Shown piece by piece: positions 1-64,000 of a DNA stretch of 64,000 bases. This stretch comes from Gracilibacillus salitolerans (GTDB lineage: Bacteria > Bacillota > Bacilli > Bacillales > Amphibacillaceae): contig NZ_CP045915.1 in the NCBI RefSeq assembly GCF_009650095.1, positions 1,240,001-1,304,000 of the forward strand, given 5' to 3'. Under the pieces are notes generated by a model. That model saw only the letters and a program-made list of their open reading frames with translations. It was not told the DNA's origin and did no database searches. Position 1 is the first letter of the stretch. Each line of letters starts with the position of its first letter. A program made the position numbers and the translations under genes.

Positions 1-761
1 TTATTTCCCCTATCATTTGGATGTTGTTTGTTTCGGTTAAGCCGAATGGTTTTTCTACAACTCAGCCATTAGAATGGTTTTTGCCACCGTATACGCTCTA
101 TAACTATGTAGATATTATGTTTGGTAGTTTAATCTTTCGTTGGTTATTTAATAGTTTAATTGTAGCGGTAATTACGACCGTTTTAACATTGATTATAACG
201 TCACTAGCGGCATTTGCTATTTCGCAAATGAAGTTTCGCTTCAAAAACTTTATCTTTATTTTCTTTCTATTGGGGTTAATGATTCCTGGAGAGGCAACCA
301 TTATCCCACTTTATGAGGTTGCAAAGAGCTTTGGATTGATAGATACGTATGCGGGTTTAATCTTACCGATGATAGCATCACCACTAGGTGTAATTATATT
401 GAAAAGCTTTTTTGATAATGTACCAAAAGAAGTAATCGAGAGTGCCATTATCGATGGATGTTCCTATTTTAAACTATTTTACAAGATAGTTTTACCATTA
501 GCGAAACCAGCCTTATCGGCGATAGGTATCTTTACTTTTATCGGTTCATGGAATAACTTTTTATGGCCATATTTATCGATACTGTCTGAGACCTTGTACA
601 CTTTACCAGTAGGTTTACCAGTATTTAATTCTACCTATTCACAAGCGTATGTACAGCCAATGACAGCAAATGCAATAGCATCTATACCAGTAATAATTGC
701 ATTCTTACTTTTTGAAAAACAAATTGTAAAAGGAATTAGCTTTACAGGAATTAAAGGATAA
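1..761 (+). CDS. Sugar ABC transporter permease, MalG type (5' end outside window)
   Basis: Inner-membrane permease of a CUT1-type carbohydrate ABC importer. The reading frame is already open at base 3 and encodes a typical MalG N-terminal stretch (ISPIIWMLFVSVKP), so the true start lies to the left and the methionine at base 21 is internal. About five hydrophobic segments follow. The cytoplasmic EAA loop that contacts the ATPase is clear: IESAIIDGCSYFKLFYKIVLPL, with the conserved Ala, Gly and Pro positions. The C-terminal GITGIKG-like ending (ISFTGIKG) is standard for MalG. It lies 15 bp upstream of a GH2 glycosidase and probably belongs to the same transcript, so the imported substrate is likely an oligosaccharide of that enzyme. 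The other transporter subunits must be to the left. Substrate is inferred only. Confidence 0.9.
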   Translation, partial: ISPIIWMLFVSVKPNGFSTTQPLEWFLPPYTLYNYVDIMFGSLIFRWLFNSLIVAVITTVLTLIITSLAAFAISQMKFRFKNFIFIFFLLGLMIPGEATIIPLYEVAKSFGLIDTYAGLILPMIASPLGVIILKSFFDNVPKEVIESAIIDGCSYFKLFYKIVLPLAKPALSAIGIFTFIGSWNNFLWPYLSILSETLYTLPVGLPVFNSTYSQAYVQPMTANAIASIPVIIAFLLFEKQIVKGISFTGIKG

Positions 762-776
762 CAAAGGAGAATTCAC

Positions 777-2537
777 ATGACAGAAAATACAATTACTTAT
801 CAAAGAACAGAATACCCACGACCGCAATTTCAACGTGATAGTTGGATCAATCTAAATGGAACATGGAAGTTCGCATTTGATGATCAAAATACAGGGGAAA
901 GTGATCAATGGCATCAGAATTTGACTGAAACAACGGATATACAAGTACCATTTACGTATGAAACAAAAGCAAGTGGTATAGGAGAAGAAAAATTCCACCC
1001 CTATGTATGGTATCAAAAATCATTTGAGGTACCAGTTGATCAAATTGGTAAAAAAGTGATGCTACGATTCCAGGCATCGGATTATCTGACAAAAGTATGG
1101 GTGAATGGGGAATATATAGGCAGTCATACAGGTGGAAATGCTGCATTTTCATTCGATATTACTAACGCTGTTAAAGCAAACGCAAAAAATGAACTCATTG
1201 TGAAAGTGGAGGATAGCAACAGCTGTTATCAACCGAGAGGGAAACAAAGATGGAGAGAGGATAATTTCGGTTGTTGGTATGTACAGACAACAGGGATTTG
1301 GCAAACGGTTTGGTTGGAATTTCTCGAAAATAGAAATATTGAAAATGTAAAGATTACACCGAATATCGATACGAATTCAGTAGTCTTTGATTACTCGATA
1401 GCAGGTAACATGGATGAACAACTTAGAGTAGAAACAACGATTTATTTTAAAGGCGAAAAAGTGAAACAATTTTCGTTCACACCAAACCGTTCTACGATGC
1501 ACTTTGAAGTAGATTTATTAGCTGAAATACATGAATGGAAGATTATGCACTGGGCACCTGAACATCCCAATTTATATGACGTGACCTTTTGTTTATATGA
1601 AAATGATCGGTTACTAGATGAAGTTAACTCCTATTTTGGTATGCGAAAAGTATCGATAAAAGATGGCAAAGTACTTCTAAACAACCGCCCTATCTATCAG
1701 AAGCTTTTATTAGATCAAGGGTATTGGTTAGACACGATGCTAACGCCACCTTCTGATGAAGCGATGATTGAAGACATCGAGAAAACACTGGAAATGGGTT
1801 TTAACGGGGTGCGGAAACACCAAAAATTAGAAGATGAACGCTTTTTGTATTGGTGTGATCGTAAAGGGTTATTGGTTTGGTCTGAGATGGCTGCAACGTA
1901 TGAGTATTCAGATCAAGCTGTGGAGAACTTTACCCAAGAGTGGTTAGACATTATGCAACAACATTATAATCATCCATCGATCATCACATGGGTGCCGTTT
2001 AATGAATCCTGGGGAGTGCCAAATATCGCAACTAATAAAAAAGAACAAGCTTTCACAGAGTCTATATACTATTTAACTAAATCGATTGATCCTGAGCGAC
2101 CTGTTATTGTCAATGATGGTTGGGAACATACGATTTCAGACATTATTACTCTACATGATTATGAGGAGTTTGGTGAAAGATTTTTAGATCGATATCAAGA
2201 TAAAGAAACCATTGTAAATAATGAAATACCTCATAATAATCATAAGTATGCTTTTGCTAATGGTTATGAGTACAAAGGGCAACCAATTATCATTTCCGAA
2301 TACGGTGGCATTGCTTTTAATGAAGGAAGCGGCTGGGGATATGGTAATCAAGTGGAAACAGAGGAACAATTTCTAAATCGTTACCGGAGTATTACGGATG
2401 CTATCAAAGAAATTCCATATATCTCGGGTTATTGTTATACACAAATAACAGATGTTCAACAAGAAATCAATGGTTTATTAAAAGAAGATCGAACTCCAAA
2501 AATTGCACTAGATAAAATAAAAGAAATCAATGATTAA
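777..2537 (+). CDS. Glycoside hydrolase family 2 (beta-galactosidase / glucuronidase / arabinopyranosidase-like)
   Basis: Retaining exo-glycosidase of family GH2, 586 residues. There is no signal peptide, so it is cytoplasmic and would act on imported oligosaccharides. Domain order is the usual one: an N-terminal jelly-roll sugar-binding domain (about 10-190, starting with the YPRPQFQR and NLNGTWKF signatures), an immunoglobulin-like domain (about 190-295), then the TIM barrel. The acid/base Glu410 lies in FNESWG and the nucleophile Glu508 in ISEYGG. It is shorter than LacZ (about 1000 residues) and closer to the 560-600 residue compact GH2 enzymes. The ribosome site AAAGGAG sits just before ATG. 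The GH43 enzymes downstream suggest a role in arabinan, galactan or xylan side-chain breakdown, but specificity cannot be read from sequence. Confidence 0.9.
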   Translation: MTENTITYQRTEYPRPQFQRDSWINLNGTWKFAFDDQNTGESDQWHQNLTETTDIQVPFTYETKASGIGEEKFHPYVWYQKSFEVPVDQIGKKVMLRFQASDYLTKVWVNGEYIGSHTGGNAAFSFDITNAVKANAKNELIVKVEDSNSCYQPRGKQRWREDNFGCWYVQTTGIWQTVWLEFLENRNIENVKITPNIDTNSVVFDYSIAGNMDEQLRVETTIYFKGEKVKQFSFTPNRSTMHFEVDLLAEIHEWKIMHWAPEHPNLYDVTFCLYENDRLLDEVNSYFGMRKVSIKDGKVLLNNRPIYQKLLLDQGYWLDTMLTPPSDEAMIEDIEKTLEMGFNGVRKHQKLEDERFLYWCDRKGLLVWSEMAATYEYSDQAVENFTQEWLDIMQQHYNHPSIITWVPFNESWGVPNIATNKKEQAFTESIYYLTKSIDPERPVIVNDGWEHTISDIITLHDYEEFGERFLDRYQDKETIVNNEIPHNNHKYAFANGYEYKGQPIIISEYGGIAFNEGSGWGYGNQVETEEQFLNRYRSITDAIKEIPYISGYCYTQITDVQQEINGLLKEDRTPKIALDKIKEIND

Positions 2538-2545
2538 AACTTCTA

Positions 2546-2576
2546 AGGGATTGTTCTAAGCCAAAGAGCAATCCCT
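2546..2576 (+). terminator. Terminator-like hairpin after the GH2 gene
   Basis: Twelve-base stem AGGGATTGTTCT / AGAGCAATCCCT with one G-U pair, followed by the short U-rich tail ATTTATC. It closes the ABC permease-GH2 transcript. Confidence 0.65.
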
Positions 2577-2578
2577 AT

Positions 2579-2719
2579 TTATCACGATGCTAATCGTCCG
2601 TAAAATCCCCACTTCAAGGTTCGAGTAAATCAAAGAAGCTAAGTGGGGGATATAACGGACGCTAACACCCTGATAAGATTCACTAACCATCAGTGGGGGT
2701 CAAAAACCCCCACTGATGG
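2579..2719. repeat. Large imperfect palindrome plus a perfect 14-bp hairpin
   Basis: Two adjacent structures fill this intergenic space. The first is an imperfect palindrome of roughly 100 nt: CGTCCGT and ATCCCCACTT on the left pair with AAGTGGGGGAT and ACGGACG on the right (2595-2614 with 2641-2661). The similarity continues outward (TTATCACGATG with CACCCTGATAA). The second is a perfect 14-bp stem, CCATCAGTGGGGGT with ACCCCCACTGATGG (2687-2700 and 2706-2719), around a CAAAA loop. It is GC-rich against AT-rich surroundings and has no ORF, so it resembles a dispersed intergenic repeat or a structured RNA. No second copy is present in this window. Confidence 0.55.
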
Positions 2720-2746
2720 AAGTGTCACTTTATAAATTTTAAGGGA

Positions 2747-3820
2747 GTGATTGTCATAAATGGTCGCGACCATTCTGTTGATTATTTTAAAGGGCTTTTA
2801 GTGATTGGTATGGTATATACCCACGTACTTCAATTTTTCAGTGATGAATCTATTTTTTTATCGATTCCATATATTACGCAATTTTTTAATTTAATTACCT
2901 TTTCAGGATTTGTATTTTGCTTTGGATATGTGTGTCAACTAGCTTATTATTGTAAGCCTTTTCGATCTGTTTATCAGAAAATGCTGATGAATGGGTTAAA
3001 GACACTATTGGCATTTTATTTATCAGGTATAGCCTTTCAAGTATATGTTGGCAATCAACCACTAGATAGCGAAACAATTATGCCAATTTTGCTCTTGCAA
3101 GCTATTCCTGGCTGGTCTGAATTTTTAGTTTCTTTTTCTTTGATTATTCTTTTGGGACTGGCATTATTTCATGTTTTCAGATGGATTTCTAATCGACCGC
3201 TTTTGTTTTGGGTTATATGCGCTCTTCTTTTACTAACGACTTGGATTGACTATAGTATAGTAACGATTCCGCAACTAGGGTTATTAGTAGGAACAACAGA
3301 CATTGTAACCTATCCAGTTGTACAATATTTGCCATTTTATCTGATTGGTGTCTATTTTGCGAAATACCGAATCGGTTTCCAGTTGAAATATTTATTCATT
3401 TCTTCAGTTGGTACGCTTCTTTTTATCTATTATCTCTTAACAAGGGATATGCAGTTACCTGAAAGATTTCCACCGAGTATATTTTGGATTATGGGACCAA
3501 CTTTGATTCTTTATGTCTATTACCTTCTTTCAAAGGTATTGGATCGTTGGCAAAAGGGATTAGGAATACTAAGGTTGATGGGAGAAAACGTACTTGTCTA
3601 CTTACTGCTCAGTAACCTATTTATTTTTTCTTTGGATAGCTCATTACATTTATTTTTGATCGGACCATGGAAGGGATTCTTCTTTAGTCTCATGCTATTA
3701 TTAGTGATTACTTTTTTCATTACGTTAACGAATAAAGTACCAAGAAACCAGTCACGATTAAAGGTTACACGAAATAAGGCAGAACAAGATCAGCCTACCC
3801 AAAAAATAACTAGTGGTTAA
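2747..3820 (+). CDS. Membrane acyltransferase, acyltransferase-3 (OafA/WecH-like) family
   Basis: Integral membrane protein of about 357 residues with roughly ten hydrophobic helices and a basic C-terminal tail. The N-terminus GRDHSVDYFKGLLVIGMVYTH matches the acyltransferase-3 signature (Arg, then Asp followed by a helix ending in the catalytic-type His). Members move acetyl or other acyl groups onto cell-surface polysaccharides or exported sugars. The acceptor here is unknown. The start is unclear: the only standard start, GTG at 2747, overlaps the ribosome site AAGGGAGTGA (2741-2750), so initiation may occur at a non-standard ATT (2750) or ATA (2756). It stands between GH2 and secreted GH43 genes but is separated from GH2 by a terminator. 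Confidence 0.75.
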   Translation: MIVINGRDHSVDYFKGLLVIGMVYTHVLQFFSDESIFLSIPYITQFFNLITFSGFVFCFGYVCQLAYYCKPFRSVYQKMLMNGLKTLLAFYLSGIAFQVYVGNQPLDSETIMPILLLQAIPGWSEFLVSFSLIILLGLALFHVFRWISNRPLLFWVICALLLLTTWIDYSIVTIPQLGLLVGTTDIVTYPVVQYLPFYLIGVYFAKYRIGFQLKYLFISSVGTLLFIYYLLTRDMQLPERFPPSIFWIMGPTLILYVYYLLSKVLDRWQKGLGILRLMGENVLVYLLLSNLFIFSLDSSLHLFLIGPWKGFFFSLMLLLVITFFITLTNKVPRNQSRLKVTRNKAEQDQPTQKITSG

Positions 3821-3930
3821 AATCTAGCAACTTTTTCACTAGTTTATCAAAGGGGGTGATTTATTCAGGAAAGGTGGTCAAGAAAAATGACTATATTATT
3901 TTTATCAAACGAAAAAAAGGAGTGCCTTTA

Positions 3931-6081
3931 TTGAAAAAAATGGTTGGTTTACTGTTTATTACTGTCTTAGTGCTATCTCTAAATGTTTTAAGTAAAGATT
4001 CTAGTATTCTAGCATCATCAGATCCTATCCAAATAGATGGGAATGACAAACCCGGAAATGAACAATTACCAGATGAATTAAAGGAACTAAAGCAATTTAA
4101 GTTGGAATTGGATGATAGTTCGCTTGAAAGTGGCTCGTATCATGATGGAACGATTCATATTGACTTTCATGACAGTAAAACATTTGATTGGCAGTCTGAT
4201 ATTGGCATAAAGTATGTATTTGTTAAAGGTGGTAATGCAGGAAATCTCTATAGTTATAATCAGGAGGATACAATGGATTATGAGTTAAACGCTCCAAAAA
4301 ATAACGGTGAACAACAAGCAGACATCGGTCACATAACATTTTACTACGAGGAAGAACCAGCACAACTATTTGAAAATCCTGTGATAGGTAATGGGGCAGA
4401 CCCGTGGATTGTAAGACATACAGATGGCTATTATTACTATACAAATACGACCGGGAACAATATAACCATTTGGAAATCCAAAACAATTTCAGGGTTACAA
4501 AATGCAGAGAGTAAAGTTGTTTGGACGCCAGAACAAGGAGCCCCTAATAGTGCACATATATGGGCACCAGAAATCCACTTTATTGATGACAAATGGTATA
4601 TCTACTTTGCCGCCTCAGGTGGTGACATGGAAAAACAACGCATGCATGTACTAGAATCAGAAACATCTGATCCATTTAGTGACTATTCTTACCCAGAAGG
4701 GACTATCTATGGAAAGATAACGACACCTTCTGATAAATGGGCAATTGATGGAACGATTTTGGAAATGGATGGCGAGTACTACTTTGCTTGGTCTGGTTGG
4801 GAAGGTGATGTCAATGTGCGTCAGGATATTTATATTGCGCCAATGGCGAATCCATGGACGATAAGCGGTGAAAGAGTAGAATTATCAAGACCAGAATATG
4901 ATTGGGAAAAGATCGGGGAACCACTTATCAATGAAGGTCCACAATTTTTAAGAAATAATGACGGCGAGCTATTCCTGATTTATTCTGCTAGTGGAAGTTG
5001 GACCGACGATTATAAATTAGGGATGTTAACATTTACTGGATCAGACCCACTTGACCCTGACGCATGGGAGAAGAGTTCGGAACCTGTATTTGAAAAAGAT
5101 CCGGAAGTTGGTGTCTATGGTCCTGGACATAATGGTTTCTTTAAATCACCAGATGGAACGGAGGATTGGATCATTTACCATGGTGCAAAATTTCAGGGAT
5201 CAGGTTGGGATCGAAATGTAAGAATGCAAAAATTCACTTGGAATGATGACGGTACACCAAACTTTGGCAAACCTGTCGCAACTGGAACATTACTAGAGGT
5301 TCCATCAGGTGAACAGGCAGGAACGCTAACGCCTGCACTTCCAGTAGGTCATAAATTTGAAGCAGAAGATGCTACGGTTAATCGTGCCAGCATAGTAGAG
5401 AATACATCGGCTTCCAATGGAGCAAAGGTTGGTTATATTGATTATGCTGATAGTTTTATAGAATTTGATGTGGATCTTCCAGCGGGAGATTACACATTGA
5501 AAGTCAGATATGCAAATGGTATGGGAGAACCATCTTCCCATCATGTCTCTGTAAACGATAATCCAATGGGTGAAGTTATTTATAATAGCTATGGCTGGGA
5601 TAGCTGGTATTTTGCTGAAAAAGATATTAGTCTCGATAGCCAAGAAAATAAAATTAGACTAACAAAAGGAAATCTATTTGCAGAGATTGATTTTATTGAA
5701 CTAGTTCCAAAAAATCCAGAATTTAGATATGAAGCAGAACATGCAAAATTAAGTAACGTAACCATTATTAATACGTTTGCTGTATCCAATAAGCAGAAAG
5801 TGAACTTTACTAGTAATGATAGTAATTTGGAGTATCGGATAAATGTGGAAGAATCAGGAACATACAACTTACATCTAACCTATAGCAACGATACCAATGA
5901 TATCAGTACACAGGAAGTTATTATTAACAACAATGAATTGGGTGAAATAGAGTTTCCGCCAACTGGTGATAAGTTGGATAATGTCTCTATCCCAGTAGAG
6001 TTAGAAGCGGGAATACAGACGATTACATTATCACAAAACACGGGAGAATTAGCTTTAGATTATATGCAATTAACACAATAA
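3931..6081 (+). CDS. Secreted GH43 arabinosidase/xylosidase with two CBM6/35-like modules
   Basis: Secreted enzyme of 716 residues. I place the start at TTG 3931, which has AAAAGGAG eight bases upstream and opens a normal signal peptide (MKKMVGLLFITVLVLSL). The frame is open further left to 3856, but without signal-peptide logic. Residues about 45-140 form a small beta-rich domain (IKYVFVKGGNAGNLYSY, later GHITFYYEE) of a type I associate with secreted surface proteins. Residues about 147-460 are a five-bladed GH43 catalytic domain with catalytic triad candidates Asp157 (GADPWIV), Asp273 (AIDGTI) and Glu335 (INEGPQ). Two jelly-roll carbohydrate-binding modules follow, starting at about 474 (FEAEDAT) and 599 (YEAEHAK). 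Likely substrates are arabinan or arabinoxylan; the exact activity is inferred. Confidence 0.88.
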   Translation: MKKMVGLLFITVLVLSLNVLSKDSSILASSDPIQIDGNDKPGNEQLPDELKELKQFKLELDDSSLESGSYHDGTIHIDFHDSKTFDWQSDIGIKYVFVKGGNAGNLYSYNQEDTMDYELNAPKNNGEQQADIGHITFYYEEEPAQLFENPVIGNGADPWIVRHTDGYYYYTNTTGNNITIWKSKTISGLQNAESKVVWTPEQGAPNSAHIWAPEIHFIDDKWYIYFAASGGDMEKQRMHVLESETSDPFSDYSYPEGTIYGKITTPSDKWAIDGTILEMDGEYYFAWSGWEGDVNVRQDIYIAPMANPWTISGERVELSRPEYDWEKIGEPLINEGPQFLRNNDGELFLIYSASGSWTDDYKLGMLTFTGSDPLDPDAWEKSSEPVFEKDPEVGVYGPGHNGFFKSPDGTEDWIIYHGAKFQGSGWDRNVRMQKFTWNDDGTPNFGKPVATGTLLEVPSGEQAGTLTPALPVGHKFEAEDATVNRASIVENTSASNGAKVGYIDYADSFIEFDVDLPAGDYTLKVRYANGMGEPSSHHVSVNDNPMGEVIYNSYGWDSWYFAEKDISLDSQENKIRLTKGNLFAEIDFIELVPKNPEFRYEAEHAKLSNVTIINTFAVSNKQKVNFTSNDSNLEYRINVEESGTYNLHLTYSNDTNDISTQEVIINNNELGEIEFPPTGDKLDNVSIPVELEAGIQTITLSQNTGELALDYMQLTQ

Positions 6082-6088
6082 TTTAATA

Positions 6089-6120
6089 GCCATCTGACCT
6101 AAGATACTAGGTTAGATGGC
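6089..6120 (+). terminator. Intercistronic hairpin between the two GH43 genes
   Basis: Stem GCCATCTGACCT / AGGTTAGATGGC (12 bp, one G-U) with an 8-nt loop but only a weak U tail. It may be a partial terminator or an mRNA-stabilising hairpin that sets the ratio of the two secreted enzymes. Confidence 0.5.
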
Positions 6121-6158
6121 AGTTCTATCAAATAAAATAAAAAAAGGAGAATACTACT

Positions 6159-9100
6159 TTGAAATTATTTCGAATATTTCTTTTCTTTGCTGGAATTTTG
6201 GCGATACCAAGTATGTCGTTTGCTTATAGTAATCCATTTGATGATTTACCTGAATCTTGGAAATGGGATGACGGAGTCTTTTATGGTGAAGGCGATCCTT
6301 ATATTTTAAACCACAATGGAACGTATTATCTTTATGTAAGTACAGTTGACGATAAAAGCGGTGTGAAGGCGTGGACATCAGAAGATCTAGTCAATTGGGA
6401 ATATGCCGGCCTTGTTACAGAAGAGCCAAGTACATTAGCTGCCTATGCTCCAGAAGTTACCTATTGGAATGGTGCATTTTATATGTATACTTCACCTGGA
6501 GGAAATGGACATTACGTCTATAAAAGTGAAAGCCCCCTAGGTCCTTTTGAGTTGCAGACTGAAAACCTCGGCATGGGTATTGATGGCCATGTATTTATTG
6601 ATGATGATGGTCAGTGGTATTTTTATGGTACCGGTCAGGATTATATCAGTGCACATGAAATGGAAGACCCTTATACATTTGGCCCGGAAATAAACACTGG
6701 TGCGGAAATGAATGGTTGGACAGAAGGGGCGACCGTATTCAAAAGACATGGACATTATTATATGACGTATACTGGTAATCATGTCTGGAGTAACGCCTAT
6801 AGAATTGACTATGCTACAAGTGACTCACCAACCGATAACTTTGAAGGAAGCGATTCTCAAAATCCGATCTTAATTAACTCGGAAGGATCAAATGTTGGAT
6901 TAGGCCATAATTCAATAATAAGTGGCCCGGATCTTGATTCAGAGTTTATTGTCTATCATAGTCATGCAAAGCCGGGAAGATTTATGAATATCGACCGGAT
7001 TGGCTGGAATGGCGGTAAAATGGTCGTGCTCGGACCAACTACATCTGAACAGTCTGATCCACAATTACCGGATTTTAATGATCGTTTTAAACGAGAGGAA
7101 GTTGGTTCAGAATGGTCTACAATTAATGGTGGAGATTGGTCGATTGTAAACAATGATGACTTATACGCAATGGAACAAGCTACAATCGATGACGATTCAT
7201 GGTATCGACAAGTAACTGCACATAAGACAGAGGCGAATTATACAGCAGAATTCAATGCCAACATGATAGAAAAAGGAGATAGCTCTAATCCACGTTTTGG
7301 TGCAGTATTCTCCTATCAAGATGAGGATAATTATGGACTTGCTGTATTAAGCCCTGATAACAATAGACTGGAAACCTTTTTTCGTGTGGATGGTGTAGAG
7401 CTAGAATGGGAAACATCATCACTACCTGAAGACTTTGATTATACAGCTTTGCACAAAATAAGAGTAGAAAAAGAAGATACAGAATTCAAGATTTATGTAG
7501 ATGGCATGCATAAACAAACGAGGGACATTAAAGATCTAGTGGGTGGAAAGATTGGCTACACGACGATGGACGTTCATGCTTCCTTTGGTTATATCGCAAC
7601 GAGTAATCAAGTGAATGGAAGTAATATATTTGATGTGTACAAGCCTTTACCAGGTACCATCGAGGCTGTTCATTATAATTCCGGTGGGGAAGGAAAAGGA
7701 TATCATTCCACAAAAGATGAAGTATCAGATACTTACCGAAAAGATCACGTTAACATCGGTCCTAATCCTGAAGGTGGCTTAAGTGTGAATTCCCTACAAC
7801 AAGAAGAATGGCTTAATTATAACGTCAATATCGAGGAAGAAGCTACCTACGACTTTAACATAAGAATGGCAACAGCTGAAGAAGGTTCAAAAGTGAGGCT
7901 GTCGTTAGATGATGATACGGACTTAACTGGTGTTGTAGACGTTCCAAATACAGAGGATCAGTGGCAGAACATTTCGATTGATAAAGTCTCACTACCTCAA
8001 GGAAAACATTCTATTAAGGTAGAAGTAATCGAAGGGGAAGTAAATTTTGCCAGCTTTGATGTGATCAAACATCAGCCTGTATCCCTTTTGTTCGATGATT
8101 TTAATGACGGTTTAGACACTGGCTGGGATAGATATGAAGGTTCTTGGAGAGTCGATACAAATATGGATTCAGCAAGCGCGTTCGATGCCCCTAAACCAAT
8201 TCCAGGTTCGATTGAAGCAGCTTATTATCTTCCTGGTGGTGAAGGAGTAGGATATCATGATCGAACGACAGAAAACATCGGTGGTGAACTGAGAACAGAT
8301 TCAGTCGATATTAGAGAAAAGCCGGGTGGAGGTTATGTTGTTGGCTGGAATCAAACCGATGAATGGTTAAAGTATAATGCAGATATCCAAGAAAGTGGAT
8401 TATACAATTTAGAAATTGAATTGGCTACAACTTTTACCGATGCAGAAGTGAGACTATGGTTAGATGATGACATCGATCTTACAGGTGTCGTAGATGTCCC
8501 GAATACAGGAGGTTGGAATAATTGGCAAACACTTACGATCAAAGACATAGAGCTTCCAGAAGGTGAACATACCTTAAAATTAGAAATTGTTACGGGGGAA
8601 TTTGATATTTCCACCCTTAACTTTAGATCGTTCGATGTACACAAAGCCTTACCAGGAATGATCGAAGCAATTGATTATAATTTAGGTGGCGAAGGAGTTG
8701 CCTATCATGATAAGACAGAAACAAATGCCGGTGGCGAATTTAGAGATGACGGAGTCGATATTAAACAAGATCCTGAAGGTGGATTTGCCATCGACAGTTT
8801 TGAAGAAGGTGAATGGATAAATTACAATGTCAACGTGGCTGAAACAGGTCAATATGATCTTGATTTGATAGCTGATAATGCAAATGAAAATACACAAGTA
8901 AGAATTCTGTTAAATGATGAAACAGATGTAACCGGTAATGTTGATATTCCTGTTACAGAAACCGATACGTGGATGCAAGTACCTATAAAAGACCTTGAAC
9001 TACCTGAAGGAAAACACACATTAAAAATAGAGGTTGTTTCTGGTGAACTGTCCTTTTCCAAAATGATCTTCCACACATTTGATCAACATTATGAATTACC

Positions 9101-10280
9101 AGGAAAAGTAATGGCTGTCGATTATATGACAGGTGGAGAAGGTGTAGCCTACCATGATAATACACCTGGAAATATTGGGGGGTATTATCGATATGATGGG
9201 GTGGACATACGTAATCACCCGGATGGTACGTTTAATATCGGTTGGAATCAAGCGGAAGAATGGTATAAGTACAAGGTAGATATCGCAGAAGCTGGTGAAT
9301 ACGTATTAGATTTAAGTGTTACTAGTGATGTACAAGATAGCCAAGTAAGAGTATGGTTAGATGATGAAATAGATCTCACAGGTATCATCGATATTCCGCA
9401 AACTGGTGGAATGGATAACTGGACAAGTGTTATAAAAGAAAATATTTCATTACCAGAAGGTCAACATACGATTACAGTAGAAACAGTAAGTGGTGAATTT
9501 GATTTTCATCGTTTCACTTTTCACAATAGTGACGAGTATGAAGTAGTGGAACAAGAAGGTGTCTATCGTTCAGGAGCAGGTACCTTTGGTAAATCTGTAA
9601 CTGGTGTCAGTGCGTGGAGCAACTATATTGTCGAAACTGATATGCAGGTTGTGAATGGTGAAGGTGATGGCGGGATCTTGTTTAGAGCAAACAATCCAGG
9701 CCATGGTACAGAACTTAACCATAATAGTCCTGATATGGTGCAAGGCTATGTAGCTTATATCAATAATGATGGCGTACATCTAGGAAAGCTTAATTATAAT
9801 TGGAACTATTTAGATGGTGTCAGCCTTGATGAACCTATTGATGAATGGCAGCATGTTAAGGTTGCTGTCAATGGAACGAACATTAAGGTGTATGTTGGTG
9901 ATATGGAACATCCAAAAATTGATTATACCGATCATAGTGCTACAGCATTTACCCACGGAAAAGTAGGAGTCCGTAGTTTCTATAGTGATACAAAGTATGA
10001 TAATTTTCTTGTTAGGCCATATCCTGACTTTGACTCAACAAAAGAATTATTGGAAAAGTTTCATGATGATGATGACATTGATGATACTTTCTACGAGTTA
10101 CTTCAAGATAAATTGAAGCAAGCACAGCAGCATCAAGAGAAAGGGAAAGTTGAACAGGCGACAAAGCAGTTAGGTGATATGCTTAAGCATTTAGACAAGC
10201 AGAAAGAGAACGGGAAAATTTCTGATTTTGCATATCAAATTATTTATGATAGTGTGCAGCAGATGGTTGAAAACAAATAA
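6159..10280 (+). CDS. Large secreted multimodular GH43 protein with four CBM6-like repeats
   Basis: Secreted protein of 1373 residues starting at TTG, 9 bases after AAAAAGGAG. The signal peptide is MKLFRIFLFFAGILAIPSMS and cleavage is probably after SFA. Residues about 30-300 are a GH43 catalytic domain with candidate residues Asp46 (GEGDPYI), Asp142 (GIDGHVF) and Glu189 (TEGATVF). A concanavalin-like domain follows (about 305-490). Four CBM6-like repeats of about 150 residues begin near 494, 677, 828 and 977; each carries a GGEGxxYHD motif and a DDxxDLTGxxDxP motif. Between repeats 1 and 2 is the first strand of another concanavalin-like domain, and its remainder follows repeat 4 (about 1125-1285). 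The C-terminal 85 charged helical residues resemble the FIMAH/FIVAR type domain of Bacillus CAZymes. Probably acts on arabinose-containing polymers. Confidence 0.88.
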   Translation: MKLFRIFLFFAGILAIPSMSFAYSNPFDDLPESWKWDDGVFYGEGDPYILNHNGTYYLYVSTVDDKSGVKAWTSEDLVNWEYAGLVTEEPSTLAAYAPEVTYWNGAFYMYTSPGGNGHYVYKSESPLGPFELQTENLGMGIDGHVFIDDDGQWYFYGTGQDYISAHEMEDPYTFGPEINTGAEMNGWTEGATVFKRHGHYYMTYTGNHVWSNAYRIDYATSDSPTDNFEGSDSQNPILINSEGSNVGLGHNSIISGPDLDSEFIVYHSHAKPGRFMNIDRIGWNGGKMVVLGPTTSEQSDPQLPDFNDRFKREEVGSEWSTINGGDWSIVNNDDLYAMEQATIDDDSWYRQVTAHKTEANYTAEFNANMIEKGDSSNPRFGAVFSYQDEDNYGLAVLSPDNNRLETFFRVDGVELEWETSSLPEDFDYTALHKIRVEKEDTEFKIYVDGMHKQTRDIKDLVGGKIGYTTMDVHASFGYIATSNQVNGSNIFDVYKPLPGTIEAVHYNSGGEGKGYHSTKDEVSDTYRKDHVNIGPNPEGGLSVNSLQQEEWLNYNVNIEEEATYDFNIRMATAEEGSKVRLSLDDDTDLTGVVDVPNTEDQWQNISIDKVSLPQGKHSIKVEVIEGEVNFASFDVIKHQPVSLLFDDFNDGLDTGWDRYEGSWRVDTNMDSASAFDAPKPIPGSIEAAYYLPGGEGVGYHDRTTENIGGELRTDSVDIREKPGGGYVVGWNQTDEWLKYNADIQESGLYNLEIELATTFTDAEVRLWLDDDIDLTGVVDVPNTGGWNNWQTLTIKDIELPEGEHTLKLEIVTGEFDISTLNFRSFDVHKALPGMIEAIDYNLGGEGVAYHDKTETNAGGEFRDDGVDIKQDPEGGFAIDSFEEGEWINYNVNVAETGQYDLDLIADNANENTQVRILLNDETDVTGNVDIPVTETDTWMQVPIKDLELPEGKHTLKIEVVSGELSFSKMIFHTFDQHYELPGKVMAVDYMTGGEGVAYHDNTPGNIGGYYRYDGVDIRNHPDGTFNIGWNQAEEWYKYKVDIAEAGEYVLDLSVTSDVQDSQVRVWLDDEIDLTGIIDIPQTGGMDNWTSVIKENISLPEGQHTITVETVSGEFDFHRFTFHNSDEYEVVEQEGVYRSGAGTFGKSVTGVSAWSNYIVETDMQVVNGEGDGGILFRANNPGHGTELNHNSPDMVQGYVAYINNDGVHLGKLNYNWNYLDGVSLDEPIDEWQHVKVAVNGTNIKVYVGDMEHPKIDYTDHSATAFTHGKVGVRSFYSDTKYDNFLVRPYPDFDSTKELLEKFHDDDDIDDTFYELLQDKLKQAQQHQEKGKVEQATKQLGDMLKHLDKQKENGKISDFAYQIIYDSVQQMVENK

Positions 10281-10297
10281 TGTTATTACAATTGTGT

Positions 10298-10330
10298 GGG
10301 CTTATTCTGTTTTGGATAAGCCCTTTTTTT
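10298..10330 (+). terminator. Rho-independent terminator of the GH43 genes
   Basis: Stem GGGCTTATTC / GATAAGCCC followed by seven T residues. A textbook intrinsic terminator. Confidence 0.9.
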
Positions 10331-10439
10331 GCTATATTATGTTTGGGGTGTAGAGACAATTCAGACAAATGAAAACAAGACAGCTCCTTAATTTGTTACA
10401 CTAGTTTTAAGATAAAAAGGTTATAAGGGAGGACCACGT

Positions 10440-11435
10440 ATGTCAGAGAGATTTAAAGCATTACTTGTAAATAAAGAAAACGAAGAATTTTCAGTTGGTG
10501 TGAAGGAATTAACCTTTCAAGATTTACCAGAAGGAGAGGTATTAATTCGTGTTCACTATTCTGGAATAAACTATAAAGATAGCTTTGCTGCTAATCCTAA
10601 TGGCAATATTGTCAAAGATTATCCGTTTGTACCTGGTATTGATTTAGCAGGCGTTGTTGTTTCATCTGATGATCCACAGTTTAAAGAGGGAGACAAGGTG
10701 ATTGCGACTAGCTATGAGATCGGTGTTTCCCATTATGGAGGATACAGTGAGTATGCACGTATTCCATCCGAATGGATTGTTCCACTTCCAGAAGGTCTTT
10801 CATTAAAAGAAGCAATGATTATTGGGACTGCTGGTTTTACTGCAGCATTATCTGTTCAACTTTTAGAAGAAAATAATCTATCACCTGAAAAAGGAAAGGT
10901 GCTAGTCACAGGGGCGACTGGTGGAGTGGGTAGTTTTGCTGTATCCATTCTTGCTTCTCTCGGTTATCAGGTGGAAGCTAGTACAGGTAAAGAATCAGAG
11001 CATAATTATTTGCGTAGACTCGGAGCGGATACCATTATTTCTCGTGAAGAAGTATATGATGGGAAACTCAGAGCATTAGGAAAACAAAAATGGGTCGCAG
11101 CCGTTGATCCTGTAGGTGGTGAACCTCTTGCCTATGTCCTAAGCCAAATTCAATACGGGGGTTCGGTTGCGGTTAGCGGGTTAACAGCTGGGACAAAACT
11201 GCCATCTACTGTTTTTCCATTTATCTTGAGAGGTGTTAATTTGCTTGGGATTGACTCTGTGTATTGTCCGATGGATACAAGAGTAAAAACATGGCAACGT
11301 CTAGCGACAGATATAAAACCTTTTAATTTGGAGGAGTTTGTTTCACGCGAAATTACTTTAGAACAGCTTTCTGAGTTTCTTCCTGCATTATTAAAAGGGA
11401 AACAAAGAGGAAGAATGATTGTTAAAATTATTTAA
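10440..11435 (+). CDS. YhdH/YhfP-type quinone oxidoreductase (MDR superfamily)
   Basis: Zinc-free medium-chain dehydrogenase/reductase, 331 residues, of the YhdH/YhfP/AcuI group. Known members reduce acrylyl-CoA or quinones with NADPH. The N-terminal GroES-like domain (about 1-130) contains SGINYKDSFAANPNGNIVKD and PFVPGIDLAGVV, both hallmarks of this group. The Rossmann domain carries the NADPH motif VTGATGGVGSFA (about 155-166). The ribosome site GGGAGGA precedes the ATG. It is a single-gene unit with terminators on both sides. Physiological substrate unknown; acrylyl-CoA reductase activity is one possibility. Confidence 0.88.
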   Translation: MSERFKALLVNKENEEFSVGVKELTFQDLPEGEVLIRVHYSGINYKDSFAANPNGNIVKDYPFVPGIDLAGVVVSSDDPQFKEGDKVIATSYEIGVSHYGGYSEYARIPSEWIVPLPEGLSLKEAMIIGTAGFTAALSVQLLEENNLSPEKGKVLVTGATGGVGSFAVSILASLGYQVEASTGKESEHNYLRRLGADTIISREEVYDGKLRALGKQKWVAAVDPVGGEPLAYVLSQIQYGGSVAVSGLTAGTKLPSTVFPFILRGVNLLGIDSVYCPMDTRVKTWQRLATDIKPFNLEEFVSREITLEQLSEFLPALLKGKQRGRMIVKII

Positions 11436-11449
11436 ATAAATAGTGATAT

Positions 11450-11507
11450 AAACAGGGTCGGATATCACAGAATCGCTTTGGATATGCTTTTATCCACTGT
11501 TTTTTTA
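11450..11507 (+). terminator. Terminator after the oxidoreductase gene
   Basis: AACAG and GGATA on the left pair with TATCC and CTGTT on the right, followed by seven T residues. The stem has an internal loop. A small inner hairpin GGATA-TGCTTT-TATCC could also serve. Confidence 0.6.
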
Positions 11508-11821
11508 CTTTTCTAACACATCATAAGTTTTCTTTTCGATGTTTGGCTTGATCCGCGCCAAAGAATGAATACACATCCTTCATCAATGATACTTTTATTA
11601 CCATAACCATATTTCTAAATGCTGGATCGATTAAATTTTAGTAAGAAAGGAGCGCGGGGAATAATGAATGAAAATAAATGTATTTTAGGTGTAGTTACAC
11701 CACCTTGGTATACAGAATAAAAAGGATTCGGAAATCGGGCAAGATACTGTCAGAAGTGCGTTTTTGAGATGTGTAGGATTACAGTTTTACACATTCTTTT
11801 ACAAAGGTTGTTAAAAAAATT
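11508..11821. other. Intergenic stretch upstream of ectD with no convincing gene
   Basis: About 310 bases without a supported gene. It contains an 18-codon ORF (11664-11720) behind an AAAGGAG-like site, encoding a peptide beginning MNENKCILGVVTPPW. It looks like the broken 5' end of a lost gene or chance, and I do not annotate it as a gene. Confidence 0.4.
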
Positions 11822-11846
11822 GTTTATTGATTGTTACAAAGGGTAG
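11822..11846 (+). promoter_or_regulatory. Candidate SigB-type promoter of ectD
   Basis: GTTTAT, a 13-base spacer, then GGGTAG. This is one mismatch per half from the general-stress consensus GTTTAA-N12-15-GGGTAT. It lies 46 bases upstream of the ectD start. General-stress control fits an osmoprotectant gene, but the match alone does not prove it; no comparably good SigA promoter was seen here. Confidence 0.45.
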
Positions 11847-11891
11847 ACTGTAAACGTAAAAAACTAATACCTGACAAGGAGTGAAAGAATT

Positions 11892-12824
11892 ATGAAAGAT
11901 TTATATTCTTCTAGAATCAAAGGCATGCCTTCTATTTTGGAAAGAAAAGATCCAATAATTCACAACTCAACAGCAGAGGATGGTCCTTTACAACAAAAGG
12001 AATTAGATTTTTACGAGAAAAATGGTTATCTATTTAAACAGAACTTTTTTTCTAAGGAAGAGGTAAAGGTATTACAGCAAGAGTTAAAACGTAATATGAA
12101 TGACAATCAGTCTTCTGATGAACCTTACGTCGTTAGAGAAACTGGTGGCGACGAAATACGTTCAGTATTTGATGTGCATAACAACGATGAATTTTTCCAC
12201 AATTTATCGTCCTATGAACGTATTGTTGAGATTGCACAACATTTGCTAGGAAGTCAGGTTTACATAAACCAATCACGGATTAATTTTAAACCTGGCTTTA
12301 AAGGAAAAGGCTTTTATTGGCATTCTGATTTTGAAACCTGGCATATGGAAGATGGAATGCCTAATATGCGTGCTGTTAGTTGCAGTATTATTTTAACGGA
12401 CAACTATTCTTACAACGGTCCACTATTATTAATTCCTGGTTCCCATCGTTACTTTGTACAGTGTGTTGGGGAAACACCTGAAAATCATTTTGAACAGTCC
12501 TTGAAAATGCAAAATATCGGTGTACCAGATCATGATAGTATTAACTGGTTATTAGAAAAAGGCGGAAGAATAGACAGCGCTACAGGACCGGCTGGGTCAG
12601 TATTATTCTTTGAATCTAATACCATGCATGGTTCTAATAGTAATATTTCGCCACTGCCACGTAGTAATGTATTTTTTGTCTTTAACAGTATTGAAAATAA
12701 ATTGGTGGAACCATTCGCGGATGTTTCTGCAAGACCAGAGTTTGTTGCAAATCGTACAAATATTAAACCGATCGAACCGAAACATTTTAATCTTAATAGG
12801 AGAAAAGTGTATTTACATCAATAA
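11892..12824 (+). CDS. ectD: Ectoine hydroxylase
   Basis: Fe(II)/2-oxoglutarate-dependent dioxygenase that converts ectoine to 5-hydroxyectoine in the cytoplasm. Length is 310 residues, about that of characterised EctD enzymes. The family signature is intact: FYWHSDFETWHMEDGMPNMR supplies iron ligands His144 and Asp146, and TMHGSN supplies His246. This spacing is almost identical to the Virgibacillus salexigens enzyme as I recall it (His146, Asp148, His248). The NGPLLLIPGSHRYF stretch contains the substrate-pocket region. ATG is preceded by AAGGAG. The ectABC synthesis genes are not in the window, so ectoine must be made elsewhere or imported. Monocistronic, with its own terminator. Confidence 0.95.
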   Translation: MKDLYSSRIKGMPSILERKDPIIHNSTAEDGPLQQKELDFYEKNGYLFKQNFFSKEEVKVLQQELKRNMNDNQSSDEPYVVRETGGDEIRSVFDVHNNDEFFHNLSSYERIVEIAQHLLGSQVYINQSRINFKPGFKGKGFYWHSDFETWHMEDGMPNMRAVSCSIILTDNYSYNGPLLLIPGSHRYFVQCVGETPENHFEQSLKMQNIGVPDHDSINWLLEKGGRIDSATGPAGSVLFFESNTMHGSNSNISPLPRSNVFFVFNSIENKLVEPFADVSARPEFVANRTNIKPIEPKHFNLNRRKVYLHQ

Positions 12825-12830
12825 ATTAAG

Positions 12831-12862
12831 AGCCCCGCTAAAAAGAGTTGTTTAGTGGGGCT
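12831..12862 (+). terminator. Terminator of ectD
   Basis: Perfect-looking stem AGCCCCGCTAAA / TTTAGTGGGGCT (one G-U) followed by TTAATTTATT. Confidence 0.85.
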
Positions 12863-13149
12863 TTAATTTATTATAGAAATCTTTTATTATTCGAAAAGTG
12901 TTCTATTATCTGCTTGTCCGGGAGAGTCAATCTCATCTTCATCGTAAGAGGAAAAATACTTTATCATGGTCTTCTTTGAAAAAAATACTAGTAGTTAGTC
13001 TTTTTGGAGTCCATAGAAAACCCGCCGTGGATTGGTTAGTTGTTTGGCAATATCCGTTTTTAAAATAGACAAAGTACAGTTGCCGATCTTTACATATTAA
13101 TGGGTATTTCAATTTTCGGATACATATAAATAGTAGCTGTACGTAATGC

Positions 13150-13378
13150 CTATACTGAAAAAGATGTTTCGGCGTGATATTCACTTAATTGTGCAATTTC
13201 CTCTCGGATAGCATTGTTTTTTTGTTCTAATTGATCGAACTGTTCATTCAATTGATTATACTAATCAGCGAAATATTCAAGTAATTGTCGATATGATTAA
13301 ATCGCTTATCAATTAATTGGAATCGATGTTCCCTTTCATCAAGTCGTTCATTCGCTTTGATTTTTCTTCTCTAGTTTA
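13150..13378 (-). pseudogene. Decayed coiled-coil protein fragment
   Basis: The minus strand reads as two overlapping pieces of one charged coiled-coil protein. An upstream piece contains KIKANERLDEREHRFQLI and HIDNYL and runs into a stop. A downstream piece in another frame contains NEQFDQLEQKNNAIREEIAQL and ends at a TAG at 13150-13152. No start codon or ribosome site is in frame for the upstream piece, which is preceded by a stop. This looks like a frameshifted remnant. The 627-bp stretch between ectD and the SASP gene holds nothing else I can support. Parent family not recognised. Confidence 0.45.
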
Positions 13379-13532
13379 ATGTAGCCAATTAATGCTCATA
13401 AATTCTAGTTGAATGTAAAACATAATAATAAAGGGAGATATGTAAAGAGACAATAAGTAACCGAAAACCAATGAAAGATAGTGAAAACGAGCCATGATGG
13501 TGAAGATATTCCAAGGAAAGGATATAAATAAA

Positions 13533-13799
13533 ATGGTAAATAAGAATAAAATACTTGTTCCAGAAGCTCGAGAGGGATTGGATCAATTAAAAGCAAAAAT
13601 TGCTAATACAAATGATCCTCAAAAGGCAAAATACGAAGTAGCAGCAGAACAACAAGTATCACTTAACAAAGGGTATAATGGGAATATTAAAGCTAAAGAT
13701 GCCGGAAAAATAGGTGGGCATATAGGCGGTAATATGGTCCAGGAATTAGTCAAGATGGGGCAACAACAGCTTCATCAAAATCGTAACGATTCAAAATAA
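13533..13799 (+). CDS. Alpha/beta-type small acid-soluble spore protein
   Basis: DNA-binding spore protein of 88 residues that coats and protects spore DNA and is degraded at germination. The family signature is present: KILVPEAREGLDQLK at the N-terminus, KYEVAAEQ with the Glu where the germination protease GPR cuts, and GGHIGGNMVQELVKMGQQQL at the C-terminus. A stretch of about 11 residues (AKIANTNDPQK) is inserted between the LDQLK and KYEVA segments relative to classic SspA/SspB, as in a divergent SASP subgroup. I chose ATG 13533 (site AAGGAAAGGA) over the upstream start at 13494, which would add a non-SASP leader. Expected to be SigG-dependent. It marks the organism as a spore former. Confidence 0.9.
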   Translation: MVNKNKILVPEAREGLDQLKAKIANTNDPQKAKYEVAAEQQVSLNKGYNGNIKAKDAGKIGGHIGGNMVQELVKMGQQQLHQNRNDSK

Positions 13800-13814
13800 A
13801 TAACGAAGTAATGA

Positions 13815-13854
13815 AAGGGTCAGTTTTAGGATTAGTTGTGCCAAACTGGCCCTT
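13815..13854 (+). terminator. Terminator of the SASP gene
   Basis: Stem AAGGG-CAGTTT / AAACTG-CCCTT with a loop of about 13 bases. The U tail is weak. Confidence 0.6.
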
Positions 13855-14183
13855 AACTTACATATGCATAGTCTAAATCAACGTTAGAAGGTATCAGCTT
13901 TTAGCCTTTTTAATAAATTGCAGAAGAGGAAGCTTAATAAAAGCATGTTATTTATACCTTAAGTGTAATAGTAATATTAATATGTTAAGAAAGGATAACC
14001 TAGCAACAGGAAGAAAGTCGATTAAGGACTGAAGAATAAGTCTAAGGCTCTGCTGTGGCGACAGTTTTCTTTATAAAAAACTAATTAGGGAGAGTTCTCA
14101 CCTATCAATGTCATTATAATGAATGAGAATCGTCTCTTTGCCTCACACTAAATCCATCTTTAATCATAAGTTGGTGTGATACG
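13855..14183. other. Intergenic stretch before uvsE, nothing recognised
   Basis: About 330 bases between the SASP terminator and uvsE. No ORF with a ribosome site, no clear repeat and no recognised RNA on either strand. It presumably carries the uvsE promoter, but no strong match was found. Confidence 0.4.
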
Positions 14184-15137
14184 ATGATACTTAGGTTCGG
14201 TTACGTCTCAATGGCGCTTTCGCTTTGGGAAGCGTCTCCTTCTCGAACGTTAACGTTTACGAATTGGAAGAAGTTAAATAAAGAGGATAGAAAAGAAAAA
14301 CTTTATTATCTTACGAAACAAAATTTAAGAAACACAATTCGTATTCTTCATTACAACATTGCACATGGTATAGACGTCTATCGAATGTCATCCTCACTTG
14401 TACCACTAGCTACACATCCAGAGGTAAGATGGGATTTTATAACTCCTTTTACTTCACTCTTTAAAGAGATTGGAGTACTAGTACAAAAACATAAGCTACG
14501 CGTCAGCTTCCATCCGAATCAATTCACCTTGTTCACTAGTCCGCAGAACCATGTTACAGAAAATGCAATTGTTGCTATGACTTATCATTATGACATGTTG
14601 AAAGCGATGGGAATAGAAAGACAAGCAACGATGAACATCCATGTCGGTGGTGCTTATGGTAACAAAGAAGAGGCGATTGATCGATTTAACAAAAATTTTG
14701 TGAAGCTTGATAAGGATATTCGCATGCAAACGACTCTAGAAAACGATGATAAGACATATACTGCAGAAGAAACGTTACAAGTTTGTGAGAAAAACGGTGT
14801 CCCTTTTGTTTTTGATTATCATCACCATTGGGCAAACCCCGGAGAGGGAGCATGGGAGGAGTTACTCCCGAGAATTTTTGCTACTTGGGAAGGAACAGGT
14901 AATCCTCCTAAATTTCACTTATCCTCTCCTAAATCGAAAAAATTGATACGAGCACATGCTGATTATGTGGATATTGATTTTGCGAAAGACTTTATAAAAG
15001 CCTTAAAGGCATATGGAAAATCAGTGGATATCATGATTGAGGCGAAAGCGAAGGATAGGGCAGCATTAAAGCTCGTAGAAGAGTTAGGTAAATGGCGTGG
15101 TTTTAAGCGAATAAATGGAGGAGCGATAGAGGTATAG
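14184..15137 (+). CDS. uvsE: UV damage endonuclease UvsE/UvdE
   Basis: TIM-barrel endonuclease that nicks DNA 5' to UV photoproducts and other lesions, starting an alternative excision repair path. It is 317 residues, the usual length for Bacillus UvsE. The N-terminus LRFGYVSMALSLWEASPSRT and the segments SFHPNQFTLFTSP, NIHVGGAYGNK, TLENDDKTYTAEETLQVCE and VFDYHHHWANP carry the metal-binding His, Glu and Asp residues of the family. ATG 14184 matches the family N-terminus, although its ribosome site (TTGGTGTGA) is weak. In Bacillus this enzyme contributes to spore UV resistance, which fits the neighbouring SASP gene. Confidence 0.95.
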   Translation: MILRFGYVSMALSLWEASPSRTLTFTNWKKLNKEDRKEKLYYLTKQNLRNTIRILHYNIAHGIDVYRMSSSLVPLATHPEVRWDFITPFTSLFKEIGVLVQKHKLRVSFHPNQFTLFTSPQNHVTENAIVAMTYHYDMLKAMGIERQATMNIHVGGAYGNKEEAIDRFNKNFVKLDKDIRMQTTLENDDKTYTAEETLQVCEKNGVPFVFDYHHHWANPGEGAWEELLPRIFATWEGTGNPPKFHLSSPKSKKLIRAHADYVDIDFAKDFIKALKAYGKSVDIMIEAKAKDRAALKLVEELGKWRGFKRINGGAIEV

Positions 15138-15214
15138 AATTAGTCGTTCCTAGAAAGGTAAAAGGAATAATAATTACATTAAGTGCCATTATTAAAGAAA
15201 AAAGGGTGAGAGTA

Positions 15215-15406
15215 GTGGGAGCAATTGAACGAAACGGATATAGGTTTGAACCAGAATATAGTGTGATTAATCAAAATGGTGCTATCCATGTTTATGAACA
15301 AGGTGATTTTAGAGAAGAACTGAAATTCATCTTTTCTGGAAAATATCCTGAAGCTAGCCAAATAGAAGAAATCGTTGAAACCTATTGCCAGCAACACAAT
15401 ATATAG
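15215..15406 (+). CDS. Small YbxH-like protein of unknown function
   Basis: A 63-residue cytoplasmic protein. I chose GTG 15215, preceded by AAAGGGTGAG, because the product then begins with GAIERNGYRFEPEYSV, which resembles the N-terminus of Bacillus YbxH (DUF5370). The remaining text is a short beta-rich stretch (GAIHVYEQGDFREELKF) and a helical, acidic C-terminus ending in CQQHNI. It has no membrane segment. It follows uvsE by 77 bases and may be cotranscribed with it. Function is unknown in the family; the family call is from memory. Confidence 0.65.
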   Translation: MGAIERNGYRFEPEYSVINQNGAIHVYEQGDFREELKFIFSGKYPEASQIEEIVETYCQQHNI

Positions 15407-15469
15407 GAGAAGAGTTTATCTGGCTTAACAAGAAAGTCAATGAGGAAAATGTTAAAGTAATGAAGTGAA

Positions 15470-15503
15470 TTAGGGACTACCTCAGTGATTTAGGTGTCCC
15501 TAA
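15470..15503 (+). terminator. Terminator after the ybxH-like gene
   Basis: Stem TTAGGGAC-ACCT / AGGT-GTCCCTAA followed by TAAAAATTTT. The rest of 15504-15738 holds no supported gene. Confidence 0.75.
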
Positions 15504-15738
15504 TAAAAATTTTATGATGATTTCTTTCCTAAAGGATCAAATGCTTGTCTCTTGAAATGAGCAGACTACACATAATTTTTGATGTGCTAAAGCTATTATC
15601 GATCGAGGTGGAGTGCTTCAAATTCTTTCGACTTATCTTATGGGTCCACCGATTGGAATTGAGTAAACGAAGGTGAATCATTTCCAAATTGAAAATCACA
15701 AAAGATGGAATGTGATTTGTTTTCATTGGATAGGATTA

Positions 15739-16839
15739 TTAACTATGTCCTGCCAATTCTGCAATCTCTTTATAAATAGTTGAATAAATTTCATCAATTA
15801 CCGCAAAATCAACGGCATCGATATATATTTTTTCTAATTTATCATGTAATAATTTGGCTTCCTGCAAATAAGTGATGCCATCTTTCATTTTTTGCTTATA
15901 GCTTTTCGTATAATAGGTAATGTCTGATTTATACTTTTCATCCGTACCAGGTGTGATCGTTTGCTTGTATAAGTCGACAATTTCATCCCCTTGACGCTTA
16001 GGGAAATATTCATGTGGATCGGTACTATCAAATATACAGACGCCTAGTTCGCGGATGACAACCATATCTATACTTTCCGGGTCAAATCCACAGTGATACA
16101 TTTCAACATCAAAGCCACTTTCTTCAGCAGCAGCGGCAACTTTTTTTAGTAGTGTTGATTTACCAGTACCAGCACGCCCTTTAATAAAGTAACGCTTCGT
16201 CAACTCCTCGGTAATAGACGGAATAAAATCAACGACACCCTTTGGGGTAGATGCACCGAAAAAGCGATGTCGGACGACAGCATTTCCGTGAGTACTTGTT
16301 TTATTGAGCAAAATCTTTTGAATTAGTTCTTCAGTAACTTGATTTGCTTTGTTAAGATCCATTTCATTAATGTATATATCCTCTAAGTAATCGTGTATGT
16401 GAAGCCCTTCTGCAAAACAGTCATACGCCGAATGAAATGCCTCACTTATTTTGGTCTGCAACTCATTGATCTCATCTTGACTTTCTTTTAGCTTGGTTTT
16501 ATCCCAAGCAACTCCAAGGTTGACATATTTTTCAATTGCCCCAGGGGTTTTTGGCTCTAAAATATGTGGAGCAGTTGCATCAAAAATTCCAAATTGAAGT
16601 GCTGGAATAATAAGCCCGTCTAATGAATCATTGTCTGATGAACAATGAATCCGCTCGATACGATAACCCTGCTGTACCCAGGAATCTGCCAGCTTTTTCA
16701 ACATCGTGGATTTTCCTGTACCAGGACCACCTTTTAATAAAAGTATATGCTCTAACTCTTGCATATTCGATTCGAACAGGTTGTAGAATCCCTTTGCTGT
16801 GTTTCCACCAGCATAGTAGTTAATCACTTTTCTTGACAA
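15739..16839 (-). CDS. Tandem P-loop ATPase (PRK06851-like)
   Basis: Minus-strand gene with two P-loop NTPase halves in one chain. From TTG 16839 the product has 366 residues: half one has GGPGTGKSTMLKKLADS, half two GRAGTGKSTLLKKVAAA. The halves align over their length: RIERIHCSSDNDSLDGLIIP with DVEMYHCGFDPESIDMVVI, and FGIFDATAPH with VCIFDSTDPH, so this is an internal duplication. I prefer TTG 16839 (site AAAGGGGTGGTGA) over the GTGs at 16848 and 16845, which overlap that site. The family is an uncharacterised Firmicutes NTPase group; no partner or substrate is known to me. It is monocistronic and points away from uvsE. Confidence 0.75.
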   Translation of the reverse strand: MSRKVINYYAGGNTAKGFYNLFESNMQELEHILLLKGGPGTGKSTMLKKLADSWVQQGYRIERIHCSSDNDSLDGLIIPALQFGIFDATAPHILEPKTPGAIEKYVNLGVAWDKTKLKESQDEINELQTKISEAFHSAYDCFAEGLHIHDYLEDIYINEMDLNKANQVTEELIQKILLNKTSTHGNAVVRHRFFGASTPKGVVDFIPSITEELTKRYFIKGRAGTGKSTLLKKVAAAAEESGFDVEMYHCGFDPESIDMVVIRELGVCIFDSTDPHEYFPKRQGDEIVDLYKQTITPGTDEKYKSDITYYTKSYKQKMKDGITYLQEAKLLHDKLEKIYIDAVDFAVIDEIYSTIYKEIAELAGHS

Positions 16840-16859
16840 AATCACCACCCCTTTGTATA

Positions 16860-17300
16860 AAATACTTACACATTAGCCTATGCAATCGTGAGACTATTTG
16901 ACACTATCGAAGGTGAGAGAAGTGAACTAGTACAGAAGTTAGGTGAGCTAATAATTATAAAAGTATTATTTGCGCGAAGTAGAAGATTAGAAATCTATTC
17001 TGATAAAGGCACGGGCTTATTATGAACAAGTCTTAGTTATTACAGTGTTTTTAAATTTGTCTGTTTGGAAAAAAGGGGATCAACGTGCACCCATAAATCA
17101 TTGCTTAGTTTATATGTATTAGGTCAATGGCAGTTATGTTTTGGAAACGCTTTATATATGAAAATTTAGTCGAATTACTGATAGAATATGGTCCGAAGCG
17201 AAAACTCTTATAACCCTGATCAACTTTTTGTTAGATTAATTATAGTGATTGTTAGAATTCCAATTATCCATGTTGTTATTTAATAAAAATAAATTGAGTA
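16860..17300. other. Intergenic stretch, no gene recognised
   Basis: About 440 bases between the divergent ATPase gene and the Zur-type promoter region. There is no supported ORF. One cre-like sequence (TTGGAAACGCTTTAT, 17141-17155) differs from the CcpA consensus at one position, but no gene start follows it closely, so its meaning is doubtful. Confidence 0.35.
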
Positions 17301-17305
17301 GTAAG

Positions 17306-17364
17306 AAGGTACCTCCTCCCAAAAAGTTAGATTTTTCACTTTATCTTTCGGGAGGAGGTACCTT
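17306..17364 (+). terminator. Strong orphan hairpin (15-bp perfect stem)
   Basis: AAGGTACCTCCTCCC pairs perfectly with GGGAGGAGGTACCTT around a 29-nt loop, and four Ts lie at the 3' edge. The right arm contains a GGAGG core and the left arm its complement. No gene ends just upstream on the plus strand, so this may terminate an unseen small transcript or insulate the promoter that follows. Confidence 0.6.
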
Positions 17365-17410
17365 TTCAAATTACACAGTTTCTTTTTAAATAATCATCAT
17401 TTACCTCGGG

Positions 17411-17433
17411 TAAAACGTAATGATTACTATTTA
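17411..17433. promoter_or_regulatory. Zur-type operator, box 1
   Basis: A 23-bp near-palindrome with core CGTAATGATTAC, matching the Bacillus zinc-repressor (Zur) box TAAATCGTAATNATTACGATTTA at all but two defined positions. Nine of 11 arm bases are symmetric. It overlaps the -35 element of the promoter at 17430-17458. Confidence 0.75.
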
Positions 17434-17458
17434 CAAAGAAAGGCAGGAGAGTTATAAT
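17430..17458 (+). promoter_or_regulatory. SigA promoter of the flavoprotein gene
   Basis: TTTACA (17430-17435), a 17-base spacer, then a perfect TATAAT (17453-17458). One Zur-type box overlaps the -35 and a second covers the expected start point, the geometry of a repressed promoter. The untranslated leader is about 100 nt. Confidence 0.8.
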
Positions 17459-17463
17459 ATCCA

Positions 17464-17486
17464 CAAAACGTAATCATTATGAATTG
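17464..17486. promoter_or_regulatory. Zur-type operator, box 2
   Basis: Second box with core AAAACGTAATCATTATGA, about five turns (53 bp centre to centre) downstream of box 1. Eight of 11 arm positions are symmetric. It covers the likely +1 region of the promoter. Confidence 0.65.
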
Positions 17487-17565
17487 TCTGTATTTTTTGT
17501 CTACCATTATTGTTATTCAACGGTGGGAGTACAGGAAGTAAAGGCAAGAAGGGGATGAAAAACTG

Positions 17566-18729
17566 GTGTATAAATGGATTATTATTGGTGGTGGGATTCA
17601 TGGATGCACAATTGCGGTTCATTTATTAAAAAGTGGGAAGGTAGAACCCAATGAACTATTAATTGTTGATCGTTATGAAAAACCTCTACACAAGTGGTCA
17701 ATGATCACAAGTAAGATAGGAATGGATTTTCTTCGCTCTCCATCTGTTCACCATATTGATCAAGACCCATTCAGTTTGCAGAATTATGCTAAAGATATGG
17801 GAGGGATAAACTCCTTTCTTGGAAGATATAAAAGACCACGATTAGATTTCTTTAATGACCACTGTTATGAATTATTAGATTCAATATCTATCCAGAATAT
17901 GTGGTATCAAGCAGAAGTGCATGATATTCGCTCGTTTAATGGCAATTGGCGTATATATACAAATCAACATAACTTCTTTGAAACGAATTATGTGGTATTA
18001 GCATTGGGTGTAAATGAACAGCCTGCATTCCCTGACTGGGCTCTCCCACTGAGAGAAAAAGAACCTGACAAGGTAAAACATATTTTTGAGGAAGAGGCAG
18101 AAGTAAAGCAAGAAGTTGGCGATGTTTGTATTATAGGTGGTGGAATCTCAGCAGCACATTTAGCAACAAAATTATGTGCCATAACAAATGGAAAAGTCAC
18201 ATTAGTAAAGCGACATCCTTTTAGAATTCATGATTTTGACAGTGATCCGGGTTGGTTAGGACCTAAGCGTTTAGCCAAATACAACAAAGTATCAAATTTT
18301 ACTAAACGTCGATCCATTATTAATAAGGCTCGACTCCGGGGATCAATTCCACGAAATATGTTTTTAAAATTAAAGAAATGCCAAGCTGATCATCGATTAG
18401 AGGTTATTGATGATGAAGTCAAAACTGCTTCTTATTATGACGGTGAAATTCGTTTATCTTTTGCAAAATATGACTCACGAAAGTTCTCTTGTATTTGGTT
18501 AGCTACAGGTTCGCAAGCTAGGATTCCGGAAAAACAATTAATGGATAAATTGATTGTAAATGAAAATTTACCATGTGCTTCGTGTGGATTTCCGATAGTA
18601 AATAAGCAATTAGAATGGAAAAAAGGCTTGTATGTTTCTGGTGCATTGGCAGAATTGGAGGTTGGCCCAGTTGCACATAATATTTCTGGGGCTAGGAAGG
18701 CGGCCGTTAAATTAGCGGGGTTAGCTTAA
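17566..18729 (+). CDS. FAD/NAD(P)-binding monooxygenase-like flavoprotein, probably zinc-regulated
   Basis: Cytoplasmic protein of 387 residues with two dinucleotide-binding motifs: IIIGGGIHGCTIAVHLL at the N-terminus for FAD, and CIIGGGISAAHLA near residue 187 for NAD(P)H. This layout resembles the lysine/ornithine N-hydroxylase and flavin monooxygenase families, but the closest subgroup is one usually annotated only as FAD/NAD(P)-binding protein. A CxxC pair, Cys337 and Cys340 (PCASCGFP), near the C-terminus could be redox active or bind metal. GTG 17566 follows GAAGGGGA at 11 bases. Two Zur-type boxes sit on its promoter, so expression is expected under zinc starvation. A role in zinc-sparing metabolism or metallophore chemistry is inference. 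Confidence 0.75.
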   Translation: MYKWIIIGGGIHGCTIAVHLLKSGKVEPNELLIVDRYEKPLHKWSMITSKIGMDFLRSPSVHHIDQDPFSLQNYAKDMGGINSFLGRYKRPRLDFFNDHCYELLDSISIQNMWYQAEVHDIRSFNGNWRIYTNQHNFFETNYVVLALGVNEQPAFPDWALPLREKEPDKVKHIFEEEAEVKQEVGDVCIIGGGISAAHLATKLCAITNGKVTLVKRHPFRIHDFDSDPGWLGPKRLAKYNKVSNFTKRRSIINKARLRGSIPRNMFLKLKKCQADHRLEVIDDEVKTASYYDGEIRLSFAKYDSRKFSCIWLATGSQARIPEKQLMDKLIVNENLPCASCGFPIVNKQLEWKKGLYVSGALAELEVGPVAHNISGARKAAVKLAGLA

Positions 18730-18890
18730 ATGTGAGATTGGAAAATCAAAACGATAAAGTGAAGAGCAACAGAACTAGCAGTGCCCTTGTGTAATAGGGC
18801 GAAGAATTTTATGTAACACTATTAAACTTTAATGGGTGTTTAAATCAAGCTAATACCAACATTAATGATACCAAATACTAAACTTGAAAC

Positions 18891-18922
18891 AAAAAAGACA
18901 GGATGATAAAATTCCTGTTTTT
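18891..18922. terminator. Bidirectional terminator
   Basis: ACAGGA / TCCTGT stem flanked by an A run on the left and a T run on the right (AAAAAAG and TTTTTTCT), so it can work on both strands. It ends the flavoprotein transcript. The remainder of 18730-19110 holds no supported gene. Confidence 0.7.
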
Positions 18923-19143
18923 TCTGTTTTTACTTTCTTCTTCATTGTAAACCTCCAGCGTAAATGAATGTAAATTAATTCTCTAGCACGGATAAATGGG
19001 TTAGGCTAGATATAGATCGTTTTTTGCAAGTATGTGACTATAGGAGAGTATTGTAGGTCTGTTTAATTGTGTAAAACCTTTATTCTTTCGACGTTATATA
19101 ACATTTATATTTACCCATAAAGAATGTATGTTCTTATGTAATG

Positions 19144-19152
19144 TGCTATACT
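19144..19152 (+). promoter_or_regulatory. Extended -10 promoter of the type I toxin mRNA
   Basis: TGCTATACT is an extended -10 (TG, one base, TATACT). The -35 region is poor, as is common with extended -10 promoters. The expected start is near 19159, giving a leader of about 60 nt before the toxin ORF. Confidence 0.6.
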
Positions 19153-19221
19153 GAATAAGGATAATGTTCTTTTAGGGTAAGGTCGGCTATTCCCTTGATG
19201 AAAGGGGGTAGTCTTGCGAGT

Positions 19222-19311
19222 ATGTATGAGAGTTTTATGGTACTGTTTCGATTCGGTACCTTCTTGATTGCACTGCTCGCATTGATCGTTTCTTTGATCA
19301 ATAGAAAATAG
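19222..19311 (+). CDS. Type I toxin, holin-like (TxpA/BsrG/YonT-type) small hydrophobic peptide
   Basis: A 29-residue peptide, too short for most ORF callers. It starts MYESFMVLFRFGTFLIALLA, continues as a hydrophobic helix and ends in the charged tail NRK. This is the pattern of the putative holin-like toxin family (Hol_Tox) of Firmicutes type I toxin-antitoxin systems: MxxxESxMxMxxFGxFxIALL, a single membrane helix, and a short basic end. Such toxins insert in the membrane when the antisense RNA is lost. The ribosome site AAAGGGGG lies 13 bases upstream. The mRNA 3' end overlaps a convergent antisense RNA with its own good promoter. Two decayed copies of this locus lie near 34.5 and 35.8 kb. 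Confidence 0.8.
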   Translation: MYESFMVLFRFGTFLIALLALIVSLINRK

Positions 19312-19405
19312 ACCTCCCTATTTGCCCAACAAGTAACTAGGAGAGGTCTATCAACATCCCTCTGGGGGAACCGCTTATCTATAACCCGTAGTGATCGCTA
19401 CGGGT
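19301..19405 (-). ncRNA. Antisense antitoxin RNA (RatA-like) of the type I toxin
   Basis: Predicted RNA of about 100 nt transcribed against the 3' part of the toxin mRNA. It begins about 7 bases after the minus-strand -10 and ends at the hairpin AGACCTC...GAGGTCT (19310-19349), which on this strand is followed by TATTTTCT. The segment AAGCGG-TCCCCCAGAGGGAT is conserved in the second copy at 35.7 kb, which supports a structured RNA. Overlap with the toxin mRNA is about 95 nt. Confidence 0.7.
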
Positions 19406-19412
19406 TATTTAG
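19381..19412 (+). terminator. Terminator of the toxin mRNA
   Basis: Perfect 11-bp stem ATAACCCGTAG / CTACGGGTTAT followed by TTTAG. It lies inside the 5' end of the antisense RNA. Confidence 0.7.
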
Positions 19413-19439
19413 TATATGCATTGCTCGTTTTTATTGTAA
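19411..19439 (-). promoter_or_regulatory. SigA promoter of the antisense antitoxin RNA
   Basis: On the minus strand: TTACAA (19434-19439), a 17-base spacer, then TATACT (19411-19416). Spacing is exact and both hexamers are near consensus, stronger than the toxin promoter, as expected for an antitoxin RNA. Confidence 0.75.
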
Positions 19440-19527
19440 CATAATCTGTGAGAATTTGTGAATTGTGTTGTGTAAAAGAGTTTCATATAGATTTATATCA
19501 AAAATTTTTTAAATAAAGGATGTTACG

Positions 19528-19854
19528 ATGCCAACTTACAATAAGCTAGTACGTGATAAAATACCAGAAATTTTAGAGAAGAATAACTTAGCATATCGTT
19601 TGAAACATTTAGATAAAGACCAATTCCATACAGCAATACAGGAAAAATTTCAAGAAGAGTGGACGGAGTATCAACAGGCAGTGAATAATGAGGAAGCTGT
19701 TGAGGAGTTAGCTGATTTATTGGAAGTGATCTTCGCTATGACAGAAATACATGGAAGAACGAAAGAGGAATTATTAGCTGTAAGACAAAGGAAGTTTATA
19801 GATAGAGGTGGATTTTATCAAAAGTGTTATTTGCTTGAAGTAGAAGATAAGTAA
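19528..19854 (+). CDS. MazG-like nucleoside triphosphate pyrophosphohydrolase
   Basis: Small all-alpha NTP pyrophosphohydrolase of 108 residues, from the single-domain group related to MazG and phosphoribosyl-ATP pyrophosphatase. The opening TYNKLVRDKIPEILEKN is characteristic of this group. The Mg2+-binding residues are in EEWTEYQQA and EELADLLEVI (the ExxE...ExxD pattern). Such enzymes hydrolyse non-canonical or excess NTPs to NMP plus pyrophosphate, often as house-cleaning. Monocistronic, between the toxin-antitoxin locus and the inositol operon. ATG follows a modest AAAGGATG site. Confidence 0.85.
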   Translation: MPTYNKLVRDKIPEILEKNNLAYRLKHLDKDQFHTAIQEKFQEEWTEYQQAVNNEEAVEELADLLEVIFAMTEIHGRTKEELLAVRQRKFIDRGGFYQKCYLLEVEDK

Positions 19855-19914
19855 TAATCCGCACTGTGGGTTATTTAGATTTAGCAAAATTTATAAGTTA
19901 GATGGAAATAAATA

Positions 19915-19943
19915 TTGACTATAAAATAATATAATATTATGAT
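19915..19943 (+). promoter_or_regulatory. SigA promoter of the inositol operon
   Basis: TTGACT (19915-19920), 17-base spacer, TATGAT (19938-19943). The expected start near 19950 lies inside the first LacI-type operator. Confidence 0.75.
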
Positions 19944-19947
19944 GGTA

Positions 19948-19965
19948 TTAGTTAAGCGCTTTCTC
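19948..19965. promoter_or_regulatory. LacI-family operator, iol site 1
   Basis: TTAGTTAAGCGCTTTCTC, with the GCGC centre typical of LacI-family sites. It covers the start point of the iol promoter. One of five related sites (19948, 20017, 21905, 29392, 29589), probably bound by the LacI-family regulator at 28349. Confidence 0.75.
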
Positions 19966-20016
19966 TAAAGAGAAGTATAGGACATTTTATGACAATTTTT
20001 TAAAAGGTAATCATTA

Positions 20017-20034
20017 AAAGTTAAGCGTTTTCTT
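20017..20034. promoter_or_regulatory. LacI-family operator, iol site 2
   Basis: AAAGTTAAGCGTTTTCTT, 69 bp downstream of site 1 and in the same orientation, between the promoter and iolG. It could support looping or act as a roadblock. Confidence 0.65.
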
Positions 20035-20075
20035 CATGTGAGTTGTCGTTTATTTTCTAAAAAGGAGTACACGTT

Positions 20076-21083
20076 ATGGCAGATATGACAATTGGAATTA
20101 TAGGAGCAGGAAGGATCGGACAGTTACATGCTGAACATATTTTAAGTACGCCTTCCATAGAGTTAAAAGGAATTTGTGATATTAATACTGGTCATTTAAA
20201 AGGAACGTTTATTGAAAAGAATGTTTCGATCATTACAAAAGATCCTTCTATTCTAATAGAAGACGAAGAAATTGATGCAATCTTTATTTGTTCCTCCACT
20301 GACACGCATTGTTATTATATTGAAAAGTGTGCACTGGCAGGAAAACACATATTTTGTGAGAAACCAATCAGTTTCAGTTTGGAAGAAACAAAAGCTGCTC
20401 TTAGAATAGTAGAAGAAGCAGGAGTGAAATTGCAAATTGGTTTTAACAGAAGGTTTGATACGCATTTTAGAAAAATATATCAAACAATACAAGATGGAAA
20501 AATTGGAAAAACACATATCATTAAAATTACATCACGTGATCCTGAACCACCAAATGAAGAGTATATCAAGTCATCAGGTGGTATGTTCTTTGATATGACT
20601 ATCCATGATTTTGATATGATTAGATATTTATCATCAAGTGAAGTGAAGATGGTATCCGTAGCTACTGCTAATCTAGTCGATCCATGTTTTGAAAAATATG
20701 ATGATGTAGATACGGCAATAATTACATTAACTTTTGAAGACGGCACATTAGCAACTATTGATAACAGCAGGCAAGCGGTATATGGATATGACCAACGAAT
20801 CGAAGTTTTCGGGGAAAAGGGATTGGTTATGGCTGAAAATGAAAGGACTTCAAATATCCAGATAGCAACAAAAGAATCCGTTACACTTGATCATCCTAAG
20901 TATTTTTTTCTAGATAGGTACAAAGCTGCTTTTCAAAAGGAGATTCAAGAGTTTGCACAAGCAATTATCAATCATGAACCGCTGACATGTACTGGTGAAG
21001 ACGGACTTCAAGCCCAAAAACTAGCAATTGCAACAAAAAAAGCATGGAAAGAGAAGCGTTCTGTTTCACTAAATGAAATTTAA
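20076..21083 (+). CDS. iolG: Inositol 2-dehydrogenase family protein
   Basis: NAD-dependent dehydrogenase of the Gfo/Idh/MocA family, 335 residues. Oxidises myo-inositol to 2-keto-myo-inositol (scyllo-inosose), the first step of inositol catabolism. The N-terminal Rossmann domain has IGIIGAGRIGQLHAEHI; the catalytic-region motif is CEKPIS with the conserved Lys, and the C-terminal domain carries GGMFFDMTIHDFDMIRYL with the HDFD motif. Strong ribosome site AAAAGGAG. It is the first gene of an operon in the order G-B-C-J-A-D-E, which differs from B. subtilis (A to J). Family membership is certain; inositol specificity rests on the operon. Confidence 0.9.
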   Translation: MADMTIGIIGAGRIGQLHAEHILSTPSIELKGICDINTGHLKGTFIEKNVSIITKDPSILIEDEEIDAIFICSSTDTHCYYIEKCALAGKHIFCEKPISFSLEETKAALRIVEEAGVKLQIGFNRRFDTHFRKIYQTIQDGKIGKTHIIKITSRDPEPPNEEYIKSSGGMFFDMTIHDFDMIRYLSSSEVKMVSVATANLVDPCFEKYDDVDTAIITLTFEDGTLATIDNSRQAVYGYDQRIEVFGEKGLVMAENERTSNIQIATKESVTLDHPKYFFLDRYKAAFQKEIQEFAQAIINHEPLTCTGEDGLQAQKLAIATKKAWKEKRSVSLNEI

Positions 21084-21100
21084 AAAGGAGGAATTCATCC

Positions 21101-21898
21101 ATGTCGTCATTGTTACAAAAACCACATCAGAGAGATATTGAGGGGAATGTAATTAAGGTCGATCCCGAATCAGCAGGCTGGAAATACGTAGGTTTTGAAG
21201 TGTATCAGCTTGGCAAAGGGGAGAAGCTTAGCAAAAAAACAAATAATAATGAAGTTTGTATTGTTATTTTAAGTGGAAAGGCTAATATTCAAACCAATGA
21301 CAGAAGTTTCTTCGATATTGGTCAAAGGATGAGTGTATTTGAGAAAATTCCACCTTTTTCCGTATACGTACCTAATCAAAATCAATATGCAATCGAAGCA
21401 ATAACAAATTTGGAAATTGCTATTTGTTTAGCTCCAGGGAAATCCAGTTATCAAACTAGGTTAATAGAACCGAAGGATGTAGGTCAAGAAGACAGGGGTT
21501 CAGGTAAAATGAGTAGAAAAATTCACAATATTTTGCCTGAACAAAAAGAAGCCGACAGTTTATTAGTTGTAGAAGTATTCACACCTGATGGTAACACGTC
21601 AAGTTATCCTCCACATAAACATGATCAGGATAATTTGCCAGAGGAATCTTATTTAGAAGAAACCTATTATCATAAGGTAAATCCGCAACAAGGGTTTGTA
21701 TTTCAACGCGTTTATAATGATGAAAGAAGCTTGAATGAAACAATGAGTGTAGAGAATGGCGATGTAGTACTTGTTCCGGAAGGGTATCATCCAGTGTCTT
21801 GTGTACCCGGTTATGAGTCTTATTATTTAAATGTAATGGCAGGACCTGTGAGAACATGGAAGTTTCATAACGATAAGGATCATGAGTGGTTATTTTGA
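21101..21898 (+). CDS. iolB: 5-deoxy-glucuronate isomerase
   Basis: Bicupin isomerase, 265 residues, that converts 5-deoxy-D-glucuronate to 2-deoxy-5-keto-D-gluconate in inositol breakdown. The metal-binding cupin motif SSYPPHKHDQDNLPEESYLEE supplies the His and Glu ligands, and GDVVLVPEGYHPV a further His; the ending GPVRTWKFHNDKDHEWL is typical of IolB. It follows iolG by 17 bases with AAAAGGAGG as ribosome site. Confidence 0.95.
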   Translation: MSSLLQKPHQRDIEGNVIKVDPESAGWKYVGFEVYQLGKGEKLSKKTNNNEVCIVILSGKANIQTNDRSFFDIGQRMSVFEKIPPFSVYVPNQNQYAIEAITNLEIAICLAPGKSSYQTRLIEPKDVGQEDRGSGKMSRKIHNILPEQKEADSLLVVEVFTPDGNTSSYPPHKHDQDNLPEESYLEETYYHKVNPQQGFVFQRVYNDERSLNETMSVENGDVVLVPEGYHPVSCVPGYESYYLNVMAGPVRTWKFHNDKDHEWLF

Positions 21899-21904
21899 TG
21901 CTTT

Positions 21905-21922
21905 TTAGTTAAGCGCTTTATT
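21905..21922. promoter_or_regulatory. LacI-family operator inside the iol operon
   Basis: TTAGTTAAGCGCTTTATT in the 40-bp gap between iolB and iolC. The first 15 bases equal site 1. An internal operator suggests a roadblock or an internal promoter for iolC and later genes, though no strong promoter was seen. Confidence 0.6.
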
Positions 21923-21938
21923 TTAGAGGAGGCTAAAT

Positions 21939-22940
21939 ATGTATAATTTAGATTTTAAGTCGGACCGTTCCATGGATTTAGTAGGTATAGGTAGACTCTG
22001 TATCGATTTAAATGCTGATCAATTTAATCGTCCGATGGAAGAAACAACTTCTTTTACAAAATATGTAGGTGGATCACCAGCCAATATAGCAATCGGAGCA
22101 GCGAGACTTGGGTTGAGAAGCGGATTTATTGGCAAAGTTTCGGATGATCAAATGGGGCGTTTTATTCAGCAATATTTACAGAAAAACAATATAGATGTGA
22201 ATGGAGTTTCCGTCGATGATACAGGGGCAGTGACAGGTTTGGCATTTACGGAAATTAAAAGTCCAGAGAATTGTAGTATTTTAATGTATCGAGATAATGT
22301 TGCTGATTTAAAGCTAGATACAACGAATGTATCGGAAGATTATATCCAACAATCTAAAGCTTTATTAATATCAGGCACCGCATTGGCTGCAAGTCCATCT
22401 AGAGAAGCTGTTTTTCTTGCTTTGGATTACGCTAAAAAGCATGGAGTGATCGTCTTTTTTGACTTAGACTACCGGGCATATAGCTGGAATAATGATAAGG
22501 AAACGGCGGTATATTATAATCTCGTAGCCGAAAAATGCGACGTTATCATAGGTACTAGAGAAGAGTTTGATATGATGGAGCAATTTGAGAATTTTAGCCA
22601 AGATGATCATAAAACAGCAAATAAATGGTTTGATTATTCAGCAGAAATCGTCGTGATTAAACATGGTTCTGAGGGATCTATTGCCTATACTAAAGAAGGG
22701 CAGACAGAGCGAAGTGGGATATTCAAAACGAAAGTATTAAAAACATTTGGAGCAGGAGATGCCTATGCTTCATCGTTTATATACGGTTTAATGAACGGTT
22801 GGGATTTGGATCAGGGGATGCAATTTGGCAGCGCTTCCGCATCTATTGTTATTTCGAAACACAGCTGTTCAGATGCGATGCCGACAGTAGAAGAAATTAA
22901 TCAATTTTTAAAGTCGGCCTCGATAAGTGAGAAGGAATGA
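21939..22940 (+). CDS. iolC: 5-dehydro-2-deoxygluconokinase
   Basis: PfkB-family sugar kinase, 333 residues, phosphorylating 2-deoxy-5-keto-gluconate with ATP. Signatures: GGSPANIAIGAARLG near residue 45 (substrate end) and FGAGDAYASSFIYGLMNGW near 270, with the catalytic Asp in GAGD. The start ATG follows AGAGGAGG. It ends 13 bp before iolJ. Confidence 0.95.
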   Translation: MYNLDFKSDRSMDLVGIGRLCIDLNADQFNRPMEETTSFTKYVGGSPANIAIGAARLGLRSGFIGKVSDDQMGRFIQQYLQKNNIDVNGVSVDDTGAVTGLAFTEIKSPENCSILMYRDNVADLKLDTTNVSEDYIQQSKALLISGTALAASPSREAVFLALDYAKKHGVIVFFDLDYRAYSWNNDKETAVYYNLVAEKCDVIIGTREEFDMMEQFENFSQDDHKTANKWFDYSAEIVVIKHGSEGSIAYTKEGQTERSGIFKTKVLKTFGAGDAYASSFIYGLMNGWDLDQGMQFGSASASIVISKHSCSDAMPTVEEINQFLKSASISEKE

Positions 22941-22953
22941 AAGTAGGTGCATT

Positions 22954-23796
22954 ATGCTAGTCACTTTAAACGATTTTTTACAGCAAGCCTTAACTAATAA
23001 GTGTGCCATTCCTGCATTTAATGTGTTTGGTTATGAAGATGCGAAAGCAGTTATTGATGCAGCCGAAGAAATGCAATCACCGGTTATTTTAGCAACTAAT
23101 AAAGTAGCCATTCACTACATGCCGATAGATGTGATTGGTGGGATGCTTGTTCAAATGGCAACGAAAGCAAGAGTACCAGTAGTTGTGCATCTTGATCATG
23201 GACAGGATTATGAGACTGTAGCACAAGCGATAGCAGCAGGGTATAGCTCCGTTATGTATGATGGTTCTGCTTTACCTTTTGAGGAGAATGCGAAAAATAC
23301 GAAAGACGTTGTAAAACTAGGCCATGCTTTCGGTGTTTCTGTGGAAGGTGAGATTGGATCTGTTGGTTATAGTGATTCAACGACTGGAAGTACTGGTTCT
23401 TTAACCGATCCGCATGAGGCAAAAGCATTTGCTGAAGAAACAAATGTTGATGCGTTAGCGGTAGCTGTTGGTACAACGCATAGGATGGAGACACAATCAG
23501 CTACCATTGAATATCACTTAATTGAGAGTATTCAAAAGTACGTTTCTGTACCACTAGTAATGCATGGCTCAACAGGTTTACCAGATAAAGATTTACAACA
23601 AATTGCAGAAATGAACTTTTGTAAAGTAAATATTGGTACAGCCATTCGTATGCGTTTTGGCAATAGTCTACGAAAGGAAATTCATGAGAAACCGAACGTG
23701 TTTGATAGGTTGGAGTTATTTAGAATACCGATGCATGAAGTAAAGCAGGAAGCCATCCACAAAATCAATTTGTTGCAGACAAACCAATTATGCTAG
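22954..23796 (+). CDS. iolJ: 6-phospho-5-dehydro-2-deoxy-gluconate aldolase (class II)
   Basis: Zn-dependent class II aldolase of the FbaA/GatY family, 280 residues, splitting the phosphorylated deoxy-keto-gluconate to dihydroxyacetone phosphate and malonic semialdehyde. Metal and catalytic motifs: [22 protein letters not shown] and [10 protein letters not shown], then NIGTAIR for phosphate binding. I chose ATG 22954 because the upstream frame to 22927 overlaps the end of iolC and the usual aldolase N-terminus ([13 protein letters not shown]) begins here. The ribosome site (AAAGTAGGTG) is moderate. Confidence 0.92.
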
Positions 23797-23827
23797 AAAG
23801 AAGATCGCAATTAGGGAGGAGATCTAT

Positions 23828-25288
23828 ATGACAAATGCACAAATACCCAGACTTCAGAACTTTATCGGTGGAAAATGGGTAGATATTCAAAGTGAACAAG
23901 AAGAAGTTGTTTATAATCCTGCTACTGGAGAGCAAGTGGCGAGGGTGCCACTGTCTACAAAGGAAGATTTGGATCGGGCTGTTGAAGCTGCTCAAGAGGC
24001 ATTTGAATCATGGAAGGAAGTTCCCGTTCCAAAGAGAGCGCGGATCCTTTTTAAGTATCAACAATTATTAGTCGAACACTGGGACGAATTAGCGGAGATT
24101 ATTACCAAAGAAAATGGTAAAAATTTAAAAGAAGCACACGGTGAGATGCTTCGTGCCATTGAGTGTGTTGAATTTGCATCGGGTGCGCCGACTTTGATGA
24201 TGGGTTCTCAGTTGCCTTCTATTGCTACAGGATTAGAATCTGGTGTATACCGTTATCCAATTGGAGTCGTTGGTGGAATTACACCATTTAATTTTCCGGG
24301 CATGGTGCCATGCTGGATGTTCCCGTTAGCGATTGTAGCAGGTAATACTTTCATATTAAAACCATCAGAGAAAACGCCGCTTTTAGCAAATCGATTGGCC
24401 GAATTATTTGAAGAAGCAGGCTTGCCAAAAGGAGTGCTAAACGTGGTGCACGGTGCGCATGATGTTGTAAATGGTCTATTAGATCACCAAGATGTCAAAG
24501 CCATTTCTTTTGTTGGCTCACAGCCTGTTGCAGAATATGTGTATAAACGAGGGACAGAAAATCTTAAACGGGTTCAAGCATTGGCAGGAGCTAAAAACCA
24601 TTCGATTGTTTTACAAGATGCAAATCTAGAAAACGCGGCAACACAAATCTTGAATGCTTCCTTTGGCTCTGCAGGTGAGCGGTGTATGGCATGTTCAGTT
24701 GTAGCAGTCGAAGAGGATATTGCAGATGATTTTATTGATTTAATGGTACAAAAAGCAAATGAAATAAATATCGGAAATGGTCTGGATGAGAATGTCTTTC
24801 TAGGACCAGTCATTCGTGAAGACCACAAAAAGAGAACGCTACAATATATAGAAACAGCGATAAACGAAGGAGCTCAATTAATTCGTGATGGAAGAAATGA
24901 TCAGAAAAATCAAGATAAAGGTTACTATGTAGGACCGACTATTTTTGATCAAGTAACAAGTCAAATGAAGATATGGCAAGATGAAATTTTTGCTCCGGTA
25001 TTGTCGATCGCTAGAGTGAAGAACCTTGACGAAGCTATTGACTTAACCAATCGTTCTAGATTTGCAAATGGAGCATGTTTATTTACCAATAATGGTGGGA
25101 GTGTCCGTACTTTCCGCGAAAAAATTGATGCTGGCATGCTAGGAATAAATATTGGAGTACCAGCACCGATGGCATTCTTTCCATTCTCGGGTTGGAAGGA
25201 TTCCTTTTATGGAGATCTCCATGCAAATGGAAAAGATGGCTTAGAATTTTACACGAGAAAGAAAGTTGTGACAGCCCGTTGGGTATAA
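23828..25288 (+). CDS. iolA: Methylmalonate-semialdehyde dehydrogenase (CoA-acylating)
   Basis: Aldehyde dehydrogenase superfamily member of the MmsA/IolA group, 486 residues, converting malonic (or methylmalonic) semialdehyde to acetyl-CoA (or propionyl-CoA), CO2 and NADH. The catalytic Cys lies in [11 protein letters not shown]. This group lacks the usual general-base Glu and keeps Asn in its place ([11 protein letters not shown]), and has the [16 protein letters not shown] cofactor region. Ribosome site AGGGAGGAG. A 16-bp perfect hairpin follows the stop. Confidence 0.95.
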
Positions 25289-25292
25289 GAAG

Positions 25293-25333
25293 AAAGGTTG
25301 TTAGATATGACATCTCAATATCTAACAACCTTT
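25293..25333 (+). terminator. Perfect 16-bp hairpin between iolA and iolD
   Basis: AAAGGTTGTTAGATAT pairs perfectly with ATATCTAACAACCTTT around a 9-nt loop. It is followed by only four Ts, so it may be a partial terminator or a processing/stability element inside the operon. iolD starts 26 bp later without a visible new promoter. Confidence 0.65.
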
Positions 25334-25358
25334 TAATCAAATAGATTGAGGTGATTTT

Positions 25359-27284
25359 ATGAAACTTACAACTGCACAAGCTCTAGTAAAATTTCTTAAT
25401 CAACAATATATCGAAGTAGACGGTCAAGAAAATAAATTATTCAAGGGTATTTTTACTATTTTTGGCCATGGGAACGTATTAGGTATAGGTCAGGCGTTGG
25501 AAGAGGAAAGTGGGGATTTAGAGGTATATCAAGGACGGAATGAACAAGGAATGGCGCATGCTGCCGCTGCATTTGCCAAACAAAAGCTTCATCAACAATT
25601 AATTGCCTGTACATCATCTGTAGGTCCTGGATCAGCCAATATGGTAACAGCTGCAGCCACAGCTACAGCTAACAATATACCACTCTTATTAATTCCGGGA
25701 GATACGTTTGCCACGCGCCAACCAGATCCTGTTTTACAACAAATAGAGCAAGCGCATGACCCGACGATATCAACGAACGATGCATTTAAGCCTGTAAGTA
25801 AATATTGGGATAGAATAACAAGACCAGAGCAAATAATGACTGCTCTAATTAATGCGATGAGAGTGTTAACGAGACAAGCGGAGACAGGTGCTGTTACACT
25901 AGCTATTCCACAGGATGTTCAGACTGAGGCATATGATTACCCTGACTATTTTTTTAAAAAAAGGGTACATCGATTTCACAAAAGGAAACCAGATGATTAC
26001 GAATTAAATCAAGTGGTGAGCTTGATCAAAGAAAAACAACGACCACTCATTATTTGTGGTGGAGGTGTTCGTTACAGTGAGGCAGGTAATGTACTAGCAT
26101 CGTTCTGTGAAACATATAATATTCCTTTTGGAGAAACCCAAGCGGGTAAGAGTGCAGTAGTAAGTGATCATCCACTAAACCTTGGCGGGATTGGAGTAAC
26201 AGGAAACTTCGCCGCGAATCGTATAGCTAATCAAGCTGATTTGATCATCGGTATTGGAACGAGATTTACCGATTTCACCACATCATCTAAACAATTGTTC
26301 CAACATAAGGATGTCGATTTTGTTTCTATTAATAATTCAGACTATCATGCTTCAAAATTAGATGCACACAAGCTTGTTGCAGACGCAAAAATTGCATTAG
26401 AACAGTTGAATCAGCAATTGTTGCAACATGATTACCATACGTCTTACAAAGACGAAATAACTCATATTAAAAAAGAATGGCAGGAAGAAGTTAGACGCTT
26501 ATATAACGTAAACAATCAATCATCCGATTTCACCCCAGAAATTGAAGGGCATTTAGATGAACAATTAGAAGAATATCAAAAGGTGTTACAAGCTTCTTTA
26601 ACACAAACGCAAGCTATCGGCGTGATTAATCAACACATTACAGATGATTCTATTATTGTAGGTTCATCAGGAAGCCTCCCAGGTGACCTGCAGAGAATGT
26701 GGATCAATCGTAGACCTAATACCTATCACTTAGAATATGGCTATTCCTGTATGGGATATGAAATTTCAGGTTCACTAGGTGTTAAGCTGGCTTCACCTCA
26801 ACAAGAAGTTTACGCAATGGTCGGGGATGGCAGTTATTTAATGCTACATTCAGAGTTGATTACTAGTATTCAAGAAGGCCAGAAGATTAACGTACTGTTA
26901 TTTGATAATGCAGGATTTGGTTGCATTAATAACTTACAAATGGATCATGGAATGGGCAGTTTTGGTACAGAATTTCGCAAGCGTGATCAACAGACACGTC
27001 AACTTACAGGCGATATTTTACCTATATCCTACGCAGAAAGTGCTGCAGCTTATGGCGTGACAACTTATACTGCTACTACACCTGAAGAATTAATTGCAGC
27101 AATAGAGGATGCCAAAAAACAATCAGTATCCACCTTAATTGATATCAAAGTATTACCTAAAACGATGACACATGGTTACGATGCTTGGTGGAACGTTGGT
27201 ATAGCGGAAGTAGCAAAGAATTCAGCTATTCAGCAATCAGCCAAAGCAAGAAAAGAGAAGTTAGCATCAGCTAGAAAATATTAA
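25359..27284 (+). CDS. iolD: 3D-(3,5/4)-trihydroxycyclohexane-1,2-dione hydrolase
   Basis: Thiamine diphosphate enzyme, 641 residues, that opens the six-carbon ring of the inositol-derived trione to 5-deoxy-glucuronate. The N-terminal domain has the conserved Glu in [17 protein letters not shown], and the C-terminal ThDP/Mg2+ motif is [19 protein letters not shown] ending in NNAGF-like DNAGF. Length and order match IolD. Ribosome site GAGGTGA. Confidence 0.95.
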
Positions 27285-27299
27285 ATAAGGAGTGAGACT

Positions 27300-28196
27300 A
27301 TGTTTGATAAAAATGCTATCCAATTAGGGATTGCGCCAATTGGTTGGACAAATGATGATATGCCTGAACTAGGTGGCGATATTACATTTGAACAATGTGT
27401 TAGTGAAATGGCTTTGGCAGGTTTTACGGGTACAGAAGTCGGTAATAAATACCCAAAAGATGTAGATAAACTAAAGAATTCACTTCAACTAAGAGGTCTA
27501 AGTATCGCAAGTGCATGGTTTAGTGCTTACTTAACTACGAAGCCATATGAAGAAACGCAAGAAGCATTTGTTAAGCATCGAGATTTCTTATATGCAATGG
27601 GGTCAAAGGTGATTGTGGTATCTGAGCAAGGAAAAAGTATTCAAGGAGAAATGGATACACCGTTATTTGAAAACAAACCAATATTCTCAGAACAAGAATG
27701 GCATGTTTTAGCTGACGGACTAAATAAACTTGGAGAATTAGCGAAAGAAAAAGATATGAAGTTGGTGTTTCATCATCATATGGGAACTGGTGTGCAGACA
27801 TCTGAAGAAATCGACCGATTAATGGACATGACCGAGGAAGATTTTGTGTATTTATTATTTGATACAGGGCATCTTTATTTTTCTGGGGATGATCCGCTTT
27901 ATATTTTAAATAAATACCTACATCGTATTAAACATGTTCACTTAAAAGATGTTCGGAATGATGTAGCTGAACTTGTAAAAAGAGAGAAGTTAAGTTTTCT
28001 GCAAGCAGTTAAGGAAGGTGTGTTTACCGTTCCAGGAGATGGCTCCTATGATTTTAAACCGGTCTTTGAAATGCTCTCTCAGTCAACCTATAAAGGTTGG
28101 TTATTAGTGGAGGCGGAACAGAATCCAGAAAAGGCAAATCCATTAGAATATGCATTAATTGCGCGAAAATATTTGCGAGAAGAAGCCGGTATTTAA
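27300..28196 (+). CDS. iolE: 2-keto-myo-inositol dehydratase (myo-inosose-2 dehydratase)
   Basis: TIM-barrel enzyme of the AP-endonuclease-2 / xylose isomerase-like fold, 298 residues, removing water from 2-keto-myo-inositol. Signatures: [19 protein letters not shown] at the N-terminus, [36 protein letters not shown] and [11 protein letters not shown], which provide the metal ligands. Starts 15 bp after iolD with AAGGAG. It completes the set from inositol to central metabolites. iolF, iolH and iolI are absent, as is an IolT-type transporter. Confidence 0.95.
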
Positions 28197-28247
28197 CGCA
28201 TACTATTTCATTTTTTAATAAAAGATAAAATCTAGTTTGAACAAATT

Positions 28248-28295
28248 ATTACAATGTTATTTTATCAATGAAATATGATAAGATAGTATTGTAAT
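28248..28295 (+). terminator. 20-bp hairpin between iolE and the regulator
   Basis: ATTACAATGTTATTTTATCA pairs with TGATAAGATAGTATTGTAAT around an 8-nt loop. All three departures from perfect symmetry are G-U pairs when read as plus-strand RNA, so an RNA structure is more likely than a DNA operator. It is followed by TTTTCTTTG, consistent with termination or attenuation before the regulator gene. Confidence 0.6.
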
Positions 28296-28348
28296 TTTCT
28301 TTGTAAAGGTTATCATAAGTCTTATGGTTAATGGAAGTTGGTGATAAA

Positions 28349-29362
28349 GTGAAGGTTACAATTTATGATGTGGCAGAAAAAGCTGGTGTTTCAATAGCTA
28401 CAGTATCAAAAGTGATTAATAATACTGGGAATATGCGAGATACAACAAGACAAAAGGTCATGAAAGTAATGGAGGAATTAAATTATTTTCCTAGTGTTAT
28501 GGCTTCTGCTTTAACTGGAAAGAAAACGCAGACACTTGGTTTATTGGTTCCGGATATATCTAATCCTTTCTTTTCTGAAATGGCTAGAACGATTGAAGAC
28601 AGAGCCCATGAGAGAGGCTTGAGTGTGATTATGTGTAGTACAGATGAAGATGAAGAAAAGGAAAAAAAGTATTTGGAATTATTACGTAGGAAACAAGTAG
28701 ATGGCTTCATTATTGCTTCATCTTTTCATGAGAAAAAGTTATTAGAAGATATAAAAAATACGAGGATACCGCTAGTGATGTTAACACAAGATGCAGGTTC
28801 TTTAGGTGTGACCTCAGTTTCTGTAGATGATTTTACTGGTGGTTTTGAGGCTACTTCTCATTTGTTGTCTTTGGGTCATCAAAATATAGTAATAATCGCT
28901 GAACAAAGGTTAAGTAGTAAAATGAGAATTTATGGATTTAGAGAAGCATATGAAACGAATGGATATAAATATCAGGAAGACATGGTAATACAGACAACAG
29001 CCTCTATTGAAAATGGAAAGAAGAGTTTGGAAGAAATTCTAAAGAAAAAAGAAAGACCTTCTGCTATATTTGCATGTAACGATTTAATAGCAATTGGCGT
29101 TATTCAAGGCGCAAGAGAACATGGTATTAATATCCCTGTGGATATGTCCGTTGTTGGATTTGATAATACTATTTTGGCTACGACGACAGTCCCTTCTCTT
29201 ACTACTGTTGCTCAACCTATTAATGAAATGGGGAAAAAAGTAGTTGATGTTATTGTTAGCAATATTAATAATGAGGAACCAAATGCTGAGCGAATATTGT
29301 TTAAACCAAAACTGATGGTAAGGAACACTTCAGGGGTTTGTAATAATTTTACCAAGGCATGA
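28349..29362 (+). CDS. LacI-family transcriptional regulator of the inositol/sugar region
   Basis: DNA-binding regulator of 337 residues from GTG 28349. The frame extends to ATG 28331, but LacI proteins begin as here, MKVTIYDVAEKAGVSIATVSKVINN. Helix-turn-helix at about 4-25, hinge near 45-60 (MASALTGKKT), then a periplasmic-binding-protein-like ligand domain with GLLVPDISNPFFSEMARTIE and the late motif VVGFDNTILATTTVPSLTTV. It replaces the DeoR-type IolR that controls iol genes in B. subtilis. Five matching operators flank the iol operon and the ABC transporter, so it probably represses both until an inositol-related ligand binds. The ligand is not known from sequence. Confidence 0.9.
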   Translation: MKVTIYDVAEKAGVSIATVSKVINNTGNMRDTTRQKVMKVMEELNYFPSVMASALTGKKTQTLGLLVPDISNPFFSEMARTIEDRAHERGLSVIMCSTDEDEEKEKKYLELLRRKQVDGFIIASSFHEKKLLEDIKNTRIPLVMLTQDAGSLGVTSVSVDDFTGGFEATSHLLSLGHQNIVIIAEQRLSSKMRIYGFREAYETNGYKYQEDMVIQTTASIENGKKSLEEILKKKERPSAIFACNDLIAIGVIQGAREHGINIPVDMSVVGFDNTILATTTVPSLTTVAQPINEMGKKVVDVIVSNINNEEPNAERILFKPKLMVRNTSGVCNNFTKA

Positions 29363-29391
29363 TATAGGTGGTAAATTTATTATTTTCCAAA

Positions 29392-29409
29392 AATTAAACG
29401 CTTAACTAA
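29392..29409. promoter_or_regulatory. LacI-family operator after the regulator gene
   Basis: AATTAAACGCTTAACTAA, the reverse complement of TTAGTTAAGCGTTTAATT. It lies 30 bp after the regulator stop and just before a terminator. Possibly an auxiliary site for looping to the transporter promoter 200 bp further on. Confidence 0.6.
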
Positions 29410-29415
29410 AATATA

Positions 29416-29464
29416 GCAAAAAAGAAAGGGCAGTGTGGAATTCCGCACTGTTCTTTCTTTTTGC
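29416..29464. terminator. Strong bidirectional-looking terminator after the LacI gene
   Basis: Stem of about 19 bp, with GCAAAAAAGAAAGGGCAGTG on the left and CACTGTTCTTTCTTTTTGC on the right, around a near-palindromic GGAATTCC centre. A-rich left and T-rich right flanks permit termination both ways. Confidence 0.85.
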
Positions 29465-29552
29465 TAGTATCAAGATCTTGTGTGTTGATGTATGAAATAA
29501 GCCGACATTATAAGACGTTATAATAAATATTTTAAAAATTCAAATAAAAGAC

Positions 29553-29581
29553 TTGTTTTTAAATAGATTAGTTGATAGAAT
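29553..29581 (+). promoter_or_regulatory. SigA promoter of the sugar ABC transporter operon
   Basis: TTGTTT (29553-29558), 17-base spacer, TAGAAT (29576-29581). The expected start near 29588 abuts the operator at 29589. Confidence 0.6.
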
Positions 29582-29588
29582 ACAAAGT

Positions 29589-29606
29589 GAGAAAGCGCTT
29601 AACTAG
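29589..29606. promoter_or_regulatory. LacI-family operator of the ABC transporter operon
   Basis: GAGAAAGCGCTTAACTAG is the reverse complement of iol site 1 at 17 of 18 positions. It covers the transporter start region, placing transporter and inositol genes under one regulator. Confidence 0.75.
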
Positions 29607-29700
29607 ATTGTCTAGTAAGAAAGGAAGAGATATTTTTTTAATAGAAAAAAGGAAAGCCCTTACAATTCGTGTGGAATTATTTAAAAAGGAGAGGTTAAGT

Positions 29701-30960
29701 GTGAAGAAGACATTTTTATTACTCTTTGTATTACTATCAACTATATTAGTGGCATGTTCAGGTAATAATAGTGAATCTAATGGAGAATCAGGGTCTGAAT
29801 CTAACGGAGAAAAAATGCAGTTTTATGTATCTGGTGACACTGTAGAAGGTTCTGCTTTAACTAAAATGTCAGAGAAATATACAGAAGAGACTGGTGTAGA
29901 GATTGAGGTTGTGGATGTTCCTTATGATGATATGGTTACCAAAATAACTAATATGATGCGGGCAGAAGAACCACCAGCATTGGCTCGTGTTACAGGTTTT
30001 AATCCAGCTTGGAACGGAAAGTTAATGGATTTAACGGAGGTTGCTGAACAAAATAATGTGATGGTTGATATGGGAATTACGGTTGAAGATAAATTAGTAG
30101 CCCCACCATTAGATCTTACGGCAGTTGGTATGTTTATTAATAAATCTTTGTTTGAAGAAGCTGGTGTTTCTTATCCAGAAAGTGAAGAAGAAGTGTGGAC
30201 ATGGGAAGAATTTCTAAATTCAATAAGTACAGTAGTGGAAGAAACAGATGCACAATACGGGATGGTAATGGATAACTCAGAACATAGATTAAATGCATTT
30301 TTATATCAGCATGGAAGTAAGGGTTTCTATCCAGATGGTGATGAATATACGACAAACGAAGAAACAGAAGATGCACTTCAACGATTTATAGATATGAATG
30401 ATAATACGATTATGCCAAAAGCAGTGTGGACAGCAGGGGAAGATGCTTCATCCATGTTTAAGAGTGGTAGAGTTGCTGCTTACATGTCAGGTTCTTGGCA
30501 AATAACAGATTTCGCTTCAAATATTGAAGATTTTGAATGGGAAGCAGTGTATATGCCGTACGAAGATGTAAGGGCTACCAATCTTGGCGGGAACTACTTA
30601 GTAGGATTTGAGGGGTCCGGTCAAGAAGAACAAGCGAGAGAATTTATTGATTGGTTATATCAAAAAGAAAACTACGAAGAGTTGGCGACATACGGTGGTT
30701 ACTTACCGGTAACGGAAGATGCAGAGGTTGAATATGAATTAGCTCAAGAGGCATATCAACTTTATCAAGACGAGATTGCTGCTTCAGATCCAATTGCAAG
30801 TCAACAGCGTAATGAATTAGTTGTAAAACAATTAATATCCCAAAGAAGTCTCGGTAGTTCCTTAGCCGATGAAATGATCACTACTTTAAATGATGAGCAA
30901 AGTTTAGACGAAGCAATTGAAAATGTCAAAGTAGAAATGACCGAAGCTTATATAGATTAA
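29701..30960 (+). CDS. Sugar ABC transporter substrate-binding lipoprotein (CUT1)
   Basis: Extracellular solute-binding protein of family 1, 419 residues from GTG 29701, which follows AAAAAGGAGAGG. The open frame to 29572 crosses the operator and lacks a ribosome site. Signal peptide VKKTFLLLFVLLSTILVACSG with a lipobox LVAC; the mature protein is anchored through Cys. A Ser/Gly/Glu-rich linker follows, then a binding domain with FYVSGDTVEGSALTKM and MSGSWQITDF. CUT1 binding proteins usually bind di- or oligosaccharides, which is notable beside an inositol operon; the ligand could be an inositol glycoside. Confidence 0.9.
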   Translation: MKKTFLLLFVLLSTILVACSGNNSESNGESGSESNGEKMQFYVSGDTVEGSALTKMSEKYTEETGVEIEVVDVPYDDMVTKITNMMRAEEPPALARVTGFNPAWNGKLMDLTEVAEQNNVMVDMGITVEDKLVAPPLDLTAVGMFINKSLFEEAGVSYPESEEEVWTWEEFLNSISTVVEETDAQYGMVMDNSEHRLNAFLYQHGSKGFYPDGDEYTTNEETEDALQRFIDMNDNTIMPKAVWTAGEDASSMFKSGRVAAYMSGSWQITDFASNIEDFEWEAVYMPYEDVRATNLGGNYLVGFEGSGQEEQAREFIDWLYQKENYEELATYGGYLPVTEDAEVEYELAQEAYQLYQDEIAASDPIASQQRNELVVKQLISQRSLGSSLADEMITTLNDEQSLDEAIENVKVEMTEAYID

Positions 30961-30970
30961 TATATAGTAG

Positions 30971-30995
30971 TAGCGGCCATTTAATATGGTCGCTA
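30971..30995 (+). terminator. Hairpin between binding-protein and permease genes
   Basis: TAGCGGCCAT / ATGGTCGCTA (10 bp, one G-U) around TTAAT, with no U run. Such hairpins often stabilise the binding-protein mRNA and reduce read-through to the permeases. Confidence 0.55.
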
Positions 30996-31048
30996 TTCAT
31001 TACTGAATATAGTAAAAGACGTAGGAATGAAGGAGGGGACAGAACTTC

Positions 31049-31918
31049 ATGAAAGATACAAATAAAAAATGGGCATTTATTTTTATAGCTGCAAACTTGG
31101 TGTTGTTTCTTGTCTTTTTTGCATGGCCAGCTATTTTAGGTGTCTACTATTCATTGACAGAATATAACGGCAATGTAGCAACGTTTATTGGATTAGAAAA
31201 CTATATTAATTTGTTTCAAGATTCTAGTTTTTATAAGGCTATGTCACGGACATTCTTATATACATTGATAGGTGTTCCTTTCGTATATGTAACTTCCCTA
31301 TTTGTCTCCGTAATGCTTACCAGTAAGCATACAAAAGGTAAAAATGTTGCAAAAGTTATTTTCTTCTTTCCATGGCTAGTTTCTCCTATAGTAGTAGGTG
31401 TTCTTTGGAGATGGATGTTTGGTGAAAGTTTTGGTTTCGTTAATTATATGATTCAGCTAATTGGCGGAGATCCGATACCATGGTCATCAAATGGAAATTT
31501 TGCTTTTTTAGTTGTGTTGTTTGCTACAGCCTGGGGAGGTACAGCATTTAATATGCTTATATTCATGGGGGCACTGATCAGTATTCCAAAGTCACTATAT
31601 GAAGCAGCAGATGTAGATGGAGGTTCTGGATGGCAAAAGTTTTTGCACATCACCTTACCTTCTATTAGATCAACATCATTTCTAGTTATTTTACTGGCTG
31701 TATTCAATTTGATGAAGGAATTTCCAATGGTTCAATCTTTGACCAATGGTGGGCCTGGAACAGATACAACTTTTATTGTCCAATACATCTATGAAACAGG
31801 CTTTGACCAAATGAAAGTAGGATATGCAAGTGCAGCATCCATGGTGTTGTTTGTCATCTTACTTGTATTCTCATTAATACAATTTAAATTTGCAAAAGGG
31901 GGAAGGGTAGATGAATAG
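31049..31918 (+). CDS. Sugar ABC transporter permease, MalF type
   Basis: Inner-membrane permease, 289 residues, six hydrophobic helices. The EAA loop YEAADVDGGSGWQKFLHITLPS (about 188-209) contacts the ATPase, and GGPGTDTTFIVQYIYETGF is a standard MalF-type C-terminal motif. It overlaps the next permease by 8 bp, so the two are translationally coupled. No ATPase gene is in this operon; a shared MsmX-type ATPase elsewhere is expected, as in B. subtilis. Confidence 0.92.
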   Translation: MKDTNKKWAFIFIAANLVLFLVFFAWPAILGVYYSLTEYNGNVATFIGLENYINLFQDSSFYKAMSRTFLYTLIGVPFVYVTSLFVSVMLTSKHTKGKNVAKVIFFFPWLVSPIVVGVLWRWMFGESFGFVNYMIQLIGGDPIPWSSNGNFAFLVVLFATAWGGTAFNMLIFMGALISIPKSLYEAADVDGGSGWQKFLHITLPSIRSTSFLVILLAVFNLMKEFPMVQSLTNGGPGTDTTFIVQYIYETGFDQMKVGYASAASMVLFVILLVFSLIQFKFAKGGRVDE

Positions 31919-32744
31919 TAAATTAACCGACAGATTTTCAACAGTAATGCTAACTACAGCACTTTTTATAGTTGCTTTTATGTACCTTTTCCCTATTTTG
32001 TGGTTATTACTAAGTTCTCTTAAACCGGGAAGTGAGTTGTTTTCGTATCCTTTAACCATTCTCCCTGAAACCCCTACGGTGGATGGCTATGCATACTCAT
32101 GGTCTACCATGCAGTTTATTAAATACTTTATCAATACGTTGATCGTAGCAGTAATCACAACCTTATTAACCGTTATAGCAAGTGCCACTTGTGGTTTTGC
32201 CTTGGCTAAATACAACTATAAATGGTTAAATGTCTTTTTAATCTGTATGTTAGCGACAACTATGTTGCCTACAGAGGTCATTATGACTCCAACTTTCTCC
32301 GTGATTTTGGAGTTAGGGCTTTATGATAGTTTGTCAGGTTTAATCATTCCATCCATTAATACTGCAACAGGGATATTTATGTTCCGTCAGTATTTCATGA
32401 CTGTACCTAATGATTTATTAGAATCTGCTAGAATTGATGGTGCGCATGAAGGGAAAATATTCTTCCAGTTGATGTTACCAATAGCTAAACCTGTAGTCAT
32501 TACATTAGCGATCTTTTCTTTCCAATGGAGATGGAATGATTATATTTGGCCGTTAATTGTATTGAGTGATCCTAATAAATATACTGTTCAAATTGCATTA
32601 CGCAGTCTTATTGGAGCAGATAATATAGACTGGGTGTTATTACTATCGTCTTCTATTATATCTCTAGTTCCAATGATCATTATTTTCATTGTATTCCAAC
32701 GGTATATCATGGATACAGGTGCGACTTCAGGTTTGAAAGGATAG
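31911..32744 (+). CDS. Sugar ABC transporter permease, MalG type
   Basis: Second permease of the importer, 277 residues, six helices. MalG signatures: FPILWLLLSSLKPGSELF at the N-terminus, EAA loop LESARIDGAHEGKIFFQLMLPIAKP, WNDYIWPL and a C-terminal GLKG. ATG lies inside the end of the MalF gene. Same transcript as the binding protein and the downstream unassigned gene. Confidence 0.93.
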   Translation: MNSKLTDRFSTVMLTTALFIVAFMYLFPILWLLLSSLKPGSELFSYPLTILPETPTVDGYAYSWSTMQFIKYFINTLIVAVITTLLTVIASATCGFALAKYNYKWLNVFLICMLATTMLPTEVIMTPTFSVILELGLYDSLSGLIIPSINTATGIFMFRQYFMTVPNDLLESARIDGAHEGKIFFQLMLPIAKPVVITLAIFSFQWRWNDYIWPLIVLSDPNKYTVQIALRSLIGADNIDWVLLLSSSIISLVPMIIIFIVFQRYIMDTGATSGLKG

Positions 32745-32798
32745 TATATTCAAATCTAGAAACTCGATTTAATAGCTATCCAAGAGGAGGTAAGAAGA

Positions 32799-34517
32799 AT
32801 GAATTGGTATAACCAACTTGTTCATAAAAATGATGAAAACACTAAAATGTATATAAAACATCAAGTGAATGATAGAAATAGCAGATACTTCGGAGGAATT
32901 ATAAATCTATCTACAGGTATACCAAGTCCTAGTCACACTGGTACTGGTAGTGTGATTGGGAGTTGGGTATGCTCGTATGTTAATAAAGATTCAGAATACT
33001 ATCATCAAATGAAATTGAAAGAAAAGATTGAATATGCATTAGATTATATGTTAAACCAACAACACGAGGATGGAACGATATCACCGGGTTGGACAAATTA
33101 TCATTCACCACCAGATACGGCTTTCATAATAACAGGATTTGCACAACTTTATTGGTTATTACAAAAAGATGGTGCTGAGGAGTTAAAGAAAAAGATCAAG
33201 TTATTTTTACAAAGAACCATTCCTGCTATGTTAACTGGAGGTTGTCATACCCCTAATCATCGTTGGGTTTTGGCTTCGGCCCTGTCAAACCTTTATACTA
33301 TCTTTAATAAGCCAGAATTAAAACAAAGAGCAGAAGAATGGTTGCAAGAAGGAATGGATATAACAGAGGATGGTGAATGGACGGAAAGAAGTAATGGTAT
33401 ATATAACGCTGTCAGCAATATTTGTTTATATCATACGGCATCACTATTAGGTAAGCCTGAATTATTTAATTATATACGAAAAAATCTCGATATGATGAAG
33501 TTTCTTGTACATCCAAATGGGGAGGTTGTTACCGATTATTCGGGTAGACAAGATCTGGGAAACACGTTTGATTTGTCCCCATATCACTTAATATACCGAT
33601 TAATGGCCTTTAAGGATGAAAACCCCCAATATATGGCGATGGCTGATTTAGCATTAGAAAATTTTAAGGACATAGGCCCTGTCAATAATCATATTATGCT
33701 TGGTTACCTAGCTTTTCCTTTTATTCAGGATGAGGGTATTGAAAGAGATGAACTACCAAAAGAATACGAACTATTTATTAACGAGAATTATAATGTGAAA
33801 GATAATTTGAACAAAATGGAAACAGTAGGTCATCACTCTAAAATAAAACATAGTAGCATGCATACTTCTTTTGGTGCACAAACTGTAAGATATCGTAAAA
33901 ATGATATAAGTGCGACAATAATGGGGATGAATCCATCGTTTTTCTCTTTGCGTCACGGTAATATAAAACTGTTGGGTACTCAGATATATACTAGTTTTTC
34001 CCCAGGTGTAATCGAATTTGATTCAGTAGAGAGAATAGATGGTGGTTATCGCTTATCAACTGTATTAGAAAAAGGCTACACGGGACCTTTACCAATATCA
34101 AGTAGGAGCATGCGAAGTGATACAAGTGTATGGTATCTTCTTCCCCATCAATTAAGAGAGTCTACACATACGCAGACTCATCGAGTTTGGGTAGATATTA
34201 AGAGAGAAGAAAATGAATGGACCATTCAATTACAAACAGATGGCTTACGGGATGTGTTTATTCAAGCTGTTTTTATTTTTGATTCAAATATAAAAATTAA
34301 AGGAAACGGAATCGAAAAAATCGAAGAGAATAATTATTTTTGGAAAAATGATTCCTTAGTTATTCAAGATGAACACGATAAAATGACGCTATTAACTGGA
34401 GGATATGAACATTGGCAAAAATCTTTAGGAGATATAAGTGCAAGTAAAAATCTCCAAATCTATCGAGTAAATCTGGTTTCCCCAAGTAAGAAACAATTTA
34501 AACTGTTTTTATCTTAA
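32799..34517 (+). CDS. Uncharacterised (alpha/alpha)-toroid plus beta-sandwich protein, heparinase/lyase-like layout
   Basis: A 572-residue protein without signal peptide, last gene of the LacI-controlled transporter operon. I do not recognise a characterised family. The N-terminal ~330 residues look like a helical toroid: repeated helices plus HEDGTISPGWTNYHSPPDTAF, GGCHTPNHRWVLASAL and DGEWTERSNGIYNAVSN, loops rich in His, Asn, Trp and Tyr that could form a sugar-binding cleft. The C-terminal ~220 residues are beta-rich. This layout resembles heparinase II/III-type and related polysaccharide lyases or glycosidases. It would act in the cytoplasm on whatever the CUT1 transporter imports. Candidate acid/base residues are within the His/Tyr/Arg-rich loops, but I cannot assign them. 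Confidence 0.6.
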   Translation: MNWYNQLVHKNDENTKMYIKHQVNDRNSRYFGGIINLSTGIPSPSHTGTGSVIGSWVCSYVNKDSEYYHQMKLKEKIEYALDYMLNQQHEDGTISPGWTNYHSPPDTAFIITGFAQLYWLLQKDGAEELKKKIKLFLQRTIPAMLTGGCHTPNHRWVLASALSNLYTIFNKPELKQRAEEWLQEGMDITEDGEWTERSNGIYNAVSNICLYHTASLLGKPELFNYIRKNLDMMKFLVHPNGEVVTDYSGRQDLGNTFDLSPYHLIYRLMAFKDENPQYMAMADLALENFKDIGPVNNHIMLGYLAFPFIQDEGIERDELPKEYELFINENYNVKDNLNKMETVGHHSKIKHSSMHTSFGAQTVRYRKNDISATIMGMNPSFFSLRHGNIKLLGTQIYTSFSPGVIEFDSVERIDGGYRLSTVLEKGYTGPLPISSRSMRSDTSVWYLLPHQLRESTHTQTHRVWVDIKREENEWTIQLQTDGLRDVFIQAVFIFDSNIKIKGNGIEKIEENNYFWKNDSLVIQDEHDKMTLLTGGYEHWQKSLGDISASKNLQIYRVNLVSPSKKQFKLFLS

Positions 34518-34532
34518 GCTTTTACATAGAAA

Positions 34533-34615
34533 CACCCAGAAAGAATGTGTTCTTATGTAATGTGCTGAATAAGGATCAATGTTTTTTTAGTGTAAGGTCG
34601 GCTAATCCCCTTAGT
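34533..34615 (+). pseudogene. Relic of a type I toxin-antitoxin leader, toxin ORF lost
   Basis: This stretch aligns with the promoter and leader of the intact toxin locus at 19113-19200. Shared blocks include TTCTTATGTAATGTGCT, GAATAAGGAT and GTAAGGTCGGCTA. A 5-bp deletion removes the -10 element: intact GTGCTATACTGAATAAGG becomes GTGCTGAATAAGG. Similarity ends before the toxin ORF, which is absent. It sits immediately after the unassigned carbohydrate gene and before a terminator. Confidence 0.7.
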
Positions 34616-34640
34616 GAATTAAATAGACTATAATAATAAT

Positions 34641-34685
34641 AAGAGGATAATTAGTTAATATAATAGCTAATATCCTCTTTTTTGT
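34641..34685 (+). terminator. Terminator of the sugar transporter operon
   Basis: AAGAGGATA-ATTAG / CTAA-TATCCTCTT stem followed by a run of Ts. Confidence 0.8.
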
Positions 34686-34845
34686 GCATACTAGAATGAT
34701 ATAATATACTTTTAAATTTTAGGAATTGAGAATGGTGTTCTTCTGATTACCTATTCTGTCAGCGAACCTTTTGTTGAAGAAAAAGCCGTTCTGTTTATAC
34801 TAGAATCTAAATGGAATACTGATCATAAAATACTTTAAAAAGTGA

Positions 34846-35595
<750 letters not shown>

Positions 35596-35669
35596 GAGCA
35601 CTAATACCACAATAAGGCGCGACTGCCTTAGCAACACAAGTAGAAAATAATCAAATTTTTTATAAAACA

Positions 35670-35765
35670 ATATGGATAAGCGGCTCCCCCAGAGGGATCG
35701 GTTATCTAGGTTCGATAGACCTCTCCTACTCAATTTGTCGGTTAATAAGGAGGTCTATTTTCGTT
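35670..35765 (+). ncRNA. Probable antisense RNA of the second toxin copy
   Basis: Conserved antitoxin segment AAGCGG-TCCCCCAGAGGGAT matches the antisense RNA of the intact locus. It ends at the hairpin ATAGACCTC...GAGGTCTAT (35715-35758) followed by TTTTCG, the same terminator as in copy 1. I found no convincing promoter: TATAAA at 35661-35666 lacks a -35 at the right distance. Exact 5' end is a guess. Confidence 0.45.
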
Positions 35766-35845
35766 AGATCAGTGAGAATATCAAAGCGAGTAATGCAATC
35801 AAGAAGGTACCAAAAGTAAATAAGTACCATAAAACTCTCATACAT
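35764..35845 (-). pseudogene. Frameshifted second copy of the type I toxin
   Basis: Minus-strand copy of the holin-like toxin. It begins MYESFMVL exactly as the intact copy, with ribosome site AAAGGTGAG. One extra base in a T run (CTTTTGG where the intact copy has ATTCGG) shifts the frame, so translation reads into a non-hydrophobic 39-codon product. Removing one T restores MYESFMVLIYFGTFLIALLA and a stop after SLI, a clear toxin. Hence a disabled toxin with an apparently retained antisense region. Confidence 0.8.
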
Positions 35846-35982
35846 ACTCACCTTTAGAATTATCAAGACTTAAATTGTAAAAAGTCATAAAAAATAAAGG
35901 GTGATACATGCCTCGCGTTTTTTATCACTAATAAATCCAAATTAAACTATTTTCTAAAAAAACTCCAAAAAAATGATTGAAA

Positions 35983-36005
35983 AGTATACCGTCCGGATAG
36001 TATAG
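35983..36005. promoter_or_regulatory. TetR operator upstream of tetR
   Basis: Near-palindrome with core ACCGTCCGGATAGTATAG, flanked by GTAT. The same motif occurs twice upstream of the carnitine genes (36751, 36789). Its position 36 bp before the regulator start suggests autoregulation. Confidence 0.7.
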
Positions 36006-36040
36006 TAATATCACAAGTATAAAAAAAGAGGAGATCTCGA

Positions 36041-36583
36041 ATGGGTAGAAATTCTAGAAAAGTGGAAATCCTTCATGCTGCATCGAAAGTCGTTGGCGAG
36101 AAAGGTATATTTAATTTAACACTTGAAGCTACAGCAAAGGAAGCAGGTATTAGTAAAGGTGGTTTGCTTTATCATTTCCCATCTAAAGAAGCACTTGTAC
36201 AAGGGATGGTAGAACACTTAGCGAACGATTATCGAGAGAAAATAGCTAATAATGCAGAGGAAGATCCTGTAGATAAAGGAAAATGGGTGCGAGCATATGT
36301 TGATGTAACTTTTAATCAAGCATATCAAAACAAAGATATGCACTATGGGTTACTTGCAGCAAAGGCAGTAAGTTCTGATTCATTGGATCCTATTCGTGAA
36401 CTTTATACAGAGTGGCAACATGAAATAGAACATGACGGAATAGATCCAATTAAAGCTACCATCATTCGTTTGGCTACCGATGGGATTTGGTTATCCGAGT
36501 TATTTGATATTTATCATATTGAACCAGAAAAGAAAGAAGCAGTATATAAAAAGCTCAAAGATTGGGCAAACGAACCAGATTAA
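36041..36583 (+). CDS. TetR-family regulator of the carnitine operon
   Basis: TetR/AcrR repressor, 180 residues. The HTH region has ILHAASKVVGEKGIFNLTLEATAKEAGISKGGLLYHFPSKEAL (about 8-50), the canonical TetR form; the rest is a helical ligand domain. Ribosome site AGAGGAG. The shared operator in front of this gene and of the next operon makes carnitine or a breakdown intermediate the probable inducer. Separate transcript with its own terminator. Confidence 0.88.
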   Translation: MGRNSRKVEILHAASKVVGEKGIFNLTLEATAKEAGISKGGLLYHFPSKEALVQGMVEHLANDYREKIANNAEEDPVDKGKWVRAYVDVTFNQAYQNKDMHYGLLAAKAVSSDSLDPIRELYTEWQHEIEHDGIDPIKATIIRLATDGIWLSELFDIYHIEPEKKEAVYKKLKDWANEPD

Positions 36584-36600
36584 ATAGGAATATTTTGAAC

Positions 36601-36630
36601 AAAACACCACTAATAGCTGGTGTTTTTATT
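36601..36630 (+). terminator. Terminator of the tetR gene
   Basis: AAAACACCA / TGGTGTTTT stem with an 8-base loop, followed by TATTTTTTT. Confidence 0.85.
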
Positions 36631-36750
36631 TTTTTGCAATTTTTTGTCGAAAAACGGTAAACCACTGTTTTGACAGTCGTGAGCACTACCTTCTTATCCC
36701 CCAAAGTCTCCAATGAAATCCCTTTCCATTCTATCAAGGGTTGAAAATGA

Positions 36751-36768
36751 ACCGTCCAGATGGTATAG
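36751..36768. promoter_or_regulatory. TetR operator 1 of the carnitine operon
   Basis: ACCGTCCAGATGGTATAG, differing by one base in the core from site 2, whose start is 38 bp downstream. Confidence 0.7.
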
Positions 36769-36788
36769 TTTCTAACTGTGATAAAAAA

Positions 36789-36806
36789 ACCGTCCGGATG
36801 GTATAC
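36789..36806. promoter_or_regulatory. TetR operator 2 of the carnitine operon
   Basis: ACCGTCCGGATGGTATAC. Its first 14 bases form a near-perfect palindrome (ACCGTCCGGATGGT). It lies 62 bp before the first gene and probably overlaps its promoter. Confidence 0.75.
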
Positions 36807-36867
36807 AAATTATGAATGATTTATGAAATATAAAATGCAATCTAAACAAAGAAAGTGAGGCTATCTA

Positions 36868-37764
36868 ATGAAGAACAAAGTATTACTAACAGCTGCAGTA
36901 ACAGGTGCAGGTGATACAACAACAAAGAGCTCTTATGTTCCGGTAACACCGAAAGAAATTGCGGAAGCAGCGATCGAATCAGCAAAAGCTGGTGCAACTG
37001 TAGCACATGTGCATGCTCGTGATCCGAAAACAGGTGGTATTAGCCACAATGTCGATCATTACCGTGAAATTGTCGATCGGATTCGTGAATCGGAAACAGA
37101 CGTGATTATCAATATTACTTCTGGAGGTGGCGGTGACTTCATTCCTAGTTTAGACACGCCTGCAGCTGGTGGAAATGGAACAGATATTCAAACACCGGCA
37201 GAACGTCATGAGCCCGTTGGTGAATTACTTCCAGAAATGTGTACACTCGACTGTGGTACCGTAAACTTCGGAGATATGATTTACATGAGTCCAACTGATT
37301 GGTTAAGAGAACAAGCGAAATTGATTCAACAAAGTGGAGTAAAACCAGAATTAGAATGTTTCGATACTGGACATCTTCGTTTTGCCAAACAACTCGTAAA
37401 TGAAGGATTAATCGATGGCGATCCAATGTTCCAATTTTGTATGGGAATCCCATGGGGAATGGATGCAGATGTGGAGACAATGCTTTATATGAGAGATCGT
37501 CTTCCGGAGAATGCACATTGGTCAGCATTTGGTATTGGACGTATGCAGTTACCAATTCTTGCACAAACTGCTCAGTTAGGCGGAAATGTGCGTGTTGGTT
37601 TGGAAGATAACATATATCTATCCAAAGGTGTACTTGCTCGTAATGACCAACTTGTCGATAAAGCAGTTACCATGCTAAACAGCAATGATATCGAAATAAT
37701 GACACCAGAAGAAGCCAGACTACAATTCGGATTACGAAATCCCCATGGAGGCGAGAAAGCATGA
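36868..37764 (+). CDS. Beta-keto acid cleavage enzyme (BKACE), 3-dehydrocarnitine cleavage
   Basis: Zn-dependent BKACE (DUF849) enzyme, 298 residues. The family condenses a beta-keto acid with acetyl-CoA, giving acetoacetate and a new CoA ester. Signatures: VAHVHARDPKTGGISH with the Zn-binding His pair, NITSGGGGDF, and CTLDCGTVNFG. With a carnitine dehydrogenase and a hot-dog thioesterase next to it, the substrate is most likely 3-dehydrocarnitine and the product betainyl-CoA plus acetoacetate, an activity reported for BKACE members. Ribosome site AAAGTGAGG. The stop overlaps the next start (ATGA), indicating coupling. Confidence 0.88.
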   Translation: MKNKVLLTAAVTGAGDTTTKSSYVPVTPKEIAEAAIESAKAGATVAHVHARDPKTGGISHNVDHYREIVDRIRESETDVIINITSGGGGDFIPSLDTPAAGGNGTDIQTPAERHEPVGELLPEMCTLDCGTVNFGDMIYMSPTDWLREQAKLIQQSGVKPELECFDTGHLRFAKQLVNEGLIDGDPMFQFCMGIPWGMDADVETMLYMRDRLPENAHWSAFGIGRMQLPILAQTAQLGGNVRVGLEDNIYLSKGVLARNDQLVDKAVTMLNSNDIEIMTPEEARLQFGLRNPHGGEKA

Positions 37765-38705
37765 GTAATACAAATACAGTAGCTGTGATTGGTACAGGTG
37801 TAATAGGGAATGGTTGGATAGGAAGATTTTTAGCTCAAGGACAAGATGTTATCGCATTTGATCCTGCTGAAGGAGCGGAAGAGCGTACACGTAACGTGGT
37901 CGCACAAGTTTGGCCAGAACTAGAAAAGCTTGGTCTGGCAGAAGGCGCTTCTCAAGATCGTTTAACATTCGTTTCTACATTAGAGGAAGCTGTTCAATCC
38001 GCTGATTTTATTCAGGAAAATGTGCCAGAGCGTGAAGATATTAAGAAAAGTGTGTTAACTAGTATTGATCAACACGCGAAGCCTGATGCGATCGTTGGAT
38101 CTAGTACATCCGGAATTACGGCAACTACATTACAAGAAGGCTTACAGCATCCTGGACGTGTGATTGTTGCGCATCCTTTTAACCCAGTATATATTTTACC
38201 GCTTGTTGAACTTGTTGGCGGGAGAGCAACGGATGACGTACAGATGGAAAGAGCAAAAGCATTCTATCAATCTATTCAAATGAAACCATTAGTGATTAAG
38301 AAAGAAATCGAAGGCCATGTAGCCGATCGTTTGATGGAAGCATTATGGCGTGAAGCACTTCACCTTGTTAATGATGGCATTGTCACGACAGAAGAAGCCG
38401 ATGCTGCAATTATTTATGGTGCAGGACTTCGTTGGGCTCAAATGGGACCTTTCTTAACATTCCATTTAGCAGGTGGAGAACAAGGGATGCGCCATATGCT
38501 TGAACAATTTGGTCCAGCATTGAAAAAGCCATGGACAAAATTAGAAGCACCTGAGCTAACAAAGGATTTAAAAGAAAAAGTAATTGAAGGCTGTGAAAGC
38601 CATGCAGGTGATGTTCCAATTTCTGAATTAGAAGATAAGCGAAATGAATTTTTAGTAAAATTACTAGATTTAGTAGAAGATTATTGGCCTCAATCTAAAA
38701 TTTAA
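37761..38705 (+). CDS. L-carnitine 3-dehydrogenase
   Basis: 3-hydroxyacyl-CoA dehydrogenase-like enzyme, 314 residues, oxidising L-carnitine to 3-dehydrocarnitine with NAD. Rossmann motif VIGTGVIGNGWIGRFLAQG; catalytic-region signature STSGITATTLQEGL and HPFNPVYILPLVELV, where the His acts as base. The single-domain length and the partner genes separate it from fatty-acid FadB-type enzymes. It begins within the last codon of the BKACE gene. Confidence 0.9.
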   Translation: MSNTNTVAVIGTGVIGNGWIGRFLAQGQDVIAFDPAEGAEERTRNVVAQVWPELEKLGLAEGASQDRLTFVSTLEEAVQSADFIQENVPEREDIKKSVLTSIDQHAKPDAIVGSSTSGITATTLQEGLQHPGRVIVAHPFNPVYILPLVELVGGRATDDVQMERAKAFYQSIQMKPLVIKKEIEGHVADRLMEALWREALHLVNDGIVTTEEADAAIIYGAGLRWAQMGPFLTFHLAGGEQGMRHMLEQFGPALKKPWTKLEAPELTKDLKEKVIEGCESHAGDVPISELEDKRNEFLVKLLDLVEDYWPQSKI

Positions 38706-38726
38706 TTATCTGGAGGTTATGTAACT

Positions 38727-39191
38727 ATGGCATTTCAATACCAAGATTATGTGCATCACAATTGGGTCGATTATAACGGCCATATGAATGACGCCGCCTA
38801 TGCGAAAGTATTTAGTCTGGCTGTCGATGCCTTTATTGATGAGATCGGACTAGGTGCAGAAGCTCGCGAAGAGTACAGCTATACCATTTTTACATTAGAA
38901 ACACATCTATGTTATTTGCAAGAAGCACATCAAGATCAACAGTTAACAGTGACCGTACAACTATTAGATATCGATGCCAAACGTTTACACGTTATTTTTA
39001 CGATGAAAAATGCGAACGAAGACGTGCTTGCGACAAGTGAACAAATGTTAATGGGAATGAATACTGAACAAGAACGACCTGCCCCTTTTCCTGCATCGGT
39101 TGCTGATCAAGTAGAAGCAATCTGGAACGAAGATAAACTGCTAGAAGCACCGAAACAAGTAGGGAGAGCGATCGGAATTAAACGAAAATAG
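38727..39191 (+). CDS. Hot-dog thioesterase, probable betainyl-CoA thioesterase
   Basis: A 154-residue hot-dog-fold acyl-CoA thioesterase of the 4-hydroxybenzoyl-CoA thioesterase type. HHNWVDYNGHMNDAAYAKVF carries the usual Asp/Asn and HMN motif. In this operon it would release glycine betaine from betainyl-CoA, the last step of carnitine breakdown. Ribosome site TGGAGG. Its equivalent in Pseudomonas carnitine loci is fused or adjacent to the dehydrogenase, which supports the role; direct specificity is inferred. Confidence 0.82.
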   Translation: MAFQYQDYVHHNWVDYNGHMNDAAYAKVFSLAVDAFIDEIGLGAEAREEYSYTIFTLETHLCYLQEAHQDQQLTVTVQLLDIDAKRLHVIFTMKNANEDVLATSEQMLMGMNTEQERPAPFPASVADQVEAIWNEDKLLEAPKQVGRAIGIKRK

Positions 39192-39218
39192 TAAGACGAT
39201 AAGGATAGGAGAATGTTG

Positions 39219-40421
39219 ATGAATAAGATTGAAGTGAATAATATAACGAAAATCTTTGGCTCTCATCCACAGCAAGGTCTCAAACGCTTGAAGAACGGAG
39301 AACAAAAAAGTGAAATCCTCGAAAAGACTGGAATGACAGTTGGTGTTAACCAAGCATCATTTGCAGTGAAATCTGGAGAAATCTTCGTTATTATGGGCCT
39401 TTCTGGAAGTGGTAAATCAACATTAATACGATTAGTAAATCGGTTGATTGAACCTACAGATGGAGAAGTTTTAATCGATGGAAAAGACATTACCAAAATG
39501 GATAAGAATACGTTAATTGATACAAGACGTAAAAAATTAGGGATGGTCTTCCAAAAGTTTGGTTTGTTACCTCATAAAACAATCTTGGCTAATGTCGCTT
39601 ATGGCTTAGAACTCCAAGGTGTTAGTAAACAAGAGCGAGAGAAGAAAGCACTAGAAACGATTAAAGATGTTGGACTTAGTGGCTATGAGGATAGCTATCC
39701 CAGTCAATTAAGTGGTGGGATGCAGCAACGAGTTGGAATTGCTCGTGCCCTTGCTAATGATACTGACATCCTTTTAATGGATGAGGCGTTCAGTGCGTTA
39801 GACCCGATTATTCGAAAAGAAATGCAAGATGAACTATTAAAAATTCAAAATAAATTAGGAAAAACCGTATTATTCATTACCCACGATTTAGACGAGGCGT
39901 TAAAGCTTGGAGATCGTATTGCGATCATGAAAGACGGAAGAATCGTCCAGATTGGAACATCAGAAGAGATTTTAGAAAATCCAGCAAATGATTATGTATC
40001 CAACTTTGTGAAGGATGTCGACCGTTCCAAAGTATTAGAAGCGTCCCATGTGATGAAAAAGCCGGAAGTGTTATTAACGTATAAAGATGGGCCACGTGTA
40101 GCGGTAAGAAAGATGGAGGAAGCGGGCGTTTCCAGTATCTTCGTTACCGATAAGGAAAAGAATTTTCAAGGCTTGTTAACGATTGATGATGCGGTAAAAG
40201 CATATCAAAACAATATCCCAATGGAAGAAGTCCTGATTACGGATAACATTCATTCCACATCTCCTAATACACCGTTAAATGATTTAATTGGTATTGCGGC
40301 AGATGTTAAATATCCAATTGTCGTGGAGGAAGATGGAAAGCTATTAGGTATTGTATCTCGTGTTTCCATCCTTTCGGGATTAGTGCTTGGGAAAGAGAAA
40401 GATGAGGTGGAATCAACATGA
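39219..40421 (+). CDS. Glycine betaine/carnitine ABC transporter ATP-binding protein (ProV/OpuAA type)
   Basis: ATPase of a quaternary-amine importer, about 400 residues. Walker A GLSGSGKST, signature LSGGMQQRVG, Walker B ILLMDEAF and H-loop ITHDLDEAL are present. A C-terminal pair of CBS domains follows (about 270-395), typical of OpuA/ProV and able to sense ionic strength. I prefer ATG 39219 over ATG 39213 because AGGAG sits too close to the first. It overlaps the permease gene by 4 bp (ATGA). Confidence 0.9.
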   Translation: MNKIEVNNITKIFGSHPQQGLKRLKNGEQKSEILEKTGMTVGVNQASFAVKSGEIFVIMGLSGSGKSTLIRLVNRLIEPTDGEVLIDGKDITKMDKNTLIDTRRKKLGMVFQKFGLLPHKTILANVAYGLELQGVSKQEREKKALETIKDVGLSGYEDSYPSQLSGGMQQRVGIARALANDTDILLMDEAFSALDPIIRKEMQDELLKIQNKLGKTVLFITHDLDEALKLGDRIAIMKDGRIVQIGTSEEILENPANDYVSNFVKDVDRSKVLEASHVMKKPEVLLTYKDGPRVAVRKMEEAGVSSIFVTDKEKNFQGLLTIDDAVKAYQNNIPMEEVLITDNIHSTSPNTPLNDLIGIAADVKYPIVVEEDGKLLGIVSRVSILSGLVLGKEKDEVEST

Positions 40422-41248
40422 ATTATTTCTACTTTCCATTAGAAGATTGGACAAATGATTTTGTTAATAACTGGTTACTACCAGTTATGGGTGGTTTTTT
40501 TGATAGTATCAGTGTTCCACTTCGCTCTTTTATTGATGGGGTAACTAATCTAATTATTGCGATTCCTCCTGAGATTATCGCAGTTCTGTTGATACTATTA
40601 GCATGGAAGCTCGCAGGCAAAGGGACGGCATTGTTTACCTTAATCGGCTGCCTTTACATCGGTTCTGTTGATTTATGGGCAGAAACCATGCAAACTGTTG
40701 CCATTGTGATTGTTTCCACGATTATCGCGATTATTTTTGGTGTTCCGGTTGGGATTTTAAGTGCCAAAAGTAATCTGATAGATAAAATGGTTCGTCCGAT
40801 ATTGGACTTTATGCAAACATTACCTATTTTCGTCTATTTAATTCCATCGATTTTATTATTTGGACTTGGTGGTGTGCCCGCGGTAATCGCAACATTCGTT
40901 TTCGCGGCTCCACCGGCAGTAAGAATGACTCGATTAGGAATTATACAAGTACCAGCAGAAGTAGTAGAAGCATCAAAAGCATTTGGTTCCACTTCGAAAC
41001 AGTTACTGTTCAAAGTGCAATTACCACTTGCGGTACCAACGATTATGGCTGGTATCAACCAAACGATTATGCTGGCGCTATCGATGGCAGTAGTTGCATC
41101 GATGATTGGTGCCCCAGGACTTGGTTCGATTGTATTATCAGGGATTTCAACGGTTAACGTTGGTCTTGGTTTAATTGGTGGTTTAGCCATTGTGGTGATC
41201 GCGATTATACTTGACCGAATCACACAAGGTATAGGAAATAAATTATAG
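40418..41248 (+). CDS. Glycine betaine/carnitine ABC transporter permease (ProW/OpuAB type)
   Basis: Inner-membrane permease, 276 residues, with an N-terminal amphipathic region (FPLEDWTNDFVNNWLLPV) and about six helices. The segment VVEASKAFGSTSKQLLFKVQLPLAVP is the EAA loop that meets the ATPase. The ending SMIGAPGLGSIVLSGISTVNVG is a hallmark of ProW. Translationally coupled to the ATPase gene. Confidence 0.93.
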   Translation: MNYFYFPLEDWTNDFVNNWLLPVMGGFFDSISVPLRSFIDGVTNLIIAIPPEIIAVLLILLAWKLAGKGTALFTLIGCLYIGSVDLWAETMQTVAIVIVSTIIAIIFGVPVGILSAKSNLIDKMVRPILDFMQTLPIFVYLIPSILLFGLGGVPAVIATFVFAAPPAVRMTRLGIIQVPAEVVEASKAFGSTSKQLLFKVQLPLAVPTIMAGINQTIMLALSMAVVASMIGAPGLGSIVLSGISTVNVGLGLIGGLAIVVIAIILDRITQGIGNKL

Positions 41249-41261
41249 AGGAGAGATAAGG

Positions 41262-42140
41262 ATGAAAAAAGTAGTATTAACAATGATGACTGCCTTACTA
41301 GTCATGTTTATCGTGGGATGTTCCCAACAAAGTGATGAAGCAAACGGAGACGAGGCAGGTGCAGAAGAGAAACAAACCATTACACTAGGTGTAACCCCAT
41401 GGACAAGTACGGTACCACCTACTGAAATTGCCCAAATTATTTTGGAAGATATGGGTTATAACGTAGAACAAACACAAGCAGATGCGGGTAGTACGTATAT
41501 CGGTCTATCTCGTGGCGATATCGATGTATTTATGGATGGCTGGTTCCCAGTACATGACGTATACATTGAAAAATATAGTGACACTATTGAAGAAACAGCA
41601 GTTAGCTATCCTGAAGCAGATTCTGGGTTAGTAGTGCCAACTTATATGGAAGATGTCAATTCAATCGAAGACCTAAAAGGCATCGAAGCTAATTTAAGTA
41701 ATGAAATTTATGGTATTGAAGAAGGGGCAAGTATCACAGGAGAGATCGACGGATTAATCGAGAGTTATGAGCTTGATGTGACACAAGTTAATTCTTCTGA
41801 GGGTGGAATGATTGCCCAAGCAATGCGTAAAATGGAAAGTGAAGAACCAGTTGTTTTCTATGGCTGGAGACCACACACGATGTTTAACAAATTTGATATT
41901 AAAGTTTTAGAAGACCCTAAAGGTATTTTTGAAACAGCATCTGTTAAAGTAATTACCAATAATGAAATACAAGAAACTGCTCCAGATGCCTATGCATTCT
42001 TAAGCAATTGGAGTATCTCTATTGACGATGTGGAAGAAATGATTGTCAAAATTGAAGAAGAAGAAATTCCTGCAGAAGAAGTAGCACAAGAGTGGATTGA
42101 CAACAATCAAGATAAAGTAGATGAAATGCTAGGTGAATAA
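41262..42140 (+). CDS. Glycine betaine/carnitine-binding lipoprotein (ProX/OpuAC type)
   Basis: Substrate-binding lipoprotein, 292 residues. Signal MKKVVLTMMTALLVMFIVGCSQ with a lipobox ending in Cys. The mature part is an OpuAC-like domain with VTPWTSTVPPTEIAQIILEDMGY, DVFMDGWFPVHD and VVFYGWRPHTMFNKFDIKVLEDP; the Trp residues in these motifs usually form the aromatic box around the quaternary ammonium group. Its place in the carnitine operon suggests carnitine uptake, perhaps with betaine. Confidence 0.9.
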   Translation: MKKVVLTMMTALLVMFIVGCSQQSDEANGDEAGAEEKQTITLGVTPWTSTVPPTEIAQIILEDMGYNVEQTQADAGSTYIGLSRGDIDVFMDGWFPVHDVYIEKYSDTIEETAVSYPEADSGLVVPTYMEDVNSIEDLKGIEANLSNEIYGIEEGASITGEIDGLIESYELDVTQVNSSEGGMIAQAMRKMESEEPVVFYGWRPHTMFNKFDIKVLEDPKGIFETASVKVITNNEIQETAPDAYAFLSNWSISIDDVEEMIVKIEEEEIPAEEVAQEWIDNNQDKVDEMLGE

Positions 42141-42151
42141 GGTAAATAAGT

Positions 42152-42178
42152 GTCTGTGTTGACTGAGTCAGCACAGAC
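42152..42178 (+). terminator. Terminator of the carnitine operon
   Basis: GTCTGTG-TGACT / AGTCA-CACAGAC, 12 paired bases around a one-base centre with two small bulges, then CTTGTTGT. Confidence 0.75.
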
Positions 42179-42182
42179 CTTG

Positions 42183-42252
42183 TTGTACATTAGAAAAGTA
42201 CAAAATTTTAGCAGAGGAGTAATTCGACGTAGTGAAAATTTTGAATGTACAA
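42183..42252. repeat. Nested inverted repeat in the carnitine/CocE gap
   Basis: TTGTACATT and CAAAATTTT on the left are mirrored by AAAATTTTG and AATGTACAA on the right, nine-base perfect arms in both pairs. The left arms are separated by nine bases, the right arms touch. Possibly a regulatory DNA site or an RNA structure upstream of the CocE gene. Confidence 0.45.
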
Positions 42253-42268
42253 AGTATAAGTAAAACTA

Positions 42269-42306
42269 CGGCTTTCGCCAGCACTTGGCGATAAGCCGAG
42301 TTTTTC
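42269..42306 (+). terminator. Terminator-like hairpin upstream of the CocE gene
   Basis: CGGCTT-TCGCCA / TGGCGA-AAGCCG stem followed by AG and five or six Ts. It lies only about 40 bp before the CocE gene, so it ends a leader transcript or acts as an attenuator. Confidence 0.75.
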
Positions 42307-42344
42307 TAATATTTACAGTTATTTAGCTCGAAAGGAAGGTCTAT

Positions 42345-44063
42345 ATGACAAAAATCAATCAAGTAATTGTTGATAGGGAAGTGCCTTGTACTTTACGAGA
42401 TGGTGTTACATTATATGCTAATATCTATCGTCCACAAGCAAGAGGGAGTTATCCGGTTTTACTTACCCGTTTGCCTTATAATAAAAATCTTCCAAACTAT
42501 TCTCATAGATGGATCGATCCAATTCGCACGGTGATGCAAGGCTATATAGTGATTATTCAAGATGTTCGTGGTCGCTATGCATCGGAAGGAGAATTCGAAC
42601 CTTTTGTCCAAGAAGCAAAAGATGGCTATGACACTGTTGAATGGACTGCGAGCTTGCCATATTCGAGTGGCAAAGTGGGTATGTTTGGCTTATCTTATTA
42701 TGCATTCACTCAATTATATGCATTAGTAGAACAGCCACCTTCGCTAAAAGCAATATTTCCAGCAATGACTGGAAACATTTTTAAGGAACCATTTGGGGGA
42801 GACGGCGTACTTGCATTGGCTTCTTCTGAAACATGGATGCTTGACTCTGTAGCACCAGATTATTTAAAAAGAAAGTTAAGTCCAGAAGAATATACCAAAG
42901 CGATCAAGGAGCTTACTAAAGACCTTGATAAGATTGAAGAATGGCACAAATACACACCAGTAAAAGACTTACCGCCTGTGATGAAACATCCGGTATTGCA
43001 CGACATCTATCGCAATTATATGGAGCAAGAATATAACCAAAAAGCATTAGCACATACAGATGGTAAGAACTATGCTGATTATATGAATATACCAGCCTAT
43101 CATCTTGCAGGCTGGTATGATAATTTCCTAAGTCAGACAGTAATGAATTATGAACAGATGAGCGCCGACAATCCTAATCAACAGTTAATCGTTGGACCAT
43201 GGGGACATGGTATGGTTGGTTCTGAGTTAGGTGAGCGTTCCTTTGGGGTAAATAGTTCTGCTCACTCGATTGATGGTGAAGAGGATCTAACATCCCTCCA
43301 CATTAAATGGTTCAATCGTTGGCTGAAAGAAGATCACGATACACGTAAAGCTGATGAAGATCCTGTCAAAATTTTTGTAATGGGGATTAATGAATGGCGG
43401 ACTGAAAAAGAGTGGCCATTACAACGAACGATATATACAAACTACTATTTTCATAGTGATGGACAAGCAAATAGTCAGACTGGAACTTTAAACACAATCG
43501 TCCCTGCAAATGAACCAAACGATCACTATATTCACGATCCAGTAAATCCGGTACCTACTCATGGTGGGGGAACCTTATTTTATAATGGTAGAAACGCTGG
43601 GCCACGTGATCAACGAGTAATAGAGCAACGAGAAGATGTACTCGTCTATACGTCACATCCATTGGAAGAATCTATAGAAGTAACGGGTTCAGCAAAAGTG
43701 GTGTTATGGGCTTCTACTGATGCTGTTGATACAGATTTCACTGCAAAATTGGTCGATGTTTTCCCTGATAGGACGGCTTATAATCTAGCAGACGGTGTTG
43801 TTCGAGCCAAATATCACAATGGGAAAAGTAAAGCTGATGAAGTGGATTGCTATGAAATAGAATTATCTCCGACAAGTAATGTATTTTTGCCAGGTCATTC
43901 GATCAGAATTGATATTGCATCCAGTGATTTTCCACGCTATGATGTGAATCCAGGTACAGGTGAAACAACTTTAGATACCGTAGATATGGTGAAGGCAAAA
44001 CAAAAAGTGTTTCATCAAGCAGCATATCCATCACATGTTGTGTTGCCGATTATACCTGATTGA
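42345..44063 (+). CDS. CocE/NonD family hydrolase (X-Pro dipeptidyl-peptidase/acylase type)
   Basis: Alpha/beta-hydrolase of 572 residues without signal peptide. N-terminal catalytic domain with LRDGVTLYANIYRP, IIQDVRGRYASEGEF and the nucleophile Ser in FGLSYYAF; cap helices in the middle (about 150-270); then GPWGHG with the catalytic-His type motif, and a C-terminal jelly roll (about 370-570) containing SSDFPRYDVNPGTG, typical of CocE/XPDAP members. The substrate (ester, amide or prolyl peptide) cannot be determined. Ribosome site GAAAGGAAGG. It is separate from the carnitine operon. Confidence 0.87.
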   Translation: MTKINQVIVDREVPCTLRDGVTLYANIYRPQARGSYPVLLTRLPYNKNLPNYSHRWIDPIRTVMQGYIVIIQDVRGRYASEGEFEPFVQEAKDGYDTVEWTASLPYSSGKVGMFGLSYYAFTQLYALVEQPPSLKAIFPAMTGNIFKEPFGGDGVLALASSETWMLDSVAPDYLKRKLSPEEYTKAIKELTKDLDKIEEWHKYTPVKDLPPVMKHPVLHDIYRNYMEQEYNQKALAHTDGKNYADYMNIPAYHLAGWYDNFLSQTVMNYEQMSADNPNQQLIVGPWGHGMVGSELGERSFGVNSSAHSIDGEEDLTSLHIKWFNRWLKEDHDTRKADEDPVKIFVMGINEWRTEKEWPLQRTIYTNYYFHSDGQANSQTGTLNTIVPANEPNDHYIHDPVNPVPTHGGGTLFYNGRNAGPRDQRVIEQREDVLVYTSHPLEESIEVTGSAKVVLWASTDAVDTDFTAKLVDVFPDRTAYNLADGVVRAKYHNGKSKADEVDCYEIELSPTSNVFLPGHSIRIDIASSDFPRYDVNPGTGETTLDTVDMVKAKQKVFHQAAYPSHVVLPIIPD

Positions 44064-44164
44064 TTTGGAAAGATATTTTGACCAAAACTTTATGTCATCT
44101 TCATCTCCATCTATTAAACTAACAATGAATAAATGATTAGGAGAGAGAATAGAGGAGAATAATC

Positions 44165-44398
44165 GTAAAGTATTCCTTTTGGCTTTTAGTTGCTATTGTA
44201 ATATTTTTAACTTTCAAGGAATTAATCATTAGTAAGAAAGATTTGGGAGCGAAAGGTAGTGAAGAAGTATCTCCACAAATGGTGGAGAAGCAAAACGGCG
44301 AAACTATTAAGGAAGTGATTGATCCGGGGCATGTTAGCTTTGAAGGTGAAGCATTATCTTATCTTAGATGGAATCAATATGTTATCGTATCCTTCTAG
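44165..44398 (+). pseudogene. Small single-helix membrane ORF with GTA where a start codon is expected
   Basis: A 77-codon frame with GAGGAG seven bases before GTA 44165. Read from there it gives (M)KYSFWLLVAIVIFLTFKELI, a typical signal-anchor, followed by a charged soluble tail ending in YVIVSF. No ATG, GTG or TTG precedes the membrane segment. One base change (GTG to GTA) would explain this, so it is either a start-codon mutant, a non-standard start, or a sequencing error. Function unknown. Confidence 0.4.
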
Positions 44399-44439
44399 GA
44401 CTTTTATTTTAATAATGAATCTAGAAAAGAGGAACATCA

Positions 44440-45303
44440 TTGAACAAAGGATTATTTGCTGTATTAATCGTTATAACTACAAGTTTAATGGGATCATCGT
44501 TTGCGATTGGCAAGATCGGATTAAATTATATATCACCTTTACTGTTAGTTGGGATACGTTTTACATTGGCAGGTATATTGATGGGAATAATGGTTCGTAT
44601 ATTCAAGCGAGATCACCCGAACACTTTAAGAGAATGGGGTCAAATTATGCTGGTTGGCTTGTTCCAAACAGCAGGGGTGATGGGCTTTATCTTTATAAGT
44701 ATGAGAACAATAACGGCTGGTGAATCGTCGATTTTAACCTTCACCAATCCATTACTTGTTGTTATTTTCGGAACATTATTCTTAGGGACGAAATATCGTT
44801 GGACTCAATGGTTAGGTGTAATCGCTGGATTCTTAGGTGTATTTATTACGCTAGGTGCTGATTTAGATGTGCAACAAATTGGTACTGTTCTTGGTTTCCT
44901 AAGTGCGGTTTCCTGGGCGATTGCAACATTGTTGATGAATAGATGGGGAAAAAGACTTGATGTATGGGTAGTAACTGCCTACCAAATGCTTGCTGGTGGA
45001 GTTTTGTTATTATTGGCGAGTGCCTTTTTTGAACAAGTGGAAATGGTCATTACACCAAGCTCAGTATTCATCGTTTTATGGTTAGCTGTCATGGCATCGA
45101 TTGTGCAGTTTGCAGTCTGGTTTTTCCTATTGCAGAATGAGAATCCGGGTAAGGTAAGTTCGTTTTTATTTTTAGCTCCGCTATTCGGTGTACTATTTGG
45201 TTGGCTTTTATTGGATGAACAATTGCATATCTCCACATTAATAGGTGGATCCATTATATTAGTTGGTATTTATCTTGTGAATAGACCACAAAGTACATCT
45301 TAA
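44440..45303 (+). CDS. EamA/DMT-family transporter (RhaT/YdcZ-like exporter)
   Basis: Ten-helix membrane protein, 287 residues, made of two EamA repeats. Starts at TTG 44440 behind AAAGAGGA. Conserved features: GSSFAIGKIGLNYISPLLLVGIRF at the start of repeat one, and GVIAGFLGVFITLGAD plus FLSAVSWAIATLLMNRWG in repeat two. Members export metabolites or take up small solutes; substrate unknown. Confidence 0.9.
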   Translation: MNKGLFAVLIVITTSLMGSSFAIGKIGLNYISPLLLVGIRFTLAGILMGIMVRIFKRDHPNTLREWGQIMLVGLFQTAGVMGFIFISMRTITAGESSILTFTNPLLVVIFGTLFLGTKYRWTQWLGVIAGFLGVFITLGADLDVQQIGTVLGFLSAVSWAIATLLMNRWGKRLDVWVVTAYQMLAGGVLLLLASAFFEQVEMVITPSSVFIVLWLAVMASIVQFAVWFFLLQNENPGKVSSFLFLAPLFGVLFGWLLLDEQLHISTLIGGSIILVGIYLVNRPQSTS

Positions 45304-45360
45304 CTCTCATTAGTTTATGTAATTTTATCTTTCAAGTTTTTTAGTAGAATGAAAATCTCT

Positions 45361-45405
45361 AAACGGCCTTAATTCTATAAATACAAGATTAAGGCCGTTT
45401 TTCTC
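45361..45405 (+). terminator. Terminator of the EamA transporter gene
   Basis: Perfect 13-bp stem AAACGGCCTTAAT / ATTAAGGCCGTTT followed by TTCTCC. Confidence 0.9.
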
Positions 45406-45856
45406 CTTCTTTTCTCGAATATGATTATTACTATAAAGTTAATCCTAAATTTTAGCACACTGTTGTCATTGCCGTTTTGTAATTTACCCACATACTTACT
45501 CTTGATATAGTTTCTACACATGATAATCCCCAAAGTCAGATGCAATATTTTCTTTTATTTGTTAAAAAAATCCTAGTAATCTGGCATTAATAATTTAGTG
45601 AATCAATCAAAATAATTGTATTTGTGCTAAAAGCCTTGGTTATATGGCCATAATCATTTCTTCATTTCATAATCAACAGTTCTTATATTTAAAGAATGCT
45701 ATATCTTTTTTCCCATTTCTAACATATTGATTATATGTTTTTGGAAATTACCTTTCTATAATGGAGATTAACCAATTCTACCAATATGGAAGGTTGATAG
45801 AATAAAAGGCAGCAGGTCTTTGCACTATTTAGGTAGAAATTTTCAAATGTTTTAAA
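45406..45856. other. AT-rich upstream region of the pectinase gene
   Basis: About 450 bases with no supported gene on either strand. Very AT-rich and probably regulatory. The following 160 bases hold a near-consensus cre site and a tiny leader ORF, annotated separately. Confidence 0.4.
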
Positions 45857-45871
45857 ATGAAAGGGTTTCCA
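45857..45871. promoter_or_regulatory. Near-consensus cre (CcpA) site before the pectinase gene
   Basis: ATGAAAGGGTTTCCA matches the catabolite-response consensus WTGNAANCGNWNNCW at all but one position (G for C in the central CG). Catabolite repression of a secreted pectinase would be expected. Confidence 0.5.
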
Positions 45872-45918
45872 TTGTGGTAGGAGCCAAATCTCTTTTTACT
45901 TACTTTAAGGAGGTGATA

Positions 45919-45942
45919 TTGGCAAAAAAAATGCTGTATTAG
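45919..45942 (+). CDS. Possible leader peptide (7 codons) before the pectinase gene
   Basis: A perfect Shine-Dalgarno sequence AAGGAGGTGA (45907-45916) precedes TTG GCA AAA AAA ATG CTG TAT TAG, a peptide of seven residues (MAKKMLY). The pectinase starts 72 bases later with its own ribosome site. Such a strong site with so short a frame suggests either a translated leader or the remains of an older start. Confidence 0.3.
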   Translation: MAKKMLY

Positions 45943-46014
45943 AAGTAACGATTTACATCAAGAGGATACATAATAAGTTTGTAAAAATTTTTGGAAGAAG
46001 CGAGGAGGAAAGGA

Positions 46015-49000
46015 ATGAAAAGCGTCTTAAAGATTTTTTTAAGTTTAATTTTATTGCTCTCATTTATGCAGAATGATGTTCTTTCAATAGTAACAGCTGC
46101 AGAATCTACAGAAAACTTACCCTCTGAACCAATAGCATTAACGGCTGAACCACATGACAGTCAGCAGGTTGAGTTAAGTTGGATTCCTGGTGTAGGGAAA
46201 CATATATTGTATGTTGGTACAGGAAATCTAGCTGATGAAATGACAATGGACCATTTTGAATCACTTGGGTTCTCGATCACTTTCATGGAAGATAAAGAAG
46301 TAAGTGGAGAAGATGCGAATTCCTATGATTTGGTATTTGTTGGCGAATCATCCAACTCATCAAATATAGGGGATAAATTTATCAATTCTTCTATTCCTGT
46401 TGTTTACGCAGAACCATTTGCACTTGATGACGTCTACCTGTCTGAATCCACTTCTGGATCATTTGGAAGCTATGAAGATCAAGACTCACTTCAAATCCAA
46501 GAAAGTAATCATCCTTTAGCTGCTGGATTAAGTGGTACCGTCAAAGTATACGATAAGGCTGGCAAAATCAATTATGGTGCCCCTGGTGAAGAGGCAATCA
46601 CCATTGCCACTGCAGCTGATGATGATAGTAAAGCAACGATCTTCGGATATGAAAAAGGTGCAGAAAATGTAAATGGAGATCCGGTCTCTGCTCGTCAAGT
46701 AGCCACGTTTTTATTCGCTGGCCAGGAAGAATATATGACGGAAGAAGGCTGGAAGTTACTAGACCAATCCGTTATGTGGGCGTTAGGTATGGAGAATATT
46801 GATCATAATGAAACCTATACGATAAAACGGAGCACAGAAGACGGAGGACCTTATGAAGTTGTCGCAACAGATATAACAGGAACCAGTTATATCGATAGTG
46901 GATTAACGAATTATTCGACGTATTATTATGTTATTTCTGCTGTGAATGCTGAAGGTGAAAGTAAAGATTCAGAACAAGTTAGTGTCACACCAATTGAAAT
47001 TCCTGATCCGCCATCAGCACCAACAGATTTGACAGCTGTTGAGAGGAATAGTCAGGTTGATTTAAGTTGGAATGCTGGTGACAGAAAACAGATTTTATTT
47101 GTTGGGACAGGTATTCCAGCTGATGACAAAACAATCGATCACTTAGAGTCACTTGGTTTCGCCGTGTCATTTATCAAAGATAATGAAGTAAGTGGAGAAG
47201 ACGCGGTTTCCTATGACTTAGTGTTTGTTGGTGAATCCTCAGGGTCTGCCTATATTGGCAAAAAGTTCATGGATTCACCAGTACCTGTTGTATATGCAGA
47301 ACCTTATGCACTGGATGATGTTCATTTAAGTCAAGCAGATTCTGGATTGTTCGGAAGCTATGAGAATCAGGATTCTATTTCTATTGATGATAGCGATCAT
47401 CCATTAGCTGCAGGATTAAGTGATACGATTAAAGTGTATAATCAAGCTGGAAATGTCAATTTTGGTACACCTGGTGAAGAGGCAATTACCATTGCTACCA
47501 CAGCAGATGATGATAGCAAAGCAACCATTTTTGCTTATGAAAAAGGAGCCGAAAATGTAAATGGAGATCCGGTCCCTGCTCGTCAAGTAGCAACGTTTTT
47601 ATTTGCAGGACAAGAAGAAGTGATGACAGAAGAAGGTTGGAAGCTAATTGATGCCTCCGTAAAATGGGCGCTTGGCATCGAAGATAAGTACACTTCTAAA
47701 GAAACCTATAATGTAAAACGTAGTACAACAAAAGAAGGTCCTTATGAGACAATTGCTGAAAATATCGAGAAAACGACATTCCGTGATACGGGATTGGAAA
47801 ATGGCACGAATTATTATTATGTTGTCTCAGCGGAAAACATTGGTGGAGAAGGTAATCCTTCAGATGAAGTAAGTGCTTTACCTGTAGCTCCATTACAACC
47901 TCCAACTGGTTTATCCTCAAATAATGGTAATGAAGAGGTAACAATTAGTTGGGAACCAATCGATGGGGCAAACTCGTACCAGGTCCTCCGTAGTAAAGAA
48001 AAGGGCTTGAGTTATGAGGTGGTTGAAAGTTCAGTAACGGAAACGGAATATACGGATACAGGCTTAACAAATGGCGATAGGTATTATTATGTTGTATCTG
48101 CTAAGAGCGATGCATCCCAAAGTGTTAACTCTGCCCCTGTAAGCGCGGTAGCTGTTCCGGAAAATGGAGTACCTGCGATTCCAACAGGATTAGAAACATC
48201 TGCTGGTGATGGACAGGTAGTCTTAACATGGCCTTCTGTTAGTGGAGCTGACAGCTATAACATTAAGCGTGGTTCATTTGAAAGTGGTGAATATGAAGTC
48301 ATTGCTTCGGAAGTGCCTCTTACAAGTTATCAAGATGCAGGGGTAACGAATGGTGAAACCTATGATTATGTTGTTTCCGTTGTAAATGAGAATGGTGAAA
48401 GCTTTGATTCTGAACCATTAGCTGTTACACCTGCTAAAGTGACAGTTGTAGCAAAAGAAGGTGGAGACTTTAAAACGGTGCAAGAAGCGATTGATGCCGC
48501 ACCAGATAATAGTTCTAAACGTCACGTCATCTACATTAAAGATGGGGAGTATCGCGAGAAACTGACGGTACCTGAGAGCAAAACAAACCTTAGTTTTGTA
48601 GGAGAAAGTAAAGAAGGCACTGTCCTTGTATATGATGATAATGCCAACACAATCGGACCTGATGGCAATCCATTAGGCACTTCACAAAGTTCAAGCATGT
48701 TTATCTATGCTGATGATTTTATTGCAAAAAATTTAACTATTGAAAATGATTCTGGTCAAGGGACAGGGCAAGCTGTAGCTGCTTATGTTGCAGGAAATCA
48801 TGCATATTTTGAGAACGTTATGTTTTTAGGTTATCAGGATACTTTATATACTCACTCTGGAAGTCAGTATTATAAAGATTGCTATATTGAAGGTGATGTT
48901 GATTTCATCTTTGGTAGCGCGACAGCGGTTTTTGATAATTGCCAAATCCACAGCAATCGTGATGGAAGTATGTTAACAGCTGCGAGCACTCCACAAGAGA

Positions 49001-51246
49001 ATCCGTTTGGCTATGTTTTCCTAAATTCTGAAATCACCTCTGATGAAGGAATAGAAGATGTACGATTTGGTAGACCTTGGCGTCCATATGCGGCTGTTTC
49101 CTTTATCAATACAGAAATGGATGATTCCATTGCTCCTGATGGTTGGGATAACTGGGGAGAACAGGCAAACGAGGAAACGGCAAGATATTCAGAATACAAT
49201 AGTACAGGTCCAGGGGCCAATCCAAAAATGCGTGATTCTTGGACAAAGCAATTAACGCCGGAAGAAGCGAATCAATACACTGTTCAAAATGTGTTAAAAG
49301 GTTCTGATGGTTGGGATCCAACCAGAGTGGGGATCATTCCGTTTTCAGCAGTATCAGCACCGGTGATTTCGCTTGATCAGCAAGACGCAATTGTAAATAA
49401 ATTAAGCTTTACTATTTCAGGTAAAGTAGATAAAGAAGCTACGGTTTATGTAAATGAAAAGGAAATAGCGGTAGGTGAAGACTTAAGTTTCAGCGTAACA
49501 GTTGAACTAGAATCAGGACTAAATACATTTACTGTAGAGGCAGTTGATTCAGATGGTAATCAGGCGGTACCTACTATCTTAAAAGTTGATTACGATCACG
49601 AGAAACCAGTTGTAACGGTAGATGATCTTGAAGGAGAGGAAGAAGGGAATCACTATAATGTAATGTATAATCCTTTCCCGATTTCAGGCAAGCTTAATGA
49701 AGCGGGAAGTGTAAAGATCAATGGTGAGGAAGTAACATTATCGGATGATTTTGCATTTAGCTCAGAGATAAACCTTGAACCTGGATTAAATGAAGTAATC
49801 ATTACGGCTGTAGATCGTGCTGGAAATGAATCTGAACCTGTAACGTTTAATCTTGTTCCAAAAGGGAGTTCAGTGCCGGACGGTCCAATACAAATTTTAC
49901 AAAGTGAAGTTACAAGCTCTAATACGGTGGAAGTTACATTTAATAGTAAGCTTGAACACTTCGATGCTAGTGATATTGAATTGCAGTCGGCAACGAACGA
50001 TTGGGCAGATCTTAACCCTGGTCTCCAACCAAACGTAGCAGTAGAAAGTATCTCAACAAGAGTTAACAAAGAAAAACAAACAGTAGCGGTTATAGAAACG
50101 AAGGAGTCATTTAATGAGGATGGAACGATAAATAAACCAATAAAAGTAGATCCACATAACATTCCATTTCTAAATGCTCCCTATTATAGCGGTGATAGAG
50201 CTAATGATATAAAACAAGCAGATGCACTATTATCTTGGCAAATGGACCATGGCGGATGGTATAAAAACATGGAAGATAAATATAATCGTCCATGGGATGG
50301 TACAGAACCTAAATCCGAAATGTACACTCCTGAACACGGTGAACTAGGGGTTATTGATAATAATGCGACGACAAACGAAATTCTCTTTTTAGCTCTCATG
50401 TATAACGAAACTGGTGATACTCGCTATAAAGAATCTGTTTTGAAAGGCATGAACTATTTACTTGAAGCTCAATATGATACTGGTGGCTGGCCACAAGTAT
50501 ACCCTGCAAGAGGCAACTATTCGGATTATGCGACGTTTAACGATAATGCGATGATTCGCGTTATGAATGTATTAACCATGGTGTCACAAAAGAAGTATCC
50601 ATTTAATACAGATATCGTTACAGAAGAACTTTCAGAACAGATAGACGCGTCACTCAATCTTGGTTTAGATTATATTCTAAATTCCCAAATTACAGTAAGC
50701 GGTGAATTAACGGCATGGTGTGCACAACATGATCCTGTTACGTACGAACCGAAGGAAGCTCGTTCATATGAACATCCATCTATTTCAGGTTCAGAGTCAG
50801 TAGGAATCGTGCAGTATCTCATGTCATTGCCTAATCCTTCAGATGAAGTTCAGGCCGCAATTGATGGTGCCTTAACCTGGTTTGAAGAGGCCAAAGTTGA
50901 AGGGGTAAAATACGTATCAGCTGATCCAGAAGGTCAATATTTTTACCCTGATTCAACAACCAATACTTGGTACCGGTTCTATGAAATTGGCACCAATCAA
51001 CCCATTTTTTCGGGAAGAGATGGTGTTATCAAGCATACGATTCAAGAAATTGAGCAAGAACGAAGAGATGGTTACCGCTGGGCAGGAGATTGGCCGCAAA
51101 AATTACTAGACATAGCGAATTCAACAGGATATTACGAAAACCGAGTCTATGTAAAAGTAGTTGGTGAAAACTCGCAAAATGCTGTAGGTGAAACATTGGA
51201 AAAAGGAAGCTTGCACAGAGTTGAAGCTGCTAATTCGTCAAAATAA
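46015..51246 (+). CDS. Giant secreted pectinase: pectinesterase (CE8) fused to pectate lyase (PL10)
   Basis: Secreted protein of 1743 residues that would de-esterify and then cut homogalacturonan. ATG 46015 follows GAGGAGGAAAGG; signal peptide MKSVLKIFLSLILLLSFMQ. Order: two Fn3 domains, each split by an inserted ThuA/amidotransferase-like domain (inserts at about 62-260 and 357-555); two plain Fn3 domains (about 623-808); CE8 beta-helix (about 809-1109) with GYQDTLY, the catalytic Asp region DVDFIFGSATAVF and FGRPWRPYA; two Ig-like domains (about 1115-1285); a further beta domain; then PL10 (about 1380-1718) with GGWPQVYP, TFNDNAMIRVM, TAWCAQHD, SYEHPSISGSESVGIV and WYRFYEI. No LPXTG or SLH anchor is seen, so it is probably released. 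Confidence 0.92.
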   Translation: MKSVLKIFLSLILLLSFMQNDVLSIVTAAESTENLPSEPIALTAEPHDSQQVELSWIPGVGKHILYVGTGNLADEMTMDHFESLGFSITFMEDKEVSGEDANSYDLVFVGESSNSSNIGDKFINSSIPVVYAEPFALDDVYLSESTSGSFGSYEDQDSLQIQESNHPLAAGLSGTVKVYDKAGKINYGAPGEEAITIATAADDDSKATIFGYEKGAENVNGDPVSARQVATFLFAGQEEYMTEEGWKLLDQSVMWALGMENIDHNETYTIKRSTEDGGPYEVVATDITGTSYIDSGLTNYSTYYYVISAVNAEGESKDSEQVSVTPIEIPDPPSAPTDLTAVERNSQVDLSWNAGDRKQILFVGTGIPADDKTIDHLESLGFAVSFIKDNEVSGEDAVSYDLVFVGESSGSAYIGKKFMDSPVPVVYAEPYALDDVHLSQADSGLFGSYENQDSISIDDSDHPLAAGLSDTIKVYNQAGNVNFGTPGEEAITIATTADDDSKATIFAYEKGAENVNGDPVPARQVATFLFAGQEEVMTEEGWKLIDASVKWALGIEDKYTSKETYNVKRSTTKEGPYETIAENIEKTTFRDTGLENGTNYYYVVSAENIGGEGNPSDEVSALPVAPLQPPTGLSSNNGNEEVTISWEPIDGANSYQVLRSKEKGLSYEVVESSVTETEYTDTGLTNGDRYYYVVSAKSDASQSVNSAPVSAVAVPENGVPAIPTGLETSAGDGQVVLTWPSVSGADSYNIKRGSFESGEYEVIASEVPLTSYQDAGVTNGETYDYVVSVVNENGESFDSEPLAVTPAKVTVVAKEGGDFKTVQEAIDAAPDNSSKRHVIYIKDGEYREKLTVPESKTNLSFVGESKEGTVLVYDDNANTIGPDGNPLGTSQSSSMFIYADDFIAKNLTIENDSGQGTGQAVAAYVAGNHAYFENVMFLGYQDTLYTHSGSQYYKDCYIEGDVDFIFGSATAVFDNCQIHSNRDGSMLTAASTPQENPFGYVFLNSEITSDEGIEDVRFGRPWRPYAAVSFINTEMDDSIAPDGWDNWGEQANEETARYSEYNSTGPGANPKMRDSWTKQLTPEEANQYTVQNVLKGSDGWDPTRVGIIPFSAVSAPVISLDQQDAIVNKLSFTISGKVDKEATVYVNEKEIAVGEDLSFSVTVELESGLNTFTVEAVDSDGNQAVPTILKVDYDHEKPVVTVDDLEGEEEGNHYNVMYNPFPISGKLNEAGSVKINGEEVTLSDDFAFSSEINLEPGLNEVIITAVDRAGNESEPVTFNLVPKGSSVPDGPIQILQSEVTSSNTVEVTFNSKLEHFDASDIELQSATNDWADLNPGLQPNVAVESISTRVNKEKQTVAVIETKESFNEDGTINKPIKVDPHNIPFLNAPYYSGDRANDIKQADALLSWQMDHGGWYKNMEDKYNRPWDGTEPKSEMYTPEHGELGVIDNNATTNEILFLALMYNETGDTRYKESVLKGMNYLLEAQYDTGGWPQVYPARGNYSDYATFNDNAMIRVMNVLTMVSQKKYPFNTDIVTEELSEQIDASLNLGLDYILNSQITVSGELTAWCAQHDPVTYEPKEARSYEHPSISGSESVGIVQYLMSLPNPSDEVQAAIDGALTWFEEAKVEGVKYVSADPEGQYFYPDSTTNTWYRFYEIGTNQPIFSGRDGVIKHTIQEIEQERRDGYRWAGDWPQKLLDIANSTGYYENRVYVKVVGENSQNAVGETLEKGSLHRVEAANSSK

Positions 51247-51290
51247 GGACAAAGATTTATTGCCCGGGTAATTTTTTATCTAGCTCATGA

Positions 51291-51328
51291 ATAGCCTTAG
51301 CCCATAGCGGGCTAAGGCTATATTTATC
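51291..51328 (+). terminator. Terminator of the pectinase gene
   Basis: Perfect 13-bp stem ATAGCCTTAGCCC / GGGCTAAGGCTAT followed by ATTTAT. The remaining bases up to 51645 hold no supported gene and presumably the sppA promoter. Confidence 0.85.
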
Positions 51329-51645
51329 AGCAAAACGCGGAAGGGTGAACTAGAATGATAGTATTACGATGGCATTTTGACGAAAGAGTTAATGAAATAA
51401 TTAGTGAATGAGCAACCGTTATGGTAAAATTTAAAAGGAATTAATTGGATCAATTAACGAATTCAAGTATACTTTTTGTGTATTCAATGTATAATCAATG
51501 AACTTTAAAATAACATATTTAATGGTAAATAACATTGACTATTAGTTCATTCGTGAAACTTTTATGAAATAACATCCGTAAACATATTAATACAAGAAAA
51601 TAGTGTTAATTTGAAATTTAATTTTAAAAAAAGGAGGAAATACAT

Positions 51646-52647
51646 ATGAACCAAAAACGCTGGATTGCTTTGGGTGTTGCTGCGGGGCTATTTTTGGCTT
51701 CAATAGGCTTTCAGTTTTTCTCAAGCATGGCAACTGCTGATTTTGAAAACATGCTTAATTTCCAAGATCCGGACGATAACTTCGGTGAAAAGGTGATTGA
51801 GAAGGGCTCAGGCACCAATAAAATTGCGGTGCTTCACTTAGATGGAGTTATTCAAGACACGACGCCAAGCACGTTAATTAATACCAATTCCTATAACCAT
51901 GAACGCTTTTTAGATATGCTCGACAAAGCTGGTGAAGATAATCGTGTGGATGGCATTATCTTACGTGTGAATACACCAGGTGGTGGTGTCGTGGAAAGTG
52001 CAGAAATTCATGATAAGATCCTGGAAATTCAAGAGCAATATGAAAAACCAATCTATGTATCAATGGGCAATACCGCTGCATCAGGGGGTTATTATATTGC
52101 TGCCCCAGCTGATAAAATTGTTGCACATAATGCGACACTTACTGGTTCGATCGGTGTCATTATGGAAAGTTTTAATTTTGCTGAGTTTGCCGATGAATAT
52201 GGTATTGATTTTAATACGATCAAGAGTGGTGAATATAAGGATATCATGTCGATGTCTCGTGAAATGACAGATGATGAACGAGAGATATTACAAACCATGA
52301 TCGATGATATGTATGCTGAGTTTGTTCAAGTCATTGTGAATGGTAGAGACATGTCCGAGGACCGTGTCCGCGAATTAGGGGATGGTCGAGTATATACAGG
52401 AGCACAAGCACAAGAAGTTGACCTCGTTGATGAACTTGGTTCGTTAGATGATACGATAGAAATCATGCGGGAAGATCATGAGCTGGCAAATGCTCAAGTG
52501 ATTGAATACGAGCCTGGCTTTAATTTTAATCAATGGTTTGGTGGTACTATTCAAAGTATGTTTGGATCAGAATCTGATTTAATTGGTATTAAAGATTTAC
52601 TGCGAGAAAATAATGCGCCACGTGCCATGTATCTTTATTCACAATAA
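51646..52647 (+). CDS. sppA: Signal peptide peptidase SppA
   Basis: Membrane-anchored Ser/Lys protease, 333 residues, degrading remnant signal peptides. One N-terminal helix (WIALGVAAGLFLASIGFQF) anchors it with the catalytic domain outside. Catalytic Ser146 in AASGGYYIA and general-base Lys198 in SGEYKDIM match the B. subtilis SppA pair closely (Ser147, Lys199). GGAGG ribosome site. Downstream RDD gene mirrors the Bacillus sppA-yteJ order. In Bacillus this pair also protects against cell-wall-active peptides. Confidence 0.95.
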   Translation: MNQKRWIALGVAAGLFLASIGFQFFSSMATADFENMLNFQDPDDNFGEKVIEKGSGTNKIAVLHLDGVIQDTTPSTLINTNSYNHERFLDMLDKAGEDNRVDGIILRVNTPGGGVVESAEIHDKILEIQEQYEKPIYVSMGNTAASGGYYIAAPADKIVAHNATLTGSIGVIMESFNFAEFADEYGIDFNTIKSGEYKDIMSMSREMTDDEREILQTMIDDMYAEFVQVIVNGRDMSEDRVRELGDGRVYTGAQAQEVDLVDELGSLDDTIEIMREDHELANAQVIEYEPGFNFNQWFGGTIQSMFGSESDLIGIKDLLRENNAPRAMYLYSQ

Positions 52648-52659
52648 GGAGGTGTCAGA

Positions 52660-53124
52660 ATGACTGAAGAACAAATGAACTATCCTACTACGCAATCAAC
52701 GAAATTTCGATATGCAGGATTTTGGATGCGATTCTGGGCATACCTAGTTGATTTAATTATTGTTTTCAGTATCAACGGCATCTTACTTGTGCCATTTAAA
52801 TTTTTCAACGATGGTTTCACTATGGATATCGGATTTTGGACCGTTACAGGGATTATAAGCTCGATTGTTTTTTATCTCTATTTTTTGTTGATGACAAGGT
52901 TCTATAACCAGACATTAGGTAAAATGATTTTTGGTTTAAGAGTCATTCGCGAGGATAGTCAATCGCTCAGCTGGAGTGATTTAATCTTTCGGGAGATAAT
53001 CGGAAGGTTCATTCACCGCGTGTTTTTTATCACCGTCTTTTTGTACCTATTTGTCGCATTCGGTGCACAGAAGCAAGGCATTCATGACATGATTGGAAAT
53101 ACACGGGTTGTGTTTGAGGAATAA
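52660..53124 (+). CDS. RDD-family membrane protein (YteJ-like)
   Basis: A 154-residue membrane protein of the RDD family with about three to four helices. FRYAGFWMRFWAYLVDLIIVF contains the diagnostic Arg and Asp residues, and GKMIFGLRVI and GAQKQGIHDMIGNTRVV are standard RDD motifs. It lies 12 bp after sppA behind AAGGAGGTG. In Bacillus the equivalent YteJ modulates SppA activity. Confidence 0.9.
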   Translation: MTEEQMNYPTTQSTKFRYAGFWMRFWAYLVDLIIVFSINGILLVPFKFFNDGFTMDIGFWTVTGIISSIVFYLYFLLMTRFYNQTLGKMIFGLRVIREDSQSLSWSDLIFREIIGRFIHRVFFITVFLYLFVAFGAQKQGIHDMIGNTRVVFEE

Positions 53125-53283
53125 GGTGTTAAATCAAAAATTTAAGTAACATACCGTCATTTGTATGAGACTTGAACATTTCGTTAATCTTAATGATGTG
53201 AAATTATACAATGAGCAAAAATGGTATCGGAAACTTCTGATGGTCGGCTAAATAACATCAGTAAGAGGTCGGTAAAAGAGATA

Positions 53284-53328
53284 AAAAAGCACTGTCGCTA
53301 CGAGGATTGTGGCTCGACAGTGCTTTTT
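53284..53328. terminator. Bidirectional terminator between the RDD gene and the minus-strand genes
   Basis: AAAAAGCACTGTCG / CGACAGTGCTTTTT, 14 perfect pairs, with A- and T-rich flanks. The stop codon of the minus-strand DUF624 gene lies in the loop. Confidence 0.9.
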
Positions 53329-53927
53329 ATTGAAATTTGATTACCGTATAATTTTTTTAGTCCAACATTTGTGGAAATAACCATGAAAAAAGCAGTTAAA
53401 CTCCCCAAAAATATAATACCGAATCCTGTTTGAATTAATAATAAAGCTATGGAGAATATTGGTATAGTAATTGATATAATCGAACGAATTGGTTGTTTCA
53501 TAATTATAATGATAGAAAGAATAAGTATCTTATAATACTTCAATTGGAATTTTATTGATAAAGGTATGGCATAAAAAGTTATCGTTAAAAATAAAATTGC
53601 TAAGGTTAATAATGCATAACTAACTACTACTAAATTTTCATTTCCTGTACTCCTCAAAATAAAGAAATCAATGATAAAAACTCCAATAATGACCAAATGT
53701 AAAAAGCCATTAATATAACTTTTCCAGAAATATTTCTTGAATTCTGTTACAAATTCAGGAAATGTTGAAAAGTTATCAGTTTCATTTCTCCATTTATCGA
53801 TTATCGAAACCATTGCATAAAAACTAGGAATAGCTGTAATAATCGGTATTGAAAATAATAACCAAAGAAAGTTTACACAGACTAATCGAAAAAGCCACTC
53901 CATAATGGAATATAACTTAGTATCCAT
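53298..53927 (-). CDS. YesL-like (DUF624) membrane protein
   Basis: Integral membrane protein, 209 residues, about five to six helices, starting MDTKLYSIMEWLFRLVCVNFLWLLFSIP as in YesL. DUF624 proteins accompany CUT1 sugar transporters and rhamnogalacturonan or glycan loci in Bacillus; their role is unknown, perhaps in transporter assembly. Minus strand, 19 bp downstream of the DeoR regulator and cotranscribed with it, divergent from the ABC transporter genes. Confidence 0.85.
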   Translation of the reverse strand: MDTKLYSIMEWLFRLVCVNFLWLLFSIPIITAIPSFYAMVSIIDKWRNETDNFSTFPEFVTEFKKYFWKSYINGFLHLVIIGVFIIDFFILRSTGNENLVVVSYALLTLAILFLTITFYAIPLSIKFQLKYYKILILSIIIIMKQPIRSIISITIPIFSIALLLIQTGFGIIFLGSLTAFFMVISTNVGLKKLYGNQISIKSTVEPQSS

Positions 53928-53946
53928 AGGTCAAAGTCCTTTCTTT

Positions 53947-54744
53947 TTAGGATGGGATGTTTTCTTCTGCTACACTTACTACAATTACTTCGACACCTTT
54001 GTATCGAATCTCTTCTAGATTGTGTGTAGGTACTAAATCACTTGTGATAATAATATCTACATCATTGAAATCACAAAACGAAGTTAATCCCACACTCGAA
54101 AATTTACTGTGATCAGCCAGAACTACTATTTTTTCTCCAGCAAAAACCATAGCTTTTTTCATTTCTGCTTCATATAAATCCGAACTAGTAATACCTTGTC
54201 GTAATGAAATTCCAGATGTACCAAGAAAGACATAATTTGCATTATACTTTTTTAATTCTTCTTCTGCTTGCGGGCCAACAGTACTAAGTGAATTTCTTCT
54301 TAATTTTCCACCAAGTAAATAAATGGAAGCGGTTTGACTTTTTGTGCATTCTTCTGCGATATTCATGGCGTTGGTGATAACTTTTAAATTTTGCTTGTTG
54401 GTACCTTCACTAGCAGCATGCCAAGTAGTTGATCCGGCATCAAAGATAATTGTCTGATTATCTTGTATTAGTTCTGCCGCAGCGCGACCAATTAATTGTT
54501 TTTCATGAAAGAATTTTTCTTTCCTTTTTTGAATAGGAAGAATTGGAGCACTGGACAAAAATTCATCTACTAGAATAGCTCCACCGTAATTCTTTTTTAG
54601 AAAACCTTCTGTTTCTAATTGATTGAGATCACGCCTAATGGTTTCCTCTGATACTCTAAATTCTTTAACCAGATCTGTTACTTTTACGCTTTTTTTATCA
54701 ATAAGTATTTTTTTTATTTTATTTCTTCTTTCAATTGCGAGCAT
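53947..54744 (-). CDS. DeoR/GlpR-type transcriptional regulator
   Basis: Sugar-metabolism repressor, 265 residues. N-terminal winged HTH AIERRNKIKKILIDKKSVKVTDLVKEFRVSEETIRRDLNQLETEGFLKKNYGGA (about 3-57) is the standard DeoR form. The C-terminal DeoRC sensor domain has IIFDAGSTTWHAA and ILLGGKLRRNSL-like YLLGGKLRRNSL for sugar phosphate binding. Divergent from the binding-protein gene. It probably controls the GH84/GH38 operon, with an amino-sugar or mannose phosphate as ligand. Confidence 0.88.
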   Translation of the reverse strand: MLAIERRNKIKKILIDKKSVKVTDLVKEFRVSEETIRRDLNQLETEGFLKKNYGGAILVDEFLSSAPILPIQKRKEKFFHEKQLIGRAAAELIQDNQTIIFDAGSTTWHAASEGTNKQNLKVITNAMNIAEECTKSQTASIYLLGGKLRRNSLSTVGPQAEEELKKYNANYVFLGTSGISLRQGITSSDLYEAEMKKAMVFAGEKIVVLADHSKFSSVGLTSFCDFNDVDIIITSDLVPTHNLEEIRYKGVEVIVVSVAEENIPS

Positions 54745-54827
54745 TTATATCCCTCATTTCTAACAAATAATTGAAACACTATATCATTTGTAATTGTATG
54801 TTAGCATATGAAATCTGATAATGCCAC

Positions 54828-54927
54828 ATAAAACCTCAAAAAATACAATGAAACAAATACTCCACTTCTCAACACATGTGAAACATGCATGATTATGTTG
54901 TTAAAAACATATAAAACGTCAAAAAAT
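54828..54927. promoter_or_regulatory. Pair of direct repeats between deoR and the transporter operon
   Basis: ATAAAACCTCAAAAAAT (54828-54844) and ATAAAACGTCAAAAAAT (54911-54927) match at 16 of 17 positions, 83 bp apart. A shorter partial copy, CACATAAACG, lies near 55010. DeoR-family repressors often bind such spaced repeats, so these are candidate operators. Confidence 0.5.
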
Positions 54928-54958
54928 TATTAATAATTCTAAAAATTCAAGAAAAAAG

Positions 54959-54987
54959 TTGACAAAGTAATCGCTTTCACACATAAT
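54959..54987 (+). promoter_or_regulatory. SigA promoter with an embedded cre site
   Basis: TTGACA (54959-54964), 17-base spacer, CATAAT (54982-54987). The spacer contains the complement of TGAAAGCGATTACT, a cre match at all but one position (54966-54980). CcpA binding there would block the polymerase, so catabolite repression is likely. Confidence 0.75.
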
Positions 54988-55055
54988 AACATTATAAACC
55001 ACGGAAAACCACATAAACGGGTTACTTGTGGAAAATAGTAACAGGGGGTTAAGTA

Positions 55056-56429
55056 ATGAATTTAAAAAAAGTACTTTTAGTCTTTCTGTTGCTACTAGCG
55101 ATGTTTCTAGTAGCATGTTCTGGTGATTCTGGAGAAGAAGCGGGAGGAACTGATACTGGTGAAGACAGTGGTAATGAAGAAACAGGAAGTGATGATGGAG
55201 GGGAAGAAGCCGACTCTGGTGAAGTTGTTGAATTAGATTTTTGGACTTTTTGGGGATCTGAAACTAGAAAACCAATTATTGAAAAAATCATTGAAGATTT
55301 CAACAATTCCCAAGATGAAATTCATGTGAAACATACTCACTTACCATGGGGAGATATCTGGACGAAAAATTTAGCTGCTGTTGCTGCGGGAGATCCACCA
55401 GATGTAATTATAAATGATATTAACTCAGTAAAACAAAGAGCAGTAAACAACCAAGTAGAAAATATAACGCAATACTTAGATGATGGAATGGAATCAGAAT
55501 ATTATCCGGAATTATGGAATGCCGGTGTATATGAAGATGAAGTATATGCCTTACCATTCAATACAGATACGAGAATTTTATACTGGAATAAAGATATGTT
55601 TGAAGAAGCAGGTCTTGATCCTGATCAACCACCTACAACTTGGGCTGAAGTTGAAGAATATGCACAACAATTAGATGAGAAAAATGGAGATCGTTTTAAT
55701 ACTATTGGTTTCTTACCTAATTATGGAATTGGTCAAGATGTTTGGATGATGAACGCTACAGGCCATGGTTTCTGGGATTTCGAAGCAGGAGAGCCTACTC
55801 TTTATAATGAGAAAGCTGTTGAAGCCTTAAATTGGGTGAGAGATTATGAGTCTAGATATGGTTTAAATGTTATTCAAGGGTTTGAAGCAGATTTTGGTAA
55901 CCAACAGTCAAATCCGTTTGTTGCAGGAAAGTTAGGTATGGCGATTCATACGCCTACTGGGTTATATACTCAGTTGCGTGACTATGGGCAAGATGTAGAC
56001 TTTGGCGTAGCACCGACTCCTGAAATGGAAGAAGGAAATGGTCATACCACTTGGGGTGGTGGATTTGTTGCTGAAGTACCTTATGGTGCAAAAGATCCAG
56101 AAGCATCTGTTGAATTCATAAAATACTTAACTGGGCCAGAGGCGCAAGAATATTGGGCAGTTATGAACTTTGATAATGTTGCAAACATTGCAGGTGCTGA
56201 AGCAGCAGCTCAAAGTGATGAACTAACGGAAAAAGGCCAAGAAGTGTATCAATTAGCAGTAGATAATATGGAACATACAATTTTGACACCGTTTCCAGTT
56301 GAAGCACCAGATATGATGTCATTGGTAGATCCTGAATTAGAAAAATTTAGACTAGGTGAACAATCAGCTGAAGAAGCATTGCAAAATGCGCAAGAAGCAG
56401 TGAAAGATTTAGCTGAAAGTACAGAATAA
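55056..56429 (+). CDS. Sugar ABC transporter substrate-binding lipoprotein (CUT1) of the GH84/GH38 locus
   Basis: Solute-binding lipoprotein, 457 residues. Signal NLKKVLLVFLLLLAMFLVACSG with lipobox; then about 45 residues rich in Gly, Glu, Asp and Ser as a surface linker. The binding domain begins with VVELDFWTFWGSETRKPIIEKI and contains YALPFNTDTRILYWNKDMFEEAGLDP and PFVAGKLGMAIHTPTGLY, typical CUT1 motifs. Strong AGGGGG ribosome site. Substrate is probably an N-glycan-type oligosaccharide, by context. Confidence 0.9.
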   Translation: MNLKKVLLVFLLLLAMFLVACSGDSGEEAGGTDTGEDSGNEETGSDDGGEEADSGEVVELDFWTFWGSETRKPIIEKIIEDFNNSQDEIHVKHTHLPWGDIWTKNLAAVAAGDPPDVIINDINSVKQRAVNNQVENITQYLDDGMESEYYPELWNAGVYEDEVYALPFNTDTRILYWNKDMFEEAGLDPDQPPTTWAEVEEYAQQLDEKNGDRFNTIGFLPNYGIGQDVWMMNATGHGFWDFEAGEPTLYNEKAVEALNWVRDYESRYGLNVIQGFEADFGNQQSNPFVAGKLGMAIHTPTGLYTQLRDYGQDVDFGVAPTPEMEEGNGHTTWGGGFVAEVPYGAKDPEASVEFIKYLTGPEAQEYWAVMNFDNVANIAGAEAAAQSDELTEKGQEVYQLAVDNMEHTILTPFPVEAPDMMSLVDPELEKFRLGEQSAEEALQNAQEAVKDLAESTE

Positions 56430-56437
56430 TTCTTTTA

Positions 56438-56471
56438 TTAATCAAGGAATGATTTTTCATTCCTTGATTAA
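56438..56471 (+). terminator. Perfect 15-bp hairpin between binding-protein and permease genes
   Basis: TTAATCAAGGAATGA / TCATTCCTTGATTAA around a TTTT loop, no U tail. It probably stabilises the binding-protein mRNA and lowers permease expression. Confidence 0.7.
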
Positions 56472-56499
56472 CTTCATTTCATAAAGGGGGATAACCAAA

Positions 56500-57429
56500 A
56501 TGGACAAAAAGAAAATGCTTCCTAAAAAGAGAGTATTAACCTTGGAACAAAAAGAAGGTTTGCAAGGTTACATCTTTATCTCTCCTTGGTTGTTTGGCTT
56601 GGTAACATTTATGGCTGGACCATTACTATTTTCATTGTTTGCGAGTTTTACAAACTATAATATTACTTCAAGAATGGATTTTATTGGACTAGACAACTAC
56701 ATAAGAATGTTTACAAATGATAGTTTATTTTGGATTTCATTAGGAAATACACTATATTTTGTAGCTTTCTCTGTACCGTTAACTACTATTGGTGCTGTGT
56801 TGATATCCGTATTGATGAATCAAAAAGTTCCCGGTATGCGAATATTTCGAACGATTTATTACTTGCCAGCTGTTCTATCTGGTGTAGGTGTATATTTATT
56901 ATGGATGCAGTTATTAAGTCCTAATACAGGTTTAATTAATACCATCCTATCATGGGTTGGCATTCAAGGTCCTGCATGGTTATTTGATCCGAATTGGACT
57001 AAACCTGCCATTATTTTTATGAGTTTATGGAAAGTAGGAGGCAGCATGTTGCTTTACTTAGCAAGCATGCAAGGTGTTCCACAATCATTATATGAGGCAG
57101 CAGAGATGGACGGAGCTAATCCGTTTAGAAGATTCTGGCATATTACCCTTCCGATGATTACACCGATTATCTTTTTTGATGTTGTTACAAGTACTATAGG
57201 TGGATTCCAAGTATTCCAAGAAGCTTATGTAATGACTGAAAGTGGTGATGGTGGTCCTGCTAACTCATTAGTATTCTTTAACCTACACATGTGGAATAAA
57301 GCGTTTGAAGTGTTCGACATGGGATATGCGATGGGGATGTCATGGGTGTTGTTTGTGATAATCTTTATCCTAACCTTCATAAATTTAAAATTAGCCCCAA
57401 GATGGGTACATTATGAAGGAGGTAAATAA
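56500..57429 (+). CDS. Sugar ABC transporter permease, MalF type
   Basis: Permease of 309 residues with a basic N-terminal tail and six helices. Motifs: GYIFISPWLFGLVTFMAGP, EAA loop YEAAEMDGANPFRRFWHITLPM, and ESGDGGPANSLVFFNLHMWNKAF. It ends 2 bp before the MalG gene. AAGGGGG ribosome site. Confidence 0.93.
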   Translation: MDKKKMLPKKRVLTLEQKEGLQGYIFISPWLFGLVTFMAGPLLFSLFASFTNYNITSRMDFIGLDNYIRMFTNDSLFWISLGNTLYFVAFSVPLTTIGAVLISVLMNQKVPGMRIFRTIYYLPAVLSGVGVYLLWMQLLSPNTGLINTILSWVGIQGPAWLFDPNWTKPAIIFMSLWKVGGSMLLYLASMQGVPQSLYEAAEMDGANPFRRFWHITLPMITPIIFFDVVTSTIGGFQVFQEAYVMTESGDGGPANSLVFFNLHMWNKAFEVFDMGYAMGMSWVLFVIIFILTFINLKLAPRWVHYEGGK

Positions 57430-57431
57430 GT

Positions 57432-58298
57432 ATGGGTATTTTTAATAAAAATTACTATGAAAGTGTAAAAGTTCAAAAGAGAATTTCTAATAGTATTATT
57501 CTCATTCTCTTGTTATTAGGAAGTATATTGCTACTGTCACCGATTTGGTGGATGTTCGCAACGTCCGTTAAGAACATGCAGGAAATCATGACCTATCCAC
57601 CTACATTTTGGCCGAACGAATGGAATTGGAGTAACTATGCTGACACTTTGGAGGCAGCACCATTTATACGTTATACCTTTAACACTTTGTTTTTAACAGG
57701 ATTTGCGGTATTTGCCAATACACTATCCAACTCTTTTATTGCCTATGGATTTGCAAAGATCAGATTTAAAGGAAGAGAAGTTTTATTTGCGATTCTATTA
57801 GCGACAATGATGTTACCGGCTTTCGTTACAATGATCCCGCATTATGTCATGTTTGCTAAATTAGGTTGGCTGAATACCTATCTACCATTAATCATTCCGC
57901 AATTTTTTGGTGGTGCTTTCTTTGTTTTCTTATTAAGACAATTTTTTAGAACGATACCAAATGAATTAATGGAAGCGGCAAAAATAGATGGCGCTTCTCA
58001 TCTTTATATTTGGGCACGAATTATTTTGCCGTTATCTAAACCAGCTATTGCAACGGTTGCAATCTTTACATTCAACGGTGCATGGAATGACTTTATTGGT
58101 CCATTGTTATATTTAAATGATGAGTCCCTTTATACGTTACAAATTGGTTTGCAAGTATTTAAAGGTCAAGTATCCACACAATGGAACTACTTAATGGCTG
58201 GTTCGTTAATGGTTTTATTGCCTGTAATTATATTATTCTTTATTTTCCAACGTTACTTTATTGAAGGTATGAATTTAACAGCGGGATCTAAAGGGTAA
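57432..58298 (+). CDS. Sugar ABC transporter permease, MalG type
   Basis: Permease of 288 residues. Motifs: SPIWWMFATSVKNMQEI, EAA loop MEAAKIDGASHLYIWARIILPLSKP, WNDFIGPLLYL and the C-terminal GSKG. No ATPase is present, implying a shared MsmX-type protein. A 220-bp gap without clear signals precedes the GH84 gene. Confidence 0.94.
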   Translation: MGIFNKNYYESVKVQKRISNSIILILLLLGSILLLSPIWWMFATSVKNMQEIMTYPPTFWPNEWNWSNYADTLEAAPFIRYTFNTLFLTGFAVFANTLSNSFIAYGFAKIRFKGREVLFAILLATMMLPAFVTMIPHYVMFAKLGWLNTYLPLIIPQFFGGAFFVFLLRQFFRTIPNELMEAAKIDGASHLYIWARIILPLSKPAIATVAIFTFNGAWNDFIGPLLYLNDESLYTLQIGLQVFKGQVSTQWNYLMAGSLMVLLPVIILFFIFQRYFIEGMNLTAGSKG

Positions 58299-58518
58299 TT
58301 GCTTAAAAGTAAATCGAAGGTGCATGATAATTATTGCTGGTAAAAGTGTCTCATGGCTAAATAAGAAATAAGATAATGATTTCAATCGATATATTGTTAG
58401 CCCCTTACCTGATTATCCATAAACATTCTTCGGTCATGAGCACTTTACTATATACAAATATGTTTGATTATTCATTTTCTATGAATACAATCCAAGATGT
58501 GGGAAAGGAGTACTAGAT

Positions 58519-59883
58519 TTGTCAGCTCCATTTTTTGAGAAAAGAGGTGTGTTGGAGGGCTTCTATGGTGCCTTCTATACAGAGAGTGAGCGGAATGATT
58601 TAATTCATTTTATGTATAAACATGACTTTAACTTTTACATATATGGTCCAAAAAATGACCGACAACATCGTGCACGGTGGAGAGAGCCTTATCCTGATTA
58701 TATTATGAAACAGTTTGGTCGGACAATTCAATTAGCAAAGAAGCTAGATATTGATTTTTGTTATTCCATTGGATCAGGAGTTTCCATTAATTATGCCTCT
58801 GATGATGAGGTCACGATCATTAAAGAGAAGTTTAAGGCTTTTTATGATATAGGTGTGAGGAGCTTTGCGATTATGCTTGATGATATTGCTCCCAATTTTC
58901 GAACAGTGGAAGAACAAGAAAAATTCAATAGTTTTGCAGAAGCACAATCCTTTTTATGCAACCATCTCTATCATTGGTTAAAAGAATTAAATGAAAGCTG
59001 CACATTATTTATGTGTCCAACCGATTACCATGGTCAAGCACCATTTAGTGATTACATACATGAATTAGGTGAGTTGTTAGACCCGAATATAGATGTTTGT
59101 TATACAGGGGCAGATATTACAACGGCACAAATAACGAATCAAGATACAAAAGAATTTGGAGAAGCCATTCGTAGATCACCTATTATTTGGGAGAATTATC
59201 CGGTTAATGATTTAGCGATGACTTCAGAAATGCACTTAGGACCTATTACGGGGAGAGATCCGAACTTATATGAAACTACAAAAGGCTTTTTAGTTAATAC
59301 AATGAACCAAGCGGAAGCTTCTAAAGTTCCATTACTTACATTTAAAGCTTATTTAAAGGATCCTCATTCCTATGAACCTTGGAAAGAGTGGAACGATGCT
59401 TTAAAGGAAATAGCAGGTACTAGACATGCTGCCTTTTTAAAGACATTTGCAGAGAATGCTCTACAGTCCTGTTTAAAACAGAGTAATTCCAAAACTTTAT
59501 CAGGATTGATGGAAGAAATAAAGGTATTACTTACTCAACAAGCTCCTATCACTGGTACGAAAGCTACGCAAGATTTAATAGAGTATTTAAACCATTTAGA
59601 CGAAACGGGATATCATTTAAAATTTCGAATGGAAAATGAAGCGCTAAGAAATGATTTATTACCCTGGATTGAATTGATGGAAAGTTGGGCTTGGGCTGGC
59701 AGAAGAGCGATATGGTTATTAGAAGCTTTAGAGAAGAACGAAGGTATCGAAGAAGCGAAACAATGGTTTATAGAATCATCCTCAGAAGTAGAAAAACATC
59801 CTAAAGAAATGACAGACGGTTCCTTACAAGTATTAATTGATTATGCTAACCAGCAAATGAGGAGAATGTTATGCAGAAAATAA
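58519..59883 (+). CDS. GH84 beta-N-acetylglucosaminidase-like protein
   Basis: Protein of 454 residues with a GH84 (O-GlcNAcase/hexosaminidase) catalytic barrel. RGVLEGFYGAFYTESER at the start is the family hallmark, followed by FYIYGPKNDRQHRARWREPYP and the catalytic Asp121-Asp122 pair in MLDDIAP, which act by substrate-assisted catalysis. No signal peptide, so it is intracellular, unlike many secreted GH84 enzymes. TTG 58519 follows AAAGGAG. The helical C-terminal region (about 300-454) is family-typical. It overlaps the MBL gene by 13 bp, showing coupling. It would remove GlcNAc from imported oligosaccharides. Confidence 0.9.
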   Translation: MSAPFFEKRGVLEGFYGAFYTESERNDLIHFMYKHDFNFYIYGPKNDRQHRARWREPYPDYIMKQFGRTIQLAKKLDIDFCYSIGSGVSINYASDDEVTIIKEKFKAFYDIGVRSFAIMLDDIAPNFRTVEEQEKFNSFAEAQSFLCNHLYHWLKELNESCTLFMCPTDYHGQAPFSDYIHELGELLDPNIDVCYTGADITTAQITNQDTKEFGEAIRRSPIIWENYPVNDLAMTSEMHLGPITGRDPNLYETTKGFLVNTMNQAEASKVPLLTFKAYLKDPHSYEPWKEWNDALKEIAGTRHAAFLKTFAENALQSCLKQSNSKTLSGLMEEIKVLLTQQAPITGTKATQDLIEYLNHLDETGYHLKFRMENEALRNDLLPWIELMESWAWAGRRAIWLLEALEKNEGIEEAKQWFIESSSEVEKHPKEMTDGSLQVLIDYANQQMRRMLCRK

Positions 59884-61676
59884 CGGACTATTTATATAGT
59901 TATGAGGACAGTTGTCATGTTTACATTTTGAAAAATGATGATTCGGCTATATTGATTGATTTCGGTTCAGGTTCTGTATTAGATGAATTACCTGCAATTG
60001 GCGTAGAGAAAGTAACAGATATCCTTGTTACCCATCATCATCGAGACCAAATTCAAGGGTTGCCGGCTGTAGAAAGAAAAGGAATAAACATTTGGGTTCC
60101 TCATGTGGAACAGGATTTAATTACTTTTATTGATTCACACTGGCAAGTAAGAGAAGTAGATAATAATTACAATATGCGACAGGATCGTTTTTCAATTTTG
60201 AATAGTGTCAAAACTGCTAAACCAATGCAAGATTACGGAACCTTGAAGATAGGAGACTTTACCATCGAGGTTCTACCGACTCCAGGTCATACAACAGGTT
60301 CCGTTTCGTTTATTGTCGAATGCCAAGGACAAAATTTTGCCTTTACAGGTGATTTAATTGCGGGTTCTGGCAAAGCGTGGTCATTAGCAGCAACACAATG
60401 GTCCTATAACGGTGGTGAAGGTATACCTTATTCGATCCTATCTTTACTAGATTTGCGGGAACGAAATCTATCTGCGTTATATCCTTCTCATGGAACTATT
60501 ATGGATAACCCTGTTGAAGCGATAGATCAATTAGTAGAGAAATTAAGCCAATTAATGCAAGTGAGAAATCAAAATCCGAGACTATTCCAGTTACGAGACA
60601 AACCTTTTGAAAATATTACACCACATTTATTGTCGAATCGGACGAGTATGTCAAACTCATATGTCTTATTATCTGAAAGTAAAAAGGCGTTAATTATTGA
60701 CTATGGTTATGACTTTACAGCTGGTATCGGTTTGGGCTCAGATCGTGCTTCAAGAAGACCTTGGCTATATAATATTGAAAAGTTGAAACAAGATTATGAT
60801 GTAGAACAAATTGATGTAGTATTGCCGACTCATTTTCATGATGACCATGTTGCTGGAATTAATCTACTTAATGAAATCGAAGGCACACAAGTATGGTGTC
60901 CTGAGAATTTTGCCGACATTTTAGAACATCCGAAAAAATATGATTTACCTTGTTTATGGTATGACAATATCCCGGTTGATCGTTCGTTACCGTTAGAGAA
61001 AACATTTCAATGGGAGGAATATGAATTTACTCTATTTGAACAATCAGGCCACACGTTATTTGCGGTAGCCATCTTGTTTGAAGTGGATGATAAAAAAATA
61101 TTTGCAATTGGTGATCAATATCAAGACTCTCAAGGGAAACCATTGTCTAATTATGTGTATCAAAACGGATTTCGCTCATGGGATTATATAGATTCAGCTC
61201 AATTAATCCAAGAAAATAAGCCAGATTTATTACTGTCAGGGCATTGGGAACCAGTTGACGTAACGAAAACTTATTTGGAAAAGATCTTGAAATTAGGGGA
61301 TGAATTAGAAGAGCTTCACCAGAGTATATTACCCTCTAATCGTCAAGAGTTAGGCGTATCCAGAAGCATAGCTGAAATTTATCCATATCAAACATTTGTT
61401 GCAAAGGATTCAGAATTTGTCGAGTTGGAAGTAGAATTATATAACCCAACAGAAGAAAAAGAGTTGATAACCTATTCTCTAGTTTTACCGAGGGAATGGA
61501 AAAAGGTTATCGAAGAACAGACAATAGAGTTAGAATCAAAACAAACATGCAAAAAGAGGATAAAAATTCAATGTCAGGGTTTGAAACCACAGAGAAGGTC
61601 AAGAATTGCAGTAAATGTTCACTTAGGAAATAAGCAATATGGACAAGTGGCAGAAGCATTCATTTCAGTTGAATAA
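59871..61676 (+). CDS. Tandem metallo-beta-lactamase-fold protein with C-terminal beta domain
   Basis: A 601-residue cytoplasmic protein with two MBL domains. Domain one (about 1-230) has THHHRDQ with His55, His57, Asp59 but Gln60 where the last His of HxHxDH should be, plus PTPGHTTGS, TGDLIAG and SHG. Domain two (about 250-500) has a complete THFHDDH (His321, His323, Asp325, His326), then SGHT, GDQYQD and SGHW. A beta-sandwich-like tail (about 505-601) follows. The two halves probably arose by duplication, and one active site may be altered. Coupled to GH84 and just upstream of GH38, so a role in glycan breakdown, perhaps as a lactonase or esterase, is inferred. No characterised relative is known to me. 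Confidence 0.75.
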   Translation: MQKITDYLYSYEDSCHVYILKNDDSAILIDFGSGSVLDELPAIGVEKVTDILVTHHHRDQIQGLPAVERKGINIWVPHVEQDLITFIDSHWQVREVDNNYNMRQDRFSILNSVKTAKPMQDYGTLKIGDFTIEVLPTPGHTTGSVSFIVECQGQNFAFTGDLIAGSGKAWSLAATQWSYNGGEGIPYSILSLLDLRERNLSALYPSHGTIMDNPVEAIDQLVEKLSQLMQVRNQNPRLFQLRDKPFENITPHLLSNRTSMSNSYVLLSESKKALIIDYGYDFTAGIGLGSDRASRRPWLYNIEKLKQDYDVEQIDVVLPTHFHDDHVAGINLLNEIEGTQVWCPENFADILEHPKKYDLPCLWYDNIPVDRSLPLEKTFQWEEYEFTLFEQSGHTLFAVAILFEVDDKKIFAIGDQYQDSQGKPLSNYVYQNGFRSWDYIDSAQLIQENKPDLLLSGHWEPVDVTKTYLEKILKLGDELEELHQSILPSNRQELGVSRSIAEIYPYQTFVAKDSEFVELEVELYNPTEEKELITYSLVLPREWKKVIEEQTIELESKQTCKKRIKIQCQGLKPQRRSRIAVNVHLGNKQYGQVAEAFISVE

Positions 61677-61695
61677 TAGTTTTAGGAGGAAAAAT

Positions 61696-64000
61696 ATGAG
61701 TAGTAATAAGGAACAAACATTATATATGATCGGAAACGCTCACTTAGACCCTGTTTGGTTATGGCAATGGCAGGAAGGTTTCCAGGAAACGAAAGCAACT
61801 TTTCGCTCAGCTTTAGATAGAATCAAAGAATATCCGGACTTCGTATTTACCAACAGTTCAGCTGCTAATTATGAGTGGATTGAAAATAACGAACCAGAAA
61901 TGTTTGAAGAAATTAAACAAAGAATTAAAGAAGGCAGATGGGAAATTGTAGGTGGTTGGTGGATTCAACCAGATTGTAATATTCCGTCTGGTGAATCATT
62001 CGTTAGACAAGGTCTATATGGGCAGCGTTATTTCCAAGAAAAGTTCGGTGTTACAGCAAAGGTTGGTTATAACGTTGATAGCTTTGGACATAACGGCATG
62101 CTCCCACAAATTTTGAAAAAAAGTGGAATGGATAATTATGTAATGATGAGGCCGAATCCGCAAGAAAAAGGACTACCAGGTCGTGTGTTTTGGTGGGAGT
62201 CGGATGATGGTTCAAGAGTTCTAGCATTTCGTATCCCATTTGAATATTGCACATGGGGTAAAGATTTAGAAAAGCACGTAACTAGAACAGCTGGTGAATT
62301 AAAAGCACCATTTAATGATTTAATGTGCTTTTATGGAGTAGGGAATCATGGTGGTGGACCAACTAAAGAAAATATTGAAAGCATAGCGCGTCTAAATGCT
62401 GATGAAAATTTTCCAACATTAAAGTTTAGTACACCGAATGAATTTTTCGAAAAGATAAAGGTAAAAGATTTACCATTCCCAGTTGTACATGATGACCTAC
62501 AACACCATGCAAGTGGTTGTTATTCTGTTCACTCAGGTATCAAAAAATGGAATAGAGAAGCAGAAAATATGTTAATAAAAGCGGAGAAATTTTCATCATT
62601 AACAAACTGGATAACTGGTCAACCGTATCGTTCAGAAGAATTATATACTGCTTGGAAAAATGTCTTATTTAATCAATTCCACGACATTTTAGCTGGAACC
62701 TCATTAGAAGAAGCATATAATGACGCTAGAAATATGCATGGGGAAGCGATGTCGATCGGTGAGAGAAGTTTGAACTATGCGATTCAGTCTCTTTCTTGGC
62801 GAATTAATATTGAGGAAGAAGAAGGAATGAAGCCTATTGTTGTGTTTAATCCACATGCATGGAGAAGCGAAATTAACGTGGAAATTGAAGTTGGTGGCAT
62901 GAGAGATTCTGATATATTAGTGGATGATCAAGGTAATCATATTCCAATGCAACTAGTGCAATCACATGCTACTTCAAATGGTCGCTACCGTGTAAGCTTT
63001 ATTGCTGATTTACCTCCATTGGGTTATCGAGTTTACAAAATATTAAAAAACGAAAAATCTAAATTATCTGATGATCAAAAACAAACGATTAAAGCAAATG
63101 ATCATGTGTTAGAAAATGATAAATATCGTGTTGAAATTAATCCTGAAACAGGTTTTGTCGAAAGTCTATTTAACAAAACAGGCAATGTAGAATTATTATC
63201 TGGCCCTGCTAGTTGGCCAGTTGTGATGGAAGATCATAGTGATACATGGTCACATAATGTGTTGCGCTATGACGAGGAAATTGGACAATTTAAGGCGAAA
63301 TCGGTAAAAAGGGTTGAACATGGCCCTGTAAAAAGTGTGATTCGAGTGGTGAGTGAATATGGAAAATCAACAATGACACAAGACTTTACCATGTATAAAA
63401 CACAAGAACAAATAGACGTACATGTCACATTGAATTGGCAAGAACAGTTTAAAACATTAAAACTACAATTCCCTGTAAATCTAATATTTAGAAAAAATAC
63501 GTATGAAATTCCGTATGGAACGATTGTTAGAGAGTGTAATGGAGAAGAAGAGCCAGGTCAAAACTGGGTTGATGTATCTGGTACACATGAGAAAACAGGT
63601 AAAATGTATGGTCTTAGTTTATTAAATGACAGTAAATACAGCTTCGATATCCTTAATAAAGTGATGAGTATGACCGTGCTCCGAAGCCCAATTTATGCAC
63701 ACCATGATCCGAAACAACCGAATGAGAATGAACACTATACATTTATCGATCAGGGTATTCAAAAGTTTACCTATTCCTTGTTACCGCATCAAGGGAATTG
63801 GGAAGCAGCAGATACTGTGAAGAAGGCTTCCGAACTAAATCAGCAACCTGTAAGCATTATAGAAACATATCATGATGGAGATTTACCTCAGAGCGATTCT
63901 TTCTTAGAGGTTGATCAAGATAATGTGATTGTAAGTGTTGTAAAGCAAGCAGAAGATAATGATGATTTAATTCTTCGCGTCTATGAAACAACAAATGATG
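61696..64000 (+). CDS. GH38 alpha-mannosidase (3' end outside window)
   Basis: Retaining Zn-dependent alpha-mannosidase, at least 768 residues, cut by the window edge. IGNAHLDPVWLWQWQEGFQET supplies His16 and Asp18 as Zn ligands; NVDSFGHNG has the nucleophile Asp128; GNHGGGPTKENI is another Zn-site segment. The middle helical domain and beta-sandwiches follow (VVFNPHAWRSEINVEIEVG). No signal peptide. ATG 61696 follows AGGAGG. With GH84 and the ABC importer it would degrade mannose-containing N-glycan-like oligosaccharides in the cytoplasm. Confidence 0.93.
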   Translation, partial: MSSNKEQTLYMIGNAHLDPVWLWQWQEGFQETKATFRSALDRIKEYPDFVFTNSSAANYEWIENNEPEMFEEIKQRIKEGRWEIVGGWWIQPDCNIPSGESFVRQGLYGQRYFQEKFGVTAKVGYNVDSFGHNGMLPQILKKSGMDNYVMMRPNPQEKGLPGRVFWWESDDGSRVLAFRIPFEYCTWGKDLEKHVTRTAGELKAPFNDLMCFYGVGNHGGGPTKENIESIARLNADENFPTLKFSTPNEFFEKIKVKDLPFPVVHDDLQHHASGCYSVHSGIKKWNREAENMLIKAEKFSSLTNWITGQPYRSEELYTAWKNVLFNQFHDILAGTSLEEAYNDARNMHGEAMSIGERSLNYAIQSLSWRINIEEEEGMKPIVVFNPHAWRSEINVEIEVGGMRDSDILVDDQGNHIPMQLVQSHATSNGRYRVSFIADLPPLGYRVYKILKNEKSKLSDDQKQTIKANDHVLENDKYRVEINPETGFVESLFNKTGNVELLSGPASWPVVMEDHSDTWSHNVLRYDEEIGQFKAKSVKRVEHGPVKSVIRVVSEYGKSTMTQDFTMYKTQEQIDVHVTLNWQEQFKTLKLQFPVNLIFRKNTYEIPYGTIVRECNGEEEPGQNWVDVSGTHEKTGKMYGLSLLNDSKYSFDILNKVMSMTVLRSPIYAHHDPKQPNENEHYTFIDQGIQKFTYSLLPHQGNWEAADTVKKASELNQQPVSIIETYHDGDLPQSDSFLEVDQDNVIVSVVKQAEDNDDLILRVYETTND

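Follow-up and report, generated by a model that had tools for sequence, protein, structure and literature searches.

The question raised by this locus is why a flavoprotein gene of Gracilibacillus salitolerans should lie behind operators of the type read by the zinc repressor Zur, and what its product would do when zinc is short. The gene (17566-18729, plus strand, GTG start) belongs to the window, the whole stretch of 64,000 nucleotides that was analysed, and encodes a FAD/NAD(P)-binding protein of 387 amino acids with a predicted fold like that of N-hydroxylating monooxygenases. The next plus-strand frame of at least 80 codons begins only at 19528. The closest named protein is that of Gracilibacillus suaedae (84% identity), whose gene has an ATG at the position of the GTG. 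The explanation that probably holds overall is that of a Zur-regulon gene encoding a flavin enzyme of zinc economy.

Two candidate operators and a promoter are interleaved upstream of the gene, all on the plus strand. Operator 1 (AAAACGTAATGATTACTATTT, 17412-17432; core CGTAATGATTA, 17416-17426) lies over the -35 hexamer TTTACA (17430-17435), which is separated by a 17 bp spacer from the -10 hexamer TATAAT (17453-17458). Operator 2 (AAAACGTAATCATTATGAATT, 17465-17485; core CGTAATCATTA, 17469-17479) begins approximately at the transcription start predicted from this promoter. Scored over 20 positions against the 21-mer Zur consensus AAATCGTAATNATTACGATTT, the operators show two and three mismatches, respectively. 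They are spaced 53 bp start to start, leaving 32 nt between the 21-mers, and are the sole sites with at most three mismatches in the 64-kb window; 60 simulated 64-kb sequences of the window's dinucleotide make-up together contained a single site of this quality and never two within 80 bp. The sequence-only reading had described two boxes with a Zur-type core, one at the -35 and one at the start region, and both the boxes and their placement are borne out. Its “perfect” SigA promoter has the hexamers and the 17-bp spacer, but the adjective slightly overstates a match of 11 of the 12 consensus bases.

This promoter-overlapping layout is compatible with repression and recurs at the genome's own rpsN2/COG0523 promoter, which has the identical -35 hexamer. 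When these two promoters are aligned with those of G. suaedae and Amphibacillus sediminis, the common order is box, TATTTACA, spacer, -10 and box. A box aligned with operator 1 is found in both relatives, and the one aligned with operator 2 is strong in G. suaedae and weaker in A. sediminis (25/32). The shared layout supports steric repression by a presumed binding of Zn-Zur. In zinc-replete cells, Zn-Zur dimers on both operators would occlude the -35 together with the transcription start and keep RNA polymerase away; under zinc starvation Zur would leave the DNA, and the gene would be expressed together with rpsN2, the COG0523 metallochaperones, ZnuABC and ZinT. The yciC promoter regions of Bacillus subtilis and Bacillus anthracis likewise carry two Zur boxes each, 33 nt apart in B. 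anthracis (excerpt of PMC6336718), but those operators drive COG0523 GTPases, whereas the ones in the window precede a flavoprotein. Further upstream, the segment 17304-17366 forms a predicted hairpin whose outer stem has 17 pairs, one of them G-U (-34.4 kcal/mol, z -7.7). It lies between two divergent genes, where no transcript obviously needs a terminator, and the sequence of its arm is unique in the genome.

Across the genome, a single contig of 5,088,110 bases, the 11-base core alone is not enriched (24 matches vs. 51 for the reversed pattern), and a core-only scan was rejected as evidence in favour of the 21-mer. With at most three mismatches, the latter occurs at 13 places, against two for the reversed pattern; the Zur signal is carried by the extended sites and their positions, not by the core. 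Eleven of the 13 sites lie at candidate zinc loci, counting the two in the window. The rpsN2-COG0523 pair is preceded by two of them and a second flavoprotein gene of that cluster by one; znuA has two nearby, znuC-znuB and a Fur-family gene together have one, and zinT, a FecCD-type importer and a permease/TIGR03943-like pair have one each. The sites at 2623877 and 4616745 fall inside genes without apparent zinc link. The labels of the genes at these sites come partly from Pfam (ZinT, cobW and the Fur-family gene among the zinc genes) and partly from reading of the sequence (rpsN2, znuA, znuB and znuC). The Fur-family gene (PF01475, 100 bits) follows znuCB and has a box in front; its NCBIfam matches are to the PerR, Fur and Irr models, all below cut-off. 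Motif matches are not always bound, as 40 of 167 predicted boxes in B. subtilis were associated with in vivo binding (excerpt of PMC4324032).

Several further arrangements in this genome touch on zinc. Three Zur-type boxes in a row (scores 26, 29 and 28) lie at 3375004-3375111 (L140:9005-9112), between znuA and the divergent gene of a YtkA-like lipoprotein. From 307548 on (L142:5549-9380), a box with one mismatch precedes a siderophore-type importer (Peripla_BP_2, FecCD and ATPase by reading of the sequence), possibly serving zinc-metallophore uptake. The second Zur-boxed flavoprotein (338821-339942, L143:4822-5943, plus strand; box at 338795) shows no meaningful similarity by BLAST to the flavoprotein of the window; it is 44% identical to a protein of a Haloferax zinc cluster, is close to the Staphylococcus aureus structure 3d1c, and ends in a C-terminal cysteine cluster. 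The cluster around this second flavoprotein encodes a FeoB-like GTPase with a Gate domain (L143:5919-7604, plus strand), and a nucleoside-recognition protein is also present in the Haloferax cluster.

The boxes are retained upstream of relatives. Among the best 80 of 524 relatives in a one-genome-per-species collection, 67 of the 80 loci have a box scoring 27 or more out of 32 in the 350 nt before the gene; of 3150 other windows from these loci, a set that takes in further zinc genes, 75 have one. Counted at the inferred operon start, the figure for these loci rises to 73 of 80, the seven without a box being L072, L087, L100, L111, L116, L127 and L129. A kinship sample of 121 genomes, which includes G. 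salitolerans and partly overlaps the 80-locus set, contains 24 loci (its own among them) from 23 genomes, with a box within 350 nt in 17 and within 1500 nt in 21. In Saliterribacillus (67% identity) the best-scoring box lies 375 nt before the gene, and the A. sediminis gene (73% identity) contains an in-frame TAG. Orthologues lacking the boxes would have counted against the earlier proposal; what is found instead is a box before most of them. Taken with the operator evidence, this comparison makes it very probable indeed that the flavoprotein gene belongs to the Zur regulon, and it favours the original suggestion of a putatively Zur-controlled flavoprotein outside the set of textbook Zur products. 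The gene is accessory to the zinc response, as 98 of the 121 genomes, a sample that counts G. salitolerans, have no match at E 1e-30. A scan of the phylum placed the gene in three of 398 Bacillota genomes (own included), all of the window's order; a link to aerobic life is possible, and is confounded by kinship.

The neighbourhoods of these relatives are rich in zinc genes. Within 4 kb of the flavoprotein gene, the same best 80 of 524 loci include COG0523 in 54, S14 in 38, ZnuA in 17, L33 in 14 and L31 in 10; 66 have at least one of these five strict zinc genes and 14 have none, and COG0523 lies directly downstream on the same strand in 35. Labels were given by clustering and reading, backed for some members by Pfam and record annotation. 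Recurring gene orders are S14-L31-hypothetical-flavoprotein and flavoprotein-COG0523-L33, and a Cytobacillus cluster (L096) also contains dCTP deaminase, FolE2, a Cnt-like importer and a CntE-type exporter. The flavoprotein belongs to a conserved zinc-starvation module. Two other proteins were observed in such clusters. A protein of about 120 amino acids recurs in them (e.g., L067:10910-11290, and 29 other loci) and lies within 4 kb of the flavoprotein gene at 29 of the best 80 of 524 loci; neither Pfam nor NCBIfam recognises its L067 member. A dCTP deaminase, a zinc-free enzyme, is encoded inside COG0523/Zur clusters (L143:8832-9380, plus strand, and L096:4096-4665), and possibly acts there as a zinc-sparing replacement for a zinc-dependent cytidine or dCMP deaminase.

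Homologues extend beyond the Bacillaceae. A tblastn search of plasmid records returned 21 records, and 15 regions were examined. All three cyanobacterial regions are zinc-linked, through hemB and folE or through a zinc ABC importer, hemB and a GTP-binding protein. Seven of the eight haloarchaeal regions have S14, a GTP-binding gene (presumably of the COG0523 type) or a metal ABC importer nearby, with S14 and hisI among the neighbours in Haloferax; the Salinigranum region, the sole exception, has no zinc-linked neighbours. The regions on two Bacillaceae plasmids are zinc-linked, and that of a weak Salimicrobium match (26% identity) is not. The S. aureus homologue (35% identity; L049) has, like the gene in the window, a box upstream (AAATCGTAACGATTACGCTTT, just before its start), but keeps only the second of two cysteines discussed below and adjoins no zinc gene. 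From its place beside mnhG and the mnh operon, this gene is probably NWMN_0815. In one listing, NWMN_0815/SA0806 is a pyridine nucleotide disulfide oxidoreductase with 229 in the calprotectin fold-increase column, and is up 17.5-fold with sulfide (excerpt of PMC5480029). The homologue of Synechococcus sp. PCC 7002 (L050, on pAQ7; 28% identity to the window protein) was equated with SYNPCC7002_G0132 by counting genes back from G0137/G0138. This FAD-dependent oxidoreductase rises, together with hemB-II and folE-II, upon deletion of the zur-type regulator A2498, and it also rises with TPEN (excerpt of PMC4628125); unlike the window protein it has no CxxC, and its regulator is cyanobacterial. A further case, Corynebacterium glutamicum cg0795, is a Zur-repressed oxidoreductase gene divergent from the COG0523 gene cg0794, with operators over both promoters and band shifts with Zur (excerpt of PMC2823685); it is likened to the window gene by this description, and C. 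glutamicum has a PF13454 match. The genes of Bacillaceae, S. aureus, Synechococcus 7002 and haloarchaea form one family, mostly with a zinc-economy neighbourhood, and the family recurs in the zinc-economy clusters of Bacillales, cyanobacteria and haloarchaea.

These neighbourhoods bear on what the enzyme might do. The rpsN2, FolE2, HemB-II and HisI paralogues are regarded as substitutes for zinc proteins, and the flavoprotein could likewise replace one specific universal zinc enzyme directly. The company that it keeps is of this kind, with S14, L31, L33, FolE2 and dCTP deaminase in Bacillaceae, hemB/folE beside the cyanobacterial genes, and S14 and hisI in Haloferax. However, no zinc enzyme presents itself whose reaction would match one of the flavin type, and other neighbours are importers and metallochaperones, so direct substitution is conceivable but rather improbable.

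The protein itself offers a second line of evidence. The window protein matches NAD_binding_9 (51.2 bits) more strongly than Lys_Orn_oxgnase, where 26.6 bits lie just above the cut-off of 21.3 and cover residues 65-214 only. Its predicted fold comprises two dinucleotide domains, as in the class B N-hydroxylating monooxygenases (SidA/IucD/PvdA) that act on amines and ornithine. PDB sequence searches returned general FAD/NADPH matches; profile alignment to the genome's own N-hydroxylases reached 96% probability over 310 columns and did not single out the residues that match the substrate site. Class B N-hydroxylating monooxygenases have an FAD motif GxGxxG, an NADPH motif GxGxxA and an ATG motif. 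The equivalents G8/G10/G13, G191/G193/A196 and A313-T314-G315 are kept in most of 82 aligned Bacillaceae rows and eight rows from S. aureus, cyanobacteria and haloarchaea, position 196 being Ser in 12 of the 82. Identity to PvdA, SidA, DfoA and DesB is 13-18%, and the conserved motifs LRSPxVHH and DSDPGW set the family apart from them. Monooxygenase activity can only be suggested, because the fold is common to many reactions. The favoured proposal, tentative as it is and one that may well prove wrong, is a flavin enzyme that uses NADPH to oxygenate or oxidise a small metabolite and thereby replaces or aids a zinc-requiring step. Somewhat more doubtful is a zinc-starvation-specific flavin monooxygenase of bacteria and archaea with a new substrate and a new reaction, which would make an intracellular zinc ligand from a common metabolite or replace a zinc enzyme by an undescribed route, alongside COG0523 metallochaperones.

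The same fold would suit a metallophore enzyme that N-hydroxylates an amino acid or amine for a hydroxamate-type or other zinc ligand. One of the best 80 of 524 loci speaks for a metallophore link: in Metabacillus bambusae (L109), cntK-, cntL- and cntM-like genes and cntA follow the flavoprotein gene, as an opine-metallophore operon. It is an exception; no siderophore pathway is recurrently near the family, unlike the PvdA/SidA/DfoA/DesB class. The earlier advice to look for opine metallophore genes elsewhere brought little: Staph_opine_DH (PF10100) was not found in this genome, in a search whose controls were also silent, and among 50 flavoprotein genomes drawn from those of the 80 loci it scored above cut-off in two, strong matches that validate the search, with two partial matches below cut-off. 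G. salitolerans in any case encodes two N-hydroxylases of full length (404 and 392 bits), one of them in an IucA/IucC operon where no box scores at least 25; the two PF04183 matches of the genome are this siderophore operon. Among the 28 neighbour clusters that recur most often, reading revealed no recognisable metallophore biosynthesis family; one cluster, of GNAT acetyltransferases, occurs in eight loci of the best 80 of 524. The haloarchaeal and cyanobacterial neighbours examined are mostly zinc-sparing paralogues, GTP-binding proteins and importers. Metallophore chemistry as a general role is thus not supported, given the absence of PF10100 here, its two matches in 50 genomes and the lack of recurrent metallophore neighbours, and for the family it is unlikely. 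Of the sequence-only suggestion of zinc-sparing or metallophore chemistry, the N-hydroxylase-type fold and the one cnt-linked locus speak for it, and the metallophore part finds no support as a general role.

An equally improbable role is thiol redox or detoxification, in which a flavin enzyme, acting as a dithiol oxidase or reductase, would release zinc from thiolates or render zinc-chelating dithiols harmless. Its model is DnoP of Pseudomonas aeruginosa, a flavin oxidoreductase induced by zinc starvation (excerpt of PMC11317636), but DnoP is of the TrxB type with an essential CxxC, and the window family lacks a family-wide pair. The CxxC that the sequence-only reading noted is real and common in Bacillaceae (C337 in 71 and C340 in 79 of 82 rows), but none of the eight other rows has both cysteines. 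This speaks against a dithiol oxidase of the GliT/HlmI/DnoP kind, in which the CxxC is catalytic and conserved. Cys14, whose position we take to be diagnostic for YpdA, is Cys in 51 of the 82 rows and in none of the eight; the score for the YpdA bacillithiol disulfide reductase family is 26.9 bits, far below its cut-off of 339.9. Fold similarity to thiol redox enzymes is also lower than to N-hydroxylases.

Fur, PerR and Zur boxes have a common 7-1-7 layout, and the Fur-family gene by znuCB scores highest with the PerR and Fur models, though always below cut-off. That the boxes serve one of these two repressors, with the gene responding to iron or peroxide, is nevertheless hardly credible, given that the extended operator is common to the genome's own rpsN2, znuC, znuA and zinT regions, that zinc genes neighbour the homologues, and that the Synechococcus homologue is derepressed in a zur mutant (excerpt of PMC4628125).

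The preferred reading, a Zur-regulon flavin enzyme of zinc economy, joins cases that have stood apart. Zur-regulated oxidoreductases without assigned function were previously reported organism by organism, and the portions of the open-licence PMC literature consulted contain neither a function for the family nor a link among its members. A Zur-repressed auxiliary enzyme is a known kind; as far as that literature goes, the family's Bacillaceae members and the connection drawn among the published cases appear to be new. As far as the genome can tell, a salt-loving Bacillus relative very likely turns on a flavin enzyme under zinc shortage. Relatives of the enzyme are encoded amid zinc-saving genes in many bacteria and in halophilic archaea, which opens a widespread component of the zinc-starvation response to testing. 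Scattered entries of “unknown oxidoreductase” become one testable enzyme family with a predicted N-hydroxylase-like fold, whose members offer tractable hosts for a search for the substrate.
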